64,000 bases of DNA from Fibrobacter sp. (GTDB taxonomy: Bacteria > Fibrobacterota > Chitinivibrionia > Chitinivibrionales > Chitinispirillaceae), in assembly GCA_012523595.1 (NCBI GenBank), contig JAAYIG010000199.1, positions 1 to 64,000 on the forward strand, given 5' to 3'. Positions 1 through 64,000 of the stretch are shown piece by piece. The notes under the pieces were generated by a model, which saw only the letters and a list, made by a program, of their open reading frames with translations, was not told where the DNA came from and made no database searches. How positions within the stretch are numbered: the first letter of the stretch is position 1; the number at the start of each line of letters is the position of its first letter. A program made the position numbers and the translations under genes.

Positions 1-1
1 A

Positions 2-1267
2 AGGATCTCGAAACAGGTTTTGCCCGATTCTGTTGTGGTTTACGGGGGAATCAATGCGACATTTACAGCACAGGATGTGCTAAGAGATATTCCTGAGATA
101 GATTTTATCATAAAAGGTGAAGCTGAACTGTCTTTTCTTGCGTTATGCAACAGTATTCTGAGGGGTTCCGGATTACCGGATTTCAGTATTCCCGGTCTGT
201 GTTACAGGAAGGATGTGGAGATCGTTGAGAATAAGCCTCAGAGGATTAACGATCTTTCTGTTCTGCCAATTCCAAATCGGGATCTTCTTGGCGACTTCTA
301 TAATTTAGAGATGGAGTTTATTGGCGGGCCTGGTGATTTTGTTATGACATCGAGGGGCTGTCCCACAGCGTGCAATTTCTGTGCAGCATCGAGGATGTTT
401 CCCGGCGGCCTGAGATTAAGGCCGATTGATTCCGTGATGAGTGAGATTGAATACCTGCTTTCACGGAAAAAACTCTCTGGAATAAAGATATTTGACAGCA
501 CATTTACCGCTGATAGAGGACATGTTGAGGAGTTCTGCAGCCGGATGAAAAGCGTTAAAATACCGTGGGAGTGTGAAATCCGGGCTGATACGGTCGATTA
601 TGATCTGTTAAAACTGATGAAAGAGAGCGGCTGCTATTATATCAACATGGGAATGGAAACAGCGAATCAATCCCATCTGAGACATATTGCTAAAGGTATC
701 ACGTCGGAACAGGTTCTGGATGTTTTATCGATCTGTAAAAAACTTGATATCCGCTCCAAGGTGTTTTTTACATTTGGTCATTTGAATCAAACGTTTAAGG
801 AGTGTCTGGATGATATCGGCTTTATTGAGAAGAACAGGGATCGCATAGATTTTTTTGCAGTGACTGTGGGTATGAGAATTTATCCTGGTACCAGACTTGA
901 AAAAGAGTGCAGGGAAAGAGGTATCATCAAAAAGAGTTTTTTCTGGACAAAGACTGCAAGAAAACCTGGTAACTTTTTGATTTTTGAACCCGGAGATATT
1001 CCTGTTTTATTTCAGAAGCAGCTTGGCCCTGTCAGGTTGATGCTGATCCTTCTTATCCTTTTCAGTAAAAGGCTTATATGTACAGAGCGGTTTTTACTGA
1101 AGATGACACTTGAAAATCTCACAGGGATACTGAGGGCTTTAAGACTGGGATTGAGGCACGCCGGGTACTGTATCGAGAGAATGATGGGCAGGGGCCTGGG
1201 GGACAGGGTATGGGAAGGTACATGTTACGACACCGATGTTGTAAACCTGGCAGAGAGTAATAACTGA
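2..1267 (+). CDS. B12-binding domain radical SAM protein (5' partial)
   Basis: The reading frame is open from base 2, so the gene starts outside the window; the TTG at base 20 is internal. The visible N-terminus looks like the end of a cobalamin-binding domain (VVYGG, then a GEAE segment as in BchE-like proteins). The radical SAM core follows, with the iron-sulfur motif RGCPTACNFC (CxxxCxxC) about 115 residues into the visible part. Proteins of this class use a 4Fe-4S cluster, S-adenosylmethionine and usually B12 for methylations or ring rearrangements. The substrate cannot be told here, and the C-terminal 100 residues are not a domain I recognise. The next gene starts 219 bases downstream, so an operon is not evident. 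Confidence 0.85.
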   Translation, partial: RISKQVLPDSVVVYGGINATFTAQDVLRDIPEIDFIIKGEAELSFLALCNSILRGSGLPDFSIPGLCYRKDVEIVENKPQRINDLSVLPIPNRDLLGDFYNLEMEFIGGPGDFVMTSRGCPTACNFCAASRMFPGGLRLRPIDSVMSEIEYLLSRKKLSGIKIFDSTFTADRGHVEEFCSRMKSVKIPWECEIRADTVDYDLLKLMKESGCYYINMGMETANQSHLRHIAKGITSEQVLDVLSICKKLDIRSKVFFTFGHLNQTFKECLDDIGFIEKNRDRIDFFAVTVGMRIYPGTRLEKECRERGIIKKSFFWTKTARKPGNFLIFEPGDIPVLFQKQLGPVRLMLILLILFSKRLICTERFLLKMTLENLTGILRALRLGLRHAGYCIERMMGRGLGDRVWEGTCYDTDVVNLAESNN

Positions 1268-1486
1268 CGGGTAATTTCTTCTTTTTAATTTTGGAATAAT
1301 CCTGCAAGACATTGGTGATAGAAACAGACATTGAGGAATATCTTACCAAGTCAGGAATTGAGGCGTTGAAGCCGAAAAAGAACTGATCACACTATTTAAC
1401 CTGACACTGCTTTCCTGTATTAATTTATAAATAAACCGGCATGACAGAGATCCACCTTCGATCAAAACCGGATCATAGGGGTAACC

Positions 1487-3271
1487 ATGTTCGCAGAAAA
1501 CCAGAAATCCCGCAGGCTGCCGTTAAAAATTAATCTTTTCTTAACGGCTGTTGTCTTTTTTTCTGTTGCAATCACAGCAGAGACTAAGAATTACAGGTAT
1601 GCGGCAGTAATCAGTTCCGGAGCATATTCTGAACCAGGGTGGAAGGCTGTAGCTGATTCGTTGGTCAAAAAGCACAAGGCCGGGCTTTTTACCTGGGTAT
1701 CATCGGTAACTGAAACGAAGGATGCTCTTTCTAAATTCAAGCCCGATTACATAGGCTATATAGCCCGTCCGGTCATAGAGTGCAACTCCTCATTTATAGT
1801 TACAGTAAGCCGCTTGAGCCGTCAACTGGATGAAGATCCCTACGGTGATGCTGTATGGGGGATAATTACAGGTCCCGACGCATCTGCGGCCCTTAGAGCC
1901 ATATCCGATACTCTGCTGATCAGAACTGTGCTTGCTGCAAGTAATAATCTCTCCTATGAGCCGCCGATAAGGCGTTTTTACCAGGCAATAGGAATGACCT
2001 GCGATTCTTACATCAGAACCGACTACCTGTTTCCGGAAAACCGGGGAAAGGTATACACTGTAAACAAACGTCCCGATAATGAAAGCGACCGGATAGTTCT
2101 GGTGAGTAAATGGCTCAATGCCGGTTCACTGAATGTCAGCATTGCCGGGGAGGGGACAATTACCGGGCCTGTGGATTGTATCATTACAGGGGGGCATGGA
2201 AATGTAAACCTGTGGCAGTGCCATTACCCTGATGTCGGAACAGAGGGTTTTATGCGGTCGTCAGACGGTAAGCTTTACGGAGCTCCATATTCCGGAGGTC
2301 GTCTGGATATTAACGCACCCACACCAAAGGTTTACTGGTGCGCAAGTAACTGCCTGATGGGAAACCCCGACAATAAGAACAACTTCGTCTATGGGGCGTT
2401 TGGATCCGGTAAAGCGGTACAGATGTTCGGTTTTGTAAATAATGCTTCATCCGGAAATGAGTTCATGGCGTGGGGAGTTTACGACCGCATAACGAAGAGC
2501 GCCGGAAAATATACTCTTCCGGAGGGATTTTTCATATCCAACAACAATGCTCTTTTTGAGATCCTGCATCCCAGTGGACAGTTCAATGCAAATCTGGTAC
2601 GCAATTTCATGGATTCGACGGTTATCTATGGTGATCCTGCAGCGAAGGTTAATTTTCAGGAGTTCGGTGATTCTGCCAGTGTGTACAAAACAGACTTGAC
2701 CTTCACACAAAACGGTTCCGGAACTGCCGATTTTACCTTTAAGGTTACCATGCTGGCACATGATCTTGAGTACGGAGCGGGCTACTGTTATCAGTTCCGG
2801 CCGATAAGCCTGCTGCCTGTGCGTATTGATCCCTCTACAGTTGTCATTACCGGTAATGATGGGCATTTAGCCGAGATAACCGATAATCTTCTTATATGGG
2901 AAATGCTGTCAAACAAGGAGAAACTCCCCAAGGGTGAATCAAGGGTTCTGCGATGGACGGCAAAGATTATGGATCTGGAGACCGATGTCCGGAATTACAG
3001 CACCCTTAATAACCGCAGCGTACCAAAGCCGCGGATTATGGCTTTCCCAGGAACAGGAAAAGAGATTCTTGTCAAGGTACATGGTTTACCTGCCGGCAGA
3101 TACGATATCAGGGTGGTGGGTATGTCGGGAAGACAGCGTTACAGGGGAAATTTTATTTCCTCAGGAACTGGTATGCAATCATTCACATTGGAGCATGCCG
3201 GGGCAGGGGTTCAATTGATTCAGCTCACCAGAGATGGTCAGGTTCTGAGCGGATTTTGCTGTAAGCCCTGA
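1487..3271 (+). CDS. Secreted clan-CD (C25/caspase-like) peptidase-like protein
   Basis: A 594-residue protein with an N-terminal hydrophobic segment (about residues 15-32) that looks like a signal peptide. Two short motifs match the catalytic dyad layout of gingipain-type peptidases: TGGHGNVNLW (His237) and YWCASNCLMG (Cys289, with Cys285 close by), about 50 residues apart. In this clan the His lies in an HG motif after one strand and the Cys after the next. The last 80 residues (GRYDIRVVGMSG, then GVQLIQL) resemble a type-A C-terminal sorting or Ig-like module of FCB secreted proteins. I infer an exported or surface cysteine peptidase. Overall similarity to C25 is weak, so a non-peptidase member of the fold is possible. 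Confidence 0.55.
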   Translation: MFAENQKSRRLPLKINLFLTAVVFFSVAITAETKNYRYAAVISSGAYSEPGWKAVADSLVKKHKAGLFTWVSSVTETKDALSKFKPDYIGYIARPVIECNSSFIVTVSRLSRQLDEDPYGDAVWGIITGPDASAALRAISDTLLIRTVLAASNNLSYEPPIRRFYQAIGMTCDSYIRTDYLFPENRGKVYTVNKRPDNESDRIVLVSKWLNAGSLNVSIAGEGTITGPVDCIITGGHGNVNLWQCHYPDVGTEGFMRSSDGKLYGAPYSGGRLDINAPTPKVYWCASNCLMGNPDNKNNFVYGAFGSGKAVQMFGFVNNASSGNEFMAWGVYDRITKSAGKYTLPEGFFISNNNALFEILHPSGQFNANLVRNFMDSTVIYGDPAAKVNFQEFGDSASVYKTDLTFTQNGSGTADFTFKVTMLAHDLEYGAGYCYQFRPISLLPVRIDPSTVVITGNDGHLAEITDNLLIWEMLSNKEKLPKGESRVLRWTAKIMDLETDVRNYSTLNNRSVPKPRIMAFPGTGKEILVKVHGLPAGRYDIRVVGMSGRQRYRGNFISSGTGMQSFTLEHAGAGVQLIQLTRDGQVLSGFCCKP

Positions 3272-3345
3272 GTGATTTTATTTTGAAAAACATTGTGTAT
3301 TGTTGAAGCGAAACACCTCAGTAATTTTTGATCAGACAGGACATT

Positions 3346-3834
3346 ATGAAAAGATTAATCTATACTCTCCTTTTTCTTTTCCCGGCCGTTTCGATTGCAT
3401 CCAGAGGAGAATGGAGTATCGGTGGAAAACTGGGTCTTGAACAGAACAACAGTAATGCTGGATTCAAGGCTGCGGTAAAAGCCGAGTACAATATCAGTAA
3501 ATTCCTCAAATGGAGAACCGATTTTGAAGTCTTCTTCCCTGACCTCAATGATGCAGCCCGGGTTGACATATCGGTTCCATCAAACCTGCTTTACTATCCT
3601 TTGGGATCTTATCTGAAAATCGATCCGTATATTGGTCCTGGATTGACCTACAAATATACCTGGAACGGGGATAATTATCTGGGATTGAATGCCCTTGCCG
3701 GGGTAAACTTTCATCTGATAAAAGATAATGTTTTTGGAATTGAGGCAAAGTATACGTTCCTGTTTGTTCCTGAATTGGGGGGGGCATGGGAGGTCGGACT
3801 GACCGGTACCTGGGAGCTTAATTTCGGCAGGTAA
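3346..3834 (+). CDS. Small outer-membrane beta-barrel-like protein
   Basis: The ATG at 3346 is preferred over an upstream TTG at 3328 because it follows ACAGG and opens a good signal peptide (MKRLIYTLLFLFPAVSIAS). The mature part, about 140 residues, consists of alternating polar/aromatic strands (for example YLKIDPYIGPGLTYKYTW) and ends WELNFGR, as in eight-stranded outer-membrane porin-like barrels that finish near an aromatic/charged C-terminus. It lies 75 bases after the preceding secreted peptidase-like gene, which may place both in one transcript. No specific function can be assigned. Confidence 0.6.
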   Translation: MKRLIYTLLFLFPAVSIASRGEWSIGGKLGLEQNNSNAGFKAAVKAEYNISKFLKWRTDFEVFFPDLNDAARVDISVPSNLLYYPLGSYLKIDPYIGPGLTYKYTWNGDNYLGLNALAGVNFHLIKDNVFGIEAKYTFLFVPELGGAWEVGLTGTWELNFGR

Positions 3835-3923
3835 GAATTGAAGTATTATTCAAGGATGGGGGAGGAGAAGAGCAGAAACTGCATAATGGATGCGATACGG
3901 ATCTGACAGAGAATCGGTTTAGT

Positions 3924-4247
3924 TCAATATAGTTTGTATTTTAAATTCAGTTCACAGTACTTTCTGATCAATTCTTCCTTATGCTTTTTGTACGAAACCA
4001 GTTCCTCGAATGTCGCGGTTCTGTTTATTATCTTTTCCAGCATGTAAAGATCTTTGAGATCATAATCCGGTTCATCCCACTTTTGAGGAGGCACTAATCC
4101 TGCAAGAAACTGTTTTTTCGAATCATTGAGAATACGCAGTATTACTTTTTCCTCAGGGCTGAAAATGCTGTAATCGTATTTACTAAGAAGAATGATGATG
4201 CGATTGATGCAGGATATCTTTGCGCTGCGAATGTCTTTAATCTCCAT
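3924..4247 (-). CDS. Hypothetical protein, 107 residues
   Basis: I do not recognise a family. The product is a charged, probably all-helical cytoplasmic protein, without signal peptide, membrane segment or cysteine motif beyond two scattered Cys. The start ATG is preceded on the minus strand by a purine-rich AGAGAAGAG stretch that can serve as ribosome binding site. It is the only minus-strand gene in the first 10 kb and is convergent with the barrel gene on its left and divergent from the cyclase gene on its right. Codon use resembles the neighbours, and the ORF has no plausible alternative on the plus strand. Confidence 0.5.
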   Translation of the reverse strand: MEIKDIRSAKISCINRIIILLSKYDYSIFSPEEKVILRILNDSKKQFLAGLVPPQKWDEPDYDLKDLYMLEKIINRTATFEELVSYKKHKEELIRKYCELNLKYKLY

Positions 4248-4409
4248 ACTATACTCTTCTCTTTACCAACCATAGGTTGTCGGTATTCTTTCCATTTCCA
4301 GCCTGCCGCATTTTCCTCTCATTGTGCTTTGCAGAGCGGGTAGAAATGGAATTGGGAAAACGGAAAATGTTCTGCCTTAATCCGGAATATCCGGGTAAGG
4401 ATGCAAGTC

Positions 4410-4438
4410 TTGATTAATGTTAACCAGATTAATATAAT
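4410..4438 (+). promoter_or_regulatory. Sigma-70-type promoter for the cyclase gene
   Basis: TTGATT (4410-4415), a 17-base spacer and a perfect TATAAT (4433-4438). Transcription would start near 4445, about 70 bases before the TTG start of the cyclase gene. Confidence 0.65.
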
Positions 4439-4515
4439 GATTAGTGATTCCGGGCTGGAAAAAAAATTGAGAAATGATCTGAAAACAAATTCTCTGTGAA
4501 AGTTTTCTAACCACA

Positions 4516-7437
4516 TTGATACCTCGCATACTGAAAAAAGCACTCATTTGTCTGGGTATTGCCTCAACCGGGCTCCTGTTGACTTACTGGCTTTTTCCTG
4601 ACATGGTTGAGTCAGTTGAAAACCAGACCTATTATCTAAGGTGCAAATGGGTGCTTGGCAGAAAATATCTGGAAAAAGATGACCAGTCCCAGATTCGCAA
4701 TGCTCTGAATATAAAAATAATAGATATTGATGAGCGAAGTGTTTCCAGAGACAAATTAGGGTATTACGGGAACTGGAAACGCAATACACATGCGCAGCTT
4801 ATTAACTCTCTGCAGAAGCATTATCCTGCCGCGATACTTTTCGATATATGCTTTCATGAACCTGAAGACAGCAATATCAGTGTTAATACTACAGAAATCC
4901 TGAAGAATGTTATAGATGCCAACCCCGGAATGCGTATACCACCTTCTTTCCTTGACAGTGTAGCATCCTCAATCGATTATGACCTGCAATTTGCAAATGC
5001 CACTAAAAATGCCGGAAATGTGATCCACAGCGTTTCTATGCGGAACAAGGATGATTTCAGTGAATTGGAGTGGAAAATAGCCGGCAAACGGACATCGGTG
5101 CCATGGTTAAAATCACTCAACAGCAGCGGCTATTTCAAATTGCATGATCCTGATGTGATAAGATCTTTCGGCATCATGAATACCAAACCGGTGATCGATG
5201 GCACTTTTCCGTCACTTGCCAGTTCCGCAATGAGCATAGGCTTTGTCAATGCTCCCCCGAATGAAGACGGTATCATCCGTTCGGTTCCGCTGTGTTACAA
5301 ATACGGTGACAATAATCTGGCACTGCTGAGTCTGAGTGTATCGGCAGCATGCAGGCTTTTTGGAACTCAGGACTCGGAAATTGTATACAAACCCAAAAAA
5401 TACCTGGAGATCGGAAAACCGTTTAAAGTTTTTAAAACCAGTGATGGTTCCATCAAAATCTCTTTCCCCAAATTTTCATCATGGCAGCTTAAGGTTTTGC
5501 TTGACAGTAAAAAAGAGATCCGGGATCTGAAAGAGGGGCAATCCCTGGAGGTCTCATCATTTTGTTCTGCAGGATTCGATTCTCTGTCCGGTCAATATGT
5601 ATTTCGCCTGTTTGGAGGTAATATCTCCCGGGACATTTTAAAGGAAGTGCAAAAAAGGTCACTGGAGGATTACCTGCAGATGGATGAGGGTGAGAAGATA
5701 GAATTGCTTTCTGAAACTTATATTGAAAAAAGTACTGCCGATGAGTGGGTTTTGATCTCTAATACGGATGGAAATGAAGTTTGGCTGCAGAAAACAGACC
5801 TGAAGACAATATTAAAAATCAATTTAGACGAGATCGGGAACACCTCTGAAAAAAACCGGCTTTTGTTCTACAGTCTGACTGTGACCAGGAAGAATGGTCA
5901 GCTCTTCTCTTCGATTCCGGTGTTAACCGAACCGGTTCTTACAGAACTGCTGGACTATTCGTGGAATGATATATTGTCAATTCCTGAGGGTAGAAGGCTT
6001 GAAATCGGACCTTCAGTGAGAATTCCGCTGGACAGGGAGAATCTTCATACCATTAACTATATCGGTCCGGCCAAAACTTTTCCCTACTATTCTTATTATG
6101 ATATTCTCAATGACAGGGTGCAGGGTAATCTTGACGGGAAGATATTTATTGTCGGGTCAAGTCTGCCAAATCTCTTTGATATCAAACCTGTTCCACATGA
6201 CATCTCTTTTCCTGGTGTTGAAATCCACGCATCAATGCTCAACTCAATTCTTCAGAATACCTTTATTAACAAGTGGGGTGAAAGAGAAACCCTGATCTTA
6301 CTGGCGTCAATCGCAATACCCGGCACACTGCTTTTTACTCTTTTTTCTCCTGTACTGGGATGGTTTGTCCTCCTGGCAGGTATTTTCATGCATTTTTTGA
6401 TTGCCCTGACTCTGTTCGGCATTTTAAAAACATGGATTCCTGTCTCTCAGCCTTTGTTTCTGATGGTTTACATATACGTTTTATCGATAGCTTACCGCTT
6501 TTTAGTCGAGGAGAGGAATAAGAAGTATTTACATTCAACTTTTTCTGCCTATCTTTCCCCTTCGATTATCAATGATATGTATAAGAAAAGGATGGTTCCG
6601 CAGCTTGGAGGCATAGAGAGCGAAATTACCGCCTTCTTTACCGATATACAGGGGTTTTCAAGTTTTTCTGAACAAATTGGTTCTCCAAGAAAATTAGTGA
6701 CACTTCTCAACGAATATCTCTCTGAGATGACAAATGCTCTTCTTGAGTACAATGGTACTCTGGATAAATATGAGGGTGATGCAATTATCGCTTTCTTCGG
6801 TGCACCTGTGGCTTGCCAGGACCATGCGAAGATGGCGTGCCGGACAGCTTTGAAAATGCAGAAGCAGCTCGATCGTTTACGGAAGAAGTGGACAATCGAG
6901 GGCGATAAGTGGCCGGATATAGTAAAGAACATGAGAATGCGTATAGGCATAAACAGTGGAAAAGCGGTCATCGGAAACATGGGTTCCAGTAAAAGAATGA
7001 ACTATACGATGATGGGTGATGAGGTAAATCTTGCGGCAAGACTTGAGAGCGCTGCAAAGCAGTTCGGGGTTTATATGCTTGTCGGTGAGAATACTTACAA
7101 TTATGTATCTGAAGAATTCGAGTTCAGAGAACTGGACAAAATAAGGGTTATTGGAAAAGTTTACCCTGTAAAGGTGTTTGAACTGATCTCTGGAAAAGGG
7201 GAAGCAGATGAGAATATTTCCGAGTTAAAAAGACTGTATCATTCAGGTCTGCAGGAGTTCCGGAACAGAAATTTTGCAAAAGCAATTGAACTCTTTACAT
7301 CCTCACTGGACATAGAACCAAATAAGGATTTATGCCGGATCACACCCTCCCAGAGGATGATAGATATCTCAAAGGCCTGTTTGGACTCACCTCCCCCGGA
7401 TTCCTGGGATTTTACCAATGAGTTAACGGCAAAATAG
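4516..7437 (+). CDS. CHASE2-domain class III adenylate cyclase
   Basis: A 973-residue membrane sensor making cyclic AMP. The TTG start is chosen because it keeps the first membrane segment (about residues 7-26). Then come an extracytoplasmic CHASE2 sensor (IIDIDERSV near 72; GVEIHASMLNSIL near 570), three membrane segments (about 592-614, 615-635, 640-662), and a class III catalytic domain. The metal-binding aspartates sit in FFTDIQGFS (about 708) and KYEGDAIIAFFGAP (about 755). The Lys before YEGD and the Asp of MMGDEVNLAARLE (about 833) are the pair that selects adenine, so ATP is the likely substrate; Asn and Arg of NLAAR complete the site. A TPR-like helix pair follows near 905-940. CHASE2 carries a large insertion, about residues 290-490, with an SH3-like stretch. 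Confidence 0.9.
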   Translation: MIPRILKKALICLGIASTGLLLTYWLFPDMVESVENQTYYLRCKWVLGRKYLEKDDQSQIRNALNIKIIDIDERSVSRDKLGYYGNWKRNTHAQLINSLQKHYPAAILFDICFHEPEDSNISVNTTEILKNVIDANPGMRIPPSFLDSVASSIDYDLQFANATKNAGNVIHSVSMRNKDDFSELEWKIAGKRTSVPWLKSLNSSGYFKLHDPDVIRSFGIMNTKPVIDGTFPSLASSAMSIGFVNAPPNEDGIIRSVPLCYKYGDNNLALLSLSVSAACRLFGTQDSEIVYKPKKYLEIGKPFKVFKTSDGSIKISFPKFSSWQLKVLLDSKKEIRDLKEGQSLEVSSFCSAGFDSLSGQYVFRLFGGNISRDILKEVQKRSLEDYLQMDEGEKIELLSETYIEKSTADEWVLISNTDGNEVWLQKTDLKTILKINLDEIGNTSEKNRLLFYSLTVTRKNGQLFSSIPVLTEPVLTELLDYSWNDILSIPEGRRLEIGPSVRIPLDRENLHTINYIGPAKTFPYYSYYDILNDRVQGNLDGKIFIVGSSLPNLFDIKPVPHDISFPGVEIHASMLNSILQNTFINKWGERETLILLASIAIPGTLLFTLFSPVLGWFVLLAGIFMHFLIALTLFGILKTWIPVSQPLFLMVYIYVLSIAYRFLVEERNKKYLHSTFSAYLSPSIINDMYKKRMVPQLGGIESEITAFFTDIQGFSSFSEQIGSPRKLVTLLNEYLSEMTNALLEYNGTLDKYEGDAIIAFFGAPVACQDHAKMACRTALKMQKQLDRLRKKWTIEGDKWPDIVKNMRMRIGINSGKAVIGNMGSSKRMNYTMMGDEVNLAARLESAAKQFGVYMLVGENTYNYVSEEFEFRELDKIRVIGKVYPVKVFELISGKGEADENISELKRLYHSGLQEFRNRNFAKAIELFTSSLDIEPNKDLCRITPSQRMIDISKACLDSPPPDSWDFTNELTAK

Positions 7438-7597
7438 AGGTACTGGAGCAGCAGGTACCCGATTTCTATATCGATCAATACAAATTCAGAAAAGTTAAAG
7501 CCTGCATTACTGATTTATGCTATATTACTTATACGGGGTAAGGATGAACACCAGAACCATAAAATCGGGGTAGCCCGAAAATGGAGGTGATCATTCT

Positions 7598-9766
7598 ATG
7601 ATGGTCAAAAAATTGCATCCCAATTATCTCTTGTCTGCTGTCTTTTTCCTCTATGTATCCGCTTTCGCTCAGAAGATGTACATGTCAGGTACGGTTAAGG
7701 AAGAATCTGGAAGCCCGGTAGCGGGAGCTGTGGTAAAACTGAAAAGTAATGAAAACATGCGAACTACTACCAATTCCGAAGGGCAATTTGTACTCAAAAG
7801 TGAGACCTCAGTTCATAAAACCCATCCGCAACCTCTTCGTTCATCCGCAGTATTTAAAGGCTCTTATGTAGATATTAATCTCGCAGCACCATCTGATGTC
7901 AGTACAGCTATTTATTCTGTGTCAGGGAAAAAACTGTTCGGTACTAATTCCGGTAAGCTTGATGCCGGATCAAAAAGAATCCATCTACCGGTAGACAAAC
8001 TAGGCTCAGGTGTTTATCTGGTAATGATCAGCTATGATGGCAACAGAAATGTATTCAGATATGTCTCAGCGAATCAGAGATATAATAATCTTGCCGATTA
8101 CAGAAATAAAAATGATGACAGGGCATCGGGTGAGCCTGTGAAAAAAACGGCTGCTCCGCAAGATGAAATTGTCGATACACTCGTGGTTACTGCAGATGGA
8201 TATATTGCAGAAAACTATCCTCTGAGCAGCCATTCCCAGCAGGATATTGAAATTACACTTAAAAAAGTGACAGTTGAGACAGGCAGTTTCACTGAAACCG
8301 TAAATGGTGTGTCTTTTGAAATGGTATACATCCCGGGAGGGACGTTTACTATAGGGTGTGAGAGCAGTCCATGCCCGGCTGATGCACAACCTGTTCCGGG
8401 TGTGAAGGTCAGCAGTTATCATATCGGGAAAAATGAGGTAACAGTTGGGCTGTGGAATGCAGTGATGAATGACGATGAGCAAAGCTGGGGTAGTCCCTCA
8501 ATTACCAGCATCACCTGGTACGATGCCATGGAATTTGCCTGCAGATTGAGCCAGTTGACAGGCAGGAAGTATCGTATGACTACCGAGGCTGAGTGGGAAT
8601 ATGCTGCGAAAAATCATTTAAGCAGTTTGGCAAATATAGGCAGCACCGAGGAGTGGGCCTACAATTCCTGGAGCAGTACGCACATGGGCGGGACCGATCC
8701 AGTAGGGCCAAGCAGTGGAGAGCACACTCAAAAAACCCGGCGCGATGCACAAGGCAGTGTAGATAATATAACAGGACGTCTCATCCGTTCAATTGATGGC
8801 ATAGGTCCGGCGCTACGTCTGGCCATCTCGGCTGAAATGGACTATCCTCCCGGCTATGTTCCTCCATGCGATCTCAACGCTCCGCAAATAGGTGATGAAC
8901 CGGTGAATTCTTATCGTGACCCGCGATGGATCACTGGAAGTGATGCGCATTGGACAACCGGGTCCATAGCGATTGGCAACTTTGATCTCAGAGTCTGGGA
9001 TGATGGTACCGCAGTGTTAAATGGAAAAAATGGTCAGTGGTTCACTTCTAACAATATCGTCTTTGTGTTTGTACCATCCTCAGGTTCCAGCGTAACATAT
9101 CCGTATATCTTCCTTGACACAACGCAAGGCTCGCTTCTTTCCAGCCAGAGTTTCATGTCCGGAGGTTATATCGGGAGGATAGCGAAGAAAGCGGCTGCCA
9201 GCTACACCAAGCCGTCAGTATCCGGCCTGAAAAGCGGTGCAGAACTGGCCGCAGCAGCCGGTGAAAACTTTAAAATGATCGATATGGTCAATATCCCGGA
9301 ATCGGCCAGGAAACAGGATTCGCGGCTGCTTGACGGGACAAATCAGGGATGGTTCCAGAACAACACCCAGGCCGGTGGTCTGCATCATTACAGAAAAGAT
9401 GTGGATCCGGATGAATTCCGGTTTACAGTCAATAATAATGGAACCCGGACCATGCTCGCAAACGGCGCATGGTTCACAGTAAATAACGTGTTTCTGCGGG
9501 TGACACACTCAAGCGGTTATACAACTGATTTTCTGTACGCCATAGGTTCGGACGGCACATTCTATCATCTTTCGTTTCAGGCTTATGAGCGTGCTGATTT
9601 CAGGATGTTCAAGCTGGCCAACAATGGAAGTGAATTCGAATCTGTCTGCGGCAGTATCTGCAGCGGTGAGATCCCGAAAGGTGAGGGTGCCTCGATTTAT
9701 GCCAGGTTTGAAAATGGGCATTCGACATTTGTGCCTGCACCGTGTCCGGCTGGCGGTTGTCAGTAA
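7598..9766 (+). CDS. Surface protein: carboxypeptidase-regulatory, sorting-like and FGE-sulfatase domains
   Basis: ATG at 7598 follows GGAGGTGAT. After a signal peptide (to about residue 25, SAFAQ) come a carboxypeptidase regulatory-like beta-sandwich (GTVKEESGSPVAGAVVKL), a region like a type-A sorting module but placed internally (VSGKKLFGTN to GSGVYLVMI), and an FGE-sulfatase fold (MVYIPGGTFTIG; HIGKNEVTVGLWN; YRMTTEAEWEYAAK). The catalytic cysteine pair of true formylglycine-generating enzymes is not evident, and the usual NVWEW motif is reduced to EEWAYNSW, so a non-catalytic, ligand-binding role is more likely. The last 250 residues hold two similar beta-rich repeats (FDLRVWDDGTAVLNGKNGQW and FRFTVNNNGTRTMLANGAW). 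Proteins of this style are characteristic of Fibrobacter-like genomes. Function unknown. Confidence 0.7.
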   Translation: MMVKKLHPNYLLSAVFFLYVSAFAQKMYMSGTVKEESGSPVAGAVVKLKSNENMRTTTNSEGQFVLKSETSVHKTHPQPLRSSAVFKGSYVDINLAAPSDVSTAIYSVSGKKLFGTNSGKLDAGSKRIHLPVDKLGSGVYLVMISYDGNRNVFRYVSANQRYNNLADYRNKNDDRASGEPVKKTAAPQDEIVDTLVVTADGYIAENYPLSSHSQQDIEITLKKVTVETGSFTETVNGVSFEMVYIPGGTFTIGCESSPCPADAQPVPGVKVSSYHIGKNEVTVGLWNAVMNDDEQSWGSPSITSITWYDAMEFACRLSQLTGRKYRMTTEAEWEYAAKNHLSSLANIGSTEEWAYNSWSSTHMGGTDPVGPSSGEHTQKTRRDAQGSVDNITGRLIRSIDGIGPALRLAISAEMDYPPGYVPPCDLNAPQIGDEPVNSYRDPRWITGSDAHWTTGSIAIGNFDLRVWDDGTAVLNGKNGQWFTSNNIVFVFVPSSGSSVTYPYIFLDTTQGSLLSSQSFMSGGYIGRIAKKAAASYTKPSVSGLKSGAELAAAAGENFKMIDMVNIPESARKQDSRLLDGTNQGWFQNNTQAGGLHHYRKDVDPDEFRFTVNNNGTRTMLANGAWFTVNNVFLRVTHSSGYTTDFLYAIGSDGTFYHLSFQAYERADFRMFKLANNGSEFESVCGSICSGEIPKGEGASIYARFENGHSTFVPAPCPAGGCQ

Positions 9767-9788
9767 GCAGATGCAAGGATAATAACAG

Positions 9789-9827
9789 AAAGCCCCTTAA
9801 AAAGTTCTCATTTTAAGGGGCTTTACA
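9789..9827 (+). terminator. Hairpin terminator after the FGE-like gene
   Basis: A perfect 14-base stem, AAAGCCCCTTAAAA (9789-9802) with its complement at 9811-9824, and an 8-base loop. The T-tail is short (CTTTACA), so the hairpin may mainly protect the 3' end. Confidence 0.7.
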
Positions 9828-10023
9828 ATGCCTGAATATGAACTGGCGTTGTTAGAAGCTTAAATGGGGGCGCATTATTCCTCTCTACCTGTATTGAATA
9901 ACCCTTAATAGAACAGTAGTAACGCCTATAAAGAAAAGATTAGCCATACTCAAAAAAGACAGATGTGTTTGAGATAAAAGATTTCTGTTAGCTAAGGATC
10001 AATTGAAGAATTATTTTTTTTAC

Positions 10024-10161
10024 AGGTGATGGGGTTCCACCTTTAACCGCCTGCCAATAGGCTGATGACTCCTGCTATGTGCCACGTAGGAGTATTCGAA
10101 GCCCTCAATTTAAACCTCTTCGGTATACTCCTGTAAACCTCTTCAAATAAACTCAAGGAGT
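10024..10161 (+). promoter_or_regulatory. Fluoride riboswitch (crcB motif) with translational expression platform
   Basis: The aptamer runs from about 10024 to 10076 and shows the conserved crcB-motif blocks GGTGATGGGGTTCCACC, AACCGCC and GGCTGATGACTCCT, in order and with normal spacing. Downstream are mutually complementary segments: B (ACTCCTGC, 10068-10075) can pair either with GGGGT (10031-10035) inside the aptamer or with C (GTAGGAGT, 10086-10093); C (AGGAGTAT, 10088-10095) can instead pair with D (ATACTCCT, 10125-10132); D can pair with the Shine-Dalgarno AGGAGT (10156-10161). Fluoride binding should free the ribosome site and turn crcB on. The aptamer match is strong; the switching scheme is inferred from complementarity. 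Confidence 0.92.
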
Positions 10162-10165
10162 TTTA

Positions 10166-10552
10166 ATGAGATCATTTATGCCGTTTCTTTTAGTGGGGAC
10201 AGGCGGATTTATTGGTTCAATACTGCGCTATTTTATGACCGTTCTTTTTCAGAATTTCCATAGCCTCCCTTTTGGTACTCTGATTTCAAATTTCGCAGGC
10301 TGTTTCTTTATAGGGATTATAACGGGGCTGTCTGTCGATATTCCGCTTCTTTCAAGTGAAGCAAGGCTTTTACTTGCAACAGGTGTATGCGGGGGATTTA
10401 CTACGTTATCTTCCTTTATATTCGAAATAGGACAATATATCCAAGAAGGAGAATACCTGACAGGGTCTTTTTATATGATGGGGACGCTGTCAGGTGCTGC
10501 ATTGGCGTTTTTCTGGGGAATGATGCTGATCAGACTTTTTCTAAAGTGGTAA
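10166..10552 (+). CDS. crcB: Fluoride ion channel/exporter CrcB (Fluc)
   Basis: A 128-residue, four-helix membrane protein of the Fluc family, which works as an antiparallel dimer and lets fluoride leave the cell. Recognisable blocks are GTGGFIGSILRY at the N-terminus, GTLISNFAGCFFIG in helix 2 and GVCGGFTTLSSF in helix 3, the last corresponding to the family's GG-TTFSTF pore motif with Leu for Phe and Ser for Thr. The length is typical. The start ATG lies five bases after AGGAGT. A fluoride riboswitch directly upstream supports both the assignment and fluoride-induced expression. It is monocistronic: a terminator and convergent tRNA genes follow. Confidence 0.95.
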   Translation: MRSFMPFLLVGTGGFIGSILRYFMTVLFQNFHSLPFGTLISNFAGCFFIGIITGLSVDIPLLSSEARLLLATGVCGGFTTLSSFIFEIGQYIQEGEYLTGSFYMMGTLSGAALAFFWGMMLIRLFLKW

Positions 10553-10640
10553 ACTGTAAGGTGAATCCAAACACAGTCAACATTATGTTGTGGTCTATTA
10601 TAGTAATTGGGAGAGATTGAAAATTGAGAGAAAAAACAAA

Positions 10641-10683
10641 AAACCCCTCAAATCTGCTTAATTTCGCTGATTTTAAGGGGTTT
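10641..10683. terminator. Terminator between crcB and the tRNA-Glu gene
   Basis: AAACCCCT (10641-10648) pairs with AGGGGTTT (10676-10683), with further pairing inside (AAATC with GATTT). It sits between two convergent units and could serve both, since A-runs precede the stem on the plus strand and give a T-run on the minus strand. Confidence 0.6.
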
Positions 10684-10688
10684 AAGAT

Positions 10689-10764
10689 TGGTAGCGCTAC
10701 GGGGAATCGAACCCCGGTTTGATGGCTGAGAACCACCCGTCCTGGGCCACTAGACGATAGCGCC
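10689..10764 (-). tRNA. tRNA-Glu (CTC)
   Basis: Read on the minus strand, the gene starts GGCGCTATCG and ends TAGCGCTACCA. The acceptor stem GGCGCTA/TAGCGCT has one G-U pair, the T-arm carries GGTTCGATTCC, and the anticodon loop TTCTCAG gives anticodon CTC, reading GAG. The 3' CCA is encoded. It is followed 40 bases upstream on the same strand by tRNA-Gln, so the two probably form one transcript. Confidence 0.95.
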
Positions 10765-10804
10765 AAAATTTCAAAGTGTATTTCAGTTCTTTTCCAACTG
10801 AAAA

Positions 10805-10875
10805 CTGGGGTGCAAGGATTCGAACCTCGATAGCTGGAGCCAGAATCCAGAGTCCTGCCATTGGACGACACCCCA
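10805..10875 (-). tRNA. tRNA-Gln (CTG)
   Basis: Minus strand. Acceptor stem TGGGGTG/CACCCCA, D-arm GTCCAATGGCAGGAC, anticodon stem CTGGA/TCCAG with loop TTCTGGC (anticodon CTG, reading CAG), T-arm GAGGTTCGAATCC. CCA is not encoded, unlike the neighbouring tRNA-Glu. Confidence 0.95.
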
Positions 10876-11102
10876 AGAATTCCGTATATCGCAAATCATT
10901 TTCAGAAAGACATAATTTAATTCATGCTTCTGCTAATAATTTGTGTTCTGGAATCAAAGAGCTTTTCAAAATCTGGATAAATATACAATTTTAAAAACGT
11001 TGGTGCAAGAAAGAGTTGAATGCAGGGTTAAACATTTACAGCTTTTTTGTATCTTCTGTTCCTTTGATACGGTTTGCGTCTATAACATAATTAATTATCT
11101 TT
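10876..11102. other. Non-coding gap between divergent tRNA units
   Basis: AT-rich stretch between tRNA-Gln (minus) and the promoter of tRNA-Val (plus). It must hold the promoter of the tRNA-Gln/Glu transcript, but I could not identify convincing -35 and -10 hexamers on the minus strand. No convincing protein gene is seen. Confidence 0.5.
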
Positions 11103-11132
11103 TTGACTTTTATCTACGGTTTTTCGTATTTT
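11103..11132 (+). promoter_or_regulatory. Promoter for tRNA-Val and possibly thrS
   Basis: TTGACT (11103-11108), an 18-base spacer and TATTTT (11127-11132). Start would be near 11139, about 73 bases before tRNA-Val. The same hexamers and spacer occur at 37411-37440. Confidence 0.55.
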
Positions 11133-11211
11133 ATTAAATTGCCGTCAGGATTTTCCAGAACAGTTCCGTTGATCAGGAAGTGCCGACAGCAGTAAATCTA
11201 TAAACAATTCA

Positions 11212-11285
11212 GGGCGTTTAGCTCAGATGGTTAGAGTACTACCTTGACATGGTAGGGGTCACTGGTTCGAGTCCAGTAACGCCCA
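11212..11285 (+). tRNA. tRNA-Val (GAC)
   Basis: Acceptor stem GGGCGTT/AACGCCC, D-arm AGCTCAGATGGTTAGAGT, anticodon stem CTACC/GGTAG with loop TTGACAT (anticodon GAC, reading GTC), T-arm CTGGTTCGAGTCCAG, discriminator A. CCA is not encoded. It lies about 80 bases upstream of thrS, so the tRNA may be processed from the leader of the thrS operon. Confidence 0.96.
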
Positions 11286-11366
11286 TTTTCCTTCAGCCTC
11301 GTTTCCTTTGTTTTTTTTTATAAATGCAAGGGGAAGGTGGCTTGTTTTGTTGGTAGTAAATCATAT

Positions 11367-13271
11367 ATGATAATCAAGTTACCTGATAACAACCAAAAAG
11401 AGCTTCCTGAGGGAGCATCTGCGCTTGACCTTGCAAAGGCGATAAGCCCCAGGCTGGCAGGTGCGGCTGTTGCTGCAAAGATTAATGGGGCATTAGCTGA
11501 TCTTTCCAGGAAACTAATCGATCAGAATCAGGTTGAGATTCTCACTTTTGATTCTCCAGAGGGAAAATCTGTTTTCTGGCACTCCTCTTCGCATATTCTT
11601 GCTCAGGCTGTTCAGGAGCTTTTCCCATCTGCAAAGATTGCGATCGGTCCTGCCATAGAGAGCGGTTTTTATTACGATTTTGATGTTGAAGAGCCGTTTA
11701 CCCCTGAGGATCTTACTGCTATCGAAGCCAGGGTAAAAGAGATAGTGGCAAGGAAGCTTCCGATTCAACGCGCTGAGCCATCGATGGAGGAGGTTCGCTC
11801 CTATTTCGAGTCCAAAGGCGAGAAATACAAGCTGGAGCTTCTCGAGGAGATAGAGGGAAAGCCCAGTGTTTATGAACAAGGTGAATGGCAGGATCTCTGC
11901 CGTGGACCCCATGTCCCTGATACCGGTTATATTAAAGCTGTAAAGCTCCTTTCCATTGCTGGCGCGTACTGGCGTGGAAATGAGAAGAACCGGATGCTTC
12001 AGCGTATCTATGGAATCTCTTTCCCGAAGCAGGCGATGCTTGATGAGTATCTGAAGCTTCTGGAGGAGGCGCAGAAGCGTGATCACAGGAGACTTGGCAA
12101 AGAGTTAGACCTGTTTTCTTTTCATCAGGAGGGTGCTGGCTTCCCGTTCTGGCATCCAAAGGGGATGATTCTTTACAATCTTATTGCCGATTACAGCCGT
12201 AAACGTCAGCTTGAGGCCGGCTATAATGAAGTGAAGACTCCCATTATACTCAAAGAGGAACTGTGGCATAGAAGCGGGCACTGGGACAAGTACCGGGAGA
12301 ACATGTATTTCACCACTATCGATGAGGCAGTGCATGCGGTAAAGCCGATGAATTGTCCGGGACATCTCCTGATTTACAAGACCAGCGCACATTCTTATCG
12401 TGAATTTCCCATAAAGCTGTTTGAATTCGGGCTTGTACACAGGCATGAGAAAGCCGGTGTGCTTCACGGACTCTTCCGGGTTCGTCAATTTACTCAGGAT
12501 GATGCGCATATTTTCTGTACTCCTGAGCAGATAGAGGAACAGATCGGCGAAGTGATGAGCTTTATAATGGACATGTACAGGGTTTTCGGTTTTGAGGAAT
12601 ACAGGATCGAGCTTTCAACCCGTCCGGAAAAGTTCATCGGTTCCATCGAGGTGTGGGACAGGGCGGAAGCGGCGCTGAAGAACGTGCTTGACAAGCAGAA
12701 GTTTCCGTATCAGATAAATCCCGGGGATGGTGCTTTTTACGGTCCCAAGATCGATTTCCATATTAAGGATGTGCTGAAGCGCAGTTGGCAGTGCGGGACG
12801 ATCCAGTTGGATTTCAGTATGCCTGAAAGATTCGACCTGGAGTATATTGATGCTAACAGTCAGAGGATGCGTCCTGTGATGATACATCGGGCGCTTTTCG
12901 GGTCTATGGAGCGGTTTATCGGGATTCTCATTGAGCATTACGGCGGGGCTCTTCCTTTCTGGCTTGCTCCTGTTCAGCTCAAGATTCTGCCTGTATCTGA
13001 CCGTTTTATTGGTTATGCACGGGATCTGCAGAAAAAGGCCGCTGATGCCTCAATAAGGGTTGAAATTGACGAGAGAAGTGAAAAGGTTGGATATAAAATC
13101 CGTGATGCAGAAGTAAAAAAGATACCTTTCATGGCTGTTGTCGGAGAGAAAGAGCAGGAAGCGGGTACTGTATCGGTGCGACAGCATGGAAAGGGTGATC
13201 TGGGATCAAGAACGGTTACGGAGTTTTTAGAATATCTGGTCGCAGCCAATAAACCTGGTTCAAAAAATTAA
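11367..13271 (+). CDS. thrS: Threonine-tRNA ligase
   Basis: Charges tRNA-Thr in the cytoplasm. The ATG at 11367 is preferred over GTG at 11337 because the conserved TGS domain begins right there (MIIKLPDNNQ, as MPVITLPDGSQ in E. coli); neither has an ideal ribosome site, so the start is not certain. The order is TGS, the editing/SAD domain (HSSSHILAQAV; QDLCRGPHVPDTG), the class II catalytic core (FRVRQFTQDDAHIF), and the anticodon-binding domain. MNCPGH supplies the zinc-binding Cys330. The length of 634 residues is normal. It heads the thrS-infC-rpmI-rplT-pheS-pheT cluster. Confidence 0.97.
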   Translation: MIIKLPDNNQKELPEGASALDLAKAISPRLAGAAVAAKINGALADLSRKLIDQNQVEILTFDSPEGKSVFWHSSSHILAQAVQELFPSAKIAIGPAIESGFYYDFDVEEPFTPEDLTAIEARVKEIVARKLPIQRAEPSMEEVRSYFESKGEKYKLELLEEIEGKPSVYEQGEWQDLCRGPHVPDTGYIKAVKLLSIAGAYWRGNEKNRMLQRIYGISFPKQAMLDEYLKLLEEAQKRDHRRLGKELDLFSFHQEGAGFPFWHPKGMILYNLIADYSRKRQLEAGYNEVKTPIILKEELWHRSGHWDKYRENMYFTTIDEAVHAVKPMNCPGHLLIYKTSAHSYREFPIKLFEFGLVHRHEKAGVLHGLFRVRQFTQDDAHIFCTPEQIEEQIGEVMSFIMDMYRVFGFEEYRIELSTRPEKFIGSIEVWDRAEAALKNVLDKQKFPYQINPGDGAFYGPKIDFHIKDVLKRSWQCGTIQLDFSMPERFDLEYIDANSQRMRPVMIHRALFGSMERFIGILIEHYGGALPFWLAPVQLKILPVSDRFIGYARDLQKKAADASIRVEIDERSEKVGYKIRDAEVKKIPFMAVVGEKEQEAGTVSVRQHGKGDLGSRTVTEFLEYLVAANKPGSKN

Positions 13272-13290
13272 CTATAAAAAGGAGGTTTTT

Positions 13291-13902
13291 ATTAACAGAT
13301 TTCGTCCGTCAAACAGAGATGGAGACACAACACGGATCAATAACGAAATCAGGTCCCCGCGGGTCAGAGTAGTTGCGGATAATGGTGAAGCGCTTGGAAT
13401 AATGCCGATCAGTGATGCATTGGCAAGAGCTGAAGATGCAGGGTTGGATCTGGTGGAGATTGCTCCCACTGCTGATCCCCCCGTATGCCGGATTATGGAT
13501 TATGGCAAGTTTAAGTATGAGAAATCGAAAAAAGCCAAAGAGGCAAAGAAAAAACAGCATGTGATGCACCTGAAAGAGATCAAGCTGCATCCTAAAACAG
13601 ATGAGCATGATTTCAATTTTAAAATAGAGCATGCGCGCAAGTTCCTGCTTAAGGGAGACCGAGTCAAGGCTACAGTAGTATTCAGGGGAAGAGAGATAAC
13701 TCACATTGACTTTGGAAGAGAAATACTTAACCGCATGGATGAGAAGCTGGCTGACCTGGCTCAGGTTGAGATTAGAGCGAAAATGGAAGGAAGGAACATG
13801 ATCTCTATCTATGTTCCGGATAAAGTAAAAATAAAAGAGGCTCTGCGGAAGTTTGAAGCGGAGCGTAAAAAAGAAGAAAATCAGAAGTCTGAAGCAGAGT
13901 AA
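13291..13902 (+). CDS. infC: Translation initiation factor IF-3 (AUU start)
   Basis: IF-3 binds the 30S subunit and checks start codons. The ordinary ATG at 13402 would cut off the conserved N-terminal domain. Reading the same frame upstream without a stop gives NRFRPSN, RINNEIRSPRVRVV and GEALGIM, the standard IF-3 N-terminus. That frame begins at ATT (13291), five bases after a near-perfect AAAAAGGAGG. The protein is therefore 203 residues. An AUU start is the known feature that lets E. coli IF-3 repress its own synthesis, so the same control is likely here. The C-terminal domain (KEIKLHPKTDEHDF; VVFRGREITH) is intact. It starts 19 bases after thrS. Confidence 0.96.
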   Translation: MNRFRPSNRDGDTTRINNEIRSPRVRVVADNGEALGIMPISDALARAEDAGLDLVEIAPTADPPVCRIMDYGKFKYEKSKKAKEAKKKQHVMHLKEIKLHPKTDEHDFNFKIEHARKFLLKGDRVKATVVFRGREITHIDFGREILNRMDEKLADLAQVEIRAKMEGRNMISIYVPDKVKIKEALRKFEAERKKEENQKSEAE

Positions 13903-13938
13903 CAGATCTCAGGAATAAATTGAAGAACGGAGAGTATC

Positions 13939-14133
13939 ATGCCGAAGATGAAAAGCCGCAGTGCAGCTCGTAAACGTTTCAGTTTGACAGCTGATGGGCA
14001 CGTTAAGAGAAAAAAAGCCTTCAAGAGCCATATTCTTAACAAGAAGACCAGAAAAAGGAAACGCAATTTGAGGAAGACCACTCTGGTGTTTGAAGGTATG
14101 GAAAAGAAATTTCGCAGAATGATTGAGGTTTAA
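13939..14133 (+). CDS. rpmI: Ribosomal protein bL35
   Basis: A 64-residue, very basic large-subunit protein. [17 protein letters not shown] and [16 protein letters not shown] are family hallmarks. The ATG follows an AACGGAGAG ribosome site. It lies 36 bases after infC and 122 bases before rplT, the usual order. Confidence 0.98.
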
Positions 14134-14166
14134 GGAAAGAAAAAATGTGCTGCCGGATGTTTTTTT

Positions 14167-14183
14167 CTCCCTTTGTAAGGGAG
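14167..14183 (+). other. Hairpin in the rpmI-rplT spacer
   Basis: CTCCCTT (14167-14173) pairs with AAGGGAG (14177-14183) over a 3-base loop, preceded by seven T. It is in the leader of rplT, a region where L20 is known to repress translation in other bacteria; whether this hairpin takes part is unknown. Confidence 0.4.
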
Positions 14184-14255
14184 GTGAGATGTAATTTTAA
14201 GCCGGACACATGATGATCAGGAAAACTGATTTATTTACATAAAAGGAGTTTTGAT

Positions 14256-14603
14256 ATGCCGAGGGCAAAGAATCGTGTAGCCTCACGTGCAAAACGTAAA
14301 AAATTACTCAGTCAGACCGCCGGTAATTTTGGCAAGAGGAATAATTGTTATTCCATCGCCAAGGATACCTTTTTAAGGGCCGGTGTTTATGCTTATCGTG
14401 ATCGCAAACAGAACAAACGGAATTTCCGTTCACTCTGGATTATGCGTATCAATGCTGCGGCTCGACTGAACGGCATGGCTTATGGAAAGTTCATTTCCGG
14501 GCTGAAGGCAAAGGGAATCGAGCTGGACAGGAAGAGCCTGGCTCATCTCGCGCTCCATGAACCAGATGCTTTCAAACTGCTGGTAGAAACTGTAAAGGCC
14601 TGA
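14256..14603 (+). CDS. rplT: Ribosomal protein bL20
   Basis: A 115-residue 23S-rRNA-binding protein needed early in 50S assembly. MPRAKNRVASRAKRKKLL, AYRDRKQNKRNFRSLWI and INAAARLNGMAYGKFI are conserved blocks. The ATG at 14256 follows AAAAGGAG. In other bacteria bL20 represses the rpmI-rplT messenger; here the 122-base spacer with a hairpin offers room for such a site. The length matches the family. Confidence 0.98.
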   Translation: MPRAKNRVASRAKRKKLLSQTAGNFGKRNNCYSIAKDTFLRAGVYAYRDRKQNKRNFRSLWIMRINAAARLNGMAYGKFISGLKAKGIELDRKSLAHLALHEPDAFKLLVETVKA

Positions 14604-14747
14604 ACAAACCATCCGGTTCCAAAGTGCTCATGGCCGGCAATTCCGCGCCGTGAGCCTCTTATCACCCATCAGGTTCAAACCCGGTAGTGAGCTTATTCTT
14701 TAGGCAAGCCCCGAGTAGCAGTATCTGACTGGTATTCCGATACTCCA

Positions 14748-14782
14748 CAGGAAGAGCAGTTTACTGTTCTCCTGTTTTATTC
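14748..14782 (+). terminator. Terminator-like hairpin before pheS (possible attenuator)
   Basis: CAGGAAGAGCAGT (14748-14760) pairs, with one bulge and a G-U pair, with ACTGTTCTCCTG (14763-14774), followed by TTTTATTC. It lies in the 197-base gap between rplT and pheS, 20 bases before the pheS start. No leader peptide rich in Phe codons and no T-box sequence is seen, so attenuation is only a possibility. Confidence 0.45.
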
Positions 14783-14800
14783 ATTTAAAAGGTAATAAAG

Positions 14801-15832
14801 ATGTCTGACAGCAACGGTTCAAACAGCGCGATCCAGTTAATTGATAAGGTCCGCCGTGAAGCCGAAGCGGAACTTAAGGCAGTACATGATGAAGCCACTG
14901 CAGAACAGTTCCGTATAAAGTATCTCGGTAAAAAAGGTCTTCTAAGGGAACTGCTTAAATCTGTCAGGGAGATTCCCGAAGATCAGCGCAAAAGCTACGG
15001 TGCAGCAGCAAACCAGCTTCGTACAGAGATAGAAGAGAAGTTTGAGCTTGCACACTGGGGAAAAAAGGAGAATAAAGCGACCGAGGCATTCGATCCCGGA
15101 CTCCCTGGATTTCCTTTCCCGCATGGCAGTATTCATCCTCTGATTCGTATCCGCAACCAGATCAGAGATATTTTCCTCAGTATGGGTTTTACAGTCGCAT
15201 ACGGTCCCGAAATTGAGAGTGATTATTACAATTTCGAGGCTCTGAATACTCCAAAACATCATCCTGCCCGCGACATGCAGGATACTTTCTACATTTCCGA
15301 ATCGGTACTCCTGCGCACACAAACATCACCGGTGCAGATCAGGGTAATGGAGAAGCAGAAACCGCCAATCCGAAGTATAATGCCCGGCCGGGTTTTCAGG
15401 AATGAAGAGATCAGTGCCCGCAGTTACTGCCTGTTTCATCAGATCGAAGGGCTTTATGTCGATGAAGGGGTAAGTTTTGCGGACCTTAAAGGGACTCTGC
15501 TTGCCTTTTCCAGAAGATTTTTCGATGAAAAAACAAAAATAAAGATCCGTCCCAGCTTTTTCCCTTTTACAGAACCGAGTGTAGAAATCGATGTCGAATG
15601 TTTTCTGTGTAAAGGGGCAGGATGCAGTATCTGTAAAAGGAGCGGGTGGCTGGAGGTGCTTGGAGCCGGTATGGTACATCCCAATGTATTTAAAAGTGCA
15701 GGGATTGACAGTGAAAAGTATACCGGATTTGCTTTTGGTCTGGGAATAGAAAGAATTGCACTTCTCAAGTTTGGTATCGATGATATCAGGCTTTTTTATG
15801 AGAATGACGCGCGGTTTCTGAAACAGTTCTGA
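14801..15832 (+). CDS. pheS: Phenylalanine-tRNA ligase alpha subunit
   Basis: Catalytic class II subunit of the (alpha-beta)2 enzyme. An N-terminal coiled coil (to about residue 90) binds tRNA. Motif 2 is seen as PGRVFRNEEISARSYCLFHQ and motif 3 as FAFGLGIERIALL. Between them lies a four-cysteine knuckle, C267-x2-C270 and C275-x2-C278, found in PheS of several bacterial groups and absent from E. coli; it probably binds zinc. The start ATG follows AAAAGGTAAT. pheT begins 76 bases downstream. Confidence 0.97.
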   Translation: MSDSNGSNSAIQLIDKVRREAEAELKAVHDEATAEQFRIKYLGKKGLLRELLKSVREIPEDQRKSYGAAANQLRTEIEEKFELAHWGKKENKATEAFDPGLPGFPFPHGSIHPLIRIRNQIRDIFLSMGFTVAYGPEIESDYYNFEALNTPKHHPARDMQDTFYISESVLLRTQTSPVQIRVMEKQKPPIRSIMPGRVFRNEEISARSYCLFHQIEGLYVDEGVSFADLKGTLLAFSRRFFDEKTKIKIRPSFFPFTEPSVEIDVECFLCKGAGCSICKRSGWLEVLGAGMVHPNVFKSAGIDSEKYTGFAFGLGIERIALLKFGIDDIRLFYENDARFLKQF

Positions 15833-15908
15833 TAATTTCAAAATGTTTTCCGAATGACCGCATTTTAAAAACTACATGTGGAAACTCTAAAGCGGATAAA
15901 GTCCGATT

Positions 15909-18296
15909 ATGAAAATCGTATACAGTTGGCTTAAAGATTTTGTCGATATTGATATTCCTGTTGAGGAGCTTGCGGATGCTCTTACCGCAGCCAGCCTCGA
16001 AGTAGCTTCCATTGAGAAGTTTAAGATTCCCGATGGTGTAAAGGTCGCGAAAATTTTGGAGCGTGAAAAACACCCTGGAGCAGACAAACTTTCTGTTTGT
16101 AAAGTAGATGCCGGTGGACCTGAACCGCTCACAATAGTCTGTGGTGCCCCTAATGCCAGAGCTGGTCTGATTACAGCCCTGGCCACTATTGGTACTGTGC
16201 TTGGTCCTGATTTCAAGATAAGCAAGGCAAAACTTCGCGGGGTGGAATCCTTTGGGATGCTTTGCTCGCAGAAAGAACTTGGCATATCAGAAGATCACAG
16301 CGGAATAATAGAACTGCCGCAGGACTACAAGGTCGGTGAAGCACTCTCAGTTTACTACCCGGAAGATTCTGTGATCGAGATAGAGATTACTCCTGACCGC
16401 GGGGACTGTCTCAGTGTTCTGGGGGTGGCAAGGGAGGTTGCAGCCAGATTTGGATTACCCCTGAAAAAAACTGCTCTGATTCCAGTTGAAAAATCAGACG
16501 ATCCCATTGAGAATGCAATTTCAGTCAGTATTGAGGCACCATCTGGATGTCCCAGATACATGGGAAGGTTAATCAGGGGAGTGAAGGTCGCTCCTTCTGA
16601 GGAATGGATGCAGAGAAGGCTGATAAAGGCGGGATTAAGGCCGATCAACAACATTGTTGATGTCACCAATTACATTTTACTCCATTTCGGCCAGCCGATG
16701 CATGCTTTTGATTATAACTGCATCGCTGACAAGAAGATCAGGGTTAAAAAGGCTGAGAAGGAACAGGTATTTAAGACCCTTGATAATGCAGAGCGGAAGC
16801 TTATTGGTGACGATCTGCTTATTTGGGATGGGAGCAGGCCTGTTGCCCTGGCAGGTGTAATGGGTGGTGCCGGATCGGAGATTACTGAAGATACTCATGA
16901 TGTATTTCTGGAGTGTGCGTATTTTGATCCTGTAACTGTAAGGAAGACATCGAAGCGTTTAGGATTATCCACTGATTCATCATACAGATTTGAGCGTGGT
17001 GTTGATCCTGCTGATGGGCTTTCTGACAGTCTGGATACTGCTGCTGAGCTTATCAGAAAAATGGCAGGTGGGGAAGTTGCTGCAGGGCGTATAGATGAGA
17101 ATCCGGGAAAGATGGTTCCCCGGGAGATCAGGATCAGACCATCGAGGGCTTCTTTAGTCTTAGGGCACAGCTTTTCAGCAGAGCAGGTTTTTTCGTTTCT
17201 TGATTCACTCGGGTTCAAATGCAAAAAGGAATCAGAGGACTCAATTCACTGCACTGTTCCTCTTTTCCGCCATGACATTACTCTGGAAGTGGATCTGATT
17301 GAAGAAGTGGGGCGGATGTATGGATATGACAATATTCCTCCCTCAGTTGCAGCCTCTGTTTCACTATATAATTCTTTGCCTCCGGTGGAGAGAATTACCG
17401 ATAAAATCAGGAACTCCTTGAGCTATTTTGGCCTTAATGAGATAATGACTAACAGCATGTGTTCTGCAGCTTTACGGGATTTGCTCTCTCCGGAGAAAAT
17501 GCCTGTAAAGATTCTCAATCCTCTTAACCCCGAGATGGCTATAATGAGGACGACTCTTGCCGGGAGCATGCTTGGGGTAATAGCTTACAATTTGAACCGG
17601 AAAAACCAGAACAATCATTTTTATGAGATCGGGAAGGTTTTTGAGGTAACGGAAAACGGGAAGATAGTAGAACATGATGTGCTGGGGATAGCTGTAGAGG
17701 GGAATTATTGGGGGGCATCGTGGAATACTCCTGCGTTGAAGAATGATTTCTATATTCTCAAGGGTATTTTAGAGGCTTTTACCTCTCATCTTGGAGTAGA
17801 CCCGTTTAAATTTTCGCCATGTTCTAAGGGCAGCAGGATATTGGAAGGTGAAGCGGCTGTGCTGGACAATGGCCTGATAAAGGGTACAGCAGGAAGGGTT
17901 TCCGAAGGAGTATGTAGCTATTTTGATATAAAGTCGACAGTATACTATGCCGAATTGGACATCACTGCACTAATAAATACCTCAATAAAAGAGCCTGTGT
18001 ACAGTCCGTTGCCGAAGTTTCCAGCTCTTGAGCGGGATTTCAGCTTTGTGCTGCCTGAGCAGATAAGTGCTCAGGCTGTAACAGAAGAGATAAGCCGGGT
18101 TTCGCCGCTGGTGGAGCAAGTAGTACCTTTTGATCTTTTCAGGGGTGAAAAGCTGGGAGCCGGCCGCAAGAGTATTACTTTTGGCGTTAAACTCCGTTCA
18201 TCGGAAAAGACGCTGACTGAAAAGGAAGCGGAAGGGGTTTGTTCGGCAATAGTTTCGGCTGTGGAGGCCAAATTCGGCGCGCATCTGCGTACTTAA
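15909..18296 (+). CDS. pheT: Phenylalanine-tRNA ligase beta subunit
   Basis: 795 residues, a normal length. The order is an EMAP/OB tRNA-binding domain (about residues 38-150, with HPGADKLSVCKVD), the B3/B4 editing domain that hydrolyses Tyr-tRNA-Phe, B5 (EVDLIEEVGRMYGYDNIP), the catalytic-like core, and the C-terminal FDX-ACB anticodon domain (PALERDFSFVL; GAGRKSITFGVKLRSSEKTLTE is split over that domain). It acts only with PheS, immediately upstream. It is the last gene of the translation cluster. Confidence 0.97.
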   Translation: MKIVYSWLKDFVDIDIPVEELADALTAASLEVASIEKFKIPDGVKVAKILEREKHPGADKLSVCKVDAGGPEPLTIVCGAPNARAGLITALATIGTVLGPDFKISKAKLRGVESFGMLCSQKELGISEDHSGIIELPQDYKVGEALSVYYPEDSVIEIEITPDRGDCLSVLGVAREVAARFGLPLKKTALIPVEKSDDPIENAISVSIEAPSGCPRYMGRLIRGVKVAPSEEWMQRRLIKAGLRPINNIVDVTNYILLHFGQPMHAFDYNCIADKKIRVKKAEKEQVFKTLDNAERKLIGDDLLIWDGSRPVALAGVMGGAGSEITEDTHDVFLECAYFDPVTVRKTSKRLGLSTDSSYRFERGVDPADGLSDSLDTAAELIRKMAGGEVAAGRIDENPGKMVPREIRIRPSRASLVLGHSFSAEQVFSFLDSLGFKCKKESEDSIHCTVPLFRHDITLEVDLIEEVGRMYGYDNIPPSVAASVSLYNSLPPVERITDKIRNSLSYFGLNEIMTNSMCSAALRDLLSPEKMPVKILNPLNPEMAIMRTTLAGSMLGVIAYNLNRKNQNNHFYEIGKVFEVTENGKIVEHDVLGIAVEGNYWGASWNTPALKNDFYILKGILEAFTSHLGVDPFKFSPCSKGSRILEGEAAVLDNGLIKGTAGRVSEGVCSYFDIKSTVYYAELDITALINTSIKEPVYSPLPKFPALERDFSFVLPEQISAQAVTEEISRVSPLVEQVVPFDLFRGEKLGAGRKSITFGVKLRSSEKTLTEKEAEGVCSAIVSAVEAKFGAHLRT

Positions 18297-18303
18297 AATT
18301 AAG

Positions 18304-18332
18304 TTGACTTTTTAAATCGAATAATGTAGGAT
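18304..18332 (+). promoter_or_regulatory. Candidate promoter ahead of the zapB-like/zapA genes
   Basis: TTGACT (18304-18309), a 17-base spacer and TAGGAT (18327-18332), a -10 matching four of six positions. A second TATAAT at 18473-18478 lies close to the zapB-like start but has no clear -35. Confidence 0.4.
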
Positions 18333-18345
18333 TTACAGCGATGTA

Positions 18346-18402
18346 AATTCCTGTCGGCTTTTATATATTATTGAATATATATTTAAAAGCAGGACAGGGA
18401 TT
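18346..18402 (+). other. Long imperfect hairpin in the zapB-like gene leader
   Basis: AATTCCTGTC (18346-18355) pairs with GACAGGGATT (18393-18402) with one G-U. Inside it GCTTTTATATATT (18357-18369) pairs with AATATATATTTAAAAGC (18374-18390) with a bulge. The loop is four bases. It sits just downstream of the candidate promoter at 18304, so it would form the 5' end of the transcript. Confidence 0.5.
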
Positions 18403-18497
18403 ATAAACACCTGTTTTAAACTGTAGTAAGATGTTAATTTTAAAGTCTTTCTTTAGATAAACCTTCAGGTTGTATAATTATAACGAAGGGAGAGATT

Positions 18498-18767
18498 TTG
18501 TCCGTGGATTTTCTTAATGAATTAGAAAACAAGGTAAATGCACTTATTACTACCCTGGAGAGCATGCGGCAGGAGAATTCCAGGCTGAAAGAGGAGATTG
18601 AAAGTAACAACGGTCGTATTCAGGGAATTGAAGAAGAGAATGCTCGTTTAAAAGAGGAATTAGAGGCGCAGAGGGTTGATTCGCAGGGCGCCAAAGAAAA
18701 GATGAACGTTGCCGCGGAGAGGATTCAGAATCTCCTTTCCAAACTGGATACGGCAGTTCAGCAGTAG
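18498..18767 (+). CDS. ZapB-like coiled-coil cell division protein
   Basis: An 89-residue protein that is almost all coiled coil (heptads from LNELENKVNAL to LLSKLDTAV), the size and shape of ZapB, which bridges ZapA and the chromosome at the Z ring. TTG is the start, seven bases after AAGGGAGAG. Position is the main support: it lies 28 bases before zapA. The sequence alone cannot prove the identity because coiled coils look alike. Confidence 0.7.
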   Translation: MSVDFLNELENKVNALITTLESMRQENSRLKEEIESNNGRIQGIEEENARLKEELEAQRVDSQGAKEKMNVAAERIQNLLSKLDTAVQQ

Positions 18768-18795
18768 TGTTTTGCTGTAGTGGGTCGGGAGGTTT

Positions 18796-19098
18796 ATGAG
18801 CACGTCTATGGAGAGTGTTCGTGTCGTAATCTTTGGCGTAGAGTATTCTATCAAAGCTGATGTCGACATTGAAACAACCAGGCAGATCGCTCGGTACGTC
18901 AATTCAAAGATGGCTGAAATTCACGAGAATACGGCGTCAAGGGATCACATGAAGATTGCTGTAATGTCGGCTTTGAATATCGCCGGTGAGTATTTTGAAT
19001 ACAAGGCCAAATATGAAGAAGGTGCCAGAAAATTAAATGAACTTCAGGAAAAGCTAGCATCGTTGAATAAAAAAGTTGACGGTGTACTTGGTTGTTAG
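18796..19098 (+). CDS. zapA: Cell division protein ZapA
   Basis: A 100-residue FtsZ-ring stabiliser. The N-terminal globular part (VRVVIFGVEYSIKADVDIETTRQIARYVNSKM is the standard ZapA head, read in pieces) precedes a coiled coil that makes the tetramer. The ATG follows GGGAGG. With the preceding coiled-coil gene it forms a likely division pair, and rny follows after 167 bases. The family length is about 90-110 residues. Confidence 0.93.
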   Translation: MSTSMESVRVVIFGVEYSIKADVDIETTRQIARYVNSKMAEIHENTASRDHMKIAVMSALNIAGEYFEYKAKYEEGARKLNELQEKLASLNKKVDGVLGC

Positions 19099-19143
19099 AT
19101 CAGGCATCCGCGTCCGAACTCCTCAATAGACCCCTCCTAAGCT

Positions 19144-19230
19144 GACAAGGTCACTTGTCGGTCTTAATGTTTCCATTGCAGCAAAATTAAAAAGTGTGAG
19201 AGACACCGGAGCAGGTTTTTTCTGTTCCGT
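19144..19230 (+). other. Two small hairpins in the zapA-rny gap
   Basis: CTGACAAG (19142-19149) pairs with CTTGTCGG (19154-19161), and CGGAGCAG (from 19208) pairs with CTGTTCCG around a T-rich loop. The 167-base gap has no ORF of note. The second hairpin has its T-run in the loop, so it is not a standard terminator. Confidence 0.35.
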
Positions 19231-19265
19231 TTATATACATTCAGCAACTTTTAAGGGAGGTTTTA

Positions 19266-20843
19266 ATGAGTACACCACTCATTTTGATCATAATAGGAAT
19301 AGTGTGTGTCACTTTAGGTTTTGCTGCCGGTTTTTTCTGGCGTGTAATTACGGATCGGAAGTACAAGGAAGACAGAGAACAGGAAGTGCAAAGAGAGGCT
19401 GAGCGGATAATAAAAGAGGCTCAGAAAGAGGCAGAACTTCAAAAGAAGACAGCGATTCTGGAAGCTAAAGATGAATGGTTCAGGGCTAAATCAGAATTTG
19501 AAAAGGAAGCTGCGAAAACAAGAGATGCTATCAGGCAGGATCAGCAGAGGATAAAAGAGCTTGATCTTGATTTGAGGCGACGGGATGAGGTAATAAGCAA
19601 AAGAGAATCGGAATTTGCTGCCAGAGAGAATTTCCTGAATTCAAAAGAGAAAACTCTGCGAACCAAGGATGCAGAGCTTACCCGTCTGATTGCTCTGGAA
19701 AATGAAAAGCTTGAAAAGATCTCTCACATGACCCAGGAAGAAGCAAAGAAGATGTTGCTTGAGAATCTGGAGAGCCAGGTGCGTTATGAGTGTGCTCAGA
19801 TGATAAAGGAGATTAAGGATCAGGCTAAGGCTGAGGCGGAACGGGAATCGAAGGAGATTATTCTGCAGTCTATCCAGCGTTGTGCTGCAGATACTACTGT
19901 GGAATCGACAGTGTCTGTTGTTCATCTTCCCAATGATGAGATGAAGGGAAGGATTATCGGAAGGGAAGGGCGCAATATCCGGTCCTTTGAGGAGGCTACC
20001 GGTATTGATGTCATAGTTGATGACACACCTGAAGCTGTGATTCTGTCCGGTTTTGATCCGATCAGGCGTGAAGTTGCCCGTCTGGCGCTGGAAAAATTGA
20101 TTCAGGATGGCAGGATTCATCCCGGACGGATCGAGGAATTGATTAAAAAGAGTGAAAAAGAGCTGGAAAAGATAATGAAAGATGCTGCCGAAGAGGTGAT
20201 TTTTGAACTGGATGTGCATGCATTGAAGCCGAAACTTGTAGAGATGCTGGGCAGGCTTAAATACCGCACATCGTATGGACAGAATGTGTTGCAGCACAGT
20301 AAAGAGGTGGCTATCCTGGCTGGTCTCATGGCCTCTGAACTGGGTCTTGATCCTAAAATTGCAATCCGTGCCGGTCTTCTGCATGATATAGGTAAGGCGA
20401 TTGACAGGGAGACTGAGGGGACACATTCCGAACTTGGAGCCGAGCTGGCTTTGAAAAATGGTGAAAATGAGATAATTGCCAATGCAATTGCGGCGCATCA
20501 TGAAGACGTCCCTCCGATTTCTGTTTATCCTATTCTTATTCAGGCTGCTGATACAATCTCGAGTACAAGGCCTGGAGTACGGAGAGAAACACTTACTAAC
20601 TATATTAACCGTCTCACTAATCTGGAAGAGATTGCAGATTCTTTCAGAGGTGTTTCCAAGACGTATGTTATCCAGGCTGGTCGTGAGATTCGCTGTATAG
20701 TTGAGCCGGAGCAGGTAAATGATGCTCAGGCGGAGGAACTTGCAGGCCAGATCGCGCTGAAAATTCAGGATGAGATGGAATATCCGGGACAGATAAAGGT
20801 TACTATAATCAGAGAAAGCAGATATACGGAATACGCAAAGTAA
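19266..20843 (+). CDS. rny: Ribonuclease Y
   Basis: Membrane-anchored endoribonuclease that starts mRNA decay. The 525-residue protein shows an N-terminal membrane segment (about residues 4-24), a long charged coiled coil (to about 200), a KH RNA-binding domain ([20 protein letters not shown]), and an HD metal-dependent domain with [10 protein letters not shown] and the second metal-site segment AHHEDV. ATG follows AAGGGAGG. Length and order are those of the family. A terminator follows, so it is the end of the zap-rny unit. Confidence 0.97.
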
Positions 20844-20876
20844 TCATGTAGTTCCGGAAAAAAAACAGTTTTCTTG

Positions 20877-20905
20877 CCGGAGACCTTTGTCTCCGGTTTG
20901 TTTTT
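20877..20905 (+). terminator. Rho-independent terminator after rny
   Basis: CCGGAGA (20877-20883) pairs with TCTCCGG (20890-20896) over a 6-base loop, followed by TTTGTTTTT. Confidence 0.85.
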
Positions 20906-20969
20906 AAAGGATAATGAATCAATTATGGAAAAGGCATGGGAATTATGAACTCATGTCTGGGGTGATGTA

Positions 20970-21767
20970 ATGCGGATCCTTTTCATAGGAGATATCTTCG
21001 GGAATACCGGGCGGCGGGTACTTGCAGAGCGTTTGCCGTCCATTATAAAAGAGAAGTCAATTGATGTCTGTATCGGCAATGGCGAAAACGCTGCCGGGGG
21101 GCGGGGACTCACAGGAAATCTTTTCAAGAAGCTTCGCAAGTATGGTGTGAACATTGTCACTGGCGGCAACCACTCATTTTCGATACCAGACAGTGATATC
21201 GGATTCATGGAAAATGAGTGTGTGCTCAGGCCTCTTAATTTTCCTCCGGGTAATATAGGCAGGGGAACTACCGTAATTGGCCTCGGGGATGGGAGAAAGA
21301 TCGGGGTCATTAATCTTCAGGGGCGCACTTTCATGCATGAAGCTCTGGACTGTCCTTTTCGTACAGGGAAGGCAGCGGTTGAAGAGACGCGCAGGGAGAC
21401 ACAGGTCATATTGATAGATTTTCATGCTGAAGCAACGAGTGAGAAATTGGCACTGGCCAGCTATCTTGACGGAATGGTAAGTGCCGTTGTCGGTACTCAC
21501 ACACATGTACAGACCAGTGATGAGCGGATTCTTCAGGGTGGTACTGCTTACATCAGTGATGTGGGTATGACCGGGCCGGAGGATTCTGTGATCGGCATGA
21601 AAAAAAAGCAGGTTATTCGACGCTTTCTTTTGCAGACACCTGTCAGGTTTGAGCAATCGGAATCAGGGCCTATGTTAAACGGAGTGGTGATAGAAGTTGA
21701 TGAAAGCAGTGGAAAGGCTCTATCCATCGAGAGAGTTTACGAACGGGTGACTTTCAGGCATGAGTGA
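20970..21767 (+). CDS. YmdB-family metallophosphoesterase
   Basis: A 265-residue member of the TIGR00282/YmdB family; B. subtilis YmdB hydrolyses 2',3'-cyclic nucleotides. Metal-site motifs are in place: GDIFGNTGRR, NGENAAGG, GGNHSF, DFHAEATSEK and GTHTHVQT, with MTG near the end. The usual GNHxWD is GNHSFS here. In many genomes this gene follows rny, as it does here. It overlaps xseA by eight bases, so translation of the two is probably coupled. Confidence 0.9.
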   Translation: MRILFIGDIFGNTGRRVLAERLPSIIKEKSIDVCIGNGENAAGGRGLTGNLFKKLRKYGVNIVTGGNHSFSIPDSDIGFMENECVLRPLNFPPGNIGRGTTVIGLGDGRKIGVINLQGRTFMHEALDCPFRTGKAAVEETRRETQVILIDFHAEATSEKLALASYLDGMVSAVVGTHTHVQTSDERILQGGTAYISDVGMTGPEDSVIGMKKKQVIRRFLLQTPVRFEQSESGPMLNGVVIEVDESSGKALSIERVYERVTFRHE

Positions 21768-23013
21768 AGATTTTATCTTTCTATCCCCTCAGGAATCGGA
21801 TTATCCCTATTCAGTCAGTGAAATAAACGAAGGAATTGCCCTTCTTCTGGAATCAGGAAATTCGCTTGTGTGGGTAGAGGGCGAAATTTCCAACTGGAAG
21901 TCATCCTCCAGCGGTCACATTTACTTCAGGTTAAAGGATCATCAGAGCCAGATCCCTGCAGTGATCTGGCGCAGTAATGTTTCCCAGTTGAAGTTTGAAC
22001 CCCGAGACGGGATAGCGGTGAGTGCGATAGCCTCAATCAGGGTTTATCAACGTGGAGGTTATTACCAGCTTGATGTGCATAGAATGCAGGAACTGGGCAG
22101 TGGGGTACTTTTTGCTGCTTTTGAGCGCCTGAAAGCATCTCTGGAAAAAGAGGGACTCTTTGATCAATCACACAAGAAGCCTCTTCCTCAATCGGTACGC
22201 AGGCTTGGGGTGGTGACTTCAAAGAGGGGGGCAGCTTTAAGGGATATTGTCCGGGTCGTTTCATCGAGAGCACCGCAGACAGAGATCGTGATAGTCGATG
22301 TGCAGGTGCAGGGTGACAATGCTGCATGCGAGATAGCATCAGGGATAAGAGCGCTTAACGAGTATGGCAGAGTGGATTGTATAATTGCAGGGAGAGGTGG
22401 AGGATCAATAGAGGATCTGTGGGCATTCAATGAAGAGGTCGTGGCCAGAGCTATTTATGATTCCAGAATACCTGTAATATCTGCCGTGGGGCATGAGATC
22501 GATTTTACAATCGCGGACTTTGTAGCTGATGTTCGTGCTGCTACTCCATCTGCAGCAGCAGAGATTGCAGTCGCGGATAACAGAGAGAACCTGCGATATT
22601 TTCAGAATTGTGCTGAGAGGTTTACCGGTGCTGCCTGCCGCTATTTTAACAATGTTTATTCCAGGTTTGCTGTTCTGTCGGAGAGCCGGGCGTTGCGCAG
22701 GCCGATTAAGATGCTTTCAGAGGCTGCTCAGGTGATAGATGATATGGAGTCACGATGCTGCAGGGAGATGGAGATATTGCTCAGGAGAAAGCATTCTCAG
22801 ATATCTGCCGCATGCGGGAGGTTAAGCGGGCTCAATCCCCTTTCGATTCTGGCCAGAGGATACAGTGTAGTGAAAGGAGAAAACGGGGATGTCATTCGCA
22901 GTTCGCAACAGGTTAAAGTTGGTTCGCGGGTAAAGATAAGATTTTTCCAGGGCAGTGCCGGAGCGCTTATAAATTCCGTCGATGATGATACGGAATCAAA
23001 AACAGCTTTTTGA
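21760..23013 (+). CDS. xseA: Exodeoxyribonuclease VII large subunit
   Basis: Large subunit of the single-strand DNA nuclease ExoVII. An OB fold (VWVEGEISNWKSSSSGHIYF) is followed by the catalytic core (GVVTSKRGAALRDI; IAGRGGGSIEDLWAFNEE; PVISAVGHEIDFTIADFVAD, read in short pieces) and a helical tail. The 417-residue length is normal. The gene starts inside ymdB and ends 43 bases before xseB. Confidence 0.97.
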   Translation: MSEDFIFLSPQESDYPYSVSEINEGIALLLESGNSLVWVEGEISNWKSSSSGHIYFRLKDHQSQIPAVIWRSNVSQLKFEPRDGIAVSAIASIRVYQRGGYYQLDVHRMQELGSGVLFAAFERLKASLEKEGLFDQSHKKPLPQSVRRLGVVTSKRGAALRDIVRVVSSRAPQTEIVIVDVQVQGDNAACEIASGIRALNEYGRVDCIIAGRGGGSIEDLWAFNEEVVARAIYDSRIPVISAVGHEIDFTIADFVADVRAATPSAAAEIAVADNRENLRYFQNCAERFTGAACRYFNNVYSRFAVLSESRALRRPIKMLSEAAQVIDDMESRCCREMEILLRRKHSQISAACGRLSGLNPLSILARGYSVVKGENGDVIRSSQQVKVGSRVKIRFFQGSAGALINSVDDDTESKTAF

Positions 23014-23056
23014 CATCCTAAAACACAGTGAATTAGTTTAATCATATCGGTAGAAC

Positions 23057-23371
23057 ATGAAAGAAAACAGAATATCAAAAAAGGTCTTGAAACCGGCAGT
23101 TGGAGAACCGCTTTCGGTTTTGAGTTTCGAGCAGTCTCTTGAGGAGCTTGAGAGGATTATAGAGGAACTTGAGAGGGAGGATCTCAGTCTTGAGGATGCA
23201 CTGCGGTATTTTGAGCAGGGCATAGGGATGATCCGTACCTGTGATTCTCAGTTAAAAAGTGCTCAGGGACGTTTGACAGAACTTTTCAAGGGAGAAAACG
23301 GCCAGTTCATGGAAAAGGTGCTTGGCTTGACACTGGAATCGTTTTTAAGTGGAGATAATTCCGATGAATGA
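23057..23371 (+). CDS. xseB: Exodeoxyribonuclease VII small subunit
   Basis: A helical subunit that binds XseA; the core (SFEQSLEELERIIEELER, then LSLEDALRYFEQGI) is clear. At 104 residues it is longer than the usual 70-80 because of a 25-residue N-terminal extension and a longer tail. Its last codons overlap the ispA start by eight bases, the common xseA-xseB-ispA order. Confidence 0.95.
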   Translation: MKENRISKKVLKPAVGEPLSVLSFEQSLEELERIIEELEREDLSLEDALRYFEQGIGMIRTCDSQLKSAQGRLTELFKGENGQFMEKVLGLTLESFLSGDNSDE

Positions 23372-24236
23372 TCTGATGCAGTATATCAAGAGGGTTTCGA
23401 AGGCAACAGATGAGACGCTCGAAAAGCTTCTTCCGCCTGAAACATCCTATCCCTTTTCGATTCATAAACTGATGAGGTATAGTACTTTTGCGGGCGGCAA
23501 GAGGGTGAGGCCCTGTCTTCTGATGGCAAGTCATGAGGCCTGTGGGGGAAGTTTCGGGGATCAAAGCGCTTTGGCTGCATCAGCAGCACTGGAGATGTTT
23601 CATACTTTCTCACTTATCCATGATGATCTTCCTTGCATGGATGATGATGATTTTCGCAGGGGTAAACCTACGGCGCACAAGGCTTTTTCCGAGGCTTTGG
23701 CTGTTCTTGGTGGAGATGCGCTTTGTATTGCCGCATTCGAGATCCTTGCATCGATCGGCAGAGTTGATATAGTGAGTGAAATGGCCAGGGCTCTGGGTAC
23801 AAGCGGCATGCTGGGCGGGCAGGTGGTGGATATTGAATCGGAAGGAAAGACAGTGACCAGGGAGACTGTGGAATATATCCATCATAATAAAACCGCAGCA
23901 CTTATCTGCTCATCGGTAAGAATCGGAGCAATGCTTGCGGGTGCATCTGATGAGGCCATGAAGAAACTGACTTCTTATGGGAACAACGTGGGACTGGCAT
24001 TCCAGGTTGTCGATGATATTCTTGATGAGGAAAGTACCACAGAACAACTGGGGAAAGAAGCCGGAAAAGACCGGGAGAGGGGAAAGGCGACTTATCCTTC
24101 TGTCTGTGGTCTGGAGGAATCAAAAAGGTATGCCCGGGAATTGACAAATCTCGCCTGGAATGACATATCTTTTCTGGGCAGCAAGGGAAAAATCCTCCAC
24201 GATATGGCAGAGTATATTATCACCCGTATTTCCTGA
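23364..24236 (+). CDS. ispA: Farnesyl/geranylgeranyl diphosphate synthase
   Basis: Trans-prenyltransferase that extends allylic diphosphates with IPP. ATG at 23364 is chosen over GTG at 23349 because it sits eight bases after AGTGGAGAT. The first aspartate-rich motif is HDDLPCMDDDD (Asp87-Asp96) and the second is VVDDILDE. The residue five positions before the first Asp is Phe82, an aromatic as in bacterial short-chain synthases, which suggests a C15 product, though C20 is possible. The protein has 290 residues. It overlaps xseB; no dxs follows. Confidence 0.93.
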   Translation: MNDLMQYIKRVSKATDETLEKLLPPETSYPFSIHKLMRYSTFAGGKRVRPCLLMASHEACGGSFGDQSALAASAALEMFHTFSLIHDDLPCMDDDDFRRGKPTAHKAFSEALAVLGGDALCIAAFEILASIGRVDIVSEMARALGTSGMLGGQVVDIESEGKTVTRETVEYIHHNKTAALICSSVRIGAMLAGASDEAMKKLTSYGNNVGLAFQVVDDILDEESTTEQLGKEAGKDRERGKATYPSVCGLEESKRYARELTNLAWNDISFLGSKGKILHDMAEYIITRIS

Positions 24237-24379
24237 CCCATTATCATGAATCAATTCCCGCATAATCTCTTCACTTCCAGTAATTCTGATCATATAATTA
24301 GATAAGTTAGATCTGATTCTTTTTGTCAGTGTTTATGATCAGGAGCCGGGGCCATTAGTTCTGGCCAGAAGCAATAGAT

Positions 24380-26032
24380 ATGACCGAACCTTTCAATCTT
24401 TTTCACTTTTTTTCTCTTCTCTGCGGGCTGGCCATTTTCCTTTACGGAATGCAGCAGGGAGAGAAAAATCTCAAGATGATAGGGGGGAAGGACCTTCGCA
24501 GGGTTATTTCAGCTATCACCCGTCATAGGATAAGTGCCTACATCGCTGGTTTTGTCACTACATTGCTGACCCAATCATCATCAGCAACAACTGTTATGCT
24601 TGTGGGACTCGCAAGCGCTCAGCTCATGACCTTAAGTCAGTCACTGGGGATGATTCTGGGTTCTGGTCTGGGCACTACTCTGACTGTGCAGCTTTTTGCA
24701 TTCAAATTTTATTATATCGCCCCGTTTCTAATTGCTACTGGCTACTTTGCATCTCTCAGCCGTAAGTCAGACAGGCTTTCAGGGTATGGGAAGCTGGTTC
24801 TTGCAATGGGTTTCATATTTTTCGGAATGCAGATGATGGCTGAGGCGGTCACTCCTCTGCGCAATCTGCCGCTGTTTGAGAGGATGCTGTATTCCAGTCT
24901 GACAAATCCCTGGTACGGGCTCCTTGCAGGGACTCTTATTACTGCTGTGATCCAGAGCAGTGCCGCAACACTGGCCATTGTGATTGCTTTGGGAGAACTT
25001 TACAATGCAGGAAATGGATTTATTCCCGGTTTAAGAGAGTTTCTCCCTCTTGTGCTGGGTGCCAATTTAGGAACCTGTATTACAGCTTTCCTTTCTGCTC
25101 TCAGGGCTGATCTGGAAGGGACACGGGTTGCCTGGGCACATTTCATATTCAAGCTGACCGGAACTGCTGTTGTTTTCCCATTTACGGGACTTCTGGTGCA
25201 CCTTGACTCTTTTGCAGGTAGTTCAGCCGCAGTTCAGATTGCATTTCTTCACACATCATTTAACATTTTTATCTCTATCCTTTTCCTGCCGTTTTTGAAC
25301 ACCTTTGAGAAGGCCATTCTGAAGCTTGTAAATCCCGGAAGAAAATCGCCAACCCGGTACAGTGTCTCTTTCCTGCATGAAAATGTGATCGGGCTGCCGG
25401 TTCTTGCCCTTTCGCAGGCAGTAAAGGAGATTGCCAGGATGTCGGAATCGGTATCAAGCATGGTGGAGGAGAGCAGGGAGCTTATCAACTGTTTCGATCT
25501 CCGCAGGAAAAACAGAATAGTCATGAGTGATGATGAGGTCGACTTTCTTCATGAGAGTATAGTTGCATTTCTTACGCGGATGGGGCGTGAGGAGCTTGAC
25601 CCTGAACAGTCAACCAGGGCATATCAGTTTGTGATGATAACAACGGACCTTGAGCATGTTGGTGATATAATCTCAAAGAGCATTGTCAACTTGGCAGAGA
25701 AGATAGAGATGAGTCCATTACCTCTTTCCAAAGAGGGGAGGCAGGAGATACTGGAGTTTTATGGCTCTACATCCTCTGCTTTCCAGGAAGCGCTGGCTGC
25801 CTTTGTAATGAATGATCTCGAACTGGCCAGGAAAGTTTTTAGTCAGAAGAAAAAGACTGATGAACTTTTTGACCAGCTGCTTGAGAGACACATGAATAGG
25901 CTTTACAAGAAAAAGCCGGAATCACTTCAGACCACCTCTATCCATGTTGATCTTCTGGAGGAGATTCGCAGGATAAACCATTTCACATTCCGTATCGCTG
26001 CTCACACACTGCGGATACACCACGCAGGATAA
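24380..26032 (+). CDS. Na+/phosphate cotransporter family protein (NptA/YjbB type)
   Basis: A 550-residue inner-membrane protein. Two inverted Na/Pi repeats are marked by LLTQSSSATTVML and VIQSSAATLAI, the QSSA signatures of the family. About eight membrane segments precede a C-terminal cytoplasmic PhoU-like helical domain (about residues 340-550). Family members export or import phosphate with sodium. The gene stands alone; the next gene has its own promoter. Confidence 0.9.
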   Translation: MTEPFNLFHFFSLLCGLAIFLYGMQQGEKNLKMIGGKDLRRVISAITRHRISAYIAGFVTTLLTQSSSATTVMLVGLASAQLMTLSQSLGMILGSGLGTTLTVQLFAFKFYYIAPFLIATGYFASLSRKSDRLSGYGKLVLAMGFIFFGMQMMAEAVTPLRNLPLFERMLYSSLTNPWYGLLAGTLITAVIQSSAATLAIVIALGELYNAGNGFIPGLREFLPLVLGANLGTCITAFLSALRADLEGTRVAWAHFIFKLTGTAVVFPFTGLLVHLDSFAGSSAAVQIAFLHTSFNIFISILFLPFLNTFEKAILKLVNPGRKSPTRYSVSFLHENVIGLPVLALSQAVKEIARMSESVSSMVEESRELINCFDLRRKNRIVMSDDEVDFLHESIVAFLTRMGREELDPEQSTRAYQFVMITTDLEHVGDIISKSIVNLAEKIEMSPLPLSKEGRQEILEFYGSTSSAFQEALAAFVMNDLELARKVFSQKKKTDELFDQLLERHMNRLYKKKPESLQTTSIHVDLLEEIRRINHFTFRIAAHTLRIHHAG

Positions 26033-26047
26033 CTGTTTTAAAAATTA

Positions 26048-26076
26048 TTGCGTTTTCTCCGGTTTTCTACTATTTT
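26048..26076 (+). promoter_or_regulatory. trpR promoter, probably giving a leaderless mRNA
   Basis: TTGCGT (26048-26053), a 17-base spacer and TATTTT (26071-26076). The ATG of trpR is only seven bases after the -10 hexamer and has no Shine-Dalgarno, so transcription would start at or very near the start codon. Confidence 0.5.
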
Positions 26077-26078
26077 GA

Positions 26079-26092
26079 TTCTATGCATAGAA
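26079..26092. promoter_or_regulatory. Candidate TrpR operator (14-base palindrome)
   Basis: TTCTATGCATAGAA is a perfect palindrome that spans the expected transcription start and the ATG (26083-26085) of trpR. A homodimeric repressor bound here would block its own promoter. The half-site differs from the E. coli CTAG core, so the assignment rests on symmetry and position. Confidence 0.45.
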
Positions 26093-26367
26093 ACATCGTT
26101 GACAAGCAATTAGAGGAGATCTGTCTCGGTATCAAGGAATGCAGAGATATGGAAACGGCTTTGAAGTTTCTAAGGGAGATTTTCACCAGGCCTGAGCTTG
26201 AAGATCTGGCTTTAAGGTGGCGGCTGCTCAAGATGCTCCACATTGGGATTCCCCAGCGTAAAATCGCCTCGGAACTGGGGATAAGTCTCTGCAAGATCAC
26301 CCGGGGTGCCAGGCTTGTAAGAGACAGTAAATCGGTTGTCAATTCCCTTGTAAGGAAGTACATATAA
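26083..26367 (+). CDS. trpR: Trp repressor family protein
   Basis: A 94-residue all-helical dimeric repressor that binds DNA when tryptophan is bound. The recognition part SELGISLCKITRGARLV matches the TrpR segment with ITRG, rather than the YerC/YecD relatives that lack it. It lies directly upstream of a trpB gene (20-base gap), so the regulator and one target are probably co-transcribed, as in the trpR-containing operon of Chlamydia. The start has no ribosome site (see promoter entry). Confidence 0.85.
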   Translation: MHRNIVDKQLEEICLGIKECRDMETALKFLREIFTRPELEDLALRWRLLKMLHIGIPQRKIASELGISLCKITRGARLVRDSKSVVNSLVRKYI

Positions 26368-26387
26368 ACAATTTTCAGGAGTGATTG

Positions 26388-27746
26388 ATGAGTATAAAGA
26401 TTTTTCTTGATGAAAGCGAGATCCCCCGTCAATGGTACAACATAGCTGCGGATCTCCCTGTAAAGCCGCCACTTGCGCCAGACGGCAGTCAGTTGACTCC
26501 GGAGATGCTTGCGCCGGTGTTTCCCATGAATATTATAGAGCAGGAACTGAGCACTGAGCGGTGGATAGATATTCCCGGAGAAGTTCTTGACATTCTTTAC
26601 AGATGGCGCCCATCACCGCTTAAAAGAGCTGTATTTCTGGAAAAGGCGATTAAAACTCCGGCAAAAATATTCTACAAGGATGAAAGTGTTTCTCCTGCAG
26701 GAAGCCACAAGCCCAATTCCGCGGTACCGCAAGCCTGGTATAACAAGCAGGCCGGGACAAAGACCCTTACAACCGAGACCGGAGCCGGTCAGTGGGGCAG
26801 CGCCCTTGCTTTTGCGTGTTCGTTAATCGGGCTTACATGCAAGGTTTTCATGGTGAGAATCAGCTTCGACCAGAAACCTTTCAGAAAGGTTATGATGGAG
26901 ACCTGGGGAGGGAAGTGTATAGCCAGTCCCAGTAATGAGACCGAGACTGGAAGGATGTTTCTAGAGAAAGATCCTGATACTCCCGGAAGCCTGGGAATAG
27001 CGATCAGTGAGGCGGTAGAGGCAGCAGTTTCCGATAAAACTGGTGAAACAAAGTATTCACTGGGAAGCGTTCTCAACCACGTCATGCTTCATCAGACAAT
27101 TATCGGTCTTGAAGCAAAGAAGCAGCTTGCCAAAGCAGGGATAAAGAATCCTGACGTAGTGATAGGATGTGCAGGAGGAGGCAGTAATTTTGCCGGCATT
27201 TCCTTTCCCTTTGTTCATGATGTCATAAATGGAACTCAGATAGAGATAATACCTGTTGAACCGGCATCCTGTCCGACACTGACAAGAGGAATATTTACAT
27301 ACGATTTCGGTGACAGTGCCGGAATGACTCCTCTTCTTCCTATGTATACTCTGGGACATAATTTCATACCGGAGCCGATTCACGCGGGAGGACTCCGTTA
27401 TCATGGGATGTCTCCTCTTGTAAGCCAGGCGGCAAAGGAGGGGTTGATTAAGCCCAGGGCTATTCATCAGACCGAGTGTTATGAAGCGGCTATAACCTGG
27501 GCACGCACTGAAGGTGGAATTGTAGCTCCGGAGAGCAGTCATGCTATTGCGGCGACTATCCAGGAAGCGAAGAAAGCCAGGGAGGAGGGAAAAGAGAAGG
27601 TCATTCTCATGAACCTTTCAGGGCATGGGCATCTGGATCTTCTCGGTTATTCCAGATATCTTGCTGGAGAGCTTACCGATCATGCACATTCCCAGGAGGA
27701 GATCGATAAAGCTGAAGCAGAACTGGCCAATTTACCTAAACCATGA
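26388..27746 (+). CDS. trpB: TrpB2-type tryptophan synthase beta chain
   Basis: PLP enzyme joining indole and serine. ATG at 26388 is preferred over TTG at 26385 because it lies four bases after AGGAGTG. The 452-residue length and the extended N-terminus ([18 protein letters not shown]) are marks of the TrpB2 class rather than the 390-residue TrpB1. The PLP lysine is Lys108 in AGSHKPNS, and the phosphate-binding loop is [11 protein letters not shown]. No trpA is adjacent. TrpB2 enzymes often work without TrpA, salvaging indole. Regulation by the preceding TrpR is likely. Confidence 0.93.
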
Positions 27747-27770
27747 TTCTGAATAAACAGTGGTAATAAA

Positions 27771-27800
27771 AACTCCTGTCAGGGTTTCCTGACAGGAGTT
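27771..27800. terminator. Bidirectional terminator after trpB
   Basis: Perfect 13-base stem, AACTCCTGTCAGG (27771-27783) with its complement at 27788-27800, loop GTTT. It lies between convergent genes; the run AATAAAA before it gives the T-tail for the minus strand. Confidence 0.85.
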
Positions 27801-27831
27801 ATTTACAAATGGTAGTTTTCTTATTGTAAGA

Positions 27832-28482
27832 CTACTCTTCAGCTTCCTCTTCTTCGGCGCTGTGAGGCTGAAGCCGCTCAGTTTCCGCGATGTATTCTGC
27901 TGTCATGTCTCTCTTTGACTTAAGGTACTCCACAATTTCCATCGTCTGAGTTTCATCGAGTATGATACGTGTCTGGCGTGAGATTCTTGCCTTGTAATCC
28001 CATGATTTCAGGATACTGTCAGTGATCTCGAAAGCGTCCTGAACAGACACAAACCTCTGTTCTTCCGCTCTCAATCCATAGCACACATCTTCATCGAGAC
28101 AGGAGTAATCGGCGCAGTAGCGGATATGGAGCCTCTTGACATCAGCTGTTTTGTTGATACGGAAAAAGCCGGTTATAAGAAACTTGTCCTTGAAATCAGG
28201 ATTGGTTCCGGCGTATTTGGTGACAAAGAGCAGATATCTGATCTTCGATTTGACGAATGAGTTCCGTATCTTGCTTCTGCCGCATCCGTACAGTCCGTAT
28301 GTTCTGGTCTCATAATTGGGTTCAGGAAGAATATCGGAGGGTAATTCTTCGGGAATCTCTCTGATGGGGAGTTCCGAAACTGGGTCACTGGGGTAAAAAA
28401 CAACCATGCCTCTGTTTGAAGCCCGGTAATCCTGCCAGGGTACACTTTCGACAGGTATTCTAATGACATTTCCATCAGTCAT
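27832..28482 (-). CDS. Hypothetical cytoplasmic protein, 216 residues
   Basis: I recognise no family. The ATG at 28482 is chosen over TTG at 28488 because it follows AAGGAG by six bases. The product has no signal peptide or membrane span, contains a segment with several Cys (RYCADYSCLDEDVCYG, residues about 125-140) and ends in a run of Glu. Ribosome site and codon use indicate a real gene. It is flanked by terminators on both sides, so it is probably monocistronic. Confidence 0.6.
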   Translation of the reverse strand: MTDGNVIRIPVESVPWQDYRASNRGMVVFYPSDPVSELPIREIPEELPSDILPEPNYETRTYGLYGCGRSKIRNSFVKSKIRYLLFVTKYAGTNPDFKDKFLITGFFRINKTADVKRLHIRYCADYSCLDEDVCYGLRAEEQRFVSVQDAFEITDSILKSWDYKARISRQTRIILDETQTMEIVEYLKSKRDMTAEYIAETERLQPHSAEEEEAEE

Positions 28483-28517
28483 GTTCAACTCCTTACCGGC
28501 TGATTATGGGAAAAATT

Positions 28518-28543
28518 AAAGCCCGCATTTTTGTACGGGCTTT
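28518..28543 (-). terminator. Terminator downstream of queA
   Basis: AAAGCCCG (28518-28525) pairs with CGGGCTTT (28536-28543). On the minus strand the stem is followed by AATTTTTCC, giving the T-tract. It separates the metH-queA unit from the hypothetical gene. Confidence 0.7.
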
Positions 28544-28651
28544 GTTAATAACAGGAATGTATTGAAAAGATAACACACGGAAATAGGGGAGTCAAGGGAG
28601 GATGGGCAGGAAAAGGTGAAAGGTGATCTCAGGAGCTTTTTTCCGGATTCT

Positions 28652-29686
28652 TTACAGTAGCAGCATTGCATCACCGTAACTGTAGAAACGGTAATTTTCA
28701 TCAACTGCCTGACGGTAGGCATCGAGCACCGGGTTTATCCCGCCAAAGGCACAGACCAGCATCAGAAGCGTTGATTTGGGCAGATGAAAATTTGTGATCA
28801 GCCCGTCAACTGTTCTAAACTTATATGGCGGCAGAATGAGAAGCTTTGTTTTATCTGAGGAGGGTTTGAGAGTACCGGAAGCGGAGCAGTGTTCAAGGAC
28901 TCTCACTGTTGTTGTCCCTACAGCTATTACCCTGCCTCCGGAGGCTTTTGTTCCGAGAATTTCCTCAACGGTCTTTAATGACAGGGAATAGCTTTCCTCG
29001 TGCATCTCATGATCCGCCGGGTTGGAAACTTTCACCGGCCTGAACGTACCTATACCCACATGAAGAGTGAGATAGGAAAAATCGATGCCGGATTCTCTCA
29101 AACAGTTCATGAGATTATCTGTAAAATGAAGCCCGGCTGTTGGTGCGGCGATGGCACCGGCTTTACTGGCGTATACTGTCTGGTACATCTCTCTGTCACA
29201 GCTCTCATCCTGACGTGTAATATAGTGAGGCAGAGGAATATGGCCGCATGTTTCCAGAAAAGCCTCCATAGTTGTAATATGCTCACTTTGAAGCTTTACC
29301 AGACGGTCGCCTCCTGGAAGGACCTCTGTTACATGCAGGAAACATCCTTTGTTGTCCACGACTTCAGCACAGGATCCCTTTTTCAGACGCCTTCCCGGAT
29401 ACACAACTGCTTTCCATGTAAGGTCATCTACCTTTTCAGTGAAGAGAAATTCAACCTGAGCACCGGAATCTTTCACTGCGTGCACACGGGCCGGAATGAC
29501 CCTGGTGTCGTTGAACACAAGACGGTCACCCTTTTTCAGGAGTGAGACAAGGCCGCTGAAAACATGATGAGCGACATCACCGCTTCTTTTATCAAGGTGA
29601 AGAAGACGACAGGAGTCGCGCTGCTCTGCAGGCCTCTGTGCTATAAGAGCTTCAGGAAGGTGGTAGTCAAAATCATCTGTAAGCAT
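28652..29686 (-). CDS. queA: S-adenosylmethionine:tRNA ribosyltransferase-isomerase
   Basis: Makes epoxyqueuosine at tRNA position 34 by transferring ribose from S-adenosylmethionine. MLTDDFDYHLPEALIAQRP, LVFNDTRVIPAR, PTAGLHFTDNLM and NFHLPKSTLLMLV are conserved family blocks. 344 residues is the normal length. It follows metH on the same strand after 66 bases, so the two may share a messenger; both use methionine-cycle chemistry, though that may be chance. Confidence 0.97.
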   Translation of the reverse strand: MLTDDFDYHLPEALIAQRPAEQRDSCRLLHLDKRSGDVAHHVFSGLVSLLKKGDRLVFNDTRVIPARVHAVKDSGAQVEFLFTEKVDDLTWKAVVYPGRRLKKGSCAEVVDNKGCFLHVTEVLPGGDRLVKLQSEHITTMEAFLETCGHIPLPHYITRQDESCDREMYQTVYASKAGAIAAPTAGLHFTDNLMNCLRESGIDFSYLTLHVGIGTFRPVKVSNPADHEMHEESYSLSLKTVEEILGTKASGGRVIAVGTTTVRVLEHCSASGTLKPSSDKTKLLILPPYKFRTVDGLITNFHLPKSTLLMLVCAFGGINPVLDAYRQAVDENYRFYSYGDAMLLL

Positions 29687-29752
29687 AGTTATCAGTGGAC
29701 AGAAGACAGAGGACAGAGGCTTGTTTTTTCCACTATTCCGTCACTCTGTCAT

Positions 29753-32700
29753 TCAGATCATATATTCGGCTTGTGGATGATGGACGAAGACAGCCAGTGT
29801 CGAGTGCTCAGGGTCCATCTGAAATCCGGGTGTCAAGTGGATTCCAAGCCGTTCCTCGATTCCCATCAGTTCAAAAAGCTTCTTCTGCTCCTCAAGCGGG
29901 GGGAGTCCTGGGTACCCAAAGCTGTAACGTCTTCCGGTTTTTGCTTCCAGACCAAGCCCATGGCGCATTTCCGAGGTAACTCTCTCTGCCAGGTTTTCAA
30001 CTACCATGCTGCCAAGAGAGTGGAGAAAATAACCGTAACTGTATTTCTCCTCTTTCTGGAAATACTCCCTGCATCGCTCGCCCAGTTTACTGCCCAGAGT
30101 GACAACTTGTAAACCAATCAGGTCACCATCAGGGCTGAAATAATCGGCAATAGAGCGGCACTTTTTCCGCGGCATTCTCGGGAAATCAAATGCAACAAGC
30201 TCGGTGTGGAAATTTCCTGGATCGAGGAGAATAACTTTCCGATCTTCGGTAATTACCGGAAAGAAACCGTAAAAACCCCGCGGTTCAAGAAGTCCTGAGT
30301 TGAGGATCTCTTTTTTAATGCTGTCAAAAGCCGGTTGAAACTGATTTTTTACTGCTTCGGTGTATTTATTCTGGGCGAGTTTCCCTCCTCTCCATTCTGC
30401 CTTGAACAGTCGCTCTGTATCAAGTGTGTCAAGCAGATTTGAGGGATTCCAGACGAGCATACCACCGGTACCCCAGAAGGGCGGCTCCAGGTGAGGCCCG
30501 TATTCAATTGATTCTGTGGGTTCGACGCAATCATTTACTTTTACTTCCACTGTTTCTTTTTCTGCTTTTTCTTTGTTTTCCTGCGGGTTTCCGTTGCTTA
30601 AAGAATCCAGTATCCTTGATGCCTCAAAAGCATCCCTGGCGTAGAAAATTCCTCCGGGATAGGTACTGCCATCCTCTAATTTGGCAATACGTTCTGCGAA
30701 TTCTCTGTTTATTGCTGCACCTCCAACAAGCAGCGGAACAGAAAAACCCTCATTTTTCAACACTTCCGCGCATTGTGCCATCTGTCGCGATGTGGTGACA
30801 AGGAGAGCCGAAAGGCCAACTGCGTCGGGTTTCTCCCTGCGTACAGTGTCAACAATAGTTTCGACCGGAACGCTTTTGCCGAGGTCAATGATATTGAAAC
30901 CCTGATTCTTCAGGATCGATCCCACAAGGTTTTTCCCGATATCATGAACATCACCGTAGACTGTAGCGATTACAACCTTTCCCTTTACCACGCTGTCTTC
31001 CCCTGAAAGGTGAGTTTCAAGAATCGAGACAGCTTCTTTCATCACTTCTGCGGCCTGGAGGACAAAAGGAAGAATCATTTCTCCTTTTGACATTTTTTCT
31101 CCGACTTCGGCCATAGCAGGAAGCAGGATTTTATTCAGAATTTCCCTGGCGTCAGTGTTTTTTAACAGCGTTTCCAGGATTTCTGAAAGATTACGGCGGT
31201 CACGGTTGAGTACGCAGTTATGCAGTCTCTCTTCCGGTGAAAGATTTATTTCTTTGATAACCGGTTCTGCTGTTTTCTGCTTACTTGATTCCTCTGATTC
31301 GAAATGGCTTATAAGGACTTGTAATGCATCGGGTTTTTTATTAAAAAGCAGATCTTCCACCAGTTGTCTTTTCTTCACATCGTACTTTGCCGGATCTTCA
31401 AGGTGCAGCGGGTTGAATATCGCCGCATCGAGACCAGCTTCAACCGCATGAGTGAGGAGCATCTGGTTGAGAATCTTGCGTACACCAGGTTTGAGACCGA
31501 AAGAGACATTGCTGACTCCCATTATGGTTCTTACCTCCGGCATCTCCTGTTTAATTCTTCTGATAGCCTCCAGACTCTGCACCGCTGCATCCGCGGACTC
31601 CGGATCACCGGTCGCGAGAGTGAAAACCAAAGTGTCGATGTAAAGGAAATGTTCTGGAAGACCATACTTTACACAAGCCAGGTCTCTTAATCTGCGTGCA
31701 ACAGACAGCTTCCGCTCAACTGTTCTGGCCATTCCCTTTTCGTCTATTGTCAGAGCAATAACAGGACAACCGAATTCCTTCGCGAGGCGAAGGATCTTTT
31801 CAGCCTTTACTCCTCCGTCCTCAAGATTGATTGAATTGAGCATCACCGAACCCGGGTTTGACTTAAGGGCAGTCAGAAGAACCGAGGGATCGGTGCTGTC
31901 GATACAGAACGGGGTTTCGATCCGGTCAGAAAGATGCCTGACCAGTTTACCCATGATCTCTGCCTCATTGTCTTTCTCAGTTATTGCCACACATAAATCG
32001 AGCACCGCGGCGCCTGCTGCCTTCTGCTCAAGAGCTATCTGAGACAGTTCCTCGTAATCCTCCGCAAATACCAGTTCTTTTGTCTTCTTCGAGCCCTGAG
32101 TATTGAGTCTTTCTCCGATTATCAAAGGCTTTTTTGCACTTTCCAGGTCGATTCCGCCAATCGATGTAGAGAGCCAGCAGAAGCTTTCCGGTTTTTTCCT
32201 CTGAGCGACTTTTTTGCCTTTAAGTTTTTTCGCCAGTTGGGCTATATGATCAGGTGTTGTGCCGCAGCATCCGCCAACTACTTCCAGTCCGTGTTCAGTT
32301 ACCAGTGGAACTAATGCCTCCGCGAAGTCTTCTGGACTCATATTGTACACTGCATTGCCATCCACATTCCGGGGCACACCTGCATTAGGAAGAGCGGAGA
32401 CCGGAAATGGTGATAGTTCAAGCAGTTTCTTTAAATAGGGGAGGATCTCAGATGGGCCGGTTCCGCAATTGAGACCTATGACTGAGGGCCCGATACCTGA
32501 TACTGTCCCCAGGAATGATTCTATCCCGCTTCCAAGGAGCATCCTTCCTGTGGAATCTATAGTGATCTGAACCTGGATTGGGACAAAAACACCTTTTCTT
32601 TCAAGGAGTCGTTTTATCCCGGTCATTGCTGCCCGGGCTTCAAGCAGGTCCTGGGATGTTTCTATAAGTAAAATGTCCACCCCGCCATCCAGGAGGCCTT

Positions 32701-33148
32701 CTGCCTGCTCCTGAAATATCTCAACAAGCTGATCAAATGTAATTTTCCCCAGGCTTTCATCTCTGGATGAGGGGAGATATCCCGTAGGGCCCATGGAACC
32801 GCACACAAACACAGCTTGTTTTGATTTATACTGATCTGCAGCTTGCCGGGCGATACTGGCTGCTGCTTTATTGATCTCATAAACCTTTGCACCCAGCCTG
32901 TATTGATTGAGCTTTGGTCTGCTTGCACCGAAAGTATTGGTTTCGATTACATTCACTCCGGCATTCAGGTACTCTTCATGAACAGCGATAACGGTTTTCG
33001 GGCTGCTCAGGTTAAGGATCTCATTACAGCCAGGCGCACCCTGAAAGCACTCTTCCGGGAGGGAAAATTTCTGGATCTGGGTCCCCATCGCTCCGTCAAA
33101 AATTACCGGTACGCCACTACTCAAAAAGTCAAGAAACTGGTTTTTCAT
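29753..33148 (-). CDS. metH: Cobalamin-dependent methionine synthase
   Basis: Transfers a methyl group from methyltetrahydrofolate via B12 to homocysteine. All four modules are present in 1131 residues: the homocysteine domain with zinc ligands Cys228, Cys294 and Cys295 (GLNCGTGP; GGCCGTTPDH), the folate domain (LIIGERLNTQGSKKTKE), the B12 domain with the axial ligand His735 in DVHDIGKN, and the reactivation domain (RYSFGYPGLPPLEEQ). It is about 100 residues shorter than the E. coli enzyme. The ATG lies after AAAGGAGGACG. No cobalamin or SAM riboswitch is visible upstream. Confidence 0.97.
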   Translation of the reverse strand: MKNQFLDFLSSGVPVIFDGAMGTQIQKFSLPEECFQGAPGCNEILNLSSPKTVIAVHEEYLNAGVNVIETNTFGASRPKLNQYRLGAKVYEINKAAASIARQAADQYKSKQAVFVCGSMGPTGYLPSSRDESLGKITFDQLVEIFQEQAEGLLDGGVDILLIETSQDLLEARAAMTGIKRLLERKGVFVPIQVQITIDSTGRMLLGSGIESFLGTVSGIGPSVIGLNCGTGPSEILPYLKKLLELSPFPVSALPNAGVPRNVDGNAVYNMSPEDFAEALVPLVTEHGLEVVGGCCGTTPDHIAQLAKKLKGKKVAQRKKPESFCWLSTSIGGIDLESAKKPLIIGERLNTQGSKKTKELVFAEDYEELSQIALEQKAAGAAVLDLCVAITEKDNEAEIMGKLVRHLSDRIETPFCIDSTDPSVLLTALKSNPGSVMLNSINLEDGGVKAEKILRLAKEFGCPVIALTIDEKGMARTVERKLSVARRLRDLACVKYGLPEHFLYIDTLVFTLATGDPESADAAVQSLEAIRRIKQEMPEVRTIMGVSNVSFGLKPGVRKILNQMLLTHAVEAGLDAAIFNPLHLEDPAKYDVKKRQLVEDLLFNKKPDALQVLISHFESEESSKQKTAEPVIKEINLSPEERLHNCVLNRDRRNLSEILETLLKNTDAREILNKILLPAMAEVGEKMSKGEMILPFVLQAAEVMKEAVSILETHLSGEDSVVKGKVVIATVYGDVHDIGKNLVGSILKNQGFNIIDLGKSVPVETIVDTVRREKPDAVGLSALLVTTSRQMAQCAEVLKNEGFSVPLLVGGAAINREFAERIAKLEDGSTYPGGIFYARDAFEASRILDSLSNGNPQENKEKAEKETVEVKVNDCVEPTESIEYGPHLEPPFWGTGGMLVWNPSNLLDTLDTERLFKAEWRGGKLAQNKYTEAVKNQFQPAFDSIKKEILNSGLLEPRGFYGFFPVITEDRKVILLDPGNFHTELVAFDFPRMPRKKCRSIADYFSPDGDLIGLQVVTLGSKLGERCREYFQKEEKYSYGYFLHSLGSMVVENLAERVTSEMRHGLGLEAKTGRRYSFGYPGLPPLEEQKKLFELMGIEERLGIHLTPGFQMDPEHSTLAVFVHHPQAEYMI

Positions 33149-33191
33149 CGTCCTCCTTTATAGATTATGAAAAATACTTAATATCAGAAGG

Positions 33192-33352
33192 CTGGGGTCA
33201 GATTAATAAGAAACGGCAAGTTTTTATGCTTTATTAACACTGTTTATTCTATGGGTAGAATCGGTATCGGAATGGAATATTTGTGTAGAATAAGCGCACT
33301 TTAATGCGAGCGAAAGAATCGATTTCGATGTCGATACCGATTCCGACCCCAG
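33192..33352. repeat. Degenerate inverted-repeat element (possible MITE/REP remnant)
   Basis: CTGGGGTC (33192-33199) and GACCCCAG (33345-33352) form the ends of a 161-base stretch. Internal inverted copies GAATCGGTATCG (33258-33269) and CGATACCGATTC (33331-33342) strengthen the symmetry. It lies between divergent metH and the DUF486 gene and carries no ORF of note. CTGGGGTCAG-type ends resemble repeats that accompany IS200/RAYT-like transposases, but that is recollection of a pattern. Confidence 0.5.
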
Positions 33353-33449
33353 TGAAGAGCAACAGGCGTTTTCCCTCCATGTTAAGATGGGAGGCTTTGT
33401 TGGAAAAAGGGTTGGGCAGAGTGTATATTTTCTCCCCATCCGGAAAAAT

Positions 33450-33773
33450 ATGGAAACTATCATACTCCTTACCATCTCCAATATATTCATGACCTTTGCC
33501 TGGTACGGACATTTAAAGTATAAAAATTCTCCATTATGGATCGTAACAATTGTCAGTTGGCTTATAGCACTGATGGAGTATTGTTTTCAGGTGCCTGCTA
33601 ATCGTATAGGCCATGGAAAGTTTTCAGCCGCGCAGCTAAAGACAATCCAGGAGATAATCACTCTGATCGTGTTTTCTGTTTTCTCCATATTTTACCTTCA
33701 TGAGGAATTCAGGTGGAATTATCTGGTCGGTTTTATACTGATCATTGGAGCTGCGTATTTCATATTCAAATGA
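33450..33773 (+). CDS. DUF486 (DMT-like) small membrane protein
   Basis: A 107-residue protein with four membrane segments. The blocks METIILLTISNIFMTFAWYGHLK and RWNYLVGFILIIGAAYFIFK (read here as family hallmarks in short pieces) identify DUF486, distantly related to small multidrug-type DMT transporters. The ATG at 33450 is chosen over an upstream in-frame codon because it is where family members begin. No substrate is known. Confidence 0.8.
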   Translation: METIILLTISNIFMTFAWYGHLKYKNSPLWIVTIVSWLIALMEYCFQVPANRIGHGKFSAAQLKTIQEIITLIVFSVFSIFYLHEEFRWNYLVGFILIIGAAYFIFK

Positions 33774-33814
33774 CCAGCCGGATATCTCCAGAAGTGAATT
33801 AACACGGATACTAT

Positions 33815-35626
33815 GTGAATACTACAGTCAAGTTACATCTTAAACCGGAAAAACTGCTGGGAAGCAGTTCAGAGGACTACTATTACTGGGCAGCCTGGAT
33901 AATCAGGGCAATTAACCTTGCCCTTGCAGTTGTCAGTTTTGCGGCAATCAGCAGCCTGGTACTTCAGTACGGTTTCTATCTCTCCGACGAATTCGTTGCG
34001 GTTCTTAACCGGGTAGATCTGGGAATAGTTCAATTTTTTTTCTGGCAATACATTATAAAAGTAGCCCTGGCCCGCTCAAAATGGAGTTTTATCCGTAAAA
34101 GGTGGTTTGAATCAGGATTGGCGCTTTTAATATTGTTGGAGACGGCGCTTATCTTTGGTTTTATGGGCATTGATCTTGTCAGCAGATATTTCTTTGATAT
34201 CAATATTACTGCTGTCACAGAAGTTTACATTGGCTTAGCTCAGATACTGATTATTCTGAACATTGTCACAGAAGGTATAAAATACAATACCAGGATCGTA
34301 TCTCTGAAATTTCATCCCTCCCAGACTCTTATTATCAGTTTTCTTGTATTAATTCTGGTTGGGACCGGACTTCTGATGCTTCCCAGGGCGACACCCGGAA
34401 ATGTGTCGATGAGTTTTCTTGATGCGTTGTTTACTGCAACCAGTGCGACATGTGTTACCGGACTCACTGTAGTGGATACTTCTACCTATTTTACCCGTTT
34501 TGGCCAGATCATCATTTTAGTCCTTGTACAGATAGGTGGCCTGGGCTTGATGACTCTATCAAGTTTTCTGGCTATCTTTTTTGGCCGGGGAATTGGTATT
34601 CGTGAGAGGGTTGTTCTCCACCAGATGATGAACGTCGAGAAAATAGGTACTATCACCAATCTGCTTCGTAATGCAGTTCTTATTACACTTGGAATCGAAG
34701 CAGCAGGTGCTGTGGTGCTGATGTTTTTCTGGGTGGATCAAGGCTGGACTTTTGGACAGTTGATCTACAATTCGGTTTTCCATTCCATTTGTGCTTTTAA
34801 CAATGCAGGTTTTTCCACATTCAGTGACAGTCTGGTCTCTTTCCAGAATAATACCGGGGTTTTACTATGTATCTCTGTACTGGTGATCCTGGGTGGTCTG
34901 GGGTATATAGTATTGATGGATCTCAGCGGTGTGATTAAAAGCTGGCACAAGTTTCAGAGAAACTATAGAACAAATATCCAGACCAGAATGGTTTTGATAA
35001 TCAGTGCTATTCTCCTTGTTGTCGGATTCCTGCTGCTTTTGCTGCTGGATGAGAATCACTGGGGTTATCTCCGGGTGCTTACCGCTTTTTTCAATTCCAT
35101 TACAGCCCGCAGTGCAGGGTATAATACAATTGATATGGCATCTCTCAGTATTCCCTCATCACTGGTAGTGATTGTATTGATGTTCATCGGGGCATCACCG
35201 GGATCCACCGGTGGAGGGATAAAGACCACCACACTTGGGGTGTTGTGGTCAAGTATTATTGCCATAATATCGGGGCAGAACCGTATTGTCATTTTCAAAA
35301 GACGGTTGCCGTTTCTTGTGCTTAACCGGGCGCTGGTTGTGTTTGCTTTTGCAGTAATGTTTGTGACGGCAATTATTTTCATGCTGAGCTTGACCGAGAC
35401 TGCCAGAGGGATAGATATAGTTTTCGAAGCGGTTTCCGCTTTTGCTACCTGCGGCCTCTCAAGAGGGCTTACGCCACATTTATCCATTGCTGGTAAAGTG
35501 ATAATTGTGATTTCTATGTTCATAGGCAGACTTGGGGCACTTACACTTGCCTTTGCCATCACAGCTTCCAACGAGCAATCTGCCACACGTGTCGAGTATC
35601 CATCTGAAGCTGTGATGATCGGATAA
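33815..35626 (+). CDS. Potassium uptake protein TrkH/KtrB family
   Basis: Membrane subunit of a Trk/Ktr potassium transporter, 603 residues. Four pore-loop repeats can be seen: TSATCVTGL, CAFNNAGFS, ARSAGYNTI and FATCGLSRG, each with the conserved filter glycine. About 120 extra N-terminal residues with three or four membrane segments precede the core. GTG is the start; no strong ribosome site is seen. The RCK regulatory subunit follows 19 bases downstream, so a complete transporter is encoded. Confidence 0.93.
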   Translation: MNTTVKLHLKPEKLLGSSSEDYYYWAAWIIRAINLALAVVSFAAISSLVLQYGFYLSDEFVAVLNRVDLGIVQFFFWQYIIKVALARSKWSFIRKRWFESGLALLILLETALIFGFMGIDLVSRYFFDINITAVTEVYIGLAQILIILNIVTEGIKYNTRIVSLKFHPSQTLIISFLVLILVGTGLLMLPRATPGNVSMSFLDALFTATSATCVTGLTVVDTSTYFTRFGQIIILVLVQIGGLGLMTLSSFLAIFFGRGIGIRERVVLHQMMNVEKIGTITNLLRNAVLITLGIEAAGAVVLMFFWVDQGWTFGQLIYNSVFHSICAFNNAGFSTFSDSLVSFQNNTGVLLCISVLVILGGLGYIVLMDLSGVIKSWHKFQRNYRTNIQTRMVLIISAILLVVGFLLLLLLDENHWGYLRVLTAFFNSITARSAGYNTIDMASLSIPSSLVVIVLMFIGASPGSTGGGIKTTTLGVLWSSIIAIISGQNRIVIFKRRLPFLVLNRALVVFAFAVMFVTAIIFMLSLTETARGIDIVFEAVSAFATCGLSRGLTPHLSIAGKVIIVISMFIGRLGALTLAFAITASNEQSATRVEYPSEAVMIG

Positions 35627-35645
35627 TAGAGCTTTTGGAGGATGA

Positions 35646-36335
35646 ATGGATAAGTTTGTAATAATCGGACTTGGGGTATTCGGGCGAGCTCTGGCTGAGA
35701 ATCTTGCTCAGAAAGGTACTGAGGTAATAGCTGTAGATCGGAATATGGAACTTGTTGAAGAGATACGGGACCTGGTTACTTATTCGGTGTGTATGGACAG
35801 CACGGATGAGAAAGCGCTTGAATCTCTTGGTTTGAACGATGTCGATGTGGGGATCGTTTGCATAGGAGAGGATTTCGAAGCCAATCTCCTCACATCGGTA
35901 CTTTTAAAGCATAATGGCGTAAAAAAAGTGATCTCCCGTGCTTCAGACCCACTTCATATCAAAATTCTCAAAGCGGTTGGAATCGATCAGATTATCACTC
36001 CCGGAGTTGAAGCTGCAGAGAAGCTGGCTTACGGTCTAATCCATAAGAGTTTACTGGACATTAGCTACATAAGTGAGACAACTGCTGCCGCCAAGATAAG
36101 TGTCCCTGTGAGTTTTACCGGAAAAACACTTGGTAAGCTTAACCTTCGTGCCCGTTTCGGGATAAACGTAGTGGCGATACACCGGATGGTTGAGGTGCAG
36201 GGCAAGAATGGAGTGGAGCATGTGGAGAAAGTTATAAGCAATATTCCCGGTGCTGATACCGTAATTGAATCGAATGACATACTGGTTGTTATCGGCGAGA
36301 CAGAGAATCTCGACAAGGTAATGAGGGCTCTTTAA
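35646..36335 (+). CDS. Potassium uptake regulator TrkA/KtrA family
   Basis: Cytoplasmic RCK subunit, 229 residues. An N-terminal Rossmann fold binds nucleotide (IIGLGVFGRALAENL, then acidic AVDRN), and a TrkA-C domain follows (about residues 145-229). One RCK unit, rather than the two of E. coli TrkA, makes it KtrA-like. The ATG at 35646 follows GGAGGATG. With the preceding gene it forms a potassium uptake pair. Confidence 0.94.
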   Translation: MDKFVIIGLGVFGRALAENLAQKGTEVIAVDRNMELVEEIRDLVTYSVCMDSTDEKALESLGLNDVDVGIVCIGEDFEANLLTSVLLKHNGVKKVISRASDPLHIKILKAVGIDQIITPGVEAAEKLAYGLIHKSLLDISYISETTAAAKISVPVSFTGKTLGKLNLRARFGINVVAIHRMVEVQGKNGVEHVEKVISNIPGADTVIESNDILVVIGETENLDKVMRAL

Positions 36336-36405
36336 TGTTGCCGGCGGTCGGATGTATTTTTTTCCGGCTACAAAAATGCAATCCTTTTCTGGAGGAAAAT
36401 TACTG

Positions 36406-37257
36406 ATGGTTGAAAAGAGAATGATTATTCCTGACGAAAACTCATTGGAGCTTTATCTAAAAGAGATAAGCAGAAATGAAGCACTTTCGGCTGAAGAGGA
36501 AGCGCGGCTGGCGGTCAGAATAAAGAAAGGTGACAAGAAAGCGCTGGAGAAGCTTATCAAAGCGAACCTTCGCTTTGTAGTCAGTGTAGCCAGAAATTAC
36601 CAGAATCAGGGATTGCCTTTGGGAGAGTTGATCAGTGAGGGAAATCTGGGGCTGATCCAGGCTGCAAAACGCTTTGACGAGAAGAGAAATTTTAAATTTA
36701 TTTCCTATGCTGTATGGTGGATCAGACAGGCAATCCTGAGGGCTCTGGCCGACCGTTCCAGAATTACCAGGGTACCCTTGAACCGGATTGGGATTATTCA
36801 CAAAGTGGGCAGGACCCAATGCAAGCTTGAGCAGAAGTACCGCAGGATGCCCTCTGTGGAGGAAATTGCCCAGGAGCTTAAGCTTAATGTAAAAGAGATT
36901 ATCGAGATACAGAAGATTGGCAACCGCTACCTCTCTCTGGACACCCCGATTCAGGCTGATGACAGTTCAGAGTTGATAGATCTGCTTCAGGATGAGAATC
37001 AGGAGCTTCCTGACAGTCGTCTGATAGAGATGTCGGTGCAGGAGGGAGTAAACCGGATTTTAGACACCCTTAACGACCGCGAAAAGAGAGTGCTCAAGCT
37101 TTACTTTGGTGTGGGTGAGGACACCCCGCATACTCTCGATGAGATCGGCAGACGTCTTCATCTTACCCGTGAGAGGGTACGCCAGATAAAGGAGAAAGCT
37201 ATTCATCGGCTGAAAAACTCCTACCGCAACAGATACTTGAAAGTGTTCACTGATTAA
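36406..37257 (+). CDS. RpoD/SigA-type RNA polymerase sigma factor
   Basis: A 283-residue sigma-70 without region 1.1. Region 1.2 (ENSLELYLKEISR), region 2 (LIKANLRFVVSVARNYQ; GNLGLIQAAKRFD; YAVWWIRQAI), region 3 and region 4 (LDEIGRRLHLTRERVRQIKEKA) are all present. ATG at 36406 is chosen over an upstream ATG because it follows GGAGG (36391). Bacteroidetes and relatives have primary sigma factors of this short type, so this may be the housekeeping factor; a stress paralogue cannot be excluded. It follows ktrA by 70 bases. Confidence 0.92.
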   Translation: MVEKRMIIPDENSLELYLKEISRNEALSAEEEARLAVRIKKGDKKALEKLIKANLRFVVSVARNYQNQGLPLGELISEGNLGLIQAAKRFDEKRNFKFISYAVWWIRQAILRALADRSRITRVPLNRIGIIHKVGRTQCKLEQKYRRMPSVEEIAQELKLNVKEIIEIQKIGNRYLSLDTPIQADDSSELIDLLQDENQELPDSRLIEMSVQEGVNRILDTLNDREKRVLKLYFGVGEDTPHTLDEIGRRLHLTRERVRQIKEKAIHRLKNSYRNRYLKVFTD

Positions 37258-37288
37258 GCAGACCCGGTTGTAAAGAGTTTTATTTTGT

Positions 37289-37320
37289 AACCACTGTTGC
37301 CAGCGATAGTGGTTTTTTTA
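37289..37320 (+). terminator. Terminator after the sigma factor gene
   Basis: AACCACT (37289-37295) pairs with AGTGGTT (37308-37314), followed by a run of T. Confidence 0.85.
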
Positions 37321-37410
37321 TTGAATTAATTGTTTTTCATTTACGAAACTACTTTGCAAAAGCTGACCCTGGTTGTAAAATTAAATTCAATCAGGGGAGA
37401 GGAGGGGTTA

Positions 37411-37440
37411 TTGACTTAAATGGTTGGGCGGATCTATTTT
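37411..37440 (+). promoter_or_regulatory. Promoter for the following secreted protein gene
   Basis: TTGACT (37411-37416), an 18-base spacer and TATTTT (37435-37440). The start would lie about 40 bases before the AAGGAGG ribosome site. Confidence 0.6.
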
Positions 37441-37485
37441 ATAAGCGCTTAAACCAAATACCCAAATTGCAAGGAGGAAGTGTCC

Positions 37486-38577
37486 ATGCGCACAGTAAAA
37501 CTCTTCTCTATTCTTCTTTGTCTGTCCGGCTTTGTGTATTCCGGTCAGTCTGTGGCGGTTTTTCCGGTCCAGGGAGTGAATATTGACAAAAGCTTTGCTG
37601 ATGCATTCGGGATGCTCCTGGCAAACAAGTACGCAAGTGTTTCCAATATGAAGGTGATAAATCCCCTTAAATCAGCGGCGGCTGTTAAAGATAATGACGA
37701 TCTGGTGGCTGCAGCAAAGAAACTGGGCGTTGACGAGTACATCGAAATTAATGCTGTGGGGCTTTACCTGAGCAGGAGAGAGGAAAAAGAAGCGTTAATT
37801 GATACTTCAGGTGGTCAAAGAGTAATCATAATAAATAAGGAAGAAAGAAGCAGGGATGATCAGGATCTTCTGGATAATGGGAAAACCATAGTGACAGTTT
37901 CCAGAATGGACAAGGATGGAAACCTGATCCATAAAGCAGAACTGACTCTGGTGACTTATGGTGATATAGAGGAATCTACCGTCAGGTTTTCACGTGCGTT
38001 GTGGAAAAAAGTTTCTGTTGAGGAAACCCGTGATATGAATAATGTTACCAGACGGGAAGGTATGGGGCATAACAAAACTTTTATTGAAACTCTTAAAGGT
38101 GTTAAAATCGGGATGAGCTATCCTACATCATTTGTCAGGGAATTCAGCCCGCTTGTAAGTATTGGATTTAACTACAAGGCTGATGCTGAGAAGTTTTTTA
38201 TGGAATTCGGAGTAGGTGGGAAAATTCCCAGGGATGCATTTGATGCCAATGTAAGACAGTATGGAGGTGTTTTTTTTGAAGCGGGCGCAAGTTATTATGT
38301 TATAAACAATGTGGTTGGCATGTATCTTGGCGGCGGAATAATGCCGTTTATCGATTTTGCAAATAGTATTCAGATGGGGCTGGAACCCTATATACAAATC
38401 GGGATAATGGTACCCAGGAACTCCAGGGTGTGTTTCTATTCAGAACTCCGGTTTGCTCAGAACGCATTAGCATTGATGACTGGCGACGAAGATTATGATG
38501 ATTATTACTCATATGGTCTTTCCAGGGAAAAAGATTTTCCTTCTGAGTTTGGAATTAATTTCGGGATCGCCTTCTAA
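37486..38577 (+). CDS. Secreted protein with possible outer-membrane barrel
   Basis: A 363-residue protein beginning with a clear signal peptide (to about SVYSG, residue 20). The ATG at 37486 is chosen over GTG at 37480 because it gives an eight-base spacing to AAGGAGG. Residues about 25-110 resemble the TolB-like/GNA1162 fold that compares a named factor with cell components (VAVFPVQGVNI; VINPLKSAAAV). The C-terminal half (GMSYPTSFVREFSP to GINFGIAF) has alternating strands and a terminal Phe, like an outer-membrane barrel. I do not recognise a named family. It has its own promoter and terminator. Confidence 0.6.
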   Translation: MRTVKLFSILLCLSGFVYSGQSVAVFPVQGVNIDKSFADAFGMLLANKYASVSNMKVINPLKSAAAVKDNDDLVAAAKKLGVDEYIEINAVGLYLSRREEKEALIDTSGGQRVIIINKEERSRDDQDLLDNGKTIVTVSRMDKDGNLIHKAELTLVTYGDIEESTVRFSRALWKKVSVEETRDMNNVTRREGMGHNKTFIETLKGVKIGMSYPTSFVREFSPLVSIGFNYKADAEKFFMEFGVGGKIPRDAFDANVRQYGGVFFEAGASYYVINNVVGMYLGGGIMPFIDFANSIQMGLEPYIQIGIMVPRNSRVCFYSELRFAQNALALMTGDEDYDDYYSYGLSREKDFPSEFGINFGIAF

Positions 38578-38631
38578 AGTACGTGAAGGTTTTCGGATAA
38601 CTACGGAAGATTTTCTATCGTCATTATTACT

Positions 38632-38666
38632 GCTTTTCTCTGGAATCCCAGAGGAAGCGTTTTTTT
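38632..38666 (+). terminator. Terminator after the secreted protein gene
   Basis: GCTTTTCTCTGG (38632-38643) pairs with CCAGAGGAAGC (38648-38658) apart from one mismatch, followed by seven T. Confidence 0.8.
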
Positions 38667-38767
38667 ATCAGCTGTATTTCGGATTCACCCTGTTCAATGC
38701 AAATTCTTCTGTTTTACTGAATATCTGAGAGTTTAGTTAAAATCTCTGACGGATGTATATTTAAAGT

Positions 38768-39961
38768 ATGATTCCACAGATGATAAATAAAATCCGTAAA
38801 GCAAGAAAAAAACGTATTCTGGTTATTTCCGCAAGCGGGGTTCAGGGTGGTATTCAGAGTATATACCTTGGAGTAAACGGCACCGACTGGGAGATTATCT
38901 CTCATGCTTTTATGCCATACCCTCAGAAAGTGTCATGGCTGATGGAGAGCCTTTCAGGAAATGACAGTCAATTAAAGATTTCTGAATTAGGCTGGCTTGA
39001 TTACAAGGTTTCCCTTCTATTGATTGAGTGTGCGAAGACTGCACTGGCTCAAACACCAGCAGCTCTCAGGGTTCCTCATTATGTGGTCCTCAACAAGCCT
39101 CTTCTCTGGAGAGGAGCAACAGGTGAGAACCTGCAGCAGTCATACTGGGATATTCCGGTTGGTGATGGTCAGTTTGTTTCCAGTTCTCTTGGAGTGCCTG
39201 TTATTACCGATCTTGTGCGCCATAACATTATAGCAGGCGGCCCGGGTGTTCTCCCGAATAATCCCGGAAACCAGATTATCACATCGAGGTGCAACGGTAT
39301 TGTAATCCTCATCAATATTGGCTTGACAAGCAGAATCACTGTGATCGATACCGAGAGTTCTTCTGTGCTTGTGGATTCTGACTGCGGGCCGGGATCCTGC
39401 CTGCTTAACAAAGTAATAAAGGAATTTAACACAGGGGAGAGTTTTGACCGTGATGGTTCTTTTTCTGCCAGGGGCAATGTTGATGGGGATTGCTTGAACA
39501 GACTGGCCCAGAGTCAGTGGCTTTTAAAACCGGCACCCAAACAGGCATACAGTGATCAGTTTGATCAATTACTTGATGATCCTGCCCTGAGAGAGATGTC
39601 TCCCTCTGACAGAGCCTCGACAGTGACTGCCCTGACAGCAAAGGCAATTTATGATTTTTTCCGCAGAGAGATACGTTCCTCAGTGGCCCCGTCAGCGGTT
39701 TACATTTCCGGAGGCGGCACGAACAATCTTACACTTATGGAATACCTCTCCACTTATTTCGATTCTGTTCCGGTAAAGAGTATACAGGAGCTTGGAATTC
39801 CTCCTGAGATGCGTATTCCGGTCGCTCTGGGCCTTACAGTAGATGCATTTCTTTCAGGAACAGCGGTTCCATGGGAGACAGGAAACAATCCCAGAATCGA
39901 GCCTCTGGGGAGATGGGTTATTCCTGATACTTCTGCAAACCGGATCTCATCCAGGTTGTAG
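38768..39961 (+). CDS. Divergent AnmK-like (anhydro-N-acetylmuramic acid kinase) protein
   Basis: 397 residues with the sugar-kinase/HSP70 fold order of AnmK. Counterparts can be aligned by eye: NIGLTSRITVI for NIGGIANIT, DCGPGSCLLNK for DTGPGN, a phosphate-site-like KPAPKQAYSDQF for PPKSTGRE-F, and ISGGGTNNLTLMEYL for CGGGAhN. The N-terminal GTSxDGxD motif is reduced to SASGVQGGIQ, so part of the nucleotide/sugar site is altered. AnmK recycles peptidoglycan sugar; here the altered motif leaves activity open. No strong ribosome site precedes the ATG. It converges on rsmI with two bases between stop codons. Confidence 0.65.
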   Translation: MIPQMINKIRKARKKRILVISASGVQGGIQSIYLGVNGTDWEIISHAFMPYPQKVSWLMESLSGNDSQLKISELGWLDYKVSLLLIECAKTALAQTPAALRVPHYVVLNKPLLWRGATGENLQQSYWDIPVGDGQFVSSSLGVPVITDLVRHNIIAGGPGVLPNNPGNQIITSRCNGIVILINIGLTSRITVIDTESSSVLVDSDCGPGSCLLNKVIKEFNTGESFDRDGSFSARGNVDGDCLNRLAQSQWLLKPAPKQAYSDQFDQLLDDPALREMSPSDRASTVTALTAKAIYDFFRREIRSSVAPSAVYISGGGTNNLTLMEYLSTYFDSVPVKSIQELGIPPEMRIPVALGLTVDAFLSGTAVPWETGNNPRIEPLGRWVIPDTSANRISSRL

Positions 39962-39963
39962 AG

Positions 39964-40656
39964 TCAGTGGTCCTCTTCTGATTCTGTCCTGAATCTGGTG
40001 TTAAGCATTATTACCATCTCTCCTCTGGGTGGATGTTTTTCAAAATGCTTAAGAAGAGAGTCTGGATCACCTCTGAGGTACTCCTCGAATACCTTGGTAA
40101 GTTCCCTGGCAATCACTACCTTTATATTCCCCAGGACCTCTTTGATCTCTGAGAGCACCTTGATAATGCGGTGGGGAGTTTCATAGAAAATAACAGTCCG
40201 GGGTTCATCTCTCAACGTCTCGAAGAGTTTGATACGCTGGGAACTCTTATGTGGCAGGAAATTCTCAAACACAAAACGATCAGTAGGCATCCCGCTGCCA
40301 ACCAGTGCTGCAAGCAGAGCGGATGCCCCGGGGACTGGCACGATTTTTATGTTCTCCTCGATGGCTGCTTTGACAAGGTTGTAGGCCGGGTCTGCTATTC
40401 CCGGAGTACCGGCATCGGTGATAAGCGCCAGATTCTTTCCATCTTTCAGTTTCTGCACAAGTGAAGGAGTAACTTTCTCTTTGTTGAAATCGTGGTAGGC
40501 TATAAGGGGAACATTGATATCATAATGAGAAAGGAGTTTTCTTGAAACACGGGTATCCTCTGTGAGAATATAATCGGCTTCTTTGAGTGTACTTACTGCC
40601 CGGAAAGTTATATCGGCCAGATTGCCGATTGGTGTAGATACGATAAAAAGGGCCAT
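39964..40656 (-). CDS. rsmI: 16S rRNA 2'-O-ribose C1402 methyltransferase
   Basis: Modifies C1402 in the ribosomal decoding centre, with RsmH. 230 residues. LFIVSTPIGNLADITFRA, EDTRVSRKLL, LITDAGTPGIADPAY and PVPGASALLAALVGSG are typical tetrapyrrole-methylase-fold blocks. The ATG at 40656 shares its A with the stop of the C25 peptidase gene (TGATG), so translation is coupled. It is the last gene of the minus-strand cluster. Confidence 0.96.
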   Translation of the reverse strand: MALFIVSTPIGNLADITFRAVSTLKEADYILTEDTRVSRKLLSHYDINVPLIAYHDFNKEKVTPSLVQKLKDGKNLALITDAGTPGIADPAYNLVKAAIEENIKIVPVPGASALLAALVGSGMPTDRFVFENFLPHKSSQRIKLFETLRDEPRTVIFYETPHRIIKVLSEIKEVLGNIKVVIARELTKVFEEYLRGDPDSLLKHFEKHPPRGEMVIMLNTRFRTESEEDH

Positions 40657-43600
40657 CAATAACCCTCCAGTTTGGCAATTCTGATAGTTTTTTTCACACT
40701 CTTTTTGCCCTTGCTTGCTGTCAGTTTTACATAATAGGTTCCATTGGCAATTCTGTACTTATCTTCATCTTTGCCATCCCAGTCTTGTTCCTGATATCCT
40801 ATAACATCGTGAAATGTCCAGGTTTTGATCTTTTTCCCTGTGACAGTGTAAACAGAAAGCACGACCTTGTCAGCCAGATCGGTGAGCAAGTAAGCGAAGC
40901 GGACCAATTTTATCCCATTTGGGGTTTTGTGTACAGAAAAAGGATTGGGGTGACAAGCCAGAAATTTAATCGAGAGGTCGTCGCCGGGCATATAGGCATA
41001 GGTTCTTGACGCGCGATTGCCTGCGAGATCCTCAAGGCTGATTTCAAGGGAATCGATTGTCCTCTGGGGTTTTGGATAAGCTGTGATCAGCATGTTCCTC
41101 AGGTCACCGGAAAATGGGATTTCAGAGTGGCTGTCCGGAGGGAGTTTTTTCCTGTTAAGAGAGATTGAAACTGATCCGGGATAAATTTCTGAAGGATCGG
41201 AGAGCATTATACTGAAAGGTTTGTCTTTTGCTGCGTAGTCAAGGGAATTCAGTGTTCTCCCAAAGACCGAAAGCTCGATGTCGGGGACACGTGTATCGGT
41301 AAGAAAAGAGAGTGACAAGGGTCCGCTTTCATTGGTTCGAACAGTGAATCGGGTATTGGAGGCATTAGGGCTGCCTCCTGCAGACCTCCACTTTGAAATC
41401 TGGCTGTCATACTGCATTACTGCCAGTTTGCCGGAGGCCGCGGTTGTTTTTTTCAGTGACCGGTTCAGGTCAGCAGTGTCCGGATGGAAGATCCAGATCA
41501 GGGTATCTGAACTGCTCAGAGCAGGACGGCTTCCAATTGACATCTCTGCGGCTGAGTCACTTTTCAGATTAAGCCAGCGTGAATCTGTCAAAAGAGGCTG
41601 AGCGACGCTCATAGGATTGTCAAATAGGAAGATTCTGCGAGGTTTGTCAAATTTACGCGTTGGTACGATCAATAATCCTCCTCCGGCGGAGCGGAGGGTA
41701 TCGGATGGCCCTTTGAGTGTGGAATAGATAAGGTGGGTACTGGCTGTTACGCTGTTATTTCCACTGAGAATTTCGGTAAATCTGCCGTCGAAATTGAGTA
41801 TCCCACTATATTGTAAAGTCCCCTGAGTATCGGGAATTGCTTTGGAGAAAGAACGGAAGGCTCCCGGGTTCAGAGAATCCTTACATTTCAGAACAGCAAT
41901 GGTATCTGTGAATCCGTTCGGCCGTATCCATTGAAGAAGAATATTAAAGGGGGCAGAGGCGGCGTTTCCGATGTTAAGAACCGTGAATTTGATTCTCAGA
42001 GAATCATCTTCCCAGTTCAGTTTGATTGCATTTTCTGCGAATGCAAGATCGGGCCGACCTTTTATATTGAAGCTGAATATGGAACTTTGTTTGGTTTCTT
42101 CTGATGCGTAAACCTGGAAAAGAAGAAGCAGACGTTTATTTACATTTTCGCTGCTTGTAAGGGGGATCTTCTGGTTTGAAACCCATCGGTCGGCGCTGTC
42201 CGGATCCATTCTCATATCCAGCCATGAAACATCCTCCCTGTTGCCCTCAGAAAGAGCATAAAGAAGGCGGACAACAGGGGATGAACCGGTCTGAAGTCTG
42301 CAGTGGACAAGGACACTGTCTCCGAAAAACGGTTTTTCGGGTGACAAACGCACATTGTGTACCATGATTGTATCTTTCGCAAAAGAGACCCATCCCCGCA
42401 CCTCAGCAGTGTCATTCCACGCATAAGCTCTGACAACACCGTTTGATGTACCGGCTTTCTCCTTTACAGAAAATGTTCTGGAAATGCTGCCCTTATTAAC
42501 TGTGGAAATATTCTGATCCCATACCTCGTAACCTGCTTTGACAGTCAGTTTGATATTGCCTTTTTTTACCGGGCTGGTGTTGGCTTTTACCTTGAGGCTG
42601 TCTCCGCTCTCGAGGAAAGATCTTGAGAGTGAAATGTCAAGGGTATCCGGGGTGAGTACCCAGGGCAGGGCAGGATCGCCAAGAAGATTGTATTGACGGA
42701 CAAGAAAGATGTACTCCGGCCCGTAGCGAACAAGCATGTTGAGTTCGCAGAAATCAAAGAGCTCTCCTATCGTACTGAAACTGCCATCAAGAGCAAGCTC
42801 CATAAGGAGCTTGTTCATCAGGAAATTTCCTGTCTTGGATGTATAGGCACTGGCTCCATAAAAGCAGATCGCGCCATTGTGATTGGTTCTTATAAATTCC
42901 TCTCCGAGGGAGCGGTAAGTGTTGCTTTCGAAGAATCCGGTGAGACAGGTAAAACTGAAGACAACCGGAAGTCTTCCTCCGCTACCCCATTGACCATTGT
43001 AGAGTTTTGGGAGATCGTTGTAACCGAAGAAATTGTTGTCGGACCAGATGTTTCCTCCGCCGTGGCCGTTGAAACTGATAAGAAAGACACCTGAATTGAT
43101 GTTCCCTGCGATAAAATTGGAGGCAGTGAAACCGTCTCTGTAGAATTGTGACCCGGAATCCGCATCCATTCGTATTACGTTCAATTTTGAGCCAATTGTC
43201 TCATTTACTAAAGAGTTGTTGAATGCAGTAAAATCAGCTTCACCTCCGCCAAGCAGGAGCAGATTGTCACGCCAGTATCCACGCTGGGGATTTTTGATAT
43301 ACTTTACTGTCTTATCGACAAGAGTTCTTAACTCCTGTTCATTACCCGCAGGGAAACGGCCGACACATATATCAGGGAAGTTGTCCTCTCCCCAGACTGT
43401 TCCGAAATATCCGTCATCGGCACCCGGACCCCATCCGGGGAATCTTGAAAGGTGTGTCGGGACGACATTCAGGGAGCCTGTTTTGTCTAGATCGTGAGTG
43501 GTATCCCCTCCCAGAAGCAGGTAGCGGGGAGGTTTTTTTCCAGAAATTGAAAAGAGATATTTCAGAAAGGTTCTTATACTTTCAGGATCACGGATGCCAT

Positions 43601-45335
43601 AAGAGAACCTGTTGTAGATATCATCGATATCAACAAAAGCTGTGCTCAGTCCAAGGTCGGTATGTACCTTGAGCAGCGGCTCAAATTCTTCACGAAACTT
43701 ATTGCTGCTGATAATCAGATATTCTGTTCCCGCAAGTTTCTTCCAGTCATCCTTTATGGTGTCCAGCACCATGAGTGCTGGCGTAAGCCTTTTTTTCTTT
43801 GCCTGGGCAAGATACCGGGTTTCATAATTGATGCTGTCCTGGAAAGTCAGCGTTTTTGTGTTGCGGAGTCTGCCGCTTCCATCAGAGAGCAGAAAATCAA
43901 CGAAATATCTGTTCCGGCCAATATCCCAGAGTTCAAGATCTTCTTCCCCGAAGTTAGTCAGTTCATATTCGACAACCTTTCCCAAGGCATTGGGATTATT
44001 CTTGAAGGATATGCTGTTTTCTTTTGTCTGGAAATTACGGTTATATATAAGCTCTATCCAGTTCAGAGCAGCGTAATCGTGAAAGTCTCTTCTGGAGGAG
44101 ATAAAACTGATTCTGTTCAGATCTTCGAACCTGTCAACGGAAAAAGTATCGCTTTCATAGATGAAAAAGCGCTGTCCATCCCATACTGCCGTGTCTTTTG
44201 ATCCTAGCGGGTCATTATTGAACAGAATTCTGAAATGGTGATCATTGCTGATAGAATCATTTTTTGTTACTCCCATTAATCCAATACGCATTTTGGCAGT
44301 TCCGGAAGCAGCAGCATTAGGAATATCAATGTTGAAAACTGTAAGCTGCTCTCTGCCGATATGCCCCCAGTACCAGTTATCGACATGTGATTGTGTCAAT
44401 GGCGGATCTGTGACTTCATCGGGAGGAATGTCTGCCACACTTCCCAGGTAAAGGATAAAATTGTCGTATTCAAGATGTACAGTGTCGATAAAATCACGCG
44501 CTTCTACCAATTCTCCTGTAGTGGAGTACTGTGAAGGATCTTTTCTCGGTTGTCCGGAAACCTCTGCTACTCTGGCGCCGAGAGCACCTCCCCAGGTAAG
44601 CCAGTAACAGTTGGTATTTGAAAACTGTTCGTAGTAGCTGTTTTTTCCCCTGAGTGCTCTTCCGTAAAACAGTATCCTGTCATCAGGGCCCAACCTTGAT
44701 TTATGAGAGTTGGTTACATAGATGGGAATCTCGCGGTCTTTCTCGAAGAGACGGAATGTTCTGGAATCGATTTTTTCAACTGGAATGCCCAGGTCTTTCA
44801 GGTCGGATGGGGTGATCTGATATATTCCATCTTTCACAACCGAAATGCGGATGCCTTTTGTAAACGAAATGGCGGGGAGTTCTGCCGCTGTTTTGCTTAA
44901 TGGAGTGAAAAGGGGAGCAATGAGTACATTACCCTTGATAACAGCCTTTTCCTTTTCTGCTGTTCTGTAAACCGGTGAGTTGAAATGAAGTGAGATTTCT
45001 CCCTTCAGAGAGGAGGAATTTAAATCACCCATAGCTTTGAAACTGTACCACTGCAGCCAGTTGCTGTGGAACAGACCGCCTGATCTTTTTTCAACTTTAG
45101 CGGAGTGGGTTATCCCTGTAGTACTGTCATGGAAAACAGCTCTGAAGGTGCATTCTACGGTTGGCAGAGAAGTGAATGCAAACCAGCATTCTTCATCGGG
45201 GGAATGGTTTGTAATTTGGAAGCTTATCAGGGCTGAATTCTCGGACAGTGAATTCAGCTTATACCTGATCTCAGCTCCTGCATTGGAGATGAGAGTTAAG
45301 AGAATAAGGTAAAAAGCATGTTTTTTAAAGGACAT
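40656..45335 (-). CDS. Secreted C25 (gingipain/PorU-like) cysteine peptidase, 1559 residues
   Basis: After a signal peptide (to about residue 21) and a beta-rich N-terminal region comes a C25 peptidase domain, about residues 540-900. Its catalytic residues are His758 (NGHGGGNIW) and Cys797 (FSFTCLTGFFE), both within conserved surroundings (GGDTTHD; VGRFPAGNEQELRTLV). Beta-sandwich repeats follow, and the last 90 residues are a FlgD-like/type-A C-terminal module (VYTVTGKKIKTW; GTYYVKLTASKGKK). PorU, the sortase of type IX secretion, has this plan and lacks such a terminal signal, so a secreted peptidase is as likely. The gene overlaps its upstream neighbour by 11 bases and rsmI by one base. 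Confidence 0.85.
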   Translation of the reverse strand: MSFKKHAFYLILLTLISNAGAEIRYKLNSLSENSALISFQITNHSPDEECWFAFTSLPTVECTFRAVFHDSTTGITHSAKVEKRSGGLFHSNWLQWYSFKAMGDLNSSSLKGEISLHFNSPVYRTAEKEKAVIKGNVLIAPLFTPLSKTAAELPAISFTKGIRISVVKDGIYQITPSDLKDLGIPVEKIDSRTFRLFEKDREIPIYVTNSHKSRLGPDDRILFYGRALRGKNSYYEQFSNTNCYWLTWGGALGARVAEVSGQPRKDPSQYSTTGELVEARDFIDTVHLEYDNFILYLGSVADIPPDEVTDPPLTQSHVDNWYWGHIGREQLTVFNIDIPNAAASGTAKMRIGLMGVTKNDSISNDHHFRILFNNDPLGSKDTAVWDGQRFFIYESDTFSVDRFEDLNRISFISSRRDFHDYAALNWIELIYNRNFQTKENSISFKNNPNALGKVVEYELTNFGEEDLELWDIGRNRYFVDFLLSDGSGRLRNTKTLTFQDSINYETRYLAQAKKKRLTPALMVLDTIKDDWKKLAGTEYLIISSNKFREEFEPLLKVHTDLGLSTAFVDIDDIYNRFSYGIRDPESIRTFLKYLFSISGKKPPRYLLLGGDTTHDLDKTGSLNVVPTHLSRFPGWGPGADDGYFGTVWGEDNFPDICVGRFPAGNEQELRTLVDKTVKYIKNPQRGYWRDNLLLLGGGEADFTAFNNSLVNETIGSKLNVIRMDADSGSQFYRDGFTASNFIAGNINSGVFLISFNGHGGGNIWSDNNFFGYNDLPKLYNGQWGSGGRLPVVFSFTCLTGFFESNTYRSLGEEFIRTNHNGAICFYGASAYTSKTGNFLMNKLLMELALDGSFSTIGELFDFCELNMLVRYGPEYIFLVRQYNLLGDPALPWVLTPDTLDISLSRSFLESGDSLKVKANTSPVKKGNIKLTVKAGYEVWDQNISTVNKGSISRTFSVKEKAGTSNGVVRAYAWNDTAEVRGWVSFAKDTIMVHNVRLSPEKPFFGDSVLVHCRLQTGSSPVVRLLYALSEGNREDVSWLDMRMDPDSADRWVSNQKIPLTSSENVNKRLLLLFQVYASEETKQSSIFSFNIKGRPDLAFAENAIKLNWEDDSLRIKFTVLNIGNAASAPFNILLQWIRPNGFTDTIAVLKCKDSLNPGAFRSFSKAIPDTQGTLQYSGILNFDGRFTEILSGNNSVTASTHLIYSTLKGPSDTLRSAGGGLLIVPTRKFDKPRRIFLFDNPMSVAQPLLTDSRWLNLKSDSAAEMSIGSRPALSSSDTLIWIFHPDTADLNRSLKKTTAASGKLAVMQYDSQISKWRSAGGSPNASNTRFTVRTNESGPLSLSFLTDTRVPDIELSVFGRTLNSLDYAAKDKPFSIMLSDPSEIYPGSVSISLNRKKLPPDSHSEIPFSGDLRNMLITAYPKPQRTIDSLEISLEDLAGNRASRTYAYMPGDDLSIKFLACHPNPFSVHKTPNGIKLVRFAYLLTDLADKVVLSVYTVTGKKIKTWTFHDVIGYQEQDWDGKDEDKYRIANGTYYVKLTASKGKKSVKKTIRIAKLEGY

Positions 45336-46044
45336 TGAAATACCCGGTTTTCAAAGAATAAGTCTCATTAATCTCCACGAACAGAGCATAATGCCATTTG
45401 CCTGGTGCCAGCGGATGGAATTCAGGTGGAAAGCAGGCGCTGAACCTGGCAGGGTTGTCGGTTGCGGAGAATACAAGCTCTTTAGAGCTTGTCAATGTGT
45501 CACCCGAATTGTCATTCCAGATGTGGGCGTAGGAAAAGACTCCGCCTTTAATATCTGACTCCCAATGCAGGCATGTGTCCTTACTCAGAATATCTTTGTT
45601 TCTGGGTTGTGGAGCAAGCTTGAGAGAACATGGATCAGAGAGCTGTCCCTCTCTTCCCAGTTCATCAACTGCGTAAATTCTGTAATATATGACTGACAGG
45701 TTAATATCACTTTTCGGGAAAACCTGCGGTTCAAGAAAATCTTCAAGAGTGGATATTTCTGGTGGGATACCTGATGATCTGGTGAAGACATCGAAAACGG
45801 AATCTCCCGGCATTTTCCTGACCAGGGTATAAAACGAAATTGGAACAGGGATTGTTTCCGGTGGAGCCCAGGAGAGATGCACTCCTTCCATGTAATCTCC
45901 CAGAGCATCTTTTACGACTTTCAATTTTATCTCTGTAAATGCCGGTTTGCCTGGTTCAGGAGGGAGGGGAGCCGGTGGTTCACAGGTAAGTCCCATCATA
46001 ACTGGACAAAGGCAGAGTAAGAAAAGATACCTCAAATCCCTCAC
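45325..46044 (-). CDS. Probable lipoprotein with fibronectin-III-like domains
   Basis: 239 residues. A hydrophobic N-terminus (RYLFLLCLCPVMMGLTC) ends at Cys21, which could be lipidated, although Thr before the Cys is unusual. The rest looks like two fibronectin-type-III-like beta-sandwiches (GVHLSWAPPETIPVPISFYTL; VIYYRIYAVDELG). It starts four bases inside ruvX (ATGA overlap) and runs 11 bases into the C25 peptidase gene, so it probably acts with that peptidase at the cell surface. No closer family is recognised. Confidence 0.65.
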   Translation of the reverse strand: MRDLRYLFLLCLCPVMMGLTCEPPAPLPPEPGKPAFTEIKLKVVKDALGDYMEGVHLSWAPPETIPVPISFYTLVRKMPGDSVFDVFTRSSGIPPEISTLEDFLEPQVFPKSDINLSVIYYRIYAVDELGREGQLSDPCSLKLAPQPRNKDILSKDTCLHWESDIKGGVFSYAHIWNDNSGDTLTSSKELVFSATDNPARFSACFPPEFHPLAPGKWHYALFVEINETYSLKTGYFNVL

Positions 46045-46451
46045 AGATGGTCCTCACGATATGTTTCCAGAATCAGACACGCTGCCAGACGGTCAATTGC
46101 CGCCTTGTCACGACGCTGTTTCTTTTTCCTGAACAGCATCAATTCGGAAGCTCTTCTGGAAGAGCGGCTTTCATCGGCAAAATCAACCGGTTTACCGGAT
46201 CGCTCTTTCAGGCTTTCCGCAAAACACCTTACTTCTTTTGACATTACCGTTTCGGCATCATTGATGTCAAGTGGAAGGCCCAGGACCAGAAGATCGGGGT
46301 TTTCCTGTCCGATGATGGAAATAAGGGGGATTATAGGATCAGGATGTTTTTTTCTGTCTATAGTTGTAAGGCCGCGGATATGTTGCCCGGAGCTGTCGGT
46401 AACGGCTATTCCTATTCTGCGCCGGCCATAATCAATGCCCATGAGCTTCAT
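46041..46451 (-). CDS. ruvX: RuvX/YqgF Holliday-junction resolvase-like protein
   Basis: 136 residues of the RNase-H-like YqgF family, implicated in 16S rRNA maturation or Holliday-junction resolution. MGIDYGRRRIGIAVTDSSG supplies the first catalytic Asp, LLVLGLPLDIND the next strand, and KAAIDRLAACLILETY the C-terminal Asp. The usual DERLTT is DESRSS, keeping the acidic pair. The gene overlaps the upstream SH3 gene by 20 bases. Confidence 0.93.
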   Translation of the reverse strand: MKLMGIDYGRRRIGIAVTDSSGQHIRGLTTIDRKKHPDPIIPLISIIGQENPDLLVLGLPLDINDAETVMSKEVRCFAESLKERSGKPVDFADESRSSRRASELMLFRKKKQRRDKAAIDRLAACLILETYREDHL

Positions 46452-48126
46452 CTACCGCCTTCGTCCATTCCATCAGTACTTCAAGGGTAGACAGGTTTAC
46501 ATTACTGCTTTTGGGCTTTCTGTCGACAAGGAAGCGGAACTTTCCCTCTTTGAGGTTAAGGACGGCATAAATTGCATCCCTGCCCATTATTCCATTTGAT
46601 GTTGCTGCATAAATGATACGTCCATTAAGAAAGTAGATAAGCGCGAAGGGCTTTTCCGTCTCGATGAGAATACATCCTGTTTTGCTGCCTATCTCTATAA
46701 ACTGAAGCACCTCAATGAGGTTTCCGTCAGCAATGTTACCCTCCAGGGCAGAAGACTGTATGCTTTTCTGGATGTTCTGTGAATTGACAGCCAAAAGATG
46801 GGGAGTGACTACTTTGAAGATTTCCCGGTCGGAAAAAGTCACTCCCAGAAAGGTCATTGCCGGAAGAATGCGTCCTGGCTGCATTCCTGTGATGTCAGCG
46901 ACATTGTACACGATAAAAAGAATTTTATCCGAACCAGGGATCTGTGAGAAAATTCTTTCCAGTGTTTGCAGGATGGTACGATCAAACCGGAAGTCTACTA
47001 CCACCACTTCTGGAATGAGTTCAGAGAGTCTGTTGCGTAAGGATGGCAGATCTTTTATTGATGAGATCTGGAAACCGGCCTCAAGAAAACACTTTTCCAG
47101 AGTGGTAGTGGTATCTGTCAGGCTGTACTGTATTGTTTTAGGAGTCTTGGCAATTATAAAGACGTTCTTCTTGATTGCCAGCCCCTTATCACTGTCGCGC
47201 GCTGCTGCTTTTCTTTTTCTGATTATCAGAATCGGGATGAATATAACGATGAAGAAAAGAGCGACTGCGGCCGCCAGAAATCCTATCCCCCGCAGGTTGA
47301 GGGAGAGGATCGATCCCGGAGCATCGATGATATTCCCATACTTCCGCTCGATCCATCCGATAGTATCCTTGTACACTACTTTACACCAGGATTCCCCCTC
47401 ACCTACAAGGGGGAGATTTTCACCTTTTTTAGCCATACCCAGAAGCGGGGCATCGGGGCTGAGATAAAGAAGGACTTTGGTCATTGAATAAGTGACCTGG
47501 AAATATTTGATACCTGGATCATCATCATCAAACTGGTGCACGACAGGTGGTGACTGCAAAAAATTCTGTTGTGTAAACCAGTTTTTAATGCGGGACTCTT
47601 TTTTTACCGGCTCTGGTTTCTGCTCACTTCTCTTTTGTTCCTTTCGGCTGCTGAAGGCTTTCTGTGTAGAAGCCTGTGACCTTCGGTAGTATGACGTGTC
47701 AATTGCTGAAACAGGTTTGTCAGAGACTTCTTCAGCGCTGACAACCGGGACAGAAATGGACTCTACCACCGCCACTGGACTATCTGAACTAACAGGAGGA
47801 GTTGGCACAGAAACGGGTTCAACCGGTGGAGGAGGAGGTGGTGGAAGTGGGGGAGGAGGAGTTGATGGTTCCAGGAGTTTTACTGCTGATTTGCGCAACC
47901 ATCCACCGGTAATGCCTGGAACCTTTATCCGGTACCAGTCATTTATATCACTGAGAACTGTGCATTTTTCTCCCTTGTTAACCACTCCCAGAAGTTTTGA
48001 GTTCGGAGTAGGAGCTATATAGACATTGGTATAGGGATCAACTACTTCTACCTGCTTTTCCTGGGCAGCAGTCAAAGAGAATAAAATCAGTATCCAGGCT
48101 ATTCTTTGCGCAATATTAATATTCAT
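46432..48126 (-). CDS. Membrane protein with two SH3b domains, response-regulator-like and DUF4388 (PATAN) domains
   Basis: 564 residues: signal peptide (to about 21), SH3b (23-85), a proline-rich linker (87-112), a second SH3b (209-268), a membrane span (281-302), a cytoplasmic receiver-like domain (about 320-445; VVVVDFRFD), and a DUF4388/PATAN domain (about 459-560; LEGNIADGNLIEVLQFIE). DUF4388 occurs in signalling proteins of gliding and sporulating delta-bacteria. The receiver-like part keeps one Asp in VVDFR but lacks a clear acidic pair, so phosphorylation is doubtful. An extracytoplasmic cell-wall-sensing role is inferred from SH3b. It precedes ruvX, overlapping it by 20 bases. Confidence 0.75.
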   Translation of the reverse strand: MNINIAQRIAWILILFSLTAAQEKQVEVVDPYTNVYIAPTPNSKLLGVVNKGEKCTVLSDINDWYRIKVPGITGGWLRKSAVKLLEPSTPPPPLPPPPPPPVEPVSVPTPPVSSDSPVAVVESISVPVVSAEEVSDKPVSAIDTSYYRRSQASTQKAFSSRKEQKRSEQKPEPVKKESRIKNWFTQQNFLQSPPVVHQFDDDDPGIKYFQVTYSMTKVLLYLSPDAPLLGMAKKGENLPLVGEGESWCKVVYKDTIGWIERKYGNIIDAPGSILSLNLRGIGFLAAAVALFFIVIFIPILIIRKRKAAARDSDKGLAIKKNVFIIAKTPKTIQYSLTDTTTTLEKCFLEAGFQISSIKDLPSLRNRLSELIPEVVVVDFRFDRTILQTLERIFSQIPGSDKILFIVYNVADITGMQPGRILPAMTFLGVTFSDREIFKVVTPHLLAVNSQNIQKSIQSSALEGNIADGNLIEVLQFIEIGSKTGCILIETEKPFALIYFLNGRIIYAATSNGIMGRDAIYAVLNLKEGKFRFLVDRKPKSSNVNLSTLEVLMEWTKAVDEAHGH

Positions 48127-48146
48127 AATGAGTCTGTGCGAAAGAC

Positions 48147-48521
48147 TCAGGCTTCCGCCACCTTGCTTTTAGAGATATAATAGTATACACCACCTGTAGT
48201 CCCGCCAATGAGCAATAATAAGAGAAGTATTGAGACTACAGATACGCCGCCGGGATTGTCCACAACTTCACCGGCCTTTTTCTCTACCCATCCGAAGCTC
48301 TCTTTAACTTTTACATGGTACCATGAGGTGCCTTCGAAGACCAGTTCCAGATGATCACCTTTTTTTGCCTGTTCAATTATCTCGGATTTAGGATCGAGTT
48401 CTTTGTAGACGTTCGCGAAAGGTGCTTTAACTTCTACATATTGCTTTTCATCCGCAGAAATGATACTGCTGAAACAGAGTACGGTAAAAATTGACAGAAT
48501 GCCAAATGTAACTACTCTCAT
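48147..48521 (-). CDS. Small SH3b membrane protein
   Basis: 124 residues. The ATG at 48521 follows GGAGGAG and is preferred over TTG at 48527. A signal peptide (to about residue 24) is followed by an SH3b domain (YVEVKAPFANVYKELDP to SFGWVEKKAGEVV) and a C-terminal membrane span (about residues 93-115). It resembles the N-terminal half of the next gene product, so the two may be related by duplication. It lies 20 bases upstream of that gene and 15 bases after lpxK. Its likely seat is the periplasmic face of the inner membrane. Confidence 0.8.
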   Translation of the reverse strand: MRVVTFGILSIFTVLCFSSIISADEKQYVEVKAPFANVYKELDPKSEIIEQAKKGDHLELVFEGTSWYHVKVKESFGWVEKKAGEVVDNPGGVSVVSILLLLLLIGGTTGGVYYYISKSKVAEA

Positions 48522-48536
48522 GGACAACTCCTCCTT

Positions 48537-49601
48537 CTATATATTAGATATCAAGCCGCTTATTAATCGGTTAAAATCTGATTGCGAATCGGAATCGGTA
48601 AACCTCAGTTTTATCTTAAGATACCAAAATTCTGAAGAAATAACAACTCCGGAATTCTTCAGCCTGAAGGCATCCTTTTCTGTTGTCACCAATCCCTGAG
48701 AATATAATTCGTGGATAGAATTAAAATCAGGTTCATTATATATATGATGATCGGAGAACTTTAATTCCCTGCATGGGTTTACCCCCAGACTCCTGAGCAG
48801 ATCAAAAAAACGGTATGGCCGTGCTATGCCGCAGAAGGCGACCGGGTTTGTCAGAGGAGGTGTACTGCTTTGCTGTCCAGTGTTGAAATTCACCCAGCAG
48901 TCAGCTTCCTGGCACAGAATAAAACAGGGCAGACCAGGAAAACGCTTTGTTATCTCATCCTTGACCTTATAGCACTCCTGAACAGACCTGGAATCATCGA
49001 TCAGAAATACCGCATCTGCTCTGTTGAGAGATTCAAGTGGTTCACGGAGGTATCCGCAAGGGATCAAACTGTCATGGAGAACCCTTTTATCGATGCAGAC
49101 CAGATCAAGATCACGATGGAGCATCCTGTGCTGAAATCCGTCATCAAGAAGAAATACCGCATTCGTCGGGGTTATTCCAGAAAGTTTCCTGGCACTCCTG
49201 GAACGGTTTGCCGATACAGCGACCCAGGACTGAGGCAGGCGTGAATGAAACATAGAGGGTTCATCACCAGCTTCCTGCCATTCTACCTCTTCGCCCGGTT
49301 TGACAATCAGATCTTTCCTGCTCTGCCTTCCATACCCTCTGGAAAGCAGTGCCACAGGGATTCCCTCATTCTGCAGGTACTCTGCTGTCATGAGTGTCAA
49401 CGGAGTTTTTCCTGTTCCCCCGGCCCTGATTCCTCCTATACTGATGACTTTGCGCTCTGCATGATAGCTGCGGGATGAGTCGGTATCGAAGAGCCTGTTC
49501 CGTCGTTTTACAAAATAAGAATAGATCATGCTCAGGGCTTTTACAGGAAGACTTCTGCCCAGCCATGGATGCAGTGGAGTGGGTTTATCTGAATCGATCA
49601 T
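48537..49601 (-). CDS. lpxK: Tetraacyldisaccharide 4'-kinase
   Basis: Phosphorylates the lipid A precursor at the 4' position, at the inner membrane. The P-loop SIGGIRAGGTGKTP (about residues 54-67) replaces the more usual GN-VGG-GKTP, and LLDDGFQHR is the family signature. The N-terminal PLHPWLGRSLPVKALSMIYSYF gives the membrane anchor. 354 residues is within range. It overlaps prmC by four bases. It implies that the organism makes lipid A. Confidence 0.96.
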   Translation of the reverse strand: MIDSDKPTPLHPWLGRSLPVKALSMIYSYFVKRRNRLFDTDSSRSYHAERKVISIGGIRAGGTGKTPLTLMTAEYLQNEGIPVALLSRGYGRQSRKDLIVKPGEEVEWQEAGDEPSMFHSRLPQSWVAVSANRSRSARKLSGITPTNAVFLLDDGFQHRMLHRDLDLVCIDKRVLHDSLIPCGYLREPLESLNRADAVFLIDDSRSVQECYKVKDEITKRFPGLPCFILCQEADCWVNFNTGQQSSTPPLTNPVAFCGIARPYRFFDLLRSLGVNPCRELKFSDHHIYNEPDFNSIHELYSQGLVTTEKDAFRLKNSGVVISSEFWYLKIKLRFTDSDSQSDFNRLISGLISNI

Positions 49602-50437
49602 GGTTTTTCCGGTCTTGTGGCTCTCATTACTCTGGGATTTCCGCCCAGATCTTTACAGATTACTACTCCGGACCACCCTGAAGCAAGGAATATCTCTTTG
49701 ACATACTCACCCTGATCATATCCTATTTCGCAGTAGATATGCCCGTTGCTTTTGAGCAGTCCGGGTGAATCAGCCGCAAGAAGTCTGTAGTAATCCAGAC
49801 CATCCTTACCGCCGTAAAGAGCAGTACGGGGTTCGAAATCTGTCACCGAATTGTCAAGAGTTTCCATCTCTTTTGCTGAGATATACGGGGGATTGCTTAC
49901 CACAAAATCAAACAAAGGGCGGTTTTTAAAAGCACTGAGCATATCGGCACAGACAAGATCGATTCCGGGGCCGCAGTTGATGGCGGCTGTTTTAAGTGCT
50001 TTAAAAGATAAATCGACAGCTACCGCTTTCCACCCCTTGTTATGTTCTGTCAAAATGCAGGAGATGATACCTGATCCGGTGCCTATATCTGCAAAAAGGA
50101 GATCGGGCGATTTTTCATTTGCTAAAACCTGCTCGACCAGGGTTTCTGTGTCGGGTCTGGGGATAAGGACATCGGGATTTACGGTGAATTCACGGGAATA
50201 GAAGTAGACTTTTCCGGTAATATAGGCCAGAGGTTCCCCTTTGAGTGCGCGCGAGAGTATTCTGCGCATTTTTTCTTCTGATGTATTGTCAAGCTCAGAT
50301 GAGCGGTGGAGATAGAGGTCGGTTCTGGAGCAGTTCAGGACAAATTCAAGAATCTGCTCTGATTGCGGACAGGCCAGCTCTGCCATGGAAGGGGTGAGTT
50401 TGCTTTTCAGAAGTTCAAGTGCCTCTCCGATAGTCAT
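49598..50437 (-). CDS. prmC: Release factor glutamine methyltransferase
   Basis: Methylates the glutamine of the GGQ motif of release factors. 279 residues. A helical N-terminal domain is followed by a Rossmann methyltransferase with LFADIGTGSGIISC (SAM loop) and the catalytic FVVSNPPYIS. It lies 57 bases after prfA, the gene for its own substrate, the common order. It overlaps the lpxK start (ATGA). Confidence 0.96.
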   Translation of the reverse strand: MTIGEALELLKSKLTPSMAELACPQSEQILEFVLNCSRTDLYLHRSSELDNTSEEKMRRILSRALKGEPLAYITGKVYFYSREFTVNPDVLIPRPDTETLVEQVLANEKSPDLLFADIGTGSGIISCILTEHNKGWKAVAVDLSFKALKTAAINCGPGIDLVCADMLSAFKNRPLFDFVVSNPPYISAKEMETLDNSVTDFEPRTALYGGKDGLDYYRLLAADSPGLLKSNGHIYCEIGYDQGEYVKEIFLASGWSGVVICKDLGGNPRVMRATRPEKP

Positions 50438-50494
50438 AGTCTGGAAAAATAGTTAATTGAGGGGGAAGGCAGAGGCTTCCCTTCGGAGAATTGT

Positions 50495-51568
50495 TCAGAT
50501 TCCTGCCTGCTGTACCTTTTCTTCCAGATCCGCCACAGCCAGAGCATCGATGAGTTCATCGATATCCCCATCGATCGCATTATCAAGATTATACAGGGTC
50601 AGGTTGATACGATGGTCTGTGATACGGTTTTGCGGAAAATTATATGTGCGGATCTTTGCACTTCTGTCACCGGTACTTACCATGCTTTTACGGGCGGCAG
50701 TCTCCTGGGCCTCAATCTCAGCCAGTTTCTGTTCGTAAAGCCTTGTCTGAAGCACTTTGAGTGCTTTGGCTTTGTTTTTATGCTGCGATTTTTCATCCTG
50801 ACATGTGACGGTAATTCCAGAGGGAATATGCACTATCCGTACTGCGGAGTAAGTAGTGTTTACTGACTGGCCGCCAGGTCCGCTTGAGCAGTAAAGGTCA
50901 ATTCTCAGGTCGTTTGGGTCTATATCGATTTCGAAATCGTCGGCTTCCGGGAAAACGGCGACAGATGCGGCTGATGTATGAATTCTGCCCTGTGTTTCTG
51001 TCTGAGGAACCCTCTGGACCCGATGCACACCGCTCTCATATTTCAGTGTCCCGTAGGCATTATCACCTTTGACCATGAAAATTATTTCCTTTATGGCTCC
51101 AAGGTCTCCGAAACTGGAGCTGAGAATCTCAAGACCCCATCCTTTGCGTTCGATAAAATGGGTGTACATGCGGTAAAGATCGGCAGCAAAAATACCCGCC
51201 TCGGTTCCGCCGGTTCCAGCCCGTATCTCTACCACAGCATTCTTGAGATCGTTGGGGTCGCGGGGCACAAGCAGATATTTTACCTTCTGTTCCAGTTCCG
51301 GCAGTAATTCCTGATTCACTTTCAGATCTTCACGAGCCAGTTCGAGTAGATCCGGGTCGGTCTCGGCCTGAAGGATCTGTTCAGCTTCGTTGATTGCGGC
51401 CAAGACTTCAAGATACTTTTTGTAAACAGGAAGATTCTTATTGATCGCGTTGTATTCCTTACCCAGTTTCTCCATCCGGGAGGGATCTGAGGCGACCTCC
51501 TGAGAAGAGAGCTGAGCTTCGAGCTCTTTTTTTTGCTCCAGGATGCTCAGGACCCTTTCTTTTATCAT
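50495..51568 (-). CDS. prfA: Peptide chain release factor 1
   Basis: Terminates translation at UAA and UAG. 357 residues. The catalytic GGQ lies in SSGPGGQSVNTT, and the stop-codon-reading tripeptide is PQT (RVPQTETQGRIHTS), which fits RF1, where the tripeptide is P-x-T, rather than SPF of RF2. It overlaps the upstream DUF1385 gene by four bases and precedes prmC, which methylates it. Confidence 0.97.
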   Translation of the reverse strand: MIKERVLSILEQKKELEAQLSSQEVASDPSRMEKLGKEYNAINKNLPVYKKYLEVLAAINEAEQILQAETDPDLLELAREDLKVNQELLPELEQKVKYLLVPRDPNDLKNAVVEIRAGTGGTEAGIFAADLYRMYTHFIERKGWGLEILSSSFGDLGAIKEIIFMVKGDNAYGTLKYESGVHRVQRVPQTETQGRIHTSAASVAVFPEADDFEIDIDPNDLRIDLYCSSGPGGQSVNTTYSAVRIVHIPSGITVTCQDEKSQHKNKAKALKVLQTRLYEQKLAEIEAQETAARKSMVSTGDRSAKIRTYNFPQNRITDHRINLTLYNLDNAIDGDIDELIDALAVADLEEKVQQAGI

Positions 51569-52527
51569 ATTACCGCCTTCAAGGCAAGAGATGCCACCTC
51601 TAGTTGATGTTCATCGGGGTTTCTGGTTGTGATTTTCTGAAGCCACAATCCCGGTTTTATAAGAAGGCCCACAACAGGAGCGTTTTTGTATTTATCAGAG
51701 AGTTTCAAAACCTCGTAGGACATTCCACCTACAAGGGGGATAAGCGAGAGGTGAACCAGTAAACGTACCAGCACGTTGGGGAAAGGTCCCAGCCATGCTA
51801 TATAGAGGGCGTCGATTATGGAAAAAAGAAAAATACAAACCAGGCCTACAAGAAGGATAAAACTTGTTCCGCACCTTGGGTGAACCGTTGTGTAGGGATT
51901 CATGTTTTCGAAATTCAACTCTTTACCGTCTTCAAAAGTAAAGATCGCCTTGTGTTCGGCCCCGTGATATTCAAATACACGCTGAATCTCTTTCCACATG
52001 CTGATGAGCACAAGGTAGCCTATGAAAAGTATTATGCGTACTATCCCGGCCAGAGTGTTAAACAGGAATGCGGATTCCTTTGGAATAAACTGGGAGATAA
52101 CCCACATCGGTCCATACATAAAAACTCCGATGCTTATCGCCAGGGCTACAATGAAGCTGATCCAGGAATAGATTTTTTCGAAAACCGGGTTTCTCTCAGT
52201 TCCGCTGTTTTTATTCTCCTGTGTTTGTTCTGCGATTTCAGCAGACCTGGAGAGTGCTTTGTAGCCAAGAGACAGTGATTCTAACAGGTTAATTGCTCCC
52301 CTTAGAACAGGTCTGGAAAGAAATTTGTGTTTTTTGCAAACGGATGTAAAAGGAAACTGTTCGACCATAACCTCCGAAGGCCCTCTTCTGACCGCCCAGG
52401 AGACCTTGTCTTTCCCTCTCATCATTACCCCTTCTATGATAGCCTGTCCGCCGACTGTATTTTTCCGGGCAGCAAAGATAAGACTGAGTGGGAGGAAGAG
52501 AACTTTGAGAATAGCAGATTTGATCAT
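51565..52527 (-). CDS. DUF1385 (YqhQ) membrane protein
   Basis: 320 residues. An upstream in-frame start at 52671 would run across the rpmE coding region and its terminator, so the ATG at 52527, which follows AGGTG, is taken. NTVGGQAIIEGVMMRGKDKV and EYHGAEHKAIFTFE are the family signatures; the central region has four to five membrane segments. Function is not established. In many bacteria this gene sits between rpmE and prfA, exactly as here. Confidence 0.93.
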   Translation of the reverse strand: MIKSAILKVLFLPLSLIFAARKNTVGGQAIIEGVMMRGKDKVSWAVRRGPSEVMVEQFPFTSVCKKHKFLSRPVLRGAINLLESLSLGYKALSRSAEIAEQTQENKNSGTERNPVFEKIYSWISFIVALAISIGVFMYGPMWVISQFIPKESAFLFNTLAGIVRIILFIGYLVLISMWKEIQRVFEYHGAEHKAIFTFEDGKELNFENMNPYTTVHPRCGTSFILLVGLVCIFLFSIIDALYIAWLGPFPNVLVRLLVHLSLIPLVGGMSYEVLKLSDKYKNAPVVGLLIKPGLWLQKITTRNPDEHQLEVASLALKAVI

Positions 52528-52541
52528 TTTACACCTACTTG

Positions 52542-52587
52542 AAAAATAAAAAGGGACAGAAGGGCTTTTAGCGGCCTCTTCTGTCCC
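52542..52587 (-). terminator. Terminator between rpmE and the DUF1385 gene
   Basis: On the minus strand a 10-base stem GGGACAGAAG/CTTCTGTCCC (52553-52562 with 52578-52587) is followed by TTTTTATTTTT. It stops rpmE transcripts before the DUF1385 gene or acts as a partial stop. Confidence 0.88.
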
Positions 52588-52606
52588 GTGAATTTTCGGA
52601 CGGAAG

Positions 52607-52819
52607 CTACGATTCCTGGGTTTTTTTCTGATAACGTTTGCGGAACCGTTCGACTCTTCCGGCACTGTCAATCAGCTTCTGCTTTCCACTGTAAAAAGGA
52701 TGACAGTTGTTGCAGATATCGATATGCCTGCTTCCAATTGTAGCACGGGTTTCGATCGTATTGCCGCATGAGCAGGTAAATACCGCTTTTTCGTACTTGG
52801 GATGAATCTTTTCTTTCAT
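52607..52819 (-). CDS. rpmE: Ribosomal protein bL31 (zinc-binding form)
   Basis: 70 residues. The cysteines C16, C18, C36 and C39 ([21 protein letters not shown]) mark the zinc-containing C+ form. A zinc-free paralogue usually replaces it under zinc limitation; none is seen in the window. The start ATG at 52819 is the only good one, with GAAGGAAT upstream. The gene has its own promoter and terminator. Confidence 0.97.
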
Positions 52820-52862
52820 TTCACAATTCCTTCAATGAGTATCGCATGGATTTGAATGCGAT

Positions 52863-52892
52863 AAAATAGCTAAATACCAGTTAAGAGGTCAA
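52863..52892 (-). promoter_or_regulatory. Promoter of rpmE
   Basis: Minus strand: TTGACC (52887-52892), an 18-base spacer and TATTTT (52863-52868). The hexamers match those at 11103 and 37411. Confidence 0.6.
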
Positions 52893-53208
52893 GATATATT
52901 CGAAAACAGGGTTTTTCTTTGTTTAGTAACACTTGTAATACGTGACAGGCTCTGAGATATTTATCAGCAAATCAGGAGGGGATCTGAGAGGGGGCTGGTG
53001 CAGAAGTCGATTTATCCCGGTGGTGAGGCATCTGCATCGGTGTTATATACTGTTATATCCATCTCTTGATCCCGGCTCTAACTGCAAACAAGACCCCGGG
53101 AACAGATTCGAACTGTACGCTCCTGTTTAAATTTAACGAGCTCAACTTACATGATCCTATTTATATTAAATCTGATATAAAAAGAAATAACAGGGGAAGG
53201 ATGACAGC
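52893..53208. other. Non-coding gap before the TonB receptor gene
   Basis: Searched for cobalamin or TPP riboswitch blocks, which often precede TonB receptors; no conserved box was found. GGATGACAGC follows a GGGGAAGG stretch just before the GTG start. Short complementary stretches CCCGG/CCGGG near 53070-53103 are unexplained. Confidence 0.4.
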
Positions 53209-55368
53209 GTGAAAAACGGGATTCTTTTTCTAGCAGCATTAACACTTGCGTATACAGGATTCTCTGAAGAGAATCACACAGATTTATCAACCGATACGGT
53301 ACAAATCGAGCAGCTTGATAAGATGGTGATAACCGCTACCAGGACTGCCCGCAAGGCATCTGAAATTCCTGTCAGCGTAACCGTGATCTCCCTGGATGAG
53401 ATAAAGGCATCTGCGGCCAGAAGCATCGATGACCTGATTCAGTACGCAGCAGGTGTGCAGGTGAAGAGGTCTGTCGGGCTTGGGGAAGGGCTCCCGTCGG
53501 ATATGATCATGCGTGGAATTCCAGGTGCGTTTGCAGCTACAAGAACTCTCATTCTTGTTGATGGCATCCCGACTAATGCTTCAGGCACTCCGTTTCTGAT
53601 TATAAATGAAATTCCCCTTGAGGCAGTACAGAGAGTGGAAATAGTACGTGGACCGTTTTCTTCGCTTTATGGTGCAAATGCTTTTGGCGGGGTAATAAAT
53701 ATTATCACACAGACCGGGGATGGTTTACCGTCACTTCAGGTTTCGGCAGAGACAAGCCTTCCTTTTACAAGTGCACACAACTACATGATGGAAAACCGTG
53801 CTTATGGAAGGCAGTTCTGGGATGATGCTTTCTCAGATGCGTACTGGAATGGCACAGGGCTGTTAAGCGGGGGTAATGAGCGTTTCGATTATCTACTGAG
53901 TGGTGGATACCGCTCTGTGGGAAACTATTACTTTCATGACAGTGCTCTGGTAAGGGGAAAAAATATCGAGTACCTTAAGAGCATCGATAATCATGATTAT
54001 CGTGATTACAGGTTGTTTCTGAAGAGCGGTTACAGAATCTCCGATCAACTCCGTGCACGTCTTCAGGCCCGGTATTTTAACAGCGAGCTTGGATTCGGGA
54101 AGACTAAAGGTACTCAGCCTCCGGCTGATGTGATTACCAGAGGAGACAAATTTCTTATCGGACCATTTCTTGATTATGATCCTGTTGACTGGCTTCAGAT
54201 TCGTTTTGGTGGGTTTTACAGAATGGTAAATGGCCAATATCTCAATGAGGCCCCGTCTGAGGGGGGCAGTGTCCCTAGTGTTTGGGATGCCAATTCGAGG
54301 GATTGGCAGATTGAATCCCAGTTTACGGCAAAACTGAAAAAAAATCAGACAATCATTGCTGGTGTAGACCATCTTTGGAACAATATCAATTTCGGGGTGA
54401 TGCGCAACAGAAATACCAAAGATACGATCCCGCCTTTTTTGTCCAGAGAGAAAATGATCAGAAATTTTGGAGTGTATATCCAGGATGAGATTTCGCTTTT
54501 TGACAATATAAAAATAGTACCTGCTTTAAGATACGATTTACATTCCCTTTTCGGGGGTAAGTTTTCTCCCAAACTGGGAGTCTCCAGTCCTGCAGGTGAT
54601 CACGTTTTTTTGCGTATGTCAGGAGGCGGGGCTTTCCGTGCTCCTTCCACAACTGAACTTTACATGCCAGATCTTCCGATTTCAAGCTATAAAGTTACAT
54701 GCAATCCGGACCTGAAGCCGGAATATATCTGGGCTTTTGATTGCGGGATGGATATAAAACCGGTAAGTAATCTCACTTTTAAGAGCGATTTCTTCTCCAA
54801 TTATATGAATGATCTGATAGCATTTCAGATCAACATAAAAAACATGGATAGTATTTCAGTAACACATAACAATGTTGAAAATGCCGTATCATGGGGATTT
54901 GAGAATCAGATTGAATGGGAACCATTAGAAGGCTTTTCTTTAAGAGGCAACTATACATTTACACAATCGGAGAACAAAAAATACCGGGTTTCACTGGACA
55001 ACATTGCAACACACAAGTTCAATATTGAAATCAGCTACAGGAAAAGCTTCGGGGAGAGAATGCTGGAAGCAAGCATAGCCGAAGGGTTTGTGGGCAGGCG
55101 GGAATACTTTGACTGGGGAGTGAAACCAGAAAAGGTCATTTTATCTGATCCGATCGAGGTAATACCTTTCCGTCAGGAACTGGATCCTTTTTTCAAAACA
55201 GATCTGTCGGTTTCATACTCTTTTAATTCTGATAACCGCATTTCTCTGACAATTCAGAACCTTTTTAATGCCGAGGGTGAAGAGAGCGGGGGAACATTTG
55301 CCCCCGGGAGATTTGCGGGGATAAAGTACACCTGTAATCTGCGGTTTAAGAGAAATGGCAGAGTCTAA
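53209..55368 (+). CDS. TonB-dependent outer-membrane receptor
   Basis: 719 residues; GTG start, then a signal peptide (to about FSEE, residue 20). A TonB-box-like DKMVITATR leads into the plug domain (PVSVTVISLDEIKA; LILVDGIPTN; VEIVRGPFSSLYGANAFGGVINIIT, read in pieces), followed by a 22-strand barrel ending RFKRNGRV. Receptors of this group take up iron-chelates, B12 or carbohydrates; no evidence fixes the substrate. No regulatory box for iron or B12 was found upstream. The gene is convergent with the lipoprotein gene, which may be a partner. Confidence 0.9.
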   Translation: MKNGILFLAALTLAYTGFSEENHTDLSTDTVQIEQLDKMVITATRTARKASEIPVSVTVISLDEIKASAARSIDDLIQYAAGVQVKRSVGLGEGLPSDMIMRGIPGAFAATRTLILVDGIPTNASGTPFLIINEIPLEAVQRVEIVRGPFSSLYGANAFGGVINIITQTGDGLPSLQVSAETSLPFTSAHNYMMENRAYGRQFWDDAFSDAYWNGTGLLSGGNERFDYLLSGGYRSVGNYYFHDSALVRGKNIEYLKSIDNHDYRDYRLFLKSGYRISDQLRARLQARYFNSELGFGKTKGTQPPADVITRGDKFLIGPFLDYDPVDWLQIRFGGFYRMVNGQYLNEAPSEGGSVPSVWDANSRDWQIESQFTAKLKKNQTIIAGVDHLWNNINFGVMRNRNTKDTIPPFLSREKMIRNFGVYIQDEISLFDNIKIVPALRYDLHSLFGGKFSPKLGVSSPAGDHVFLRMSGGGAFRAPSTTELYMPDLPISSYKVTCNPDLKPEYIWAFDCGMDIKPVSNLTFKSDFFSNYMNDLIAFQINIKNMDSISVTHNNVENAVSWGFENQIEWEPLEGFSLRGNYTFTQSENKKYRVSLDNIATHKFNIEISYRKSFGERMLEASIAEGFVGRREYFDWGVKPEKVILSDPIEVIPFRQELDPFFKTDLSVSYSFNSDNRISLTIQNLFNAEGEESGGTFAPGRFAGIKYTCNLRFKRNGRV

Positions 55369-55369
55369 A

Positions 55370-55396
55370 GCCGAATACGATTATTCGGCTTTTTTG
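55370..55396 (+). terminator. Terminator of the TonB receptor gene
   Basis: AGCCGAATA (55370-55378) pairs with TATTCGGCT (55383-55391), followed by TTTTT. The right half lies within the last codons of the convergent lipoprotein gene (stop at 55381-55383). Confidence 0.88.
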
Positions 55397-55890
55397 AGCT
55401 GAATTGTTATCCCATCCAGGCTGATTCCCAGTGTTTCCAGATTGATACCCAGAGAAGGTGCTATCGGGGCCAGGGATCCAAGGGAAACATCCCAAACATT
55501 ATGAGAGATATTGATTGGAACCGGCACCGGCAATCCGCAATCATCATTGATGATGTTGTTAAGGGTATCATACATCGCACAATCGGTTCCATGTAAAAAA
55601 ACTGTATCGAATGAGTTTGATACGACCCAGTAGCCATTATGTATGAGGGCAGTGTCACCCTCATCGGTATAGATAGCAGTAAGAGAGTATGAGGAGGCTT
55701 TGTCGTCATTGATCGTTAAACCGATATCGAACTTCTTCTTCAAGACTGAAGCCAGGTATTCAGGTAAGCTGTATTCCCATGTCCCGATAAATGCTGGTGT
55801 TTCCTTTGTTGGCTCCTGTTCGTTATCATCTGAACCGCAGTTAATCAACAGCACAGCAATTGAAAGCATTAATATAGGAATTCTTTTCAT
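55381..55890 (-). CDS. Putative lipoprotein, 169 residues
   Basis: A lipobox LLINC (Cys18) follows the hydrophobic MKRIPILMLSIAVL, so the protein should be lipidated. The mature part contains a lipocalin-like or beta-sandwich region (FIGTWEYSLPEYL; ALIHNGYWVVSNSFDTVFLHGTD, read in pieces). I do not recognise a family. It is convergent with the TonB receptor, its stop codon lying within the receptor's terminator. The ATG at 55890 is the only reasonable start. Confidence 0.65.
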   Translation of the reverse strand: MKRIPILMLSIAVLLINCGSDDNEQEPTKETPAFIGTWEYSLPEYLASVLKKKFDIGLTINDDKASSYSLTAIYTDEGDTALIHNGYWVVSNSFDTVFLHGTDCAMYDTLNNIINDDCGLPVPVPINISHNVWDVSLGSLAPIAPSLGINLETLGISLDGITIQLKKAE

Positions 55891-56106
55891 TTTCGATGGC
55901 CTTTCTAACCCTTATTCAAGGCTATAGATGATTACCAGATTTAGACCAGTTCATCGATAATTCAGATACAGAGTAATATACTAAATCTCTTGATAAACTG
56001 CTTAAGTAATAAAATTGATGGCAATTATTTCTGAATAATTACATTATAAGTTAAATAATAGAGCTTCAGGGTTCAATTATCCCGCCTGATGGGCCTGACT
56101 GCTGTT
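55891..56106. other. Non-coding AT-rich gap
   Basis: Divergent intergenic region between the lipoprotein gene (minus) and the gmk unit (plus). AT-rich, with several TAAT stretches. No clear promoter hexamers for the minus-strand gene or other signal could be supported. Confidence 0.4.
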
Positions 56107-56135
56107 TTGCAGGAATGGCAGGGGGCGTTTAAAAT
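56107..56135 (+). promoter_or_regulatory. Candidate promoter of the gmk unit
   Basis: TTGCAG (56107-56112), a 17-base spacer and TAAAAT (56130-56135), about 64 bases before the first gene of the unit. Confidence 0.5.
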
Positions 56136-56198
56136 AAATGGACTCAGGAAAAAGCAGTGCGGGATGTATTTTCCAGTTTTCGGGTATTGAGGAGGATT

Positions 56199-56456
56199 AT
56201 GTTATCTCATTATGTACTTGCAGCGTTAACTCTTTTTGTGCTTTTTATGCTTTTTCTGGTTATCAGCAGAACATTGAACAATATAGTAAACCTGATGATC
56301 AAACTTGAATACCTTCTACAGAAGGAGTGTGATCTTAAACAAGAAGCTCTTGAGGTGCGAAAGCTCATGGAGGAGCAGACAATGGTCCAGGAGGAAAAGG
56401 TAGAAAGTAATACCTTTCCGGTTAATTCCGGCGAGAGGATGCCTGAGAAGAAATGA
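56199..56456 (+). CDS. Small membrane coiled-coil protein
   Basis: 85 residues. The ATG at 56199, just after GGAGG, is chosen over an earlier in-frame start. One membrane span (about residues 5-25) is followed by a short amphipathic coiled coil (LNNIVNLMIKLEYLLQKE, then EEQTMVQEEKVES). It resembles nothing I can name. It overlaps gmk by four bases (ATGA), so coupling to gmk and the FHA-ABC/kinase genes is likely. Confidence 0.65.
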   Translation: MLSHYVLAALTLFVLFMLFLVISRTLNNIVNLMIKLEYLLQKECDLKQEALEVRKLMEEQTMVQEEKVESNTFPVNSGERMPEKK

Positions 56457-57034
56457 GTGAAGGAAAAACCGGAAAAATATTTGTATTTTCAGCGCCTTCC
56501 GGAGCAGGTAAAACCACAATACTGGACTACCTCAGGGTATCTGTTCCTGATCTTGTTTACTCGATCTCTGCTACTACCAGAAAACCCCGGGAGGGCGAAG
56601 TAGATGGATTGCACTATTTCTTTATCAGTGAACAAGAATTCAAGTCCCGTATAGAATCCGGAGAATTTGCTGAGTGGGCACTTGTGCATGGTAATTACTA
56701 TGGCACACCACGCAGTTTCATCGATCAGGTTATCCATAGCGGCAAACATATCGTAATGGATATCGATGTCTTCGGAAAGAAGCAGTTTGACAGAATATAC
56801 CCTGAAGCTGTTGGAATACTGATTCTTCCTCCCAGCATGGAGGAGCTTGAAAAGAGGCTTAGAAATCGCAGCAGTGATGATGAGGAGACGATCAGGACCC
56901 GCCTTAAGAATGCTTTTACAGAGATTGCGTTTGCCCGTTCCCAGGGAAAATACGAGTATACAATTGTCAATGATGATCTGGGAAGGACAAAGAGAGAGGT
57001 TGAAGAACTAGTACGCTCCCTTATCGGTGCCTGA
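56453..57034 (+). CDS. gmk: Guanylate kinase
   Basis: Makes GDP from GMP. 193 residues. The P-loop is FSAPSGAGKTT, and the GMP-binding segment includes SISATTRKPREGEVDG, YYGTPRS and IDVFGKKQF. It overlaps the preceding small membrane protein by four bases and is followed 21 bases later by the FHA-ABC gene. Usual neighbours (rpoZ, dfp) are not adjacent. Confidence 0.97.
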   Translation: MSEGKTGKIFVFSAPSGAGKTTILDYLRVSVPDLVYSISATTRKPREGEVDGLHYFFISEQEFKSRIESGEFAEWALVHGNYYGTPRSFIDQVIHSGKHIVMDIDVFGKKQFDRIYPEAVGILILPPSMEELEKRLRNRSSDDEETIRTRLKNAFTEIAFARSQGKYEYTIVNDDLGRTKREVEELVRSLIGA

Positions 57035-57055
57035 GGGGGATGGGATTGCAAACTG

Positions 57056-59197
57056 ATGAGCGGGGAAGAAACACTGAAATATGCACTCGATGGCTCGGAA
57101 ATTCTTCTGGGCCGTGATCCCACGTGCAGCATCTGCCTGAGCGGAATAGGCATTTCACGCAGGCACGCTTCCATTTCTCTTCAAAAGTCAAATCCTGTCA
57201 TTTCTGATCTGAAAAGTACATTTGGAGTCAGGCTGAACGGCACGACTCTGAGAACTCCGGAGGTCCTCAGAAATGGTGATATACTGACCATAGGTGTAAG
57301 ATCCTTCGAGGTTAAAATCGGGGATGATTTCCTGAGTTTAGATGAGATCAGACAGGATGAGAAGCCGGATATTCCGGAAATTGACAGTGCCCAAAGCCTC
57401 AATATCGGAAGGGAGCCAAATTGTCAGATCCAGCTTTCTCATCCGCTTGTCTCCCGATTGCACGCTAAAGCCACAAGGCTTCAGGACGGCAGTTTTCTGA
57501 TTGTTGATAACCGCAGTACTAACGGTACCTTTATTAATGGGCGTTCTGTTTCTTCCGGGCGACTTAGTGAGGGTGACGTTCTTCAGATCGGCCCTTACAG
57601 GTTGTTTGTCGATGACGGAAAGCTTATCAGAGCTGATGACAGTAACAGGATCAGAATAGAGGTAACAGGGTTGGGAGTAAGGAGGGGTGGCGTCTCACTT
57701 TTAAGCGATATTTCTCTCTCCTTTTCACCCGGTGAGTTTATAGCCCTTCTTGGCCCATCCGGTGCCGGAAAATCAACTCTGGTAAGAGCTTTGACCGGAA
57801 GAATTAAGACTGATGCGGGAGAAGTGTATGCAAACGGTCTGCCCCTGGGCAGATTTCTGGAGGCATTTGCCTCCAGCATAGGCTATGTGTCACAGGAGAA
57901 TCTCCTTTATAAGGAATTGACAGTTGAGGAAACATTTCTTGAGCAGAGCATGCTGAGACTCCCACGTGACAGCACCCGCTCAGAGCGCCAGGCTCGAATT
58001 GACGAAGTGATAGAACTCCTTGACCTCAAGAGAGTAGCCCACAGGCGTATAAGCCGCCTTTCGGGCGGTGAGGCTAAACGGGTGCATCTTGGAATAGAAC
58101 TCCTTTCCTCACCGGCGCTTATTTTCCTGGACGAGCCGCTTGCAGGGCTTGATCCCGGGCTTGTGCGCAGGTTTATGCGTTTGTTCAGGAGAATAAGTGA
58201 CCGGGGGCACACTCTTGTGTTGATCACCCATACTCTTGAGCAGCTTGAACTCTGTGATAAGGCGGTTTTTCTTAACAGGGGAAGAGTTGTATTTCAGGGG
58301 CCGCCGGCAGAACTGGAAACCACATTCAACGCAAGATCTCTGGCAGGTGTATACGACAGGATTTCCGAAGATGGCACCGGCGTAGTCACGGATAAGAGAA
58401 TGAATCGATCACCCCGCCTGGATACGGGTGTTTATATCCCTGCCCGGATTCGTAAACCCCGGACGATCTCTTCCGGCCACCAGGTTGGAATGCTTATCAG
58501 AAGGTATTTCAGAATTATCGCAAGGGACCGCAGGAACCTTTTTCTGATGCTTATGCAGGCTCCTCTAATCGCGGTGTTACTGGGTCTTGTTTTCAGGGGT
58601 GGGGCAGGTTTTCTTCCTTTGAGTTTCTATTTCTGTGTAACTGTTTCTGCTATATGGATTGGAGGGGTTAATTCCATAAGGGAAATAGCCAGGGAGTGGC
58701 CTCTTGTGGCCAGGGATAATAGCGCGGGGCTGAGTCTTTCAGCGTATCTGATCTCAAAGATCCTCCTTGCTGCATCGGTATCGCTTTTACAGACATTTCT
58801 TCTCTGCTTTTCACTTGAGTTTATCTTCAGTTCCTATGAATTAAATGCCGATATTTTTTTAATAACTCTTTCAGGCACTTTCAGTGGCGCTCTGCTTGGG
58901 CTTTTTATCAGTTCCTGGTCGGGTCATGTCGGCAGAGCCATAACTGTGCTTCCCATTCTTTTCATTCCACAGATCTTCTTTTCAGGAATTCTTATCCCTT
59001 TTGACAGGATGACTGATCTGGGGAGGGCGATATCTCATATTACCATATCGCGGCCTGTGTTCGGGATGCTCAAGCAGGCAAGTCTTCTTGACCGGCCGGC
59101 TCTGGAGTTGAAGGAGTGGAGTGCACTTTTTATATTGGCGGCTGTTTTAATTATTTTAACCCAGACGGCTGTGCATCGTCACATCTCTCATCGGTGA
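57056..59197 (+). CDS. ABC exporter with two N-terminal FHA domains (ABC2/G type)
   Basis: 713 residues. FHA 1 (about residues 5-87; GRD20, SRRH34-37) and FHA 2 (about 112-185; GRE, VSRLH, STNGTFING) keep the phosphothreonine-binding Arg, Ser and His. The ATPase domain has Walker A GPSGAGKST (233-241), signature LSGGE (335-339), Walker B ALIFLDE (354-360) and His392. Six membrane segments (about 500-705) make it an ABCG-like half-transporter. A Ser/Thr kinase begins nine bases downstream. Rv1747 of Mycobacterium has the same architecture and is regulated by phosphorylation of threonines read by FHA, so kinase control is inferred. The substrate is unknown. Confidence 0.92.
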   Translation: MSGEETLKYALDGSEILLGRDPTCSICLSGIGISRRHASISLQKSNPVISDLKSTFGVRLNGTTLRTPEVLRNGDILTIGVRSFEVKIGDDFLSLDEIRQDEKPDIPEIDSAQSLNIGREPNCQIQLSHPLVSRLHAKATRLQDGSFLIVDNRSTNGTFINGRSVSSGRLSEGDVLQIGPYRLFVDDGKLIRADDSNRIRIEVTGLGVRRGGVSLLSDISLSFSPGEFIALLGPSGAGKSTLVRALTGRIKTDAGEVYANGLPLGRFLEAFASSIGYVSQENLLYKELTVEETFLEQSMLRLPRDSTRSERQARIDEVIELLDLKRVAHRRISRLSGGEAKRVHLGIELLSSPALIFLDEPLAGLDPGLVRRFMRLFRRISDRGHTLVLITHTLEQLELCDKAVFLNRGRVVFQGPPAELETTFNARSLAGVYDRISEDGTGVVTDKRMNRSPRLDTGVYIPARIRKPRTISSGHQVGMLIRRYFRIIARDRRNLFLMLMQAPLIAVLLGLVFRGGAGFLPLSFYFCVTVSAIWIGGVNSIREIAREWPLVARDNSAGLSLSAYLISKILLAASVSLLQTFLLCFSLEFIFSSYELNADIFLITLSGTFSGALLGLFISSWSGHVGRAITVLPILFIPQIFFSGILIPFDRMTDLGRAISHITISRPVFGMLKQASLLDRPALELKEWSALFILAAVLIILTQTAVHRHISHR

Positions 59198-59206
59198 GTA
59201 TTTCTT

Positions 59207-60286
59207 ATGAATATGTTAATGAAAAACACTGAACAGAATATCCCTGAAAGGATCGGCCATTTCCGTATCATTGGAGAGATCGGCAGAGGCGGCATGGGGG
59301 ATATTTACAAAGCTGTACAGGAGCCTCTTAACCGGATAGTCGCCCTGAAGGTGCTTTCCCCTCAGTTGTCAAGAGACGAGGAGTTTGCCAAGAGATTTGA
59401 AATCGAGGCAAAAGCCATCTCCCTTCTTCAGCACCAGAATATTGTCAGCATTTACGAATACGGGGAGGAAAACGGGCTTCGGTATTTCGCGATGCAGTAT
59501 GTTGACGGGATGGATCTGGGGAGGTATATCTCTCAGAGCAAGTCGATCCCTGTCATGGAGATAATTGATCTTTCAAAACAGATCTGTCGCGGATTGCGCT
59601 ATGCACACGGCAGCAATATTATTCACCGTGATATCAAGCCGCAGAATGTTTTACTGGAGAAAAACGGTGTAGCCCGGCTCAGTGATTTTGGAATAGCAAA
59701 GATCTTCTCTGGAACAAATATCACCATGACCGGTTCTGCTGTAGGGACTCCCGAGTATATGTCTCCGGAGCAGGCACAGGGTTCCAAACTAGATGCCCAG
59801 ACCGATATATACTCTCTTGGAATAGTGATCTATGAGATGCTGACCCGCAAACCTCCATTTTTAGGTAACAATGCCATGTCAGTGGCGTACAAACAGGTTC
59901 ATGAGCTTCCCGTGCCGCCTTCTGTAAAGCGAAAAGACACTCCCAAACGTCTGGAACTGATTGTTCTTAAAGCTTTGAAGAAAGACAAGCGCGAGAGATA
60001 CTCATCTGTGGAGGAGATGCTTGAGCATCTGGATTCGGTCGACCCGGAGGAGCGGGTTGAGCGTACAACCATGCTTTTTAAGCCGGCAAAGAGAGATGAT
60101 GTTGTTGAAAATGCCAAGGAGCGCAGGATTACCGACCGGCGTTGCGGAGAGAGGCGTAGAGGTGATTTTTCTCCGCTGGATTTTGATTACTGGCTGGAGA
60201 TGGCAAAGACACAATGGCTTTCCTGGGCTGCCATTGCCGCGCTTGGAGGAATCCTTCTGTACCATATATTGAATCATCCTGCGTAA
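59207..60286 (+). CDS. PknB-type Ser/Thr protein kinase
   Basis: 359 residues. Gly-rich loop GEIGRGGMGD (23-32), Lys48 (VALKVL), catalytic HRD (140-142), DFG (160-162) and the activation-segment end TPEYMSPE. All key residues are present, so an active kinase is expected. A juxtamembrane stretch ends in one C-terminal span (about WLSWAAIAALGGILLYHIL, residues 340-357), so the kinase is anchored with its catalytic domain in the cytoplasm and no extracellular sensor. Its position after the FHA-ABC gene suggests that transporter as substrate. Confidence 0.94.
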   Translation: MNMLMKNTEQNIPERIGHFRIIGEIGRGGMGDIYKAVQEPLNRIVALKVLSPQLSRDEEFAKRFEIEAKAISLLQHQNIVSIYEYGEENGLRYFAMQYVDGMDLGRYISQSKSIPVMEIIDLSKQICRGLRYAHGSNIIHRDIKPQNVLLEKNGVARLSDFGIAKIFSGTNITMTGSAVGTPEYMSPEQAQGSKLDAQTDIYSLGIVIYEMLTRKPPFLGNNAMSVAYKQVHELPVPPSVKRKDTPKRLELIVLKALKKDKRERYSSVEEMLEHLDSVDPEERVERTTMLFKPAKRDDVVENAKERRITDRRCGERRRGDFSPLDFDYWLEMAKTQWLSWAAIAALGGILLYHILNHPA

Positions 60287-60295
60287 AAAAAAATA

Positions 60296-60667
60296 ATGGA
60301 CCCGAAATTACCAAATCAGAGCACTCGTCAGAAGGGAAACTGCGGGGAGCAGATCGCAGTGGATTATCTGCTTTCCAAAGGCTACTCTGTTGTGTGCAAA
60401 CAATACAGGTCCAGAAGGGGTGAGATTGACTGTGTGGCACAGGATGCTGACGGGACACTGGTTTTTGTGGAAGTAAAGTCATCGCAGGGAAAGGCTTTCG
60501 GAAATCCTCTGAGTTGGGTTACACCACAGAAACAGAAAATTCTGACAAAAATGGCTCAGCAGTACATAAAGGAGCATAATCTTATGGGTGTTCCCTGTCG
60601 CTTCGATGTGATCGCGGTCTGGGGGGAAAAGATTGATCATCTGAAAAATGCGTTTTTTGCGGTGTAG
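60296..60667 (+). CDS. yraN: YraN/UPF0102 family protein
   Basis: 123 residues of the restriction-endonuclease-like UPF0102 family. The core GEQIAVDYLLSKGYSVV, RRGEIDCVAQD and LVFVEVKSS contains the D-x(n)-E-x-K nuclease-like motif. It starts ten bases after the kinase gene, though with a weak ribosome site. Function not settled in any organism. Confidence 0.93.
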   Translation: MDPKLPNQSTRQKGNCGEQIAVDYLLSKGYSVVCKQYRSRRGEIDCVAQDADGTLVFVEVKSSQGKAFGNPLSWVTPQKQKILTKMAQQYIKEHNLMGVPCRFDVIAVWGEKIDHLKNAFFAV

Positions 60668-60759
60668 GAGTGACCAGAAGTTTCGAAATAAAATGGGGTG
60701 TTTTTAAAAAATGATAGATTTCAATAGTTTACTACAAAGAAATGGATTTGCGGGGAAAA

Positions 60760-62037
60760 ATGAATTTTCTTGAAGAACTGAAATGGCGTGGAATGATACA
60801 TGATATTACACCTGGTACAGATGCTAAACTGGCTGAGGGCTCAATTTCCGGATATGTTGGATTTGACCCCACTGCACCATCACTGCATATAGGCCACCTT
60901 ATTCCAGTGATGCTTCTTGTTCATTTTCAGCGCAGCGGGCATAAGCCTGTGGCTCTGGTCGGGGGAGCAACTGGCATGATCGGTGATCCATCGGGAAAAT
61001 CGGAAGAACGGAAACTTCTCTCTGCTGATGTCATCGCCTACAATCAGGAGTGCATAAAAAAGCAGCTTTCCAGGTTTCTGGATTTTTCTGACAATAGAGC
61101 TGAGATCATAAACAATTACGAATGGTTCGGAGAGATAAAATTCCTCGATTTTCTCCGCGATGTGGGAAAGTTTTTAACTGTCAATTATATGGTATCCAAA
61201 GATTCGGTGAAGAACAGATGGGAGAGCGGAATCTCTTTTACAGAGTTCAGCTATCAGCTTCTTCAGGCCTATGATTTCTACTGGCTCTATGTCAACAAGG
61301 GATGTGTGCTTCAGATGGGAGGTTCTGATCAGTGGGGAAATATCACTTCTGGTACTGAGCTTATCCGCCGCAAGGCCGGAGGGGAAGCCTTTGCCCTTAC
61401 CTGTCCTCTCCTCACAAGGGCTGATGGAAAGAAATTCGGTAAGACTGAAGGGGGAGAGAGTGTATGGCTGGATCCATCTCGTACATCTCCCTACAGGTTT
61501 TATCAATACTGGCTCAATGTCAGTGATGAGGATGCGCCAAAGATGCTGAGGTATTTTACACTGCTTGCAAAAGATCAGATCAGCGGGCTTGAACAGGAGC
61601 ATGCTGCAGCACCGCATGAAAGAGCGATGCAGAAAGCTTTGGCAAAAGAGATGACCATACTGGTTCATTCCAGTGATGATTACAAAATGGCACTGGAAGC
61701 ATCCGGGATTCTTTTCGGTAAAGGCACTACCGATACTCTCCGCCGGCTTCCGGAGAAGGATTTTCTTTCAGTGTTTGATGGTGTACCTCAGAAGCAGATT
61801 TCGCGTGACGAACTTTTAAGGGGGATAAGTATCATCGATCTGGTTTCTGAGAAAACCGGCTTGTTCCCATCAAAAAGCGAAGCCAGGCGGATGCTGTCTC
61901 AGGGCGGAGTATCGATAAACAAGAGTAAAATAACCGATCCAAACACGAAAACAGGCATATCTGATCTGCTCAATGACAAATACATCCTTTTGCAAAAAGG
62001 TAAGAAGAGTTATTTTTTAGTTGAAGCAGTGGGATAG
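60760..62037 (+). CDS. tyrS: Tyrosine-tRNA ligase
   Basis: Class I synthetase, 425 residues. ATG at 60760 (MNFLEELKWRGMIHD) is preferred over ATG at 60742 because relatives start there and GGGGAA lies just upstream. The HIGH motif is LHIGH (residues 43-46), and the KMSKS counterpart is KKFGKT near residue 226, the form usual in this subgroup. A C-terminal S4 domain (LFPSKSEARRMLSQGG) binds tRNA. The next gene begins after 131 bases. Confidence 0.96.
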   Translation: MNFLEELKWRGMIHDITPGTDAKLAEGSISGYVGFDPTAPSLHIGHLIPVMLLVHFQRSGHKPVALVGGATGMIGDPSGKSEERKLLSADVIAYNQECIKKQLSRFLDFSDNRAEIINNYEWFGEIKFLDFLRDVGKFLTVNYMVSKDSVKNRWESGISFTEFSYQLLQAYDFYWLYVNKGCVLQMGGSDQWGNITSGTELIRRKAGGEAFALTCPLLTRADGKKFGKTEGGESVWLDPSRTSPYRFYQYWLNVSDEDAPKMLRYFTLLAKDQISGLEQEHAAAPHERAMQKALAKEMTILVHSSDDYKMALEASGILFGKGTTDTLRRLPEKDFLSVFDGVPQKQISRDELLRGISIIDLVSEKTGLFPSKSEARRMLSQGGVSINKSKITDPNTKTGISDLLNDKYILLQKGKKSYFLVEAVG

Positions 62038-62168
62038 TGCCTTGAGAAAGACACTTCTGATCTTTCTGACCCGCTGAAAGCGATGGAAGATCTTCTCCGC
62101 AAGCGGATTCCCCTCTGCATGCCCTTGATTTGTCATTGAAGAAACATCCGGAAGGAACACTGATCTGA

Positions 62169-64000
62169 ATGAAAGCTTTTCACACGTTAATTATTCCCAT
62201 TTTTGCCATTGGATTATCGGTAACCGCTGCGACAAATGAGATAGATCTCACTGTCATAGCAGGAGCGGAGACACATGCCATGATCGAACCCTGTGACTGT
62301 CCTCAGGATCCGGGCGGAGGTCTGGCAAAGCGCTCTACTCTTGTCAAGAGTATCCGTAAAGGAGACAATCTGCTTCTGCTGGATGCAGGTGGATTTTCCG
62401 GAGGAGGAATCTATGATTCCTATACTGAGGGAAGATCCGCGGATTCGCTTAGAACTATCGTTACTCTCAGGGGCATGGGAGCTATTGGCTATGATGCCGT
62501 GGCAATTGGCGACGATGATCTTCAGTACGGGGGAGACTGGCTGATAGCGAGAGCATCAGAGGCTGGGGTCCCGGTTGTGTCTGTCAACTGTTTCGACCAG
62601 AATGGAAAACTCCTGACAGCTCCCTACCTTCTGGTTAAAAAGGGACAGTATACCTTTGCAATCACAGGATTGACATCGCAGGAGAAGCTTTTCGAGACGG
62701 ACAGAAACCTGTCCATCAAAGATCCGGTTCAGTCTCTGCGTAAGGTATGGAAAGAGATGACAGCCAGGTCTGATTTCCAGATAATTCTCTCTCACCTGGG
62801 CCAGGAGAGCTCAATTGCGCTGAAAGATTCTTTCCCCGAGTGTGATCTGATAGTCAATGGTCATCGTAAAGCCGACACGAACCCGGTTATTATGAGAGAC
62901 AATGTTCCTGTAATGCAGTTCGGGTTTCAGGGGAAAAGTTTCTCCTTCGTGGATTTACGCTTTTCCGGCAAGAGGATGAGTGTGATCAGGAGCGGATGGC
63001 TCAATGCCGGGGAAGAGGTCAAAGAGGACAGTTCCGTTGCTGCGATATTGAATTTACAGGATAAGAAACGGGAAAATGTGTACGATCTGTATATAATGAG
63101 CCAGTGTCCATATGGTCTTGAGGCACTTGTCTCATTTGTGGAGTTTGTGAAGGTCTTTCCCGAACTCCAGTGGAATATCAGGTTTATAGGTAATGTGGAG
63201 AGTGATAAAAGCCTGTCATCACTGCATGGGGCCGGGGAGGTACATGACGAGATGATGTGGCTTGCCGTGAAGGAGCTTTACCCTGAAAAGTGGGTACAAT
63301 TTTTACAGAAGCGGGCGGCAGCGATTCTTCCCACTGAGTCTCTGATCGATGAACTGAAAATGGACAAGGGAAAAATCGAGCAGTGGATAGCCTCAAAAGG
63401 AAAGAGTGAGCTAACAGTTCATTATAACCGTTCAGAGCGCCAGAATATCAATGCCTCACCGACATTAATGATCAATAACGTACCTTATGAAGGCCGGATT
63501 TCGAAACTGAGGCTTGCCAGAATTGAATGCAGTGGCAGTCCGGGGGCCTCCAAATTCTGCGATTCAATTCCACAATGTATAGATGACACTGATTGCAGAA
63601 AACCTGGCAAAATCGGAAAGTGTGTTTCAGGTGATTGTGAGTTCCGTGATGCAGTACGGTTTGATTTCACAGTGCTTGTTGCAGATTCAACGCTTCAACA
63701 TCCGGAGTCATTGATGATCATGACAACCTATGAGCTGTTTCCGGGTGCAACTGTAAAGACATTTGCTCTGAATTCAAAACAGGGTAAGGAACTGCTTAAA
63801 AAATTCAATCCTGACGCGCTGCCATTTTATGTGTTTGGCAGGGAAGTGAGGCAGACTCAAAAATTCGGATCTATTGAGAGCGGACTGATCGAGAAAAATG
63901 GAGGACTGATTTTCAAAGAGGGAATAGCCAGAAAGAATTACTTTCATCGCAGGGAGCTAAAGAGAGGGACGGTTGTGCTCTTTGTGGATCCCTTCTTTCC
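62169..64000 (+). CDS. 5'-nucleotidase-like/thioredoxin-fold fusion protein (3' partial)
   Basis: The frame is open from ATG 62169 (a stop lies directly before it) to the window end, over 610 codons. A signal peptide (to about residue 20) is followed by a UshA-like metallophosphoesterase region: EPCDCPQDPGGGLAKR (Cys42, Cys44), LLLLDAGG, AIGDDDLQYGGDWL, LSHLG and VNGHRKAD. Typical GNHE and GGHTH motifs are altered (GDDD, NGHRK). From about residue 308 a thioredoxin/DsbA-like region begins, with SQCPYG (CxxG, Cys313) and a cis-Pro-like NASPTLM. A Cys-rich insert (QCIDDTDCRKPG, GKCVSGDCEF) follows. It is probably a periplasmic redox or phosphatase protein; I know no close named relative. Confidence 0.7.
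   Translation, partial: MKAFHTLIIPIFAIGLSVTAATNEIDLTVIAGAETHAMIEPCDCPQDPGGGLAKRSTLVKSIRKGDNLLLLDAGGFSGGGIYDSYTEGRSADSLRTIVTLRGMGAIGYDAVAIGDDDLQYGGDWLIARASEAGVPVVSVNCFDQNGKLLTAPYLLVKKGQYTFAITGLTSQEKLFETDRNLSIKDPVQSLRKVWKEMTARSDFQIILSHLGQESSIALKDSFPECDLIVNGHRKADTNPVIMRDNVPVMQFGFQGKSFSFVDLRFSGKRMSVIRSGWLNAGEEVKEDSSVAAILNLQDKKRENVYDLYIMSQCPYGLEALVSFVEFVKVFPELQWNIRFIGNVESDKSLSSLHGAGEVHDEMMWLAVKELYPEKWVQFLQKRAAAILPTESLIDELKMDKGKIEQWIASKGKSELTVHYNRSERQNINASPTLMINNVPYEGRISKLRLARIECSGSPGASKFCDSIPQCIDDTDCRKPGKIGKCVSGDCEFRDAVRFDFTVLVADSTLQHPESLMIMTTYELFPGATVKTFALNSKQGKELLKKFNPDALPFYVFGREVRQTQKFGSIESGLIEKNGGLIFKEGIARKNYFHRRELKRGTVVLFVDPFF

Follow-up and report, generated by a model that had tools for sequence, protein, structure and literature searches.

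A fluoride riboswitch ahead of crcB in a Fibrobacterota genome with a candidate four-segment relay platform, and similar arrangements after other fluoride aptamers

According to the portions of two published accounts drawn on here, the transcriptional fluoride riboswitch, as in the crcB riboswitches of Bacillus cereus and Thermotoga petrophila, works by direct strand exchange, the 3′ strand of the pseudoknot leaving the aptamer for a single terminator hairpin (PMC13273304, PMC11077080), and the published covariation models of the class comprise the aptamer plus one hairpin (PMC13273304). The same portion of PMC13273304 cites the fluoride riboswitches of Pseudomonas syringae and Burkholderia pseudomallei as translational controls; these likewise place translation under a fluoride aptamer, and no relay is mentioned for them there. 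Terminators carrying the ribosome-binding site in their 3′ arm have been described as a dual expression platform (Barrick and Breaker 2007, PMC2258182). Translational fluoride riboswitches are already known, and a search of the main texts in a collection of open-access papers found neither a relay nor an antiterminator platform described for a fluoride riboswitch, which is weak evidence. A four-segment attenuator is familiar from the trp leader, in which the segments pair either as 1:2 plus 3:4 or as 2:3, like the relay proposed here; the trigger is a ribosome there and an aptamer-held segment 1 here, and the likeness is one of analogy rather than family relation.

The window analysed here, a stretch of 64,000 nucleotides from a Fibrobacter sp. 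assembly (GCA_012523595.1, contig JAAYIG010000199.1), carries, as judged from its sequence, a genuine fluoride riboswitch in the leader of the fluoride-export gene crcB. A sequence-only reading of this stretch had matched the aptamer to the fluoride motif and named a covariance search as the check, which here confirmed the assignment with 61.9 bits against a gathering score of 34 (RF01734, E 9e-15, cmscan); the match is the sole one in the 4.1-Mb source genome. The hallmarks of the class are present, namely P1, P3, the GGNGU/ACUCC pseudoknot and the conserved GAUGG, AACCGCC and CUGAUGACUCC blocks, and we infer that the aptamer binds fluoride. It precedes the fluoride-resistance gene by 84 nt, with the crcB start placed by a by-eye alignment with the closest relative, L007 (Table 1).

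Table 1. Features of the crcB leader in the window
Feature	Positions	Strand	Basis or remark
Fluoride riboswitch aptamer (crcB motif, RF01734)	10016-10081	+	cmscan
Aptamer P1	10025-10028/10038-10041	+	Read from sequence and covariance alignment
Aptamer P3	10049-10052/10059-10062	+	Read from sequence and covariance alignment
Aptamer pseudoknot	GGGGU 10031-10035 (L1) with ACUCC 10068-10072	+	Sequence and alignment; one G-U
Segment B (ACUCCUGC)	10068-10075	+	3′ strand of pseudoknot; alternative partner of C
Segment C (GUAGGAGUAU)	10086-10095	+	Pairs B or D; registers GUAGGAGU 10086-10093 and AGGAGUAU 10088-10095
Inner C:D stem and its loop, UUCGAAG/CUUCGG	10096-10126	+	Folding energies
Segment D (AUACUCCUGU)	10125-10134	+	Anti-SD word; core AUACUCCU 10125-10132; pairs C or SD
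Direct repeat TAAACCTCTTC, 11 nt, period 23	10111-10121, 10134-10144	+	Read from sequence
Local SD hairpin AAACUC-AAG-GAGUUU	10149-10163	+	-2.6 kcal/mol
Segment E, Shine-Dalgarno (SD) AGGAGU	10156-10161	+	4 bases upstream of start AUG 10166
crcB (fluoride channel, 128 aa)	10166-10552	+	Pfam PF02537, 88.1 bits

Palindromic terminator-like hairpins lie at both sides of crcB (9789-9824 and about 10640-10685), suggesting a single-gene transcription unit. Further on come tRNA genes, two of them minus-strand and one plus-strand, followed by thrS and infC. Positions 7598-9766 encode a secreted-type protein of 722 aa, which carries a sulfatase-modifying-factor domain (PF03781) and matches the PF18962 secretion tail weakly, below the cut-off. 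The closest CrcB relatives, at 65-66% identity, come from two metagenome-assembled genomes also named Fibrobacter sp.; no aptamer was found in the leaders of the close relatives L007-L010, and no leader homologous to that of the window was found among close relatives of its crcB. Across 168 Fibrobacterota genomes, three had an RF01734 match above cut-off, several further matches falling below it. The other two strong riboswitches of the phylum, L002 (genome G025) and L003 (genome G010), stand upstream of antiporter-like genes, so that, with aptamers lacking before the close crcB orthologues, the crcB linkage in this genome is isolated in its group. Neither the L002 nor the L003 leader contains a relay, and L002 has a direct match between B and the SD. 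Since no orthologous leader was available for a direct test of conservation, fluoride aptamers were compared more widely.

Segments B, C, D and the SD are found where the sequence-only reading had placed them, and its helices hold: B:C has 8 bp with one G-U, C:D has 8 perfect bp (10 when two G-U pairs are included), and D:SD has 6 bp closing a loop of 23 nt. Several features had gone unmentioned there. B is also directly complementary to the SD over a perfect 6 bp (ACUCCU/AGGAGU), C:D together with its inner stem amounts to 15 pairs, and the local hairpin covers half of the SD. In addition, CGGUAU at 10121-10126, the 5′ neighbour of D, can pair with AUGCCG at 10178-10183 in the coding region. 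D is located between the two copies of TAAACCTCTTC and the local anti-SD AACTC follows the second copy; this AACTC may be a sister of D, which suggests that D originated by a small tandem duplication.

The reading that we prefer, with a probability of roughly 0.55, is that the window leader is a fluoride-ON crcB riboswitch with a four-segment relay platform. Fluoride would fix B in the aptamer pseudoknot, leaving C to pair with D and the SD accessible; without fluoride the pseudoknot would open, B would pair with C, and the freed D would pair with the SD and lower crcB translation. The relay would extend the usual platform, where the SD or a terminator arm is paired directly by B, in a modular way, with a B:C hairpin placed ahead of an ordinary anti-SD:SD (D:E) hairpin. 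On this reading the window shares with the B. cereus and T. petrophila crcB riboswitches the aptamer class, the exchange of the pseudoknot 3′ strand and the ON logic; B enters the terminator hairpin directly in those systems, whereas C and D stand in between here and no U-rich terminator is called (PMC11077080, PMC13273304).

The definition of a relay used here asks for three helices, B:C, C:D and D:E, that share at least 4 nt and exceed in strength those of shuffled spacers. With B and the SD held fixed, dinucleotide-preserving shuffles of the spacer between them gave a relay with an equally strong weakest helix at p=0.003 (0.007 in a coarser rerun), so that the window falls within this definition, and an exact AGGAGU followed by ACUCCU appeared in 2 of 20,000 spacer shuffles. 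The inner C:D stem was also considered as independent evidence and dropped: loop shuffles equalled the C:D stability of -15.9 kcal/mol in 181 of 2000 cases (9%), and the stem alone is thus not significant.

The predicted energies of the window RNA are less decided. C:D is the strongest local hairpin, exceeding B:C (-10.0 kcal/mol) by 5.9 kcal/mol, and D:SD reaches -6.2 kcal/mol. With fluoride modelled as bound, C:D has a probability of 1.00 and D:SD of 0.00 at all transcript ends tried. In the fluoride-free model B:C varies from 0.07 to 1.00 with the amount of RNA included, D:SD stays at 0-0.20, and the equilibrium fold is not B:C plus D:E. We also forced four states, B:C with D:SD (I), B:C with the local hairpin (I′), C:D with B:SD (II) and C:D with the local hairpin (III), and they fell within about 2-3 kcal/mol of each other at 37 C under Turner 2004 or Andronescu 2007 parameters, with a wider spread at 25 C. 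In these models D:SD is predicted to be weak and to lose out to C:D and the local hairpin, and the modelled thermodynamics of the window permit the relay without predicting it. The sequence-only reading is partly supported. Its claim that fluoride lets C take D agrees with the bound model, while the local hairpin is predicted to hide part of the SD in both states; its claim that B takes C and D blocks the SD without fluoride agrees with the fluoride-free folds of most relatives (below), but in the window the energies do not support this last step, given the low D:SD probability and the greater stability of C:D over B:C.

These energies bear on a simpler possibility, namely that C:D is a constitutive, distance-shortening hairpin and that B itself pairs with the SD without fluoride, fluoride removing B and permitting translation. 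Besides the perfect B:SD match and the excess strength of C:D, such direct sequestration draws on the minimum-energy fold of 10065-10190, which is C:D plus B:SD (probability up to 0.85, only in the shortest 3′-part fold, at one transcript end), on the closeness of that combination to the relay state (within about 2-3 kcal/mol), and on the published mechanism, direct strand exchange into one hairpin, with L002 as a nearby example of a B:SD match. Nevertheless, at most transcript lengths state II comes out as less stable than its competitors, C contains an exact copy of the SD word for which a passive spacer hairpin has no use, and in relay-type relatives the C:D and D:E flanks covary and the B:E flanks do not (below). 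We consider this explanation rather unlikely, although a real contender. Both routes predict the same output, fluoride-ON crcB translation, for which the relay is the likely one; the folding order, and that the window SD is hidden by D and neither by B nor by the local hairpin, we infer.

A second alternative is that the aptamer is real and switching is weak or lacking, with the local SD hairpin fixing the level of translation, or with control exerted through RNA stability or Rho access. It would account for the predicted cost of opening the SD, which is practically the same with B blocked as with B free (4.0 vs 4.1 kcal/mol), and for the local hairpin being predicted in both states. On the other hand, that hairpin is worth merely -2.6 kcal/mol, the words are very improbable by chance, and crcB is the canonical fluoride-export target, so that we regard weak switching as improbable.

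To place the window among its class, 204 distinct fluoride aptamers, mostly from Desulfobacterota, were surveyed in leaders from Desulfobacterota and Bacteroidota; they were picked by a motif filter, and some divergent aptamers were missed. Room for a relay, taken as an SD or U-run 45-130 nt past B, existed in 84 of the 204, and 20 of these 84, the window included, had a relay at p<=0.01 where 0.84 were expected (12 of 61 in an earlier, smaller scan). Some single matches, at L091 and L146, have on inspection the look of chance or of simple terminators. By sequence comparison the four-word relay of the window is one that recurs after other fluoride riboswitches. Among relay candidates, blocking B, as fluoride would, made opening of the SD or U-run cheaper in 22 of 24, by a mean of 4.1 kcal/mol, and in most relay relatives the fluoride-free fold is B:C plus D:E with probability near 1. 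The modelled energies thus support fluoride-ON logic in most relatives, not in the window. The bound-state equilibrium folds of many relatives still prefer D:E, and C:D would therefore need co-transcriptional trapping.

Many relay relatives have AGGAGUUUUUUUAUG, with an SD inside a terminator-like hairpin; in many of them the SD lies in a D:E hairpin with U5-U8 and the AUG behind it, and several resemble the dual terminator/RBS platform in carrying SD, U-run and AUG in the D:E 3′ arm (PMC2258182). D:SD in the window might likewise act as an intrinsic terminator, instead of or besides hiding the SD, and RBS-in-3′-arm terminators offer a precedent. The window differs, however: just four U follow, the D:SD helix is weak and has a 23-nt loop, and no terminator-like site was called on the plus strand between 9500 and 11500; such a role appears very improbable.

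Covariation of the sequences flanking the words provides a further line of evidence. Own-versus-foreign pairing on relays selected by their helices gave very low p values and was set aside, since helix-based selection biases the test, and a bare-word set was used instead: SD-type leaders with 65-120 nt from B to AUG and a GGRG word followed by a CUCC word (17 of 43), the words chosen by a fixed rule blind to the flanks and each flank paired with its own or with other RNAs' partners. In these 17 leaders the outer flanks of C:D paired with their own partner at 3.41 of 5 positions vs 2.54 with foreign ones (p=5e-5), D:E flanks also did better with their own partner (p=0.03 and 0.01), and B:C flanks showed a weak preference (p=0.07). 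Direct B:E flanks had no own-partner preference (p=0.18). The comparison of sequences favours the relay for the class. As for the sequence-only reading, its four alternating segments with ON logic gain from this recurrence and from the C:D and D:E covariation, and are left unaided by the unchanged SD-opening cost in the window; its terms "complete" and "translational" are likely apt, tempered by the window energies and by the nearness of the direct B:SD route.

Most relay forms in Desulfobacterota lie upstream of a dynamin-family GTPase (Dynamin_N, E 8e-23 at L262), so that they largely represent a single cassette passed on by descent and not a series of separate gains. A P-loop motif lies within 900 nt downstream of 68 of the 204 aptamers. 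Dynamin-linked loci include L124, L150, L157, L206, L210, L258, L259, L262, L275, L290, L300, L305, L306 and L322, and many dynamin-linked loci have the one-hairpin form (e.g. L042, L043, L274 and L289). At p<=0.01, relays were found in 11 of 31 dynamin-linked riboswitches, a gene-selected group, and in 9 of 53 not linked to this GTPase, among them the window crcB and L056, a case from the Na/H-exchanger family. The dynamin-linked group holds 34 one-hairpin platforms, and the D-to-AUG part of its relays is 72-92% identical to whole B-to-AUG one-hairpin platforms from homologous leaders, in all cases above shuffles, which suggests that D:E is the old platform and the B:C hairpin the addition. 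Judged from these alignments, the relay looks to have been built by insertion of a B:C hairpin before an ordinary anti-SD:SD switch. The D-to-AUG part of the window matches these platforms weakly (62%), and common descent with them is thus not implied. No paper linking dynamin to a fluoride riboswitch was found among the main texts of the open-access collection, which is again weak evidence.

It is about an even bet that relays have been gained repeatedly by a hairpin placed after the aptamer and ahead of the original one, with the window as an independent translational instance, and with a large Desulfobacterota set using the relay, overlapping an SD-in-terminator element, for fluoride control of a dynamin-family GTPase. 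If this is true, adding an even number of segments keeps the ON sign. The occurrence of both one- and two-hairpin forms among homologous leaders of a single gene provides a natural series on the sign-preserving gain of a relay, which would address the effect of the extra step on kinetics, dynamic range and leakiness. The dynamin-GTPase association, if true, would bring a possible membrane-linked response into the fluoride regulon.
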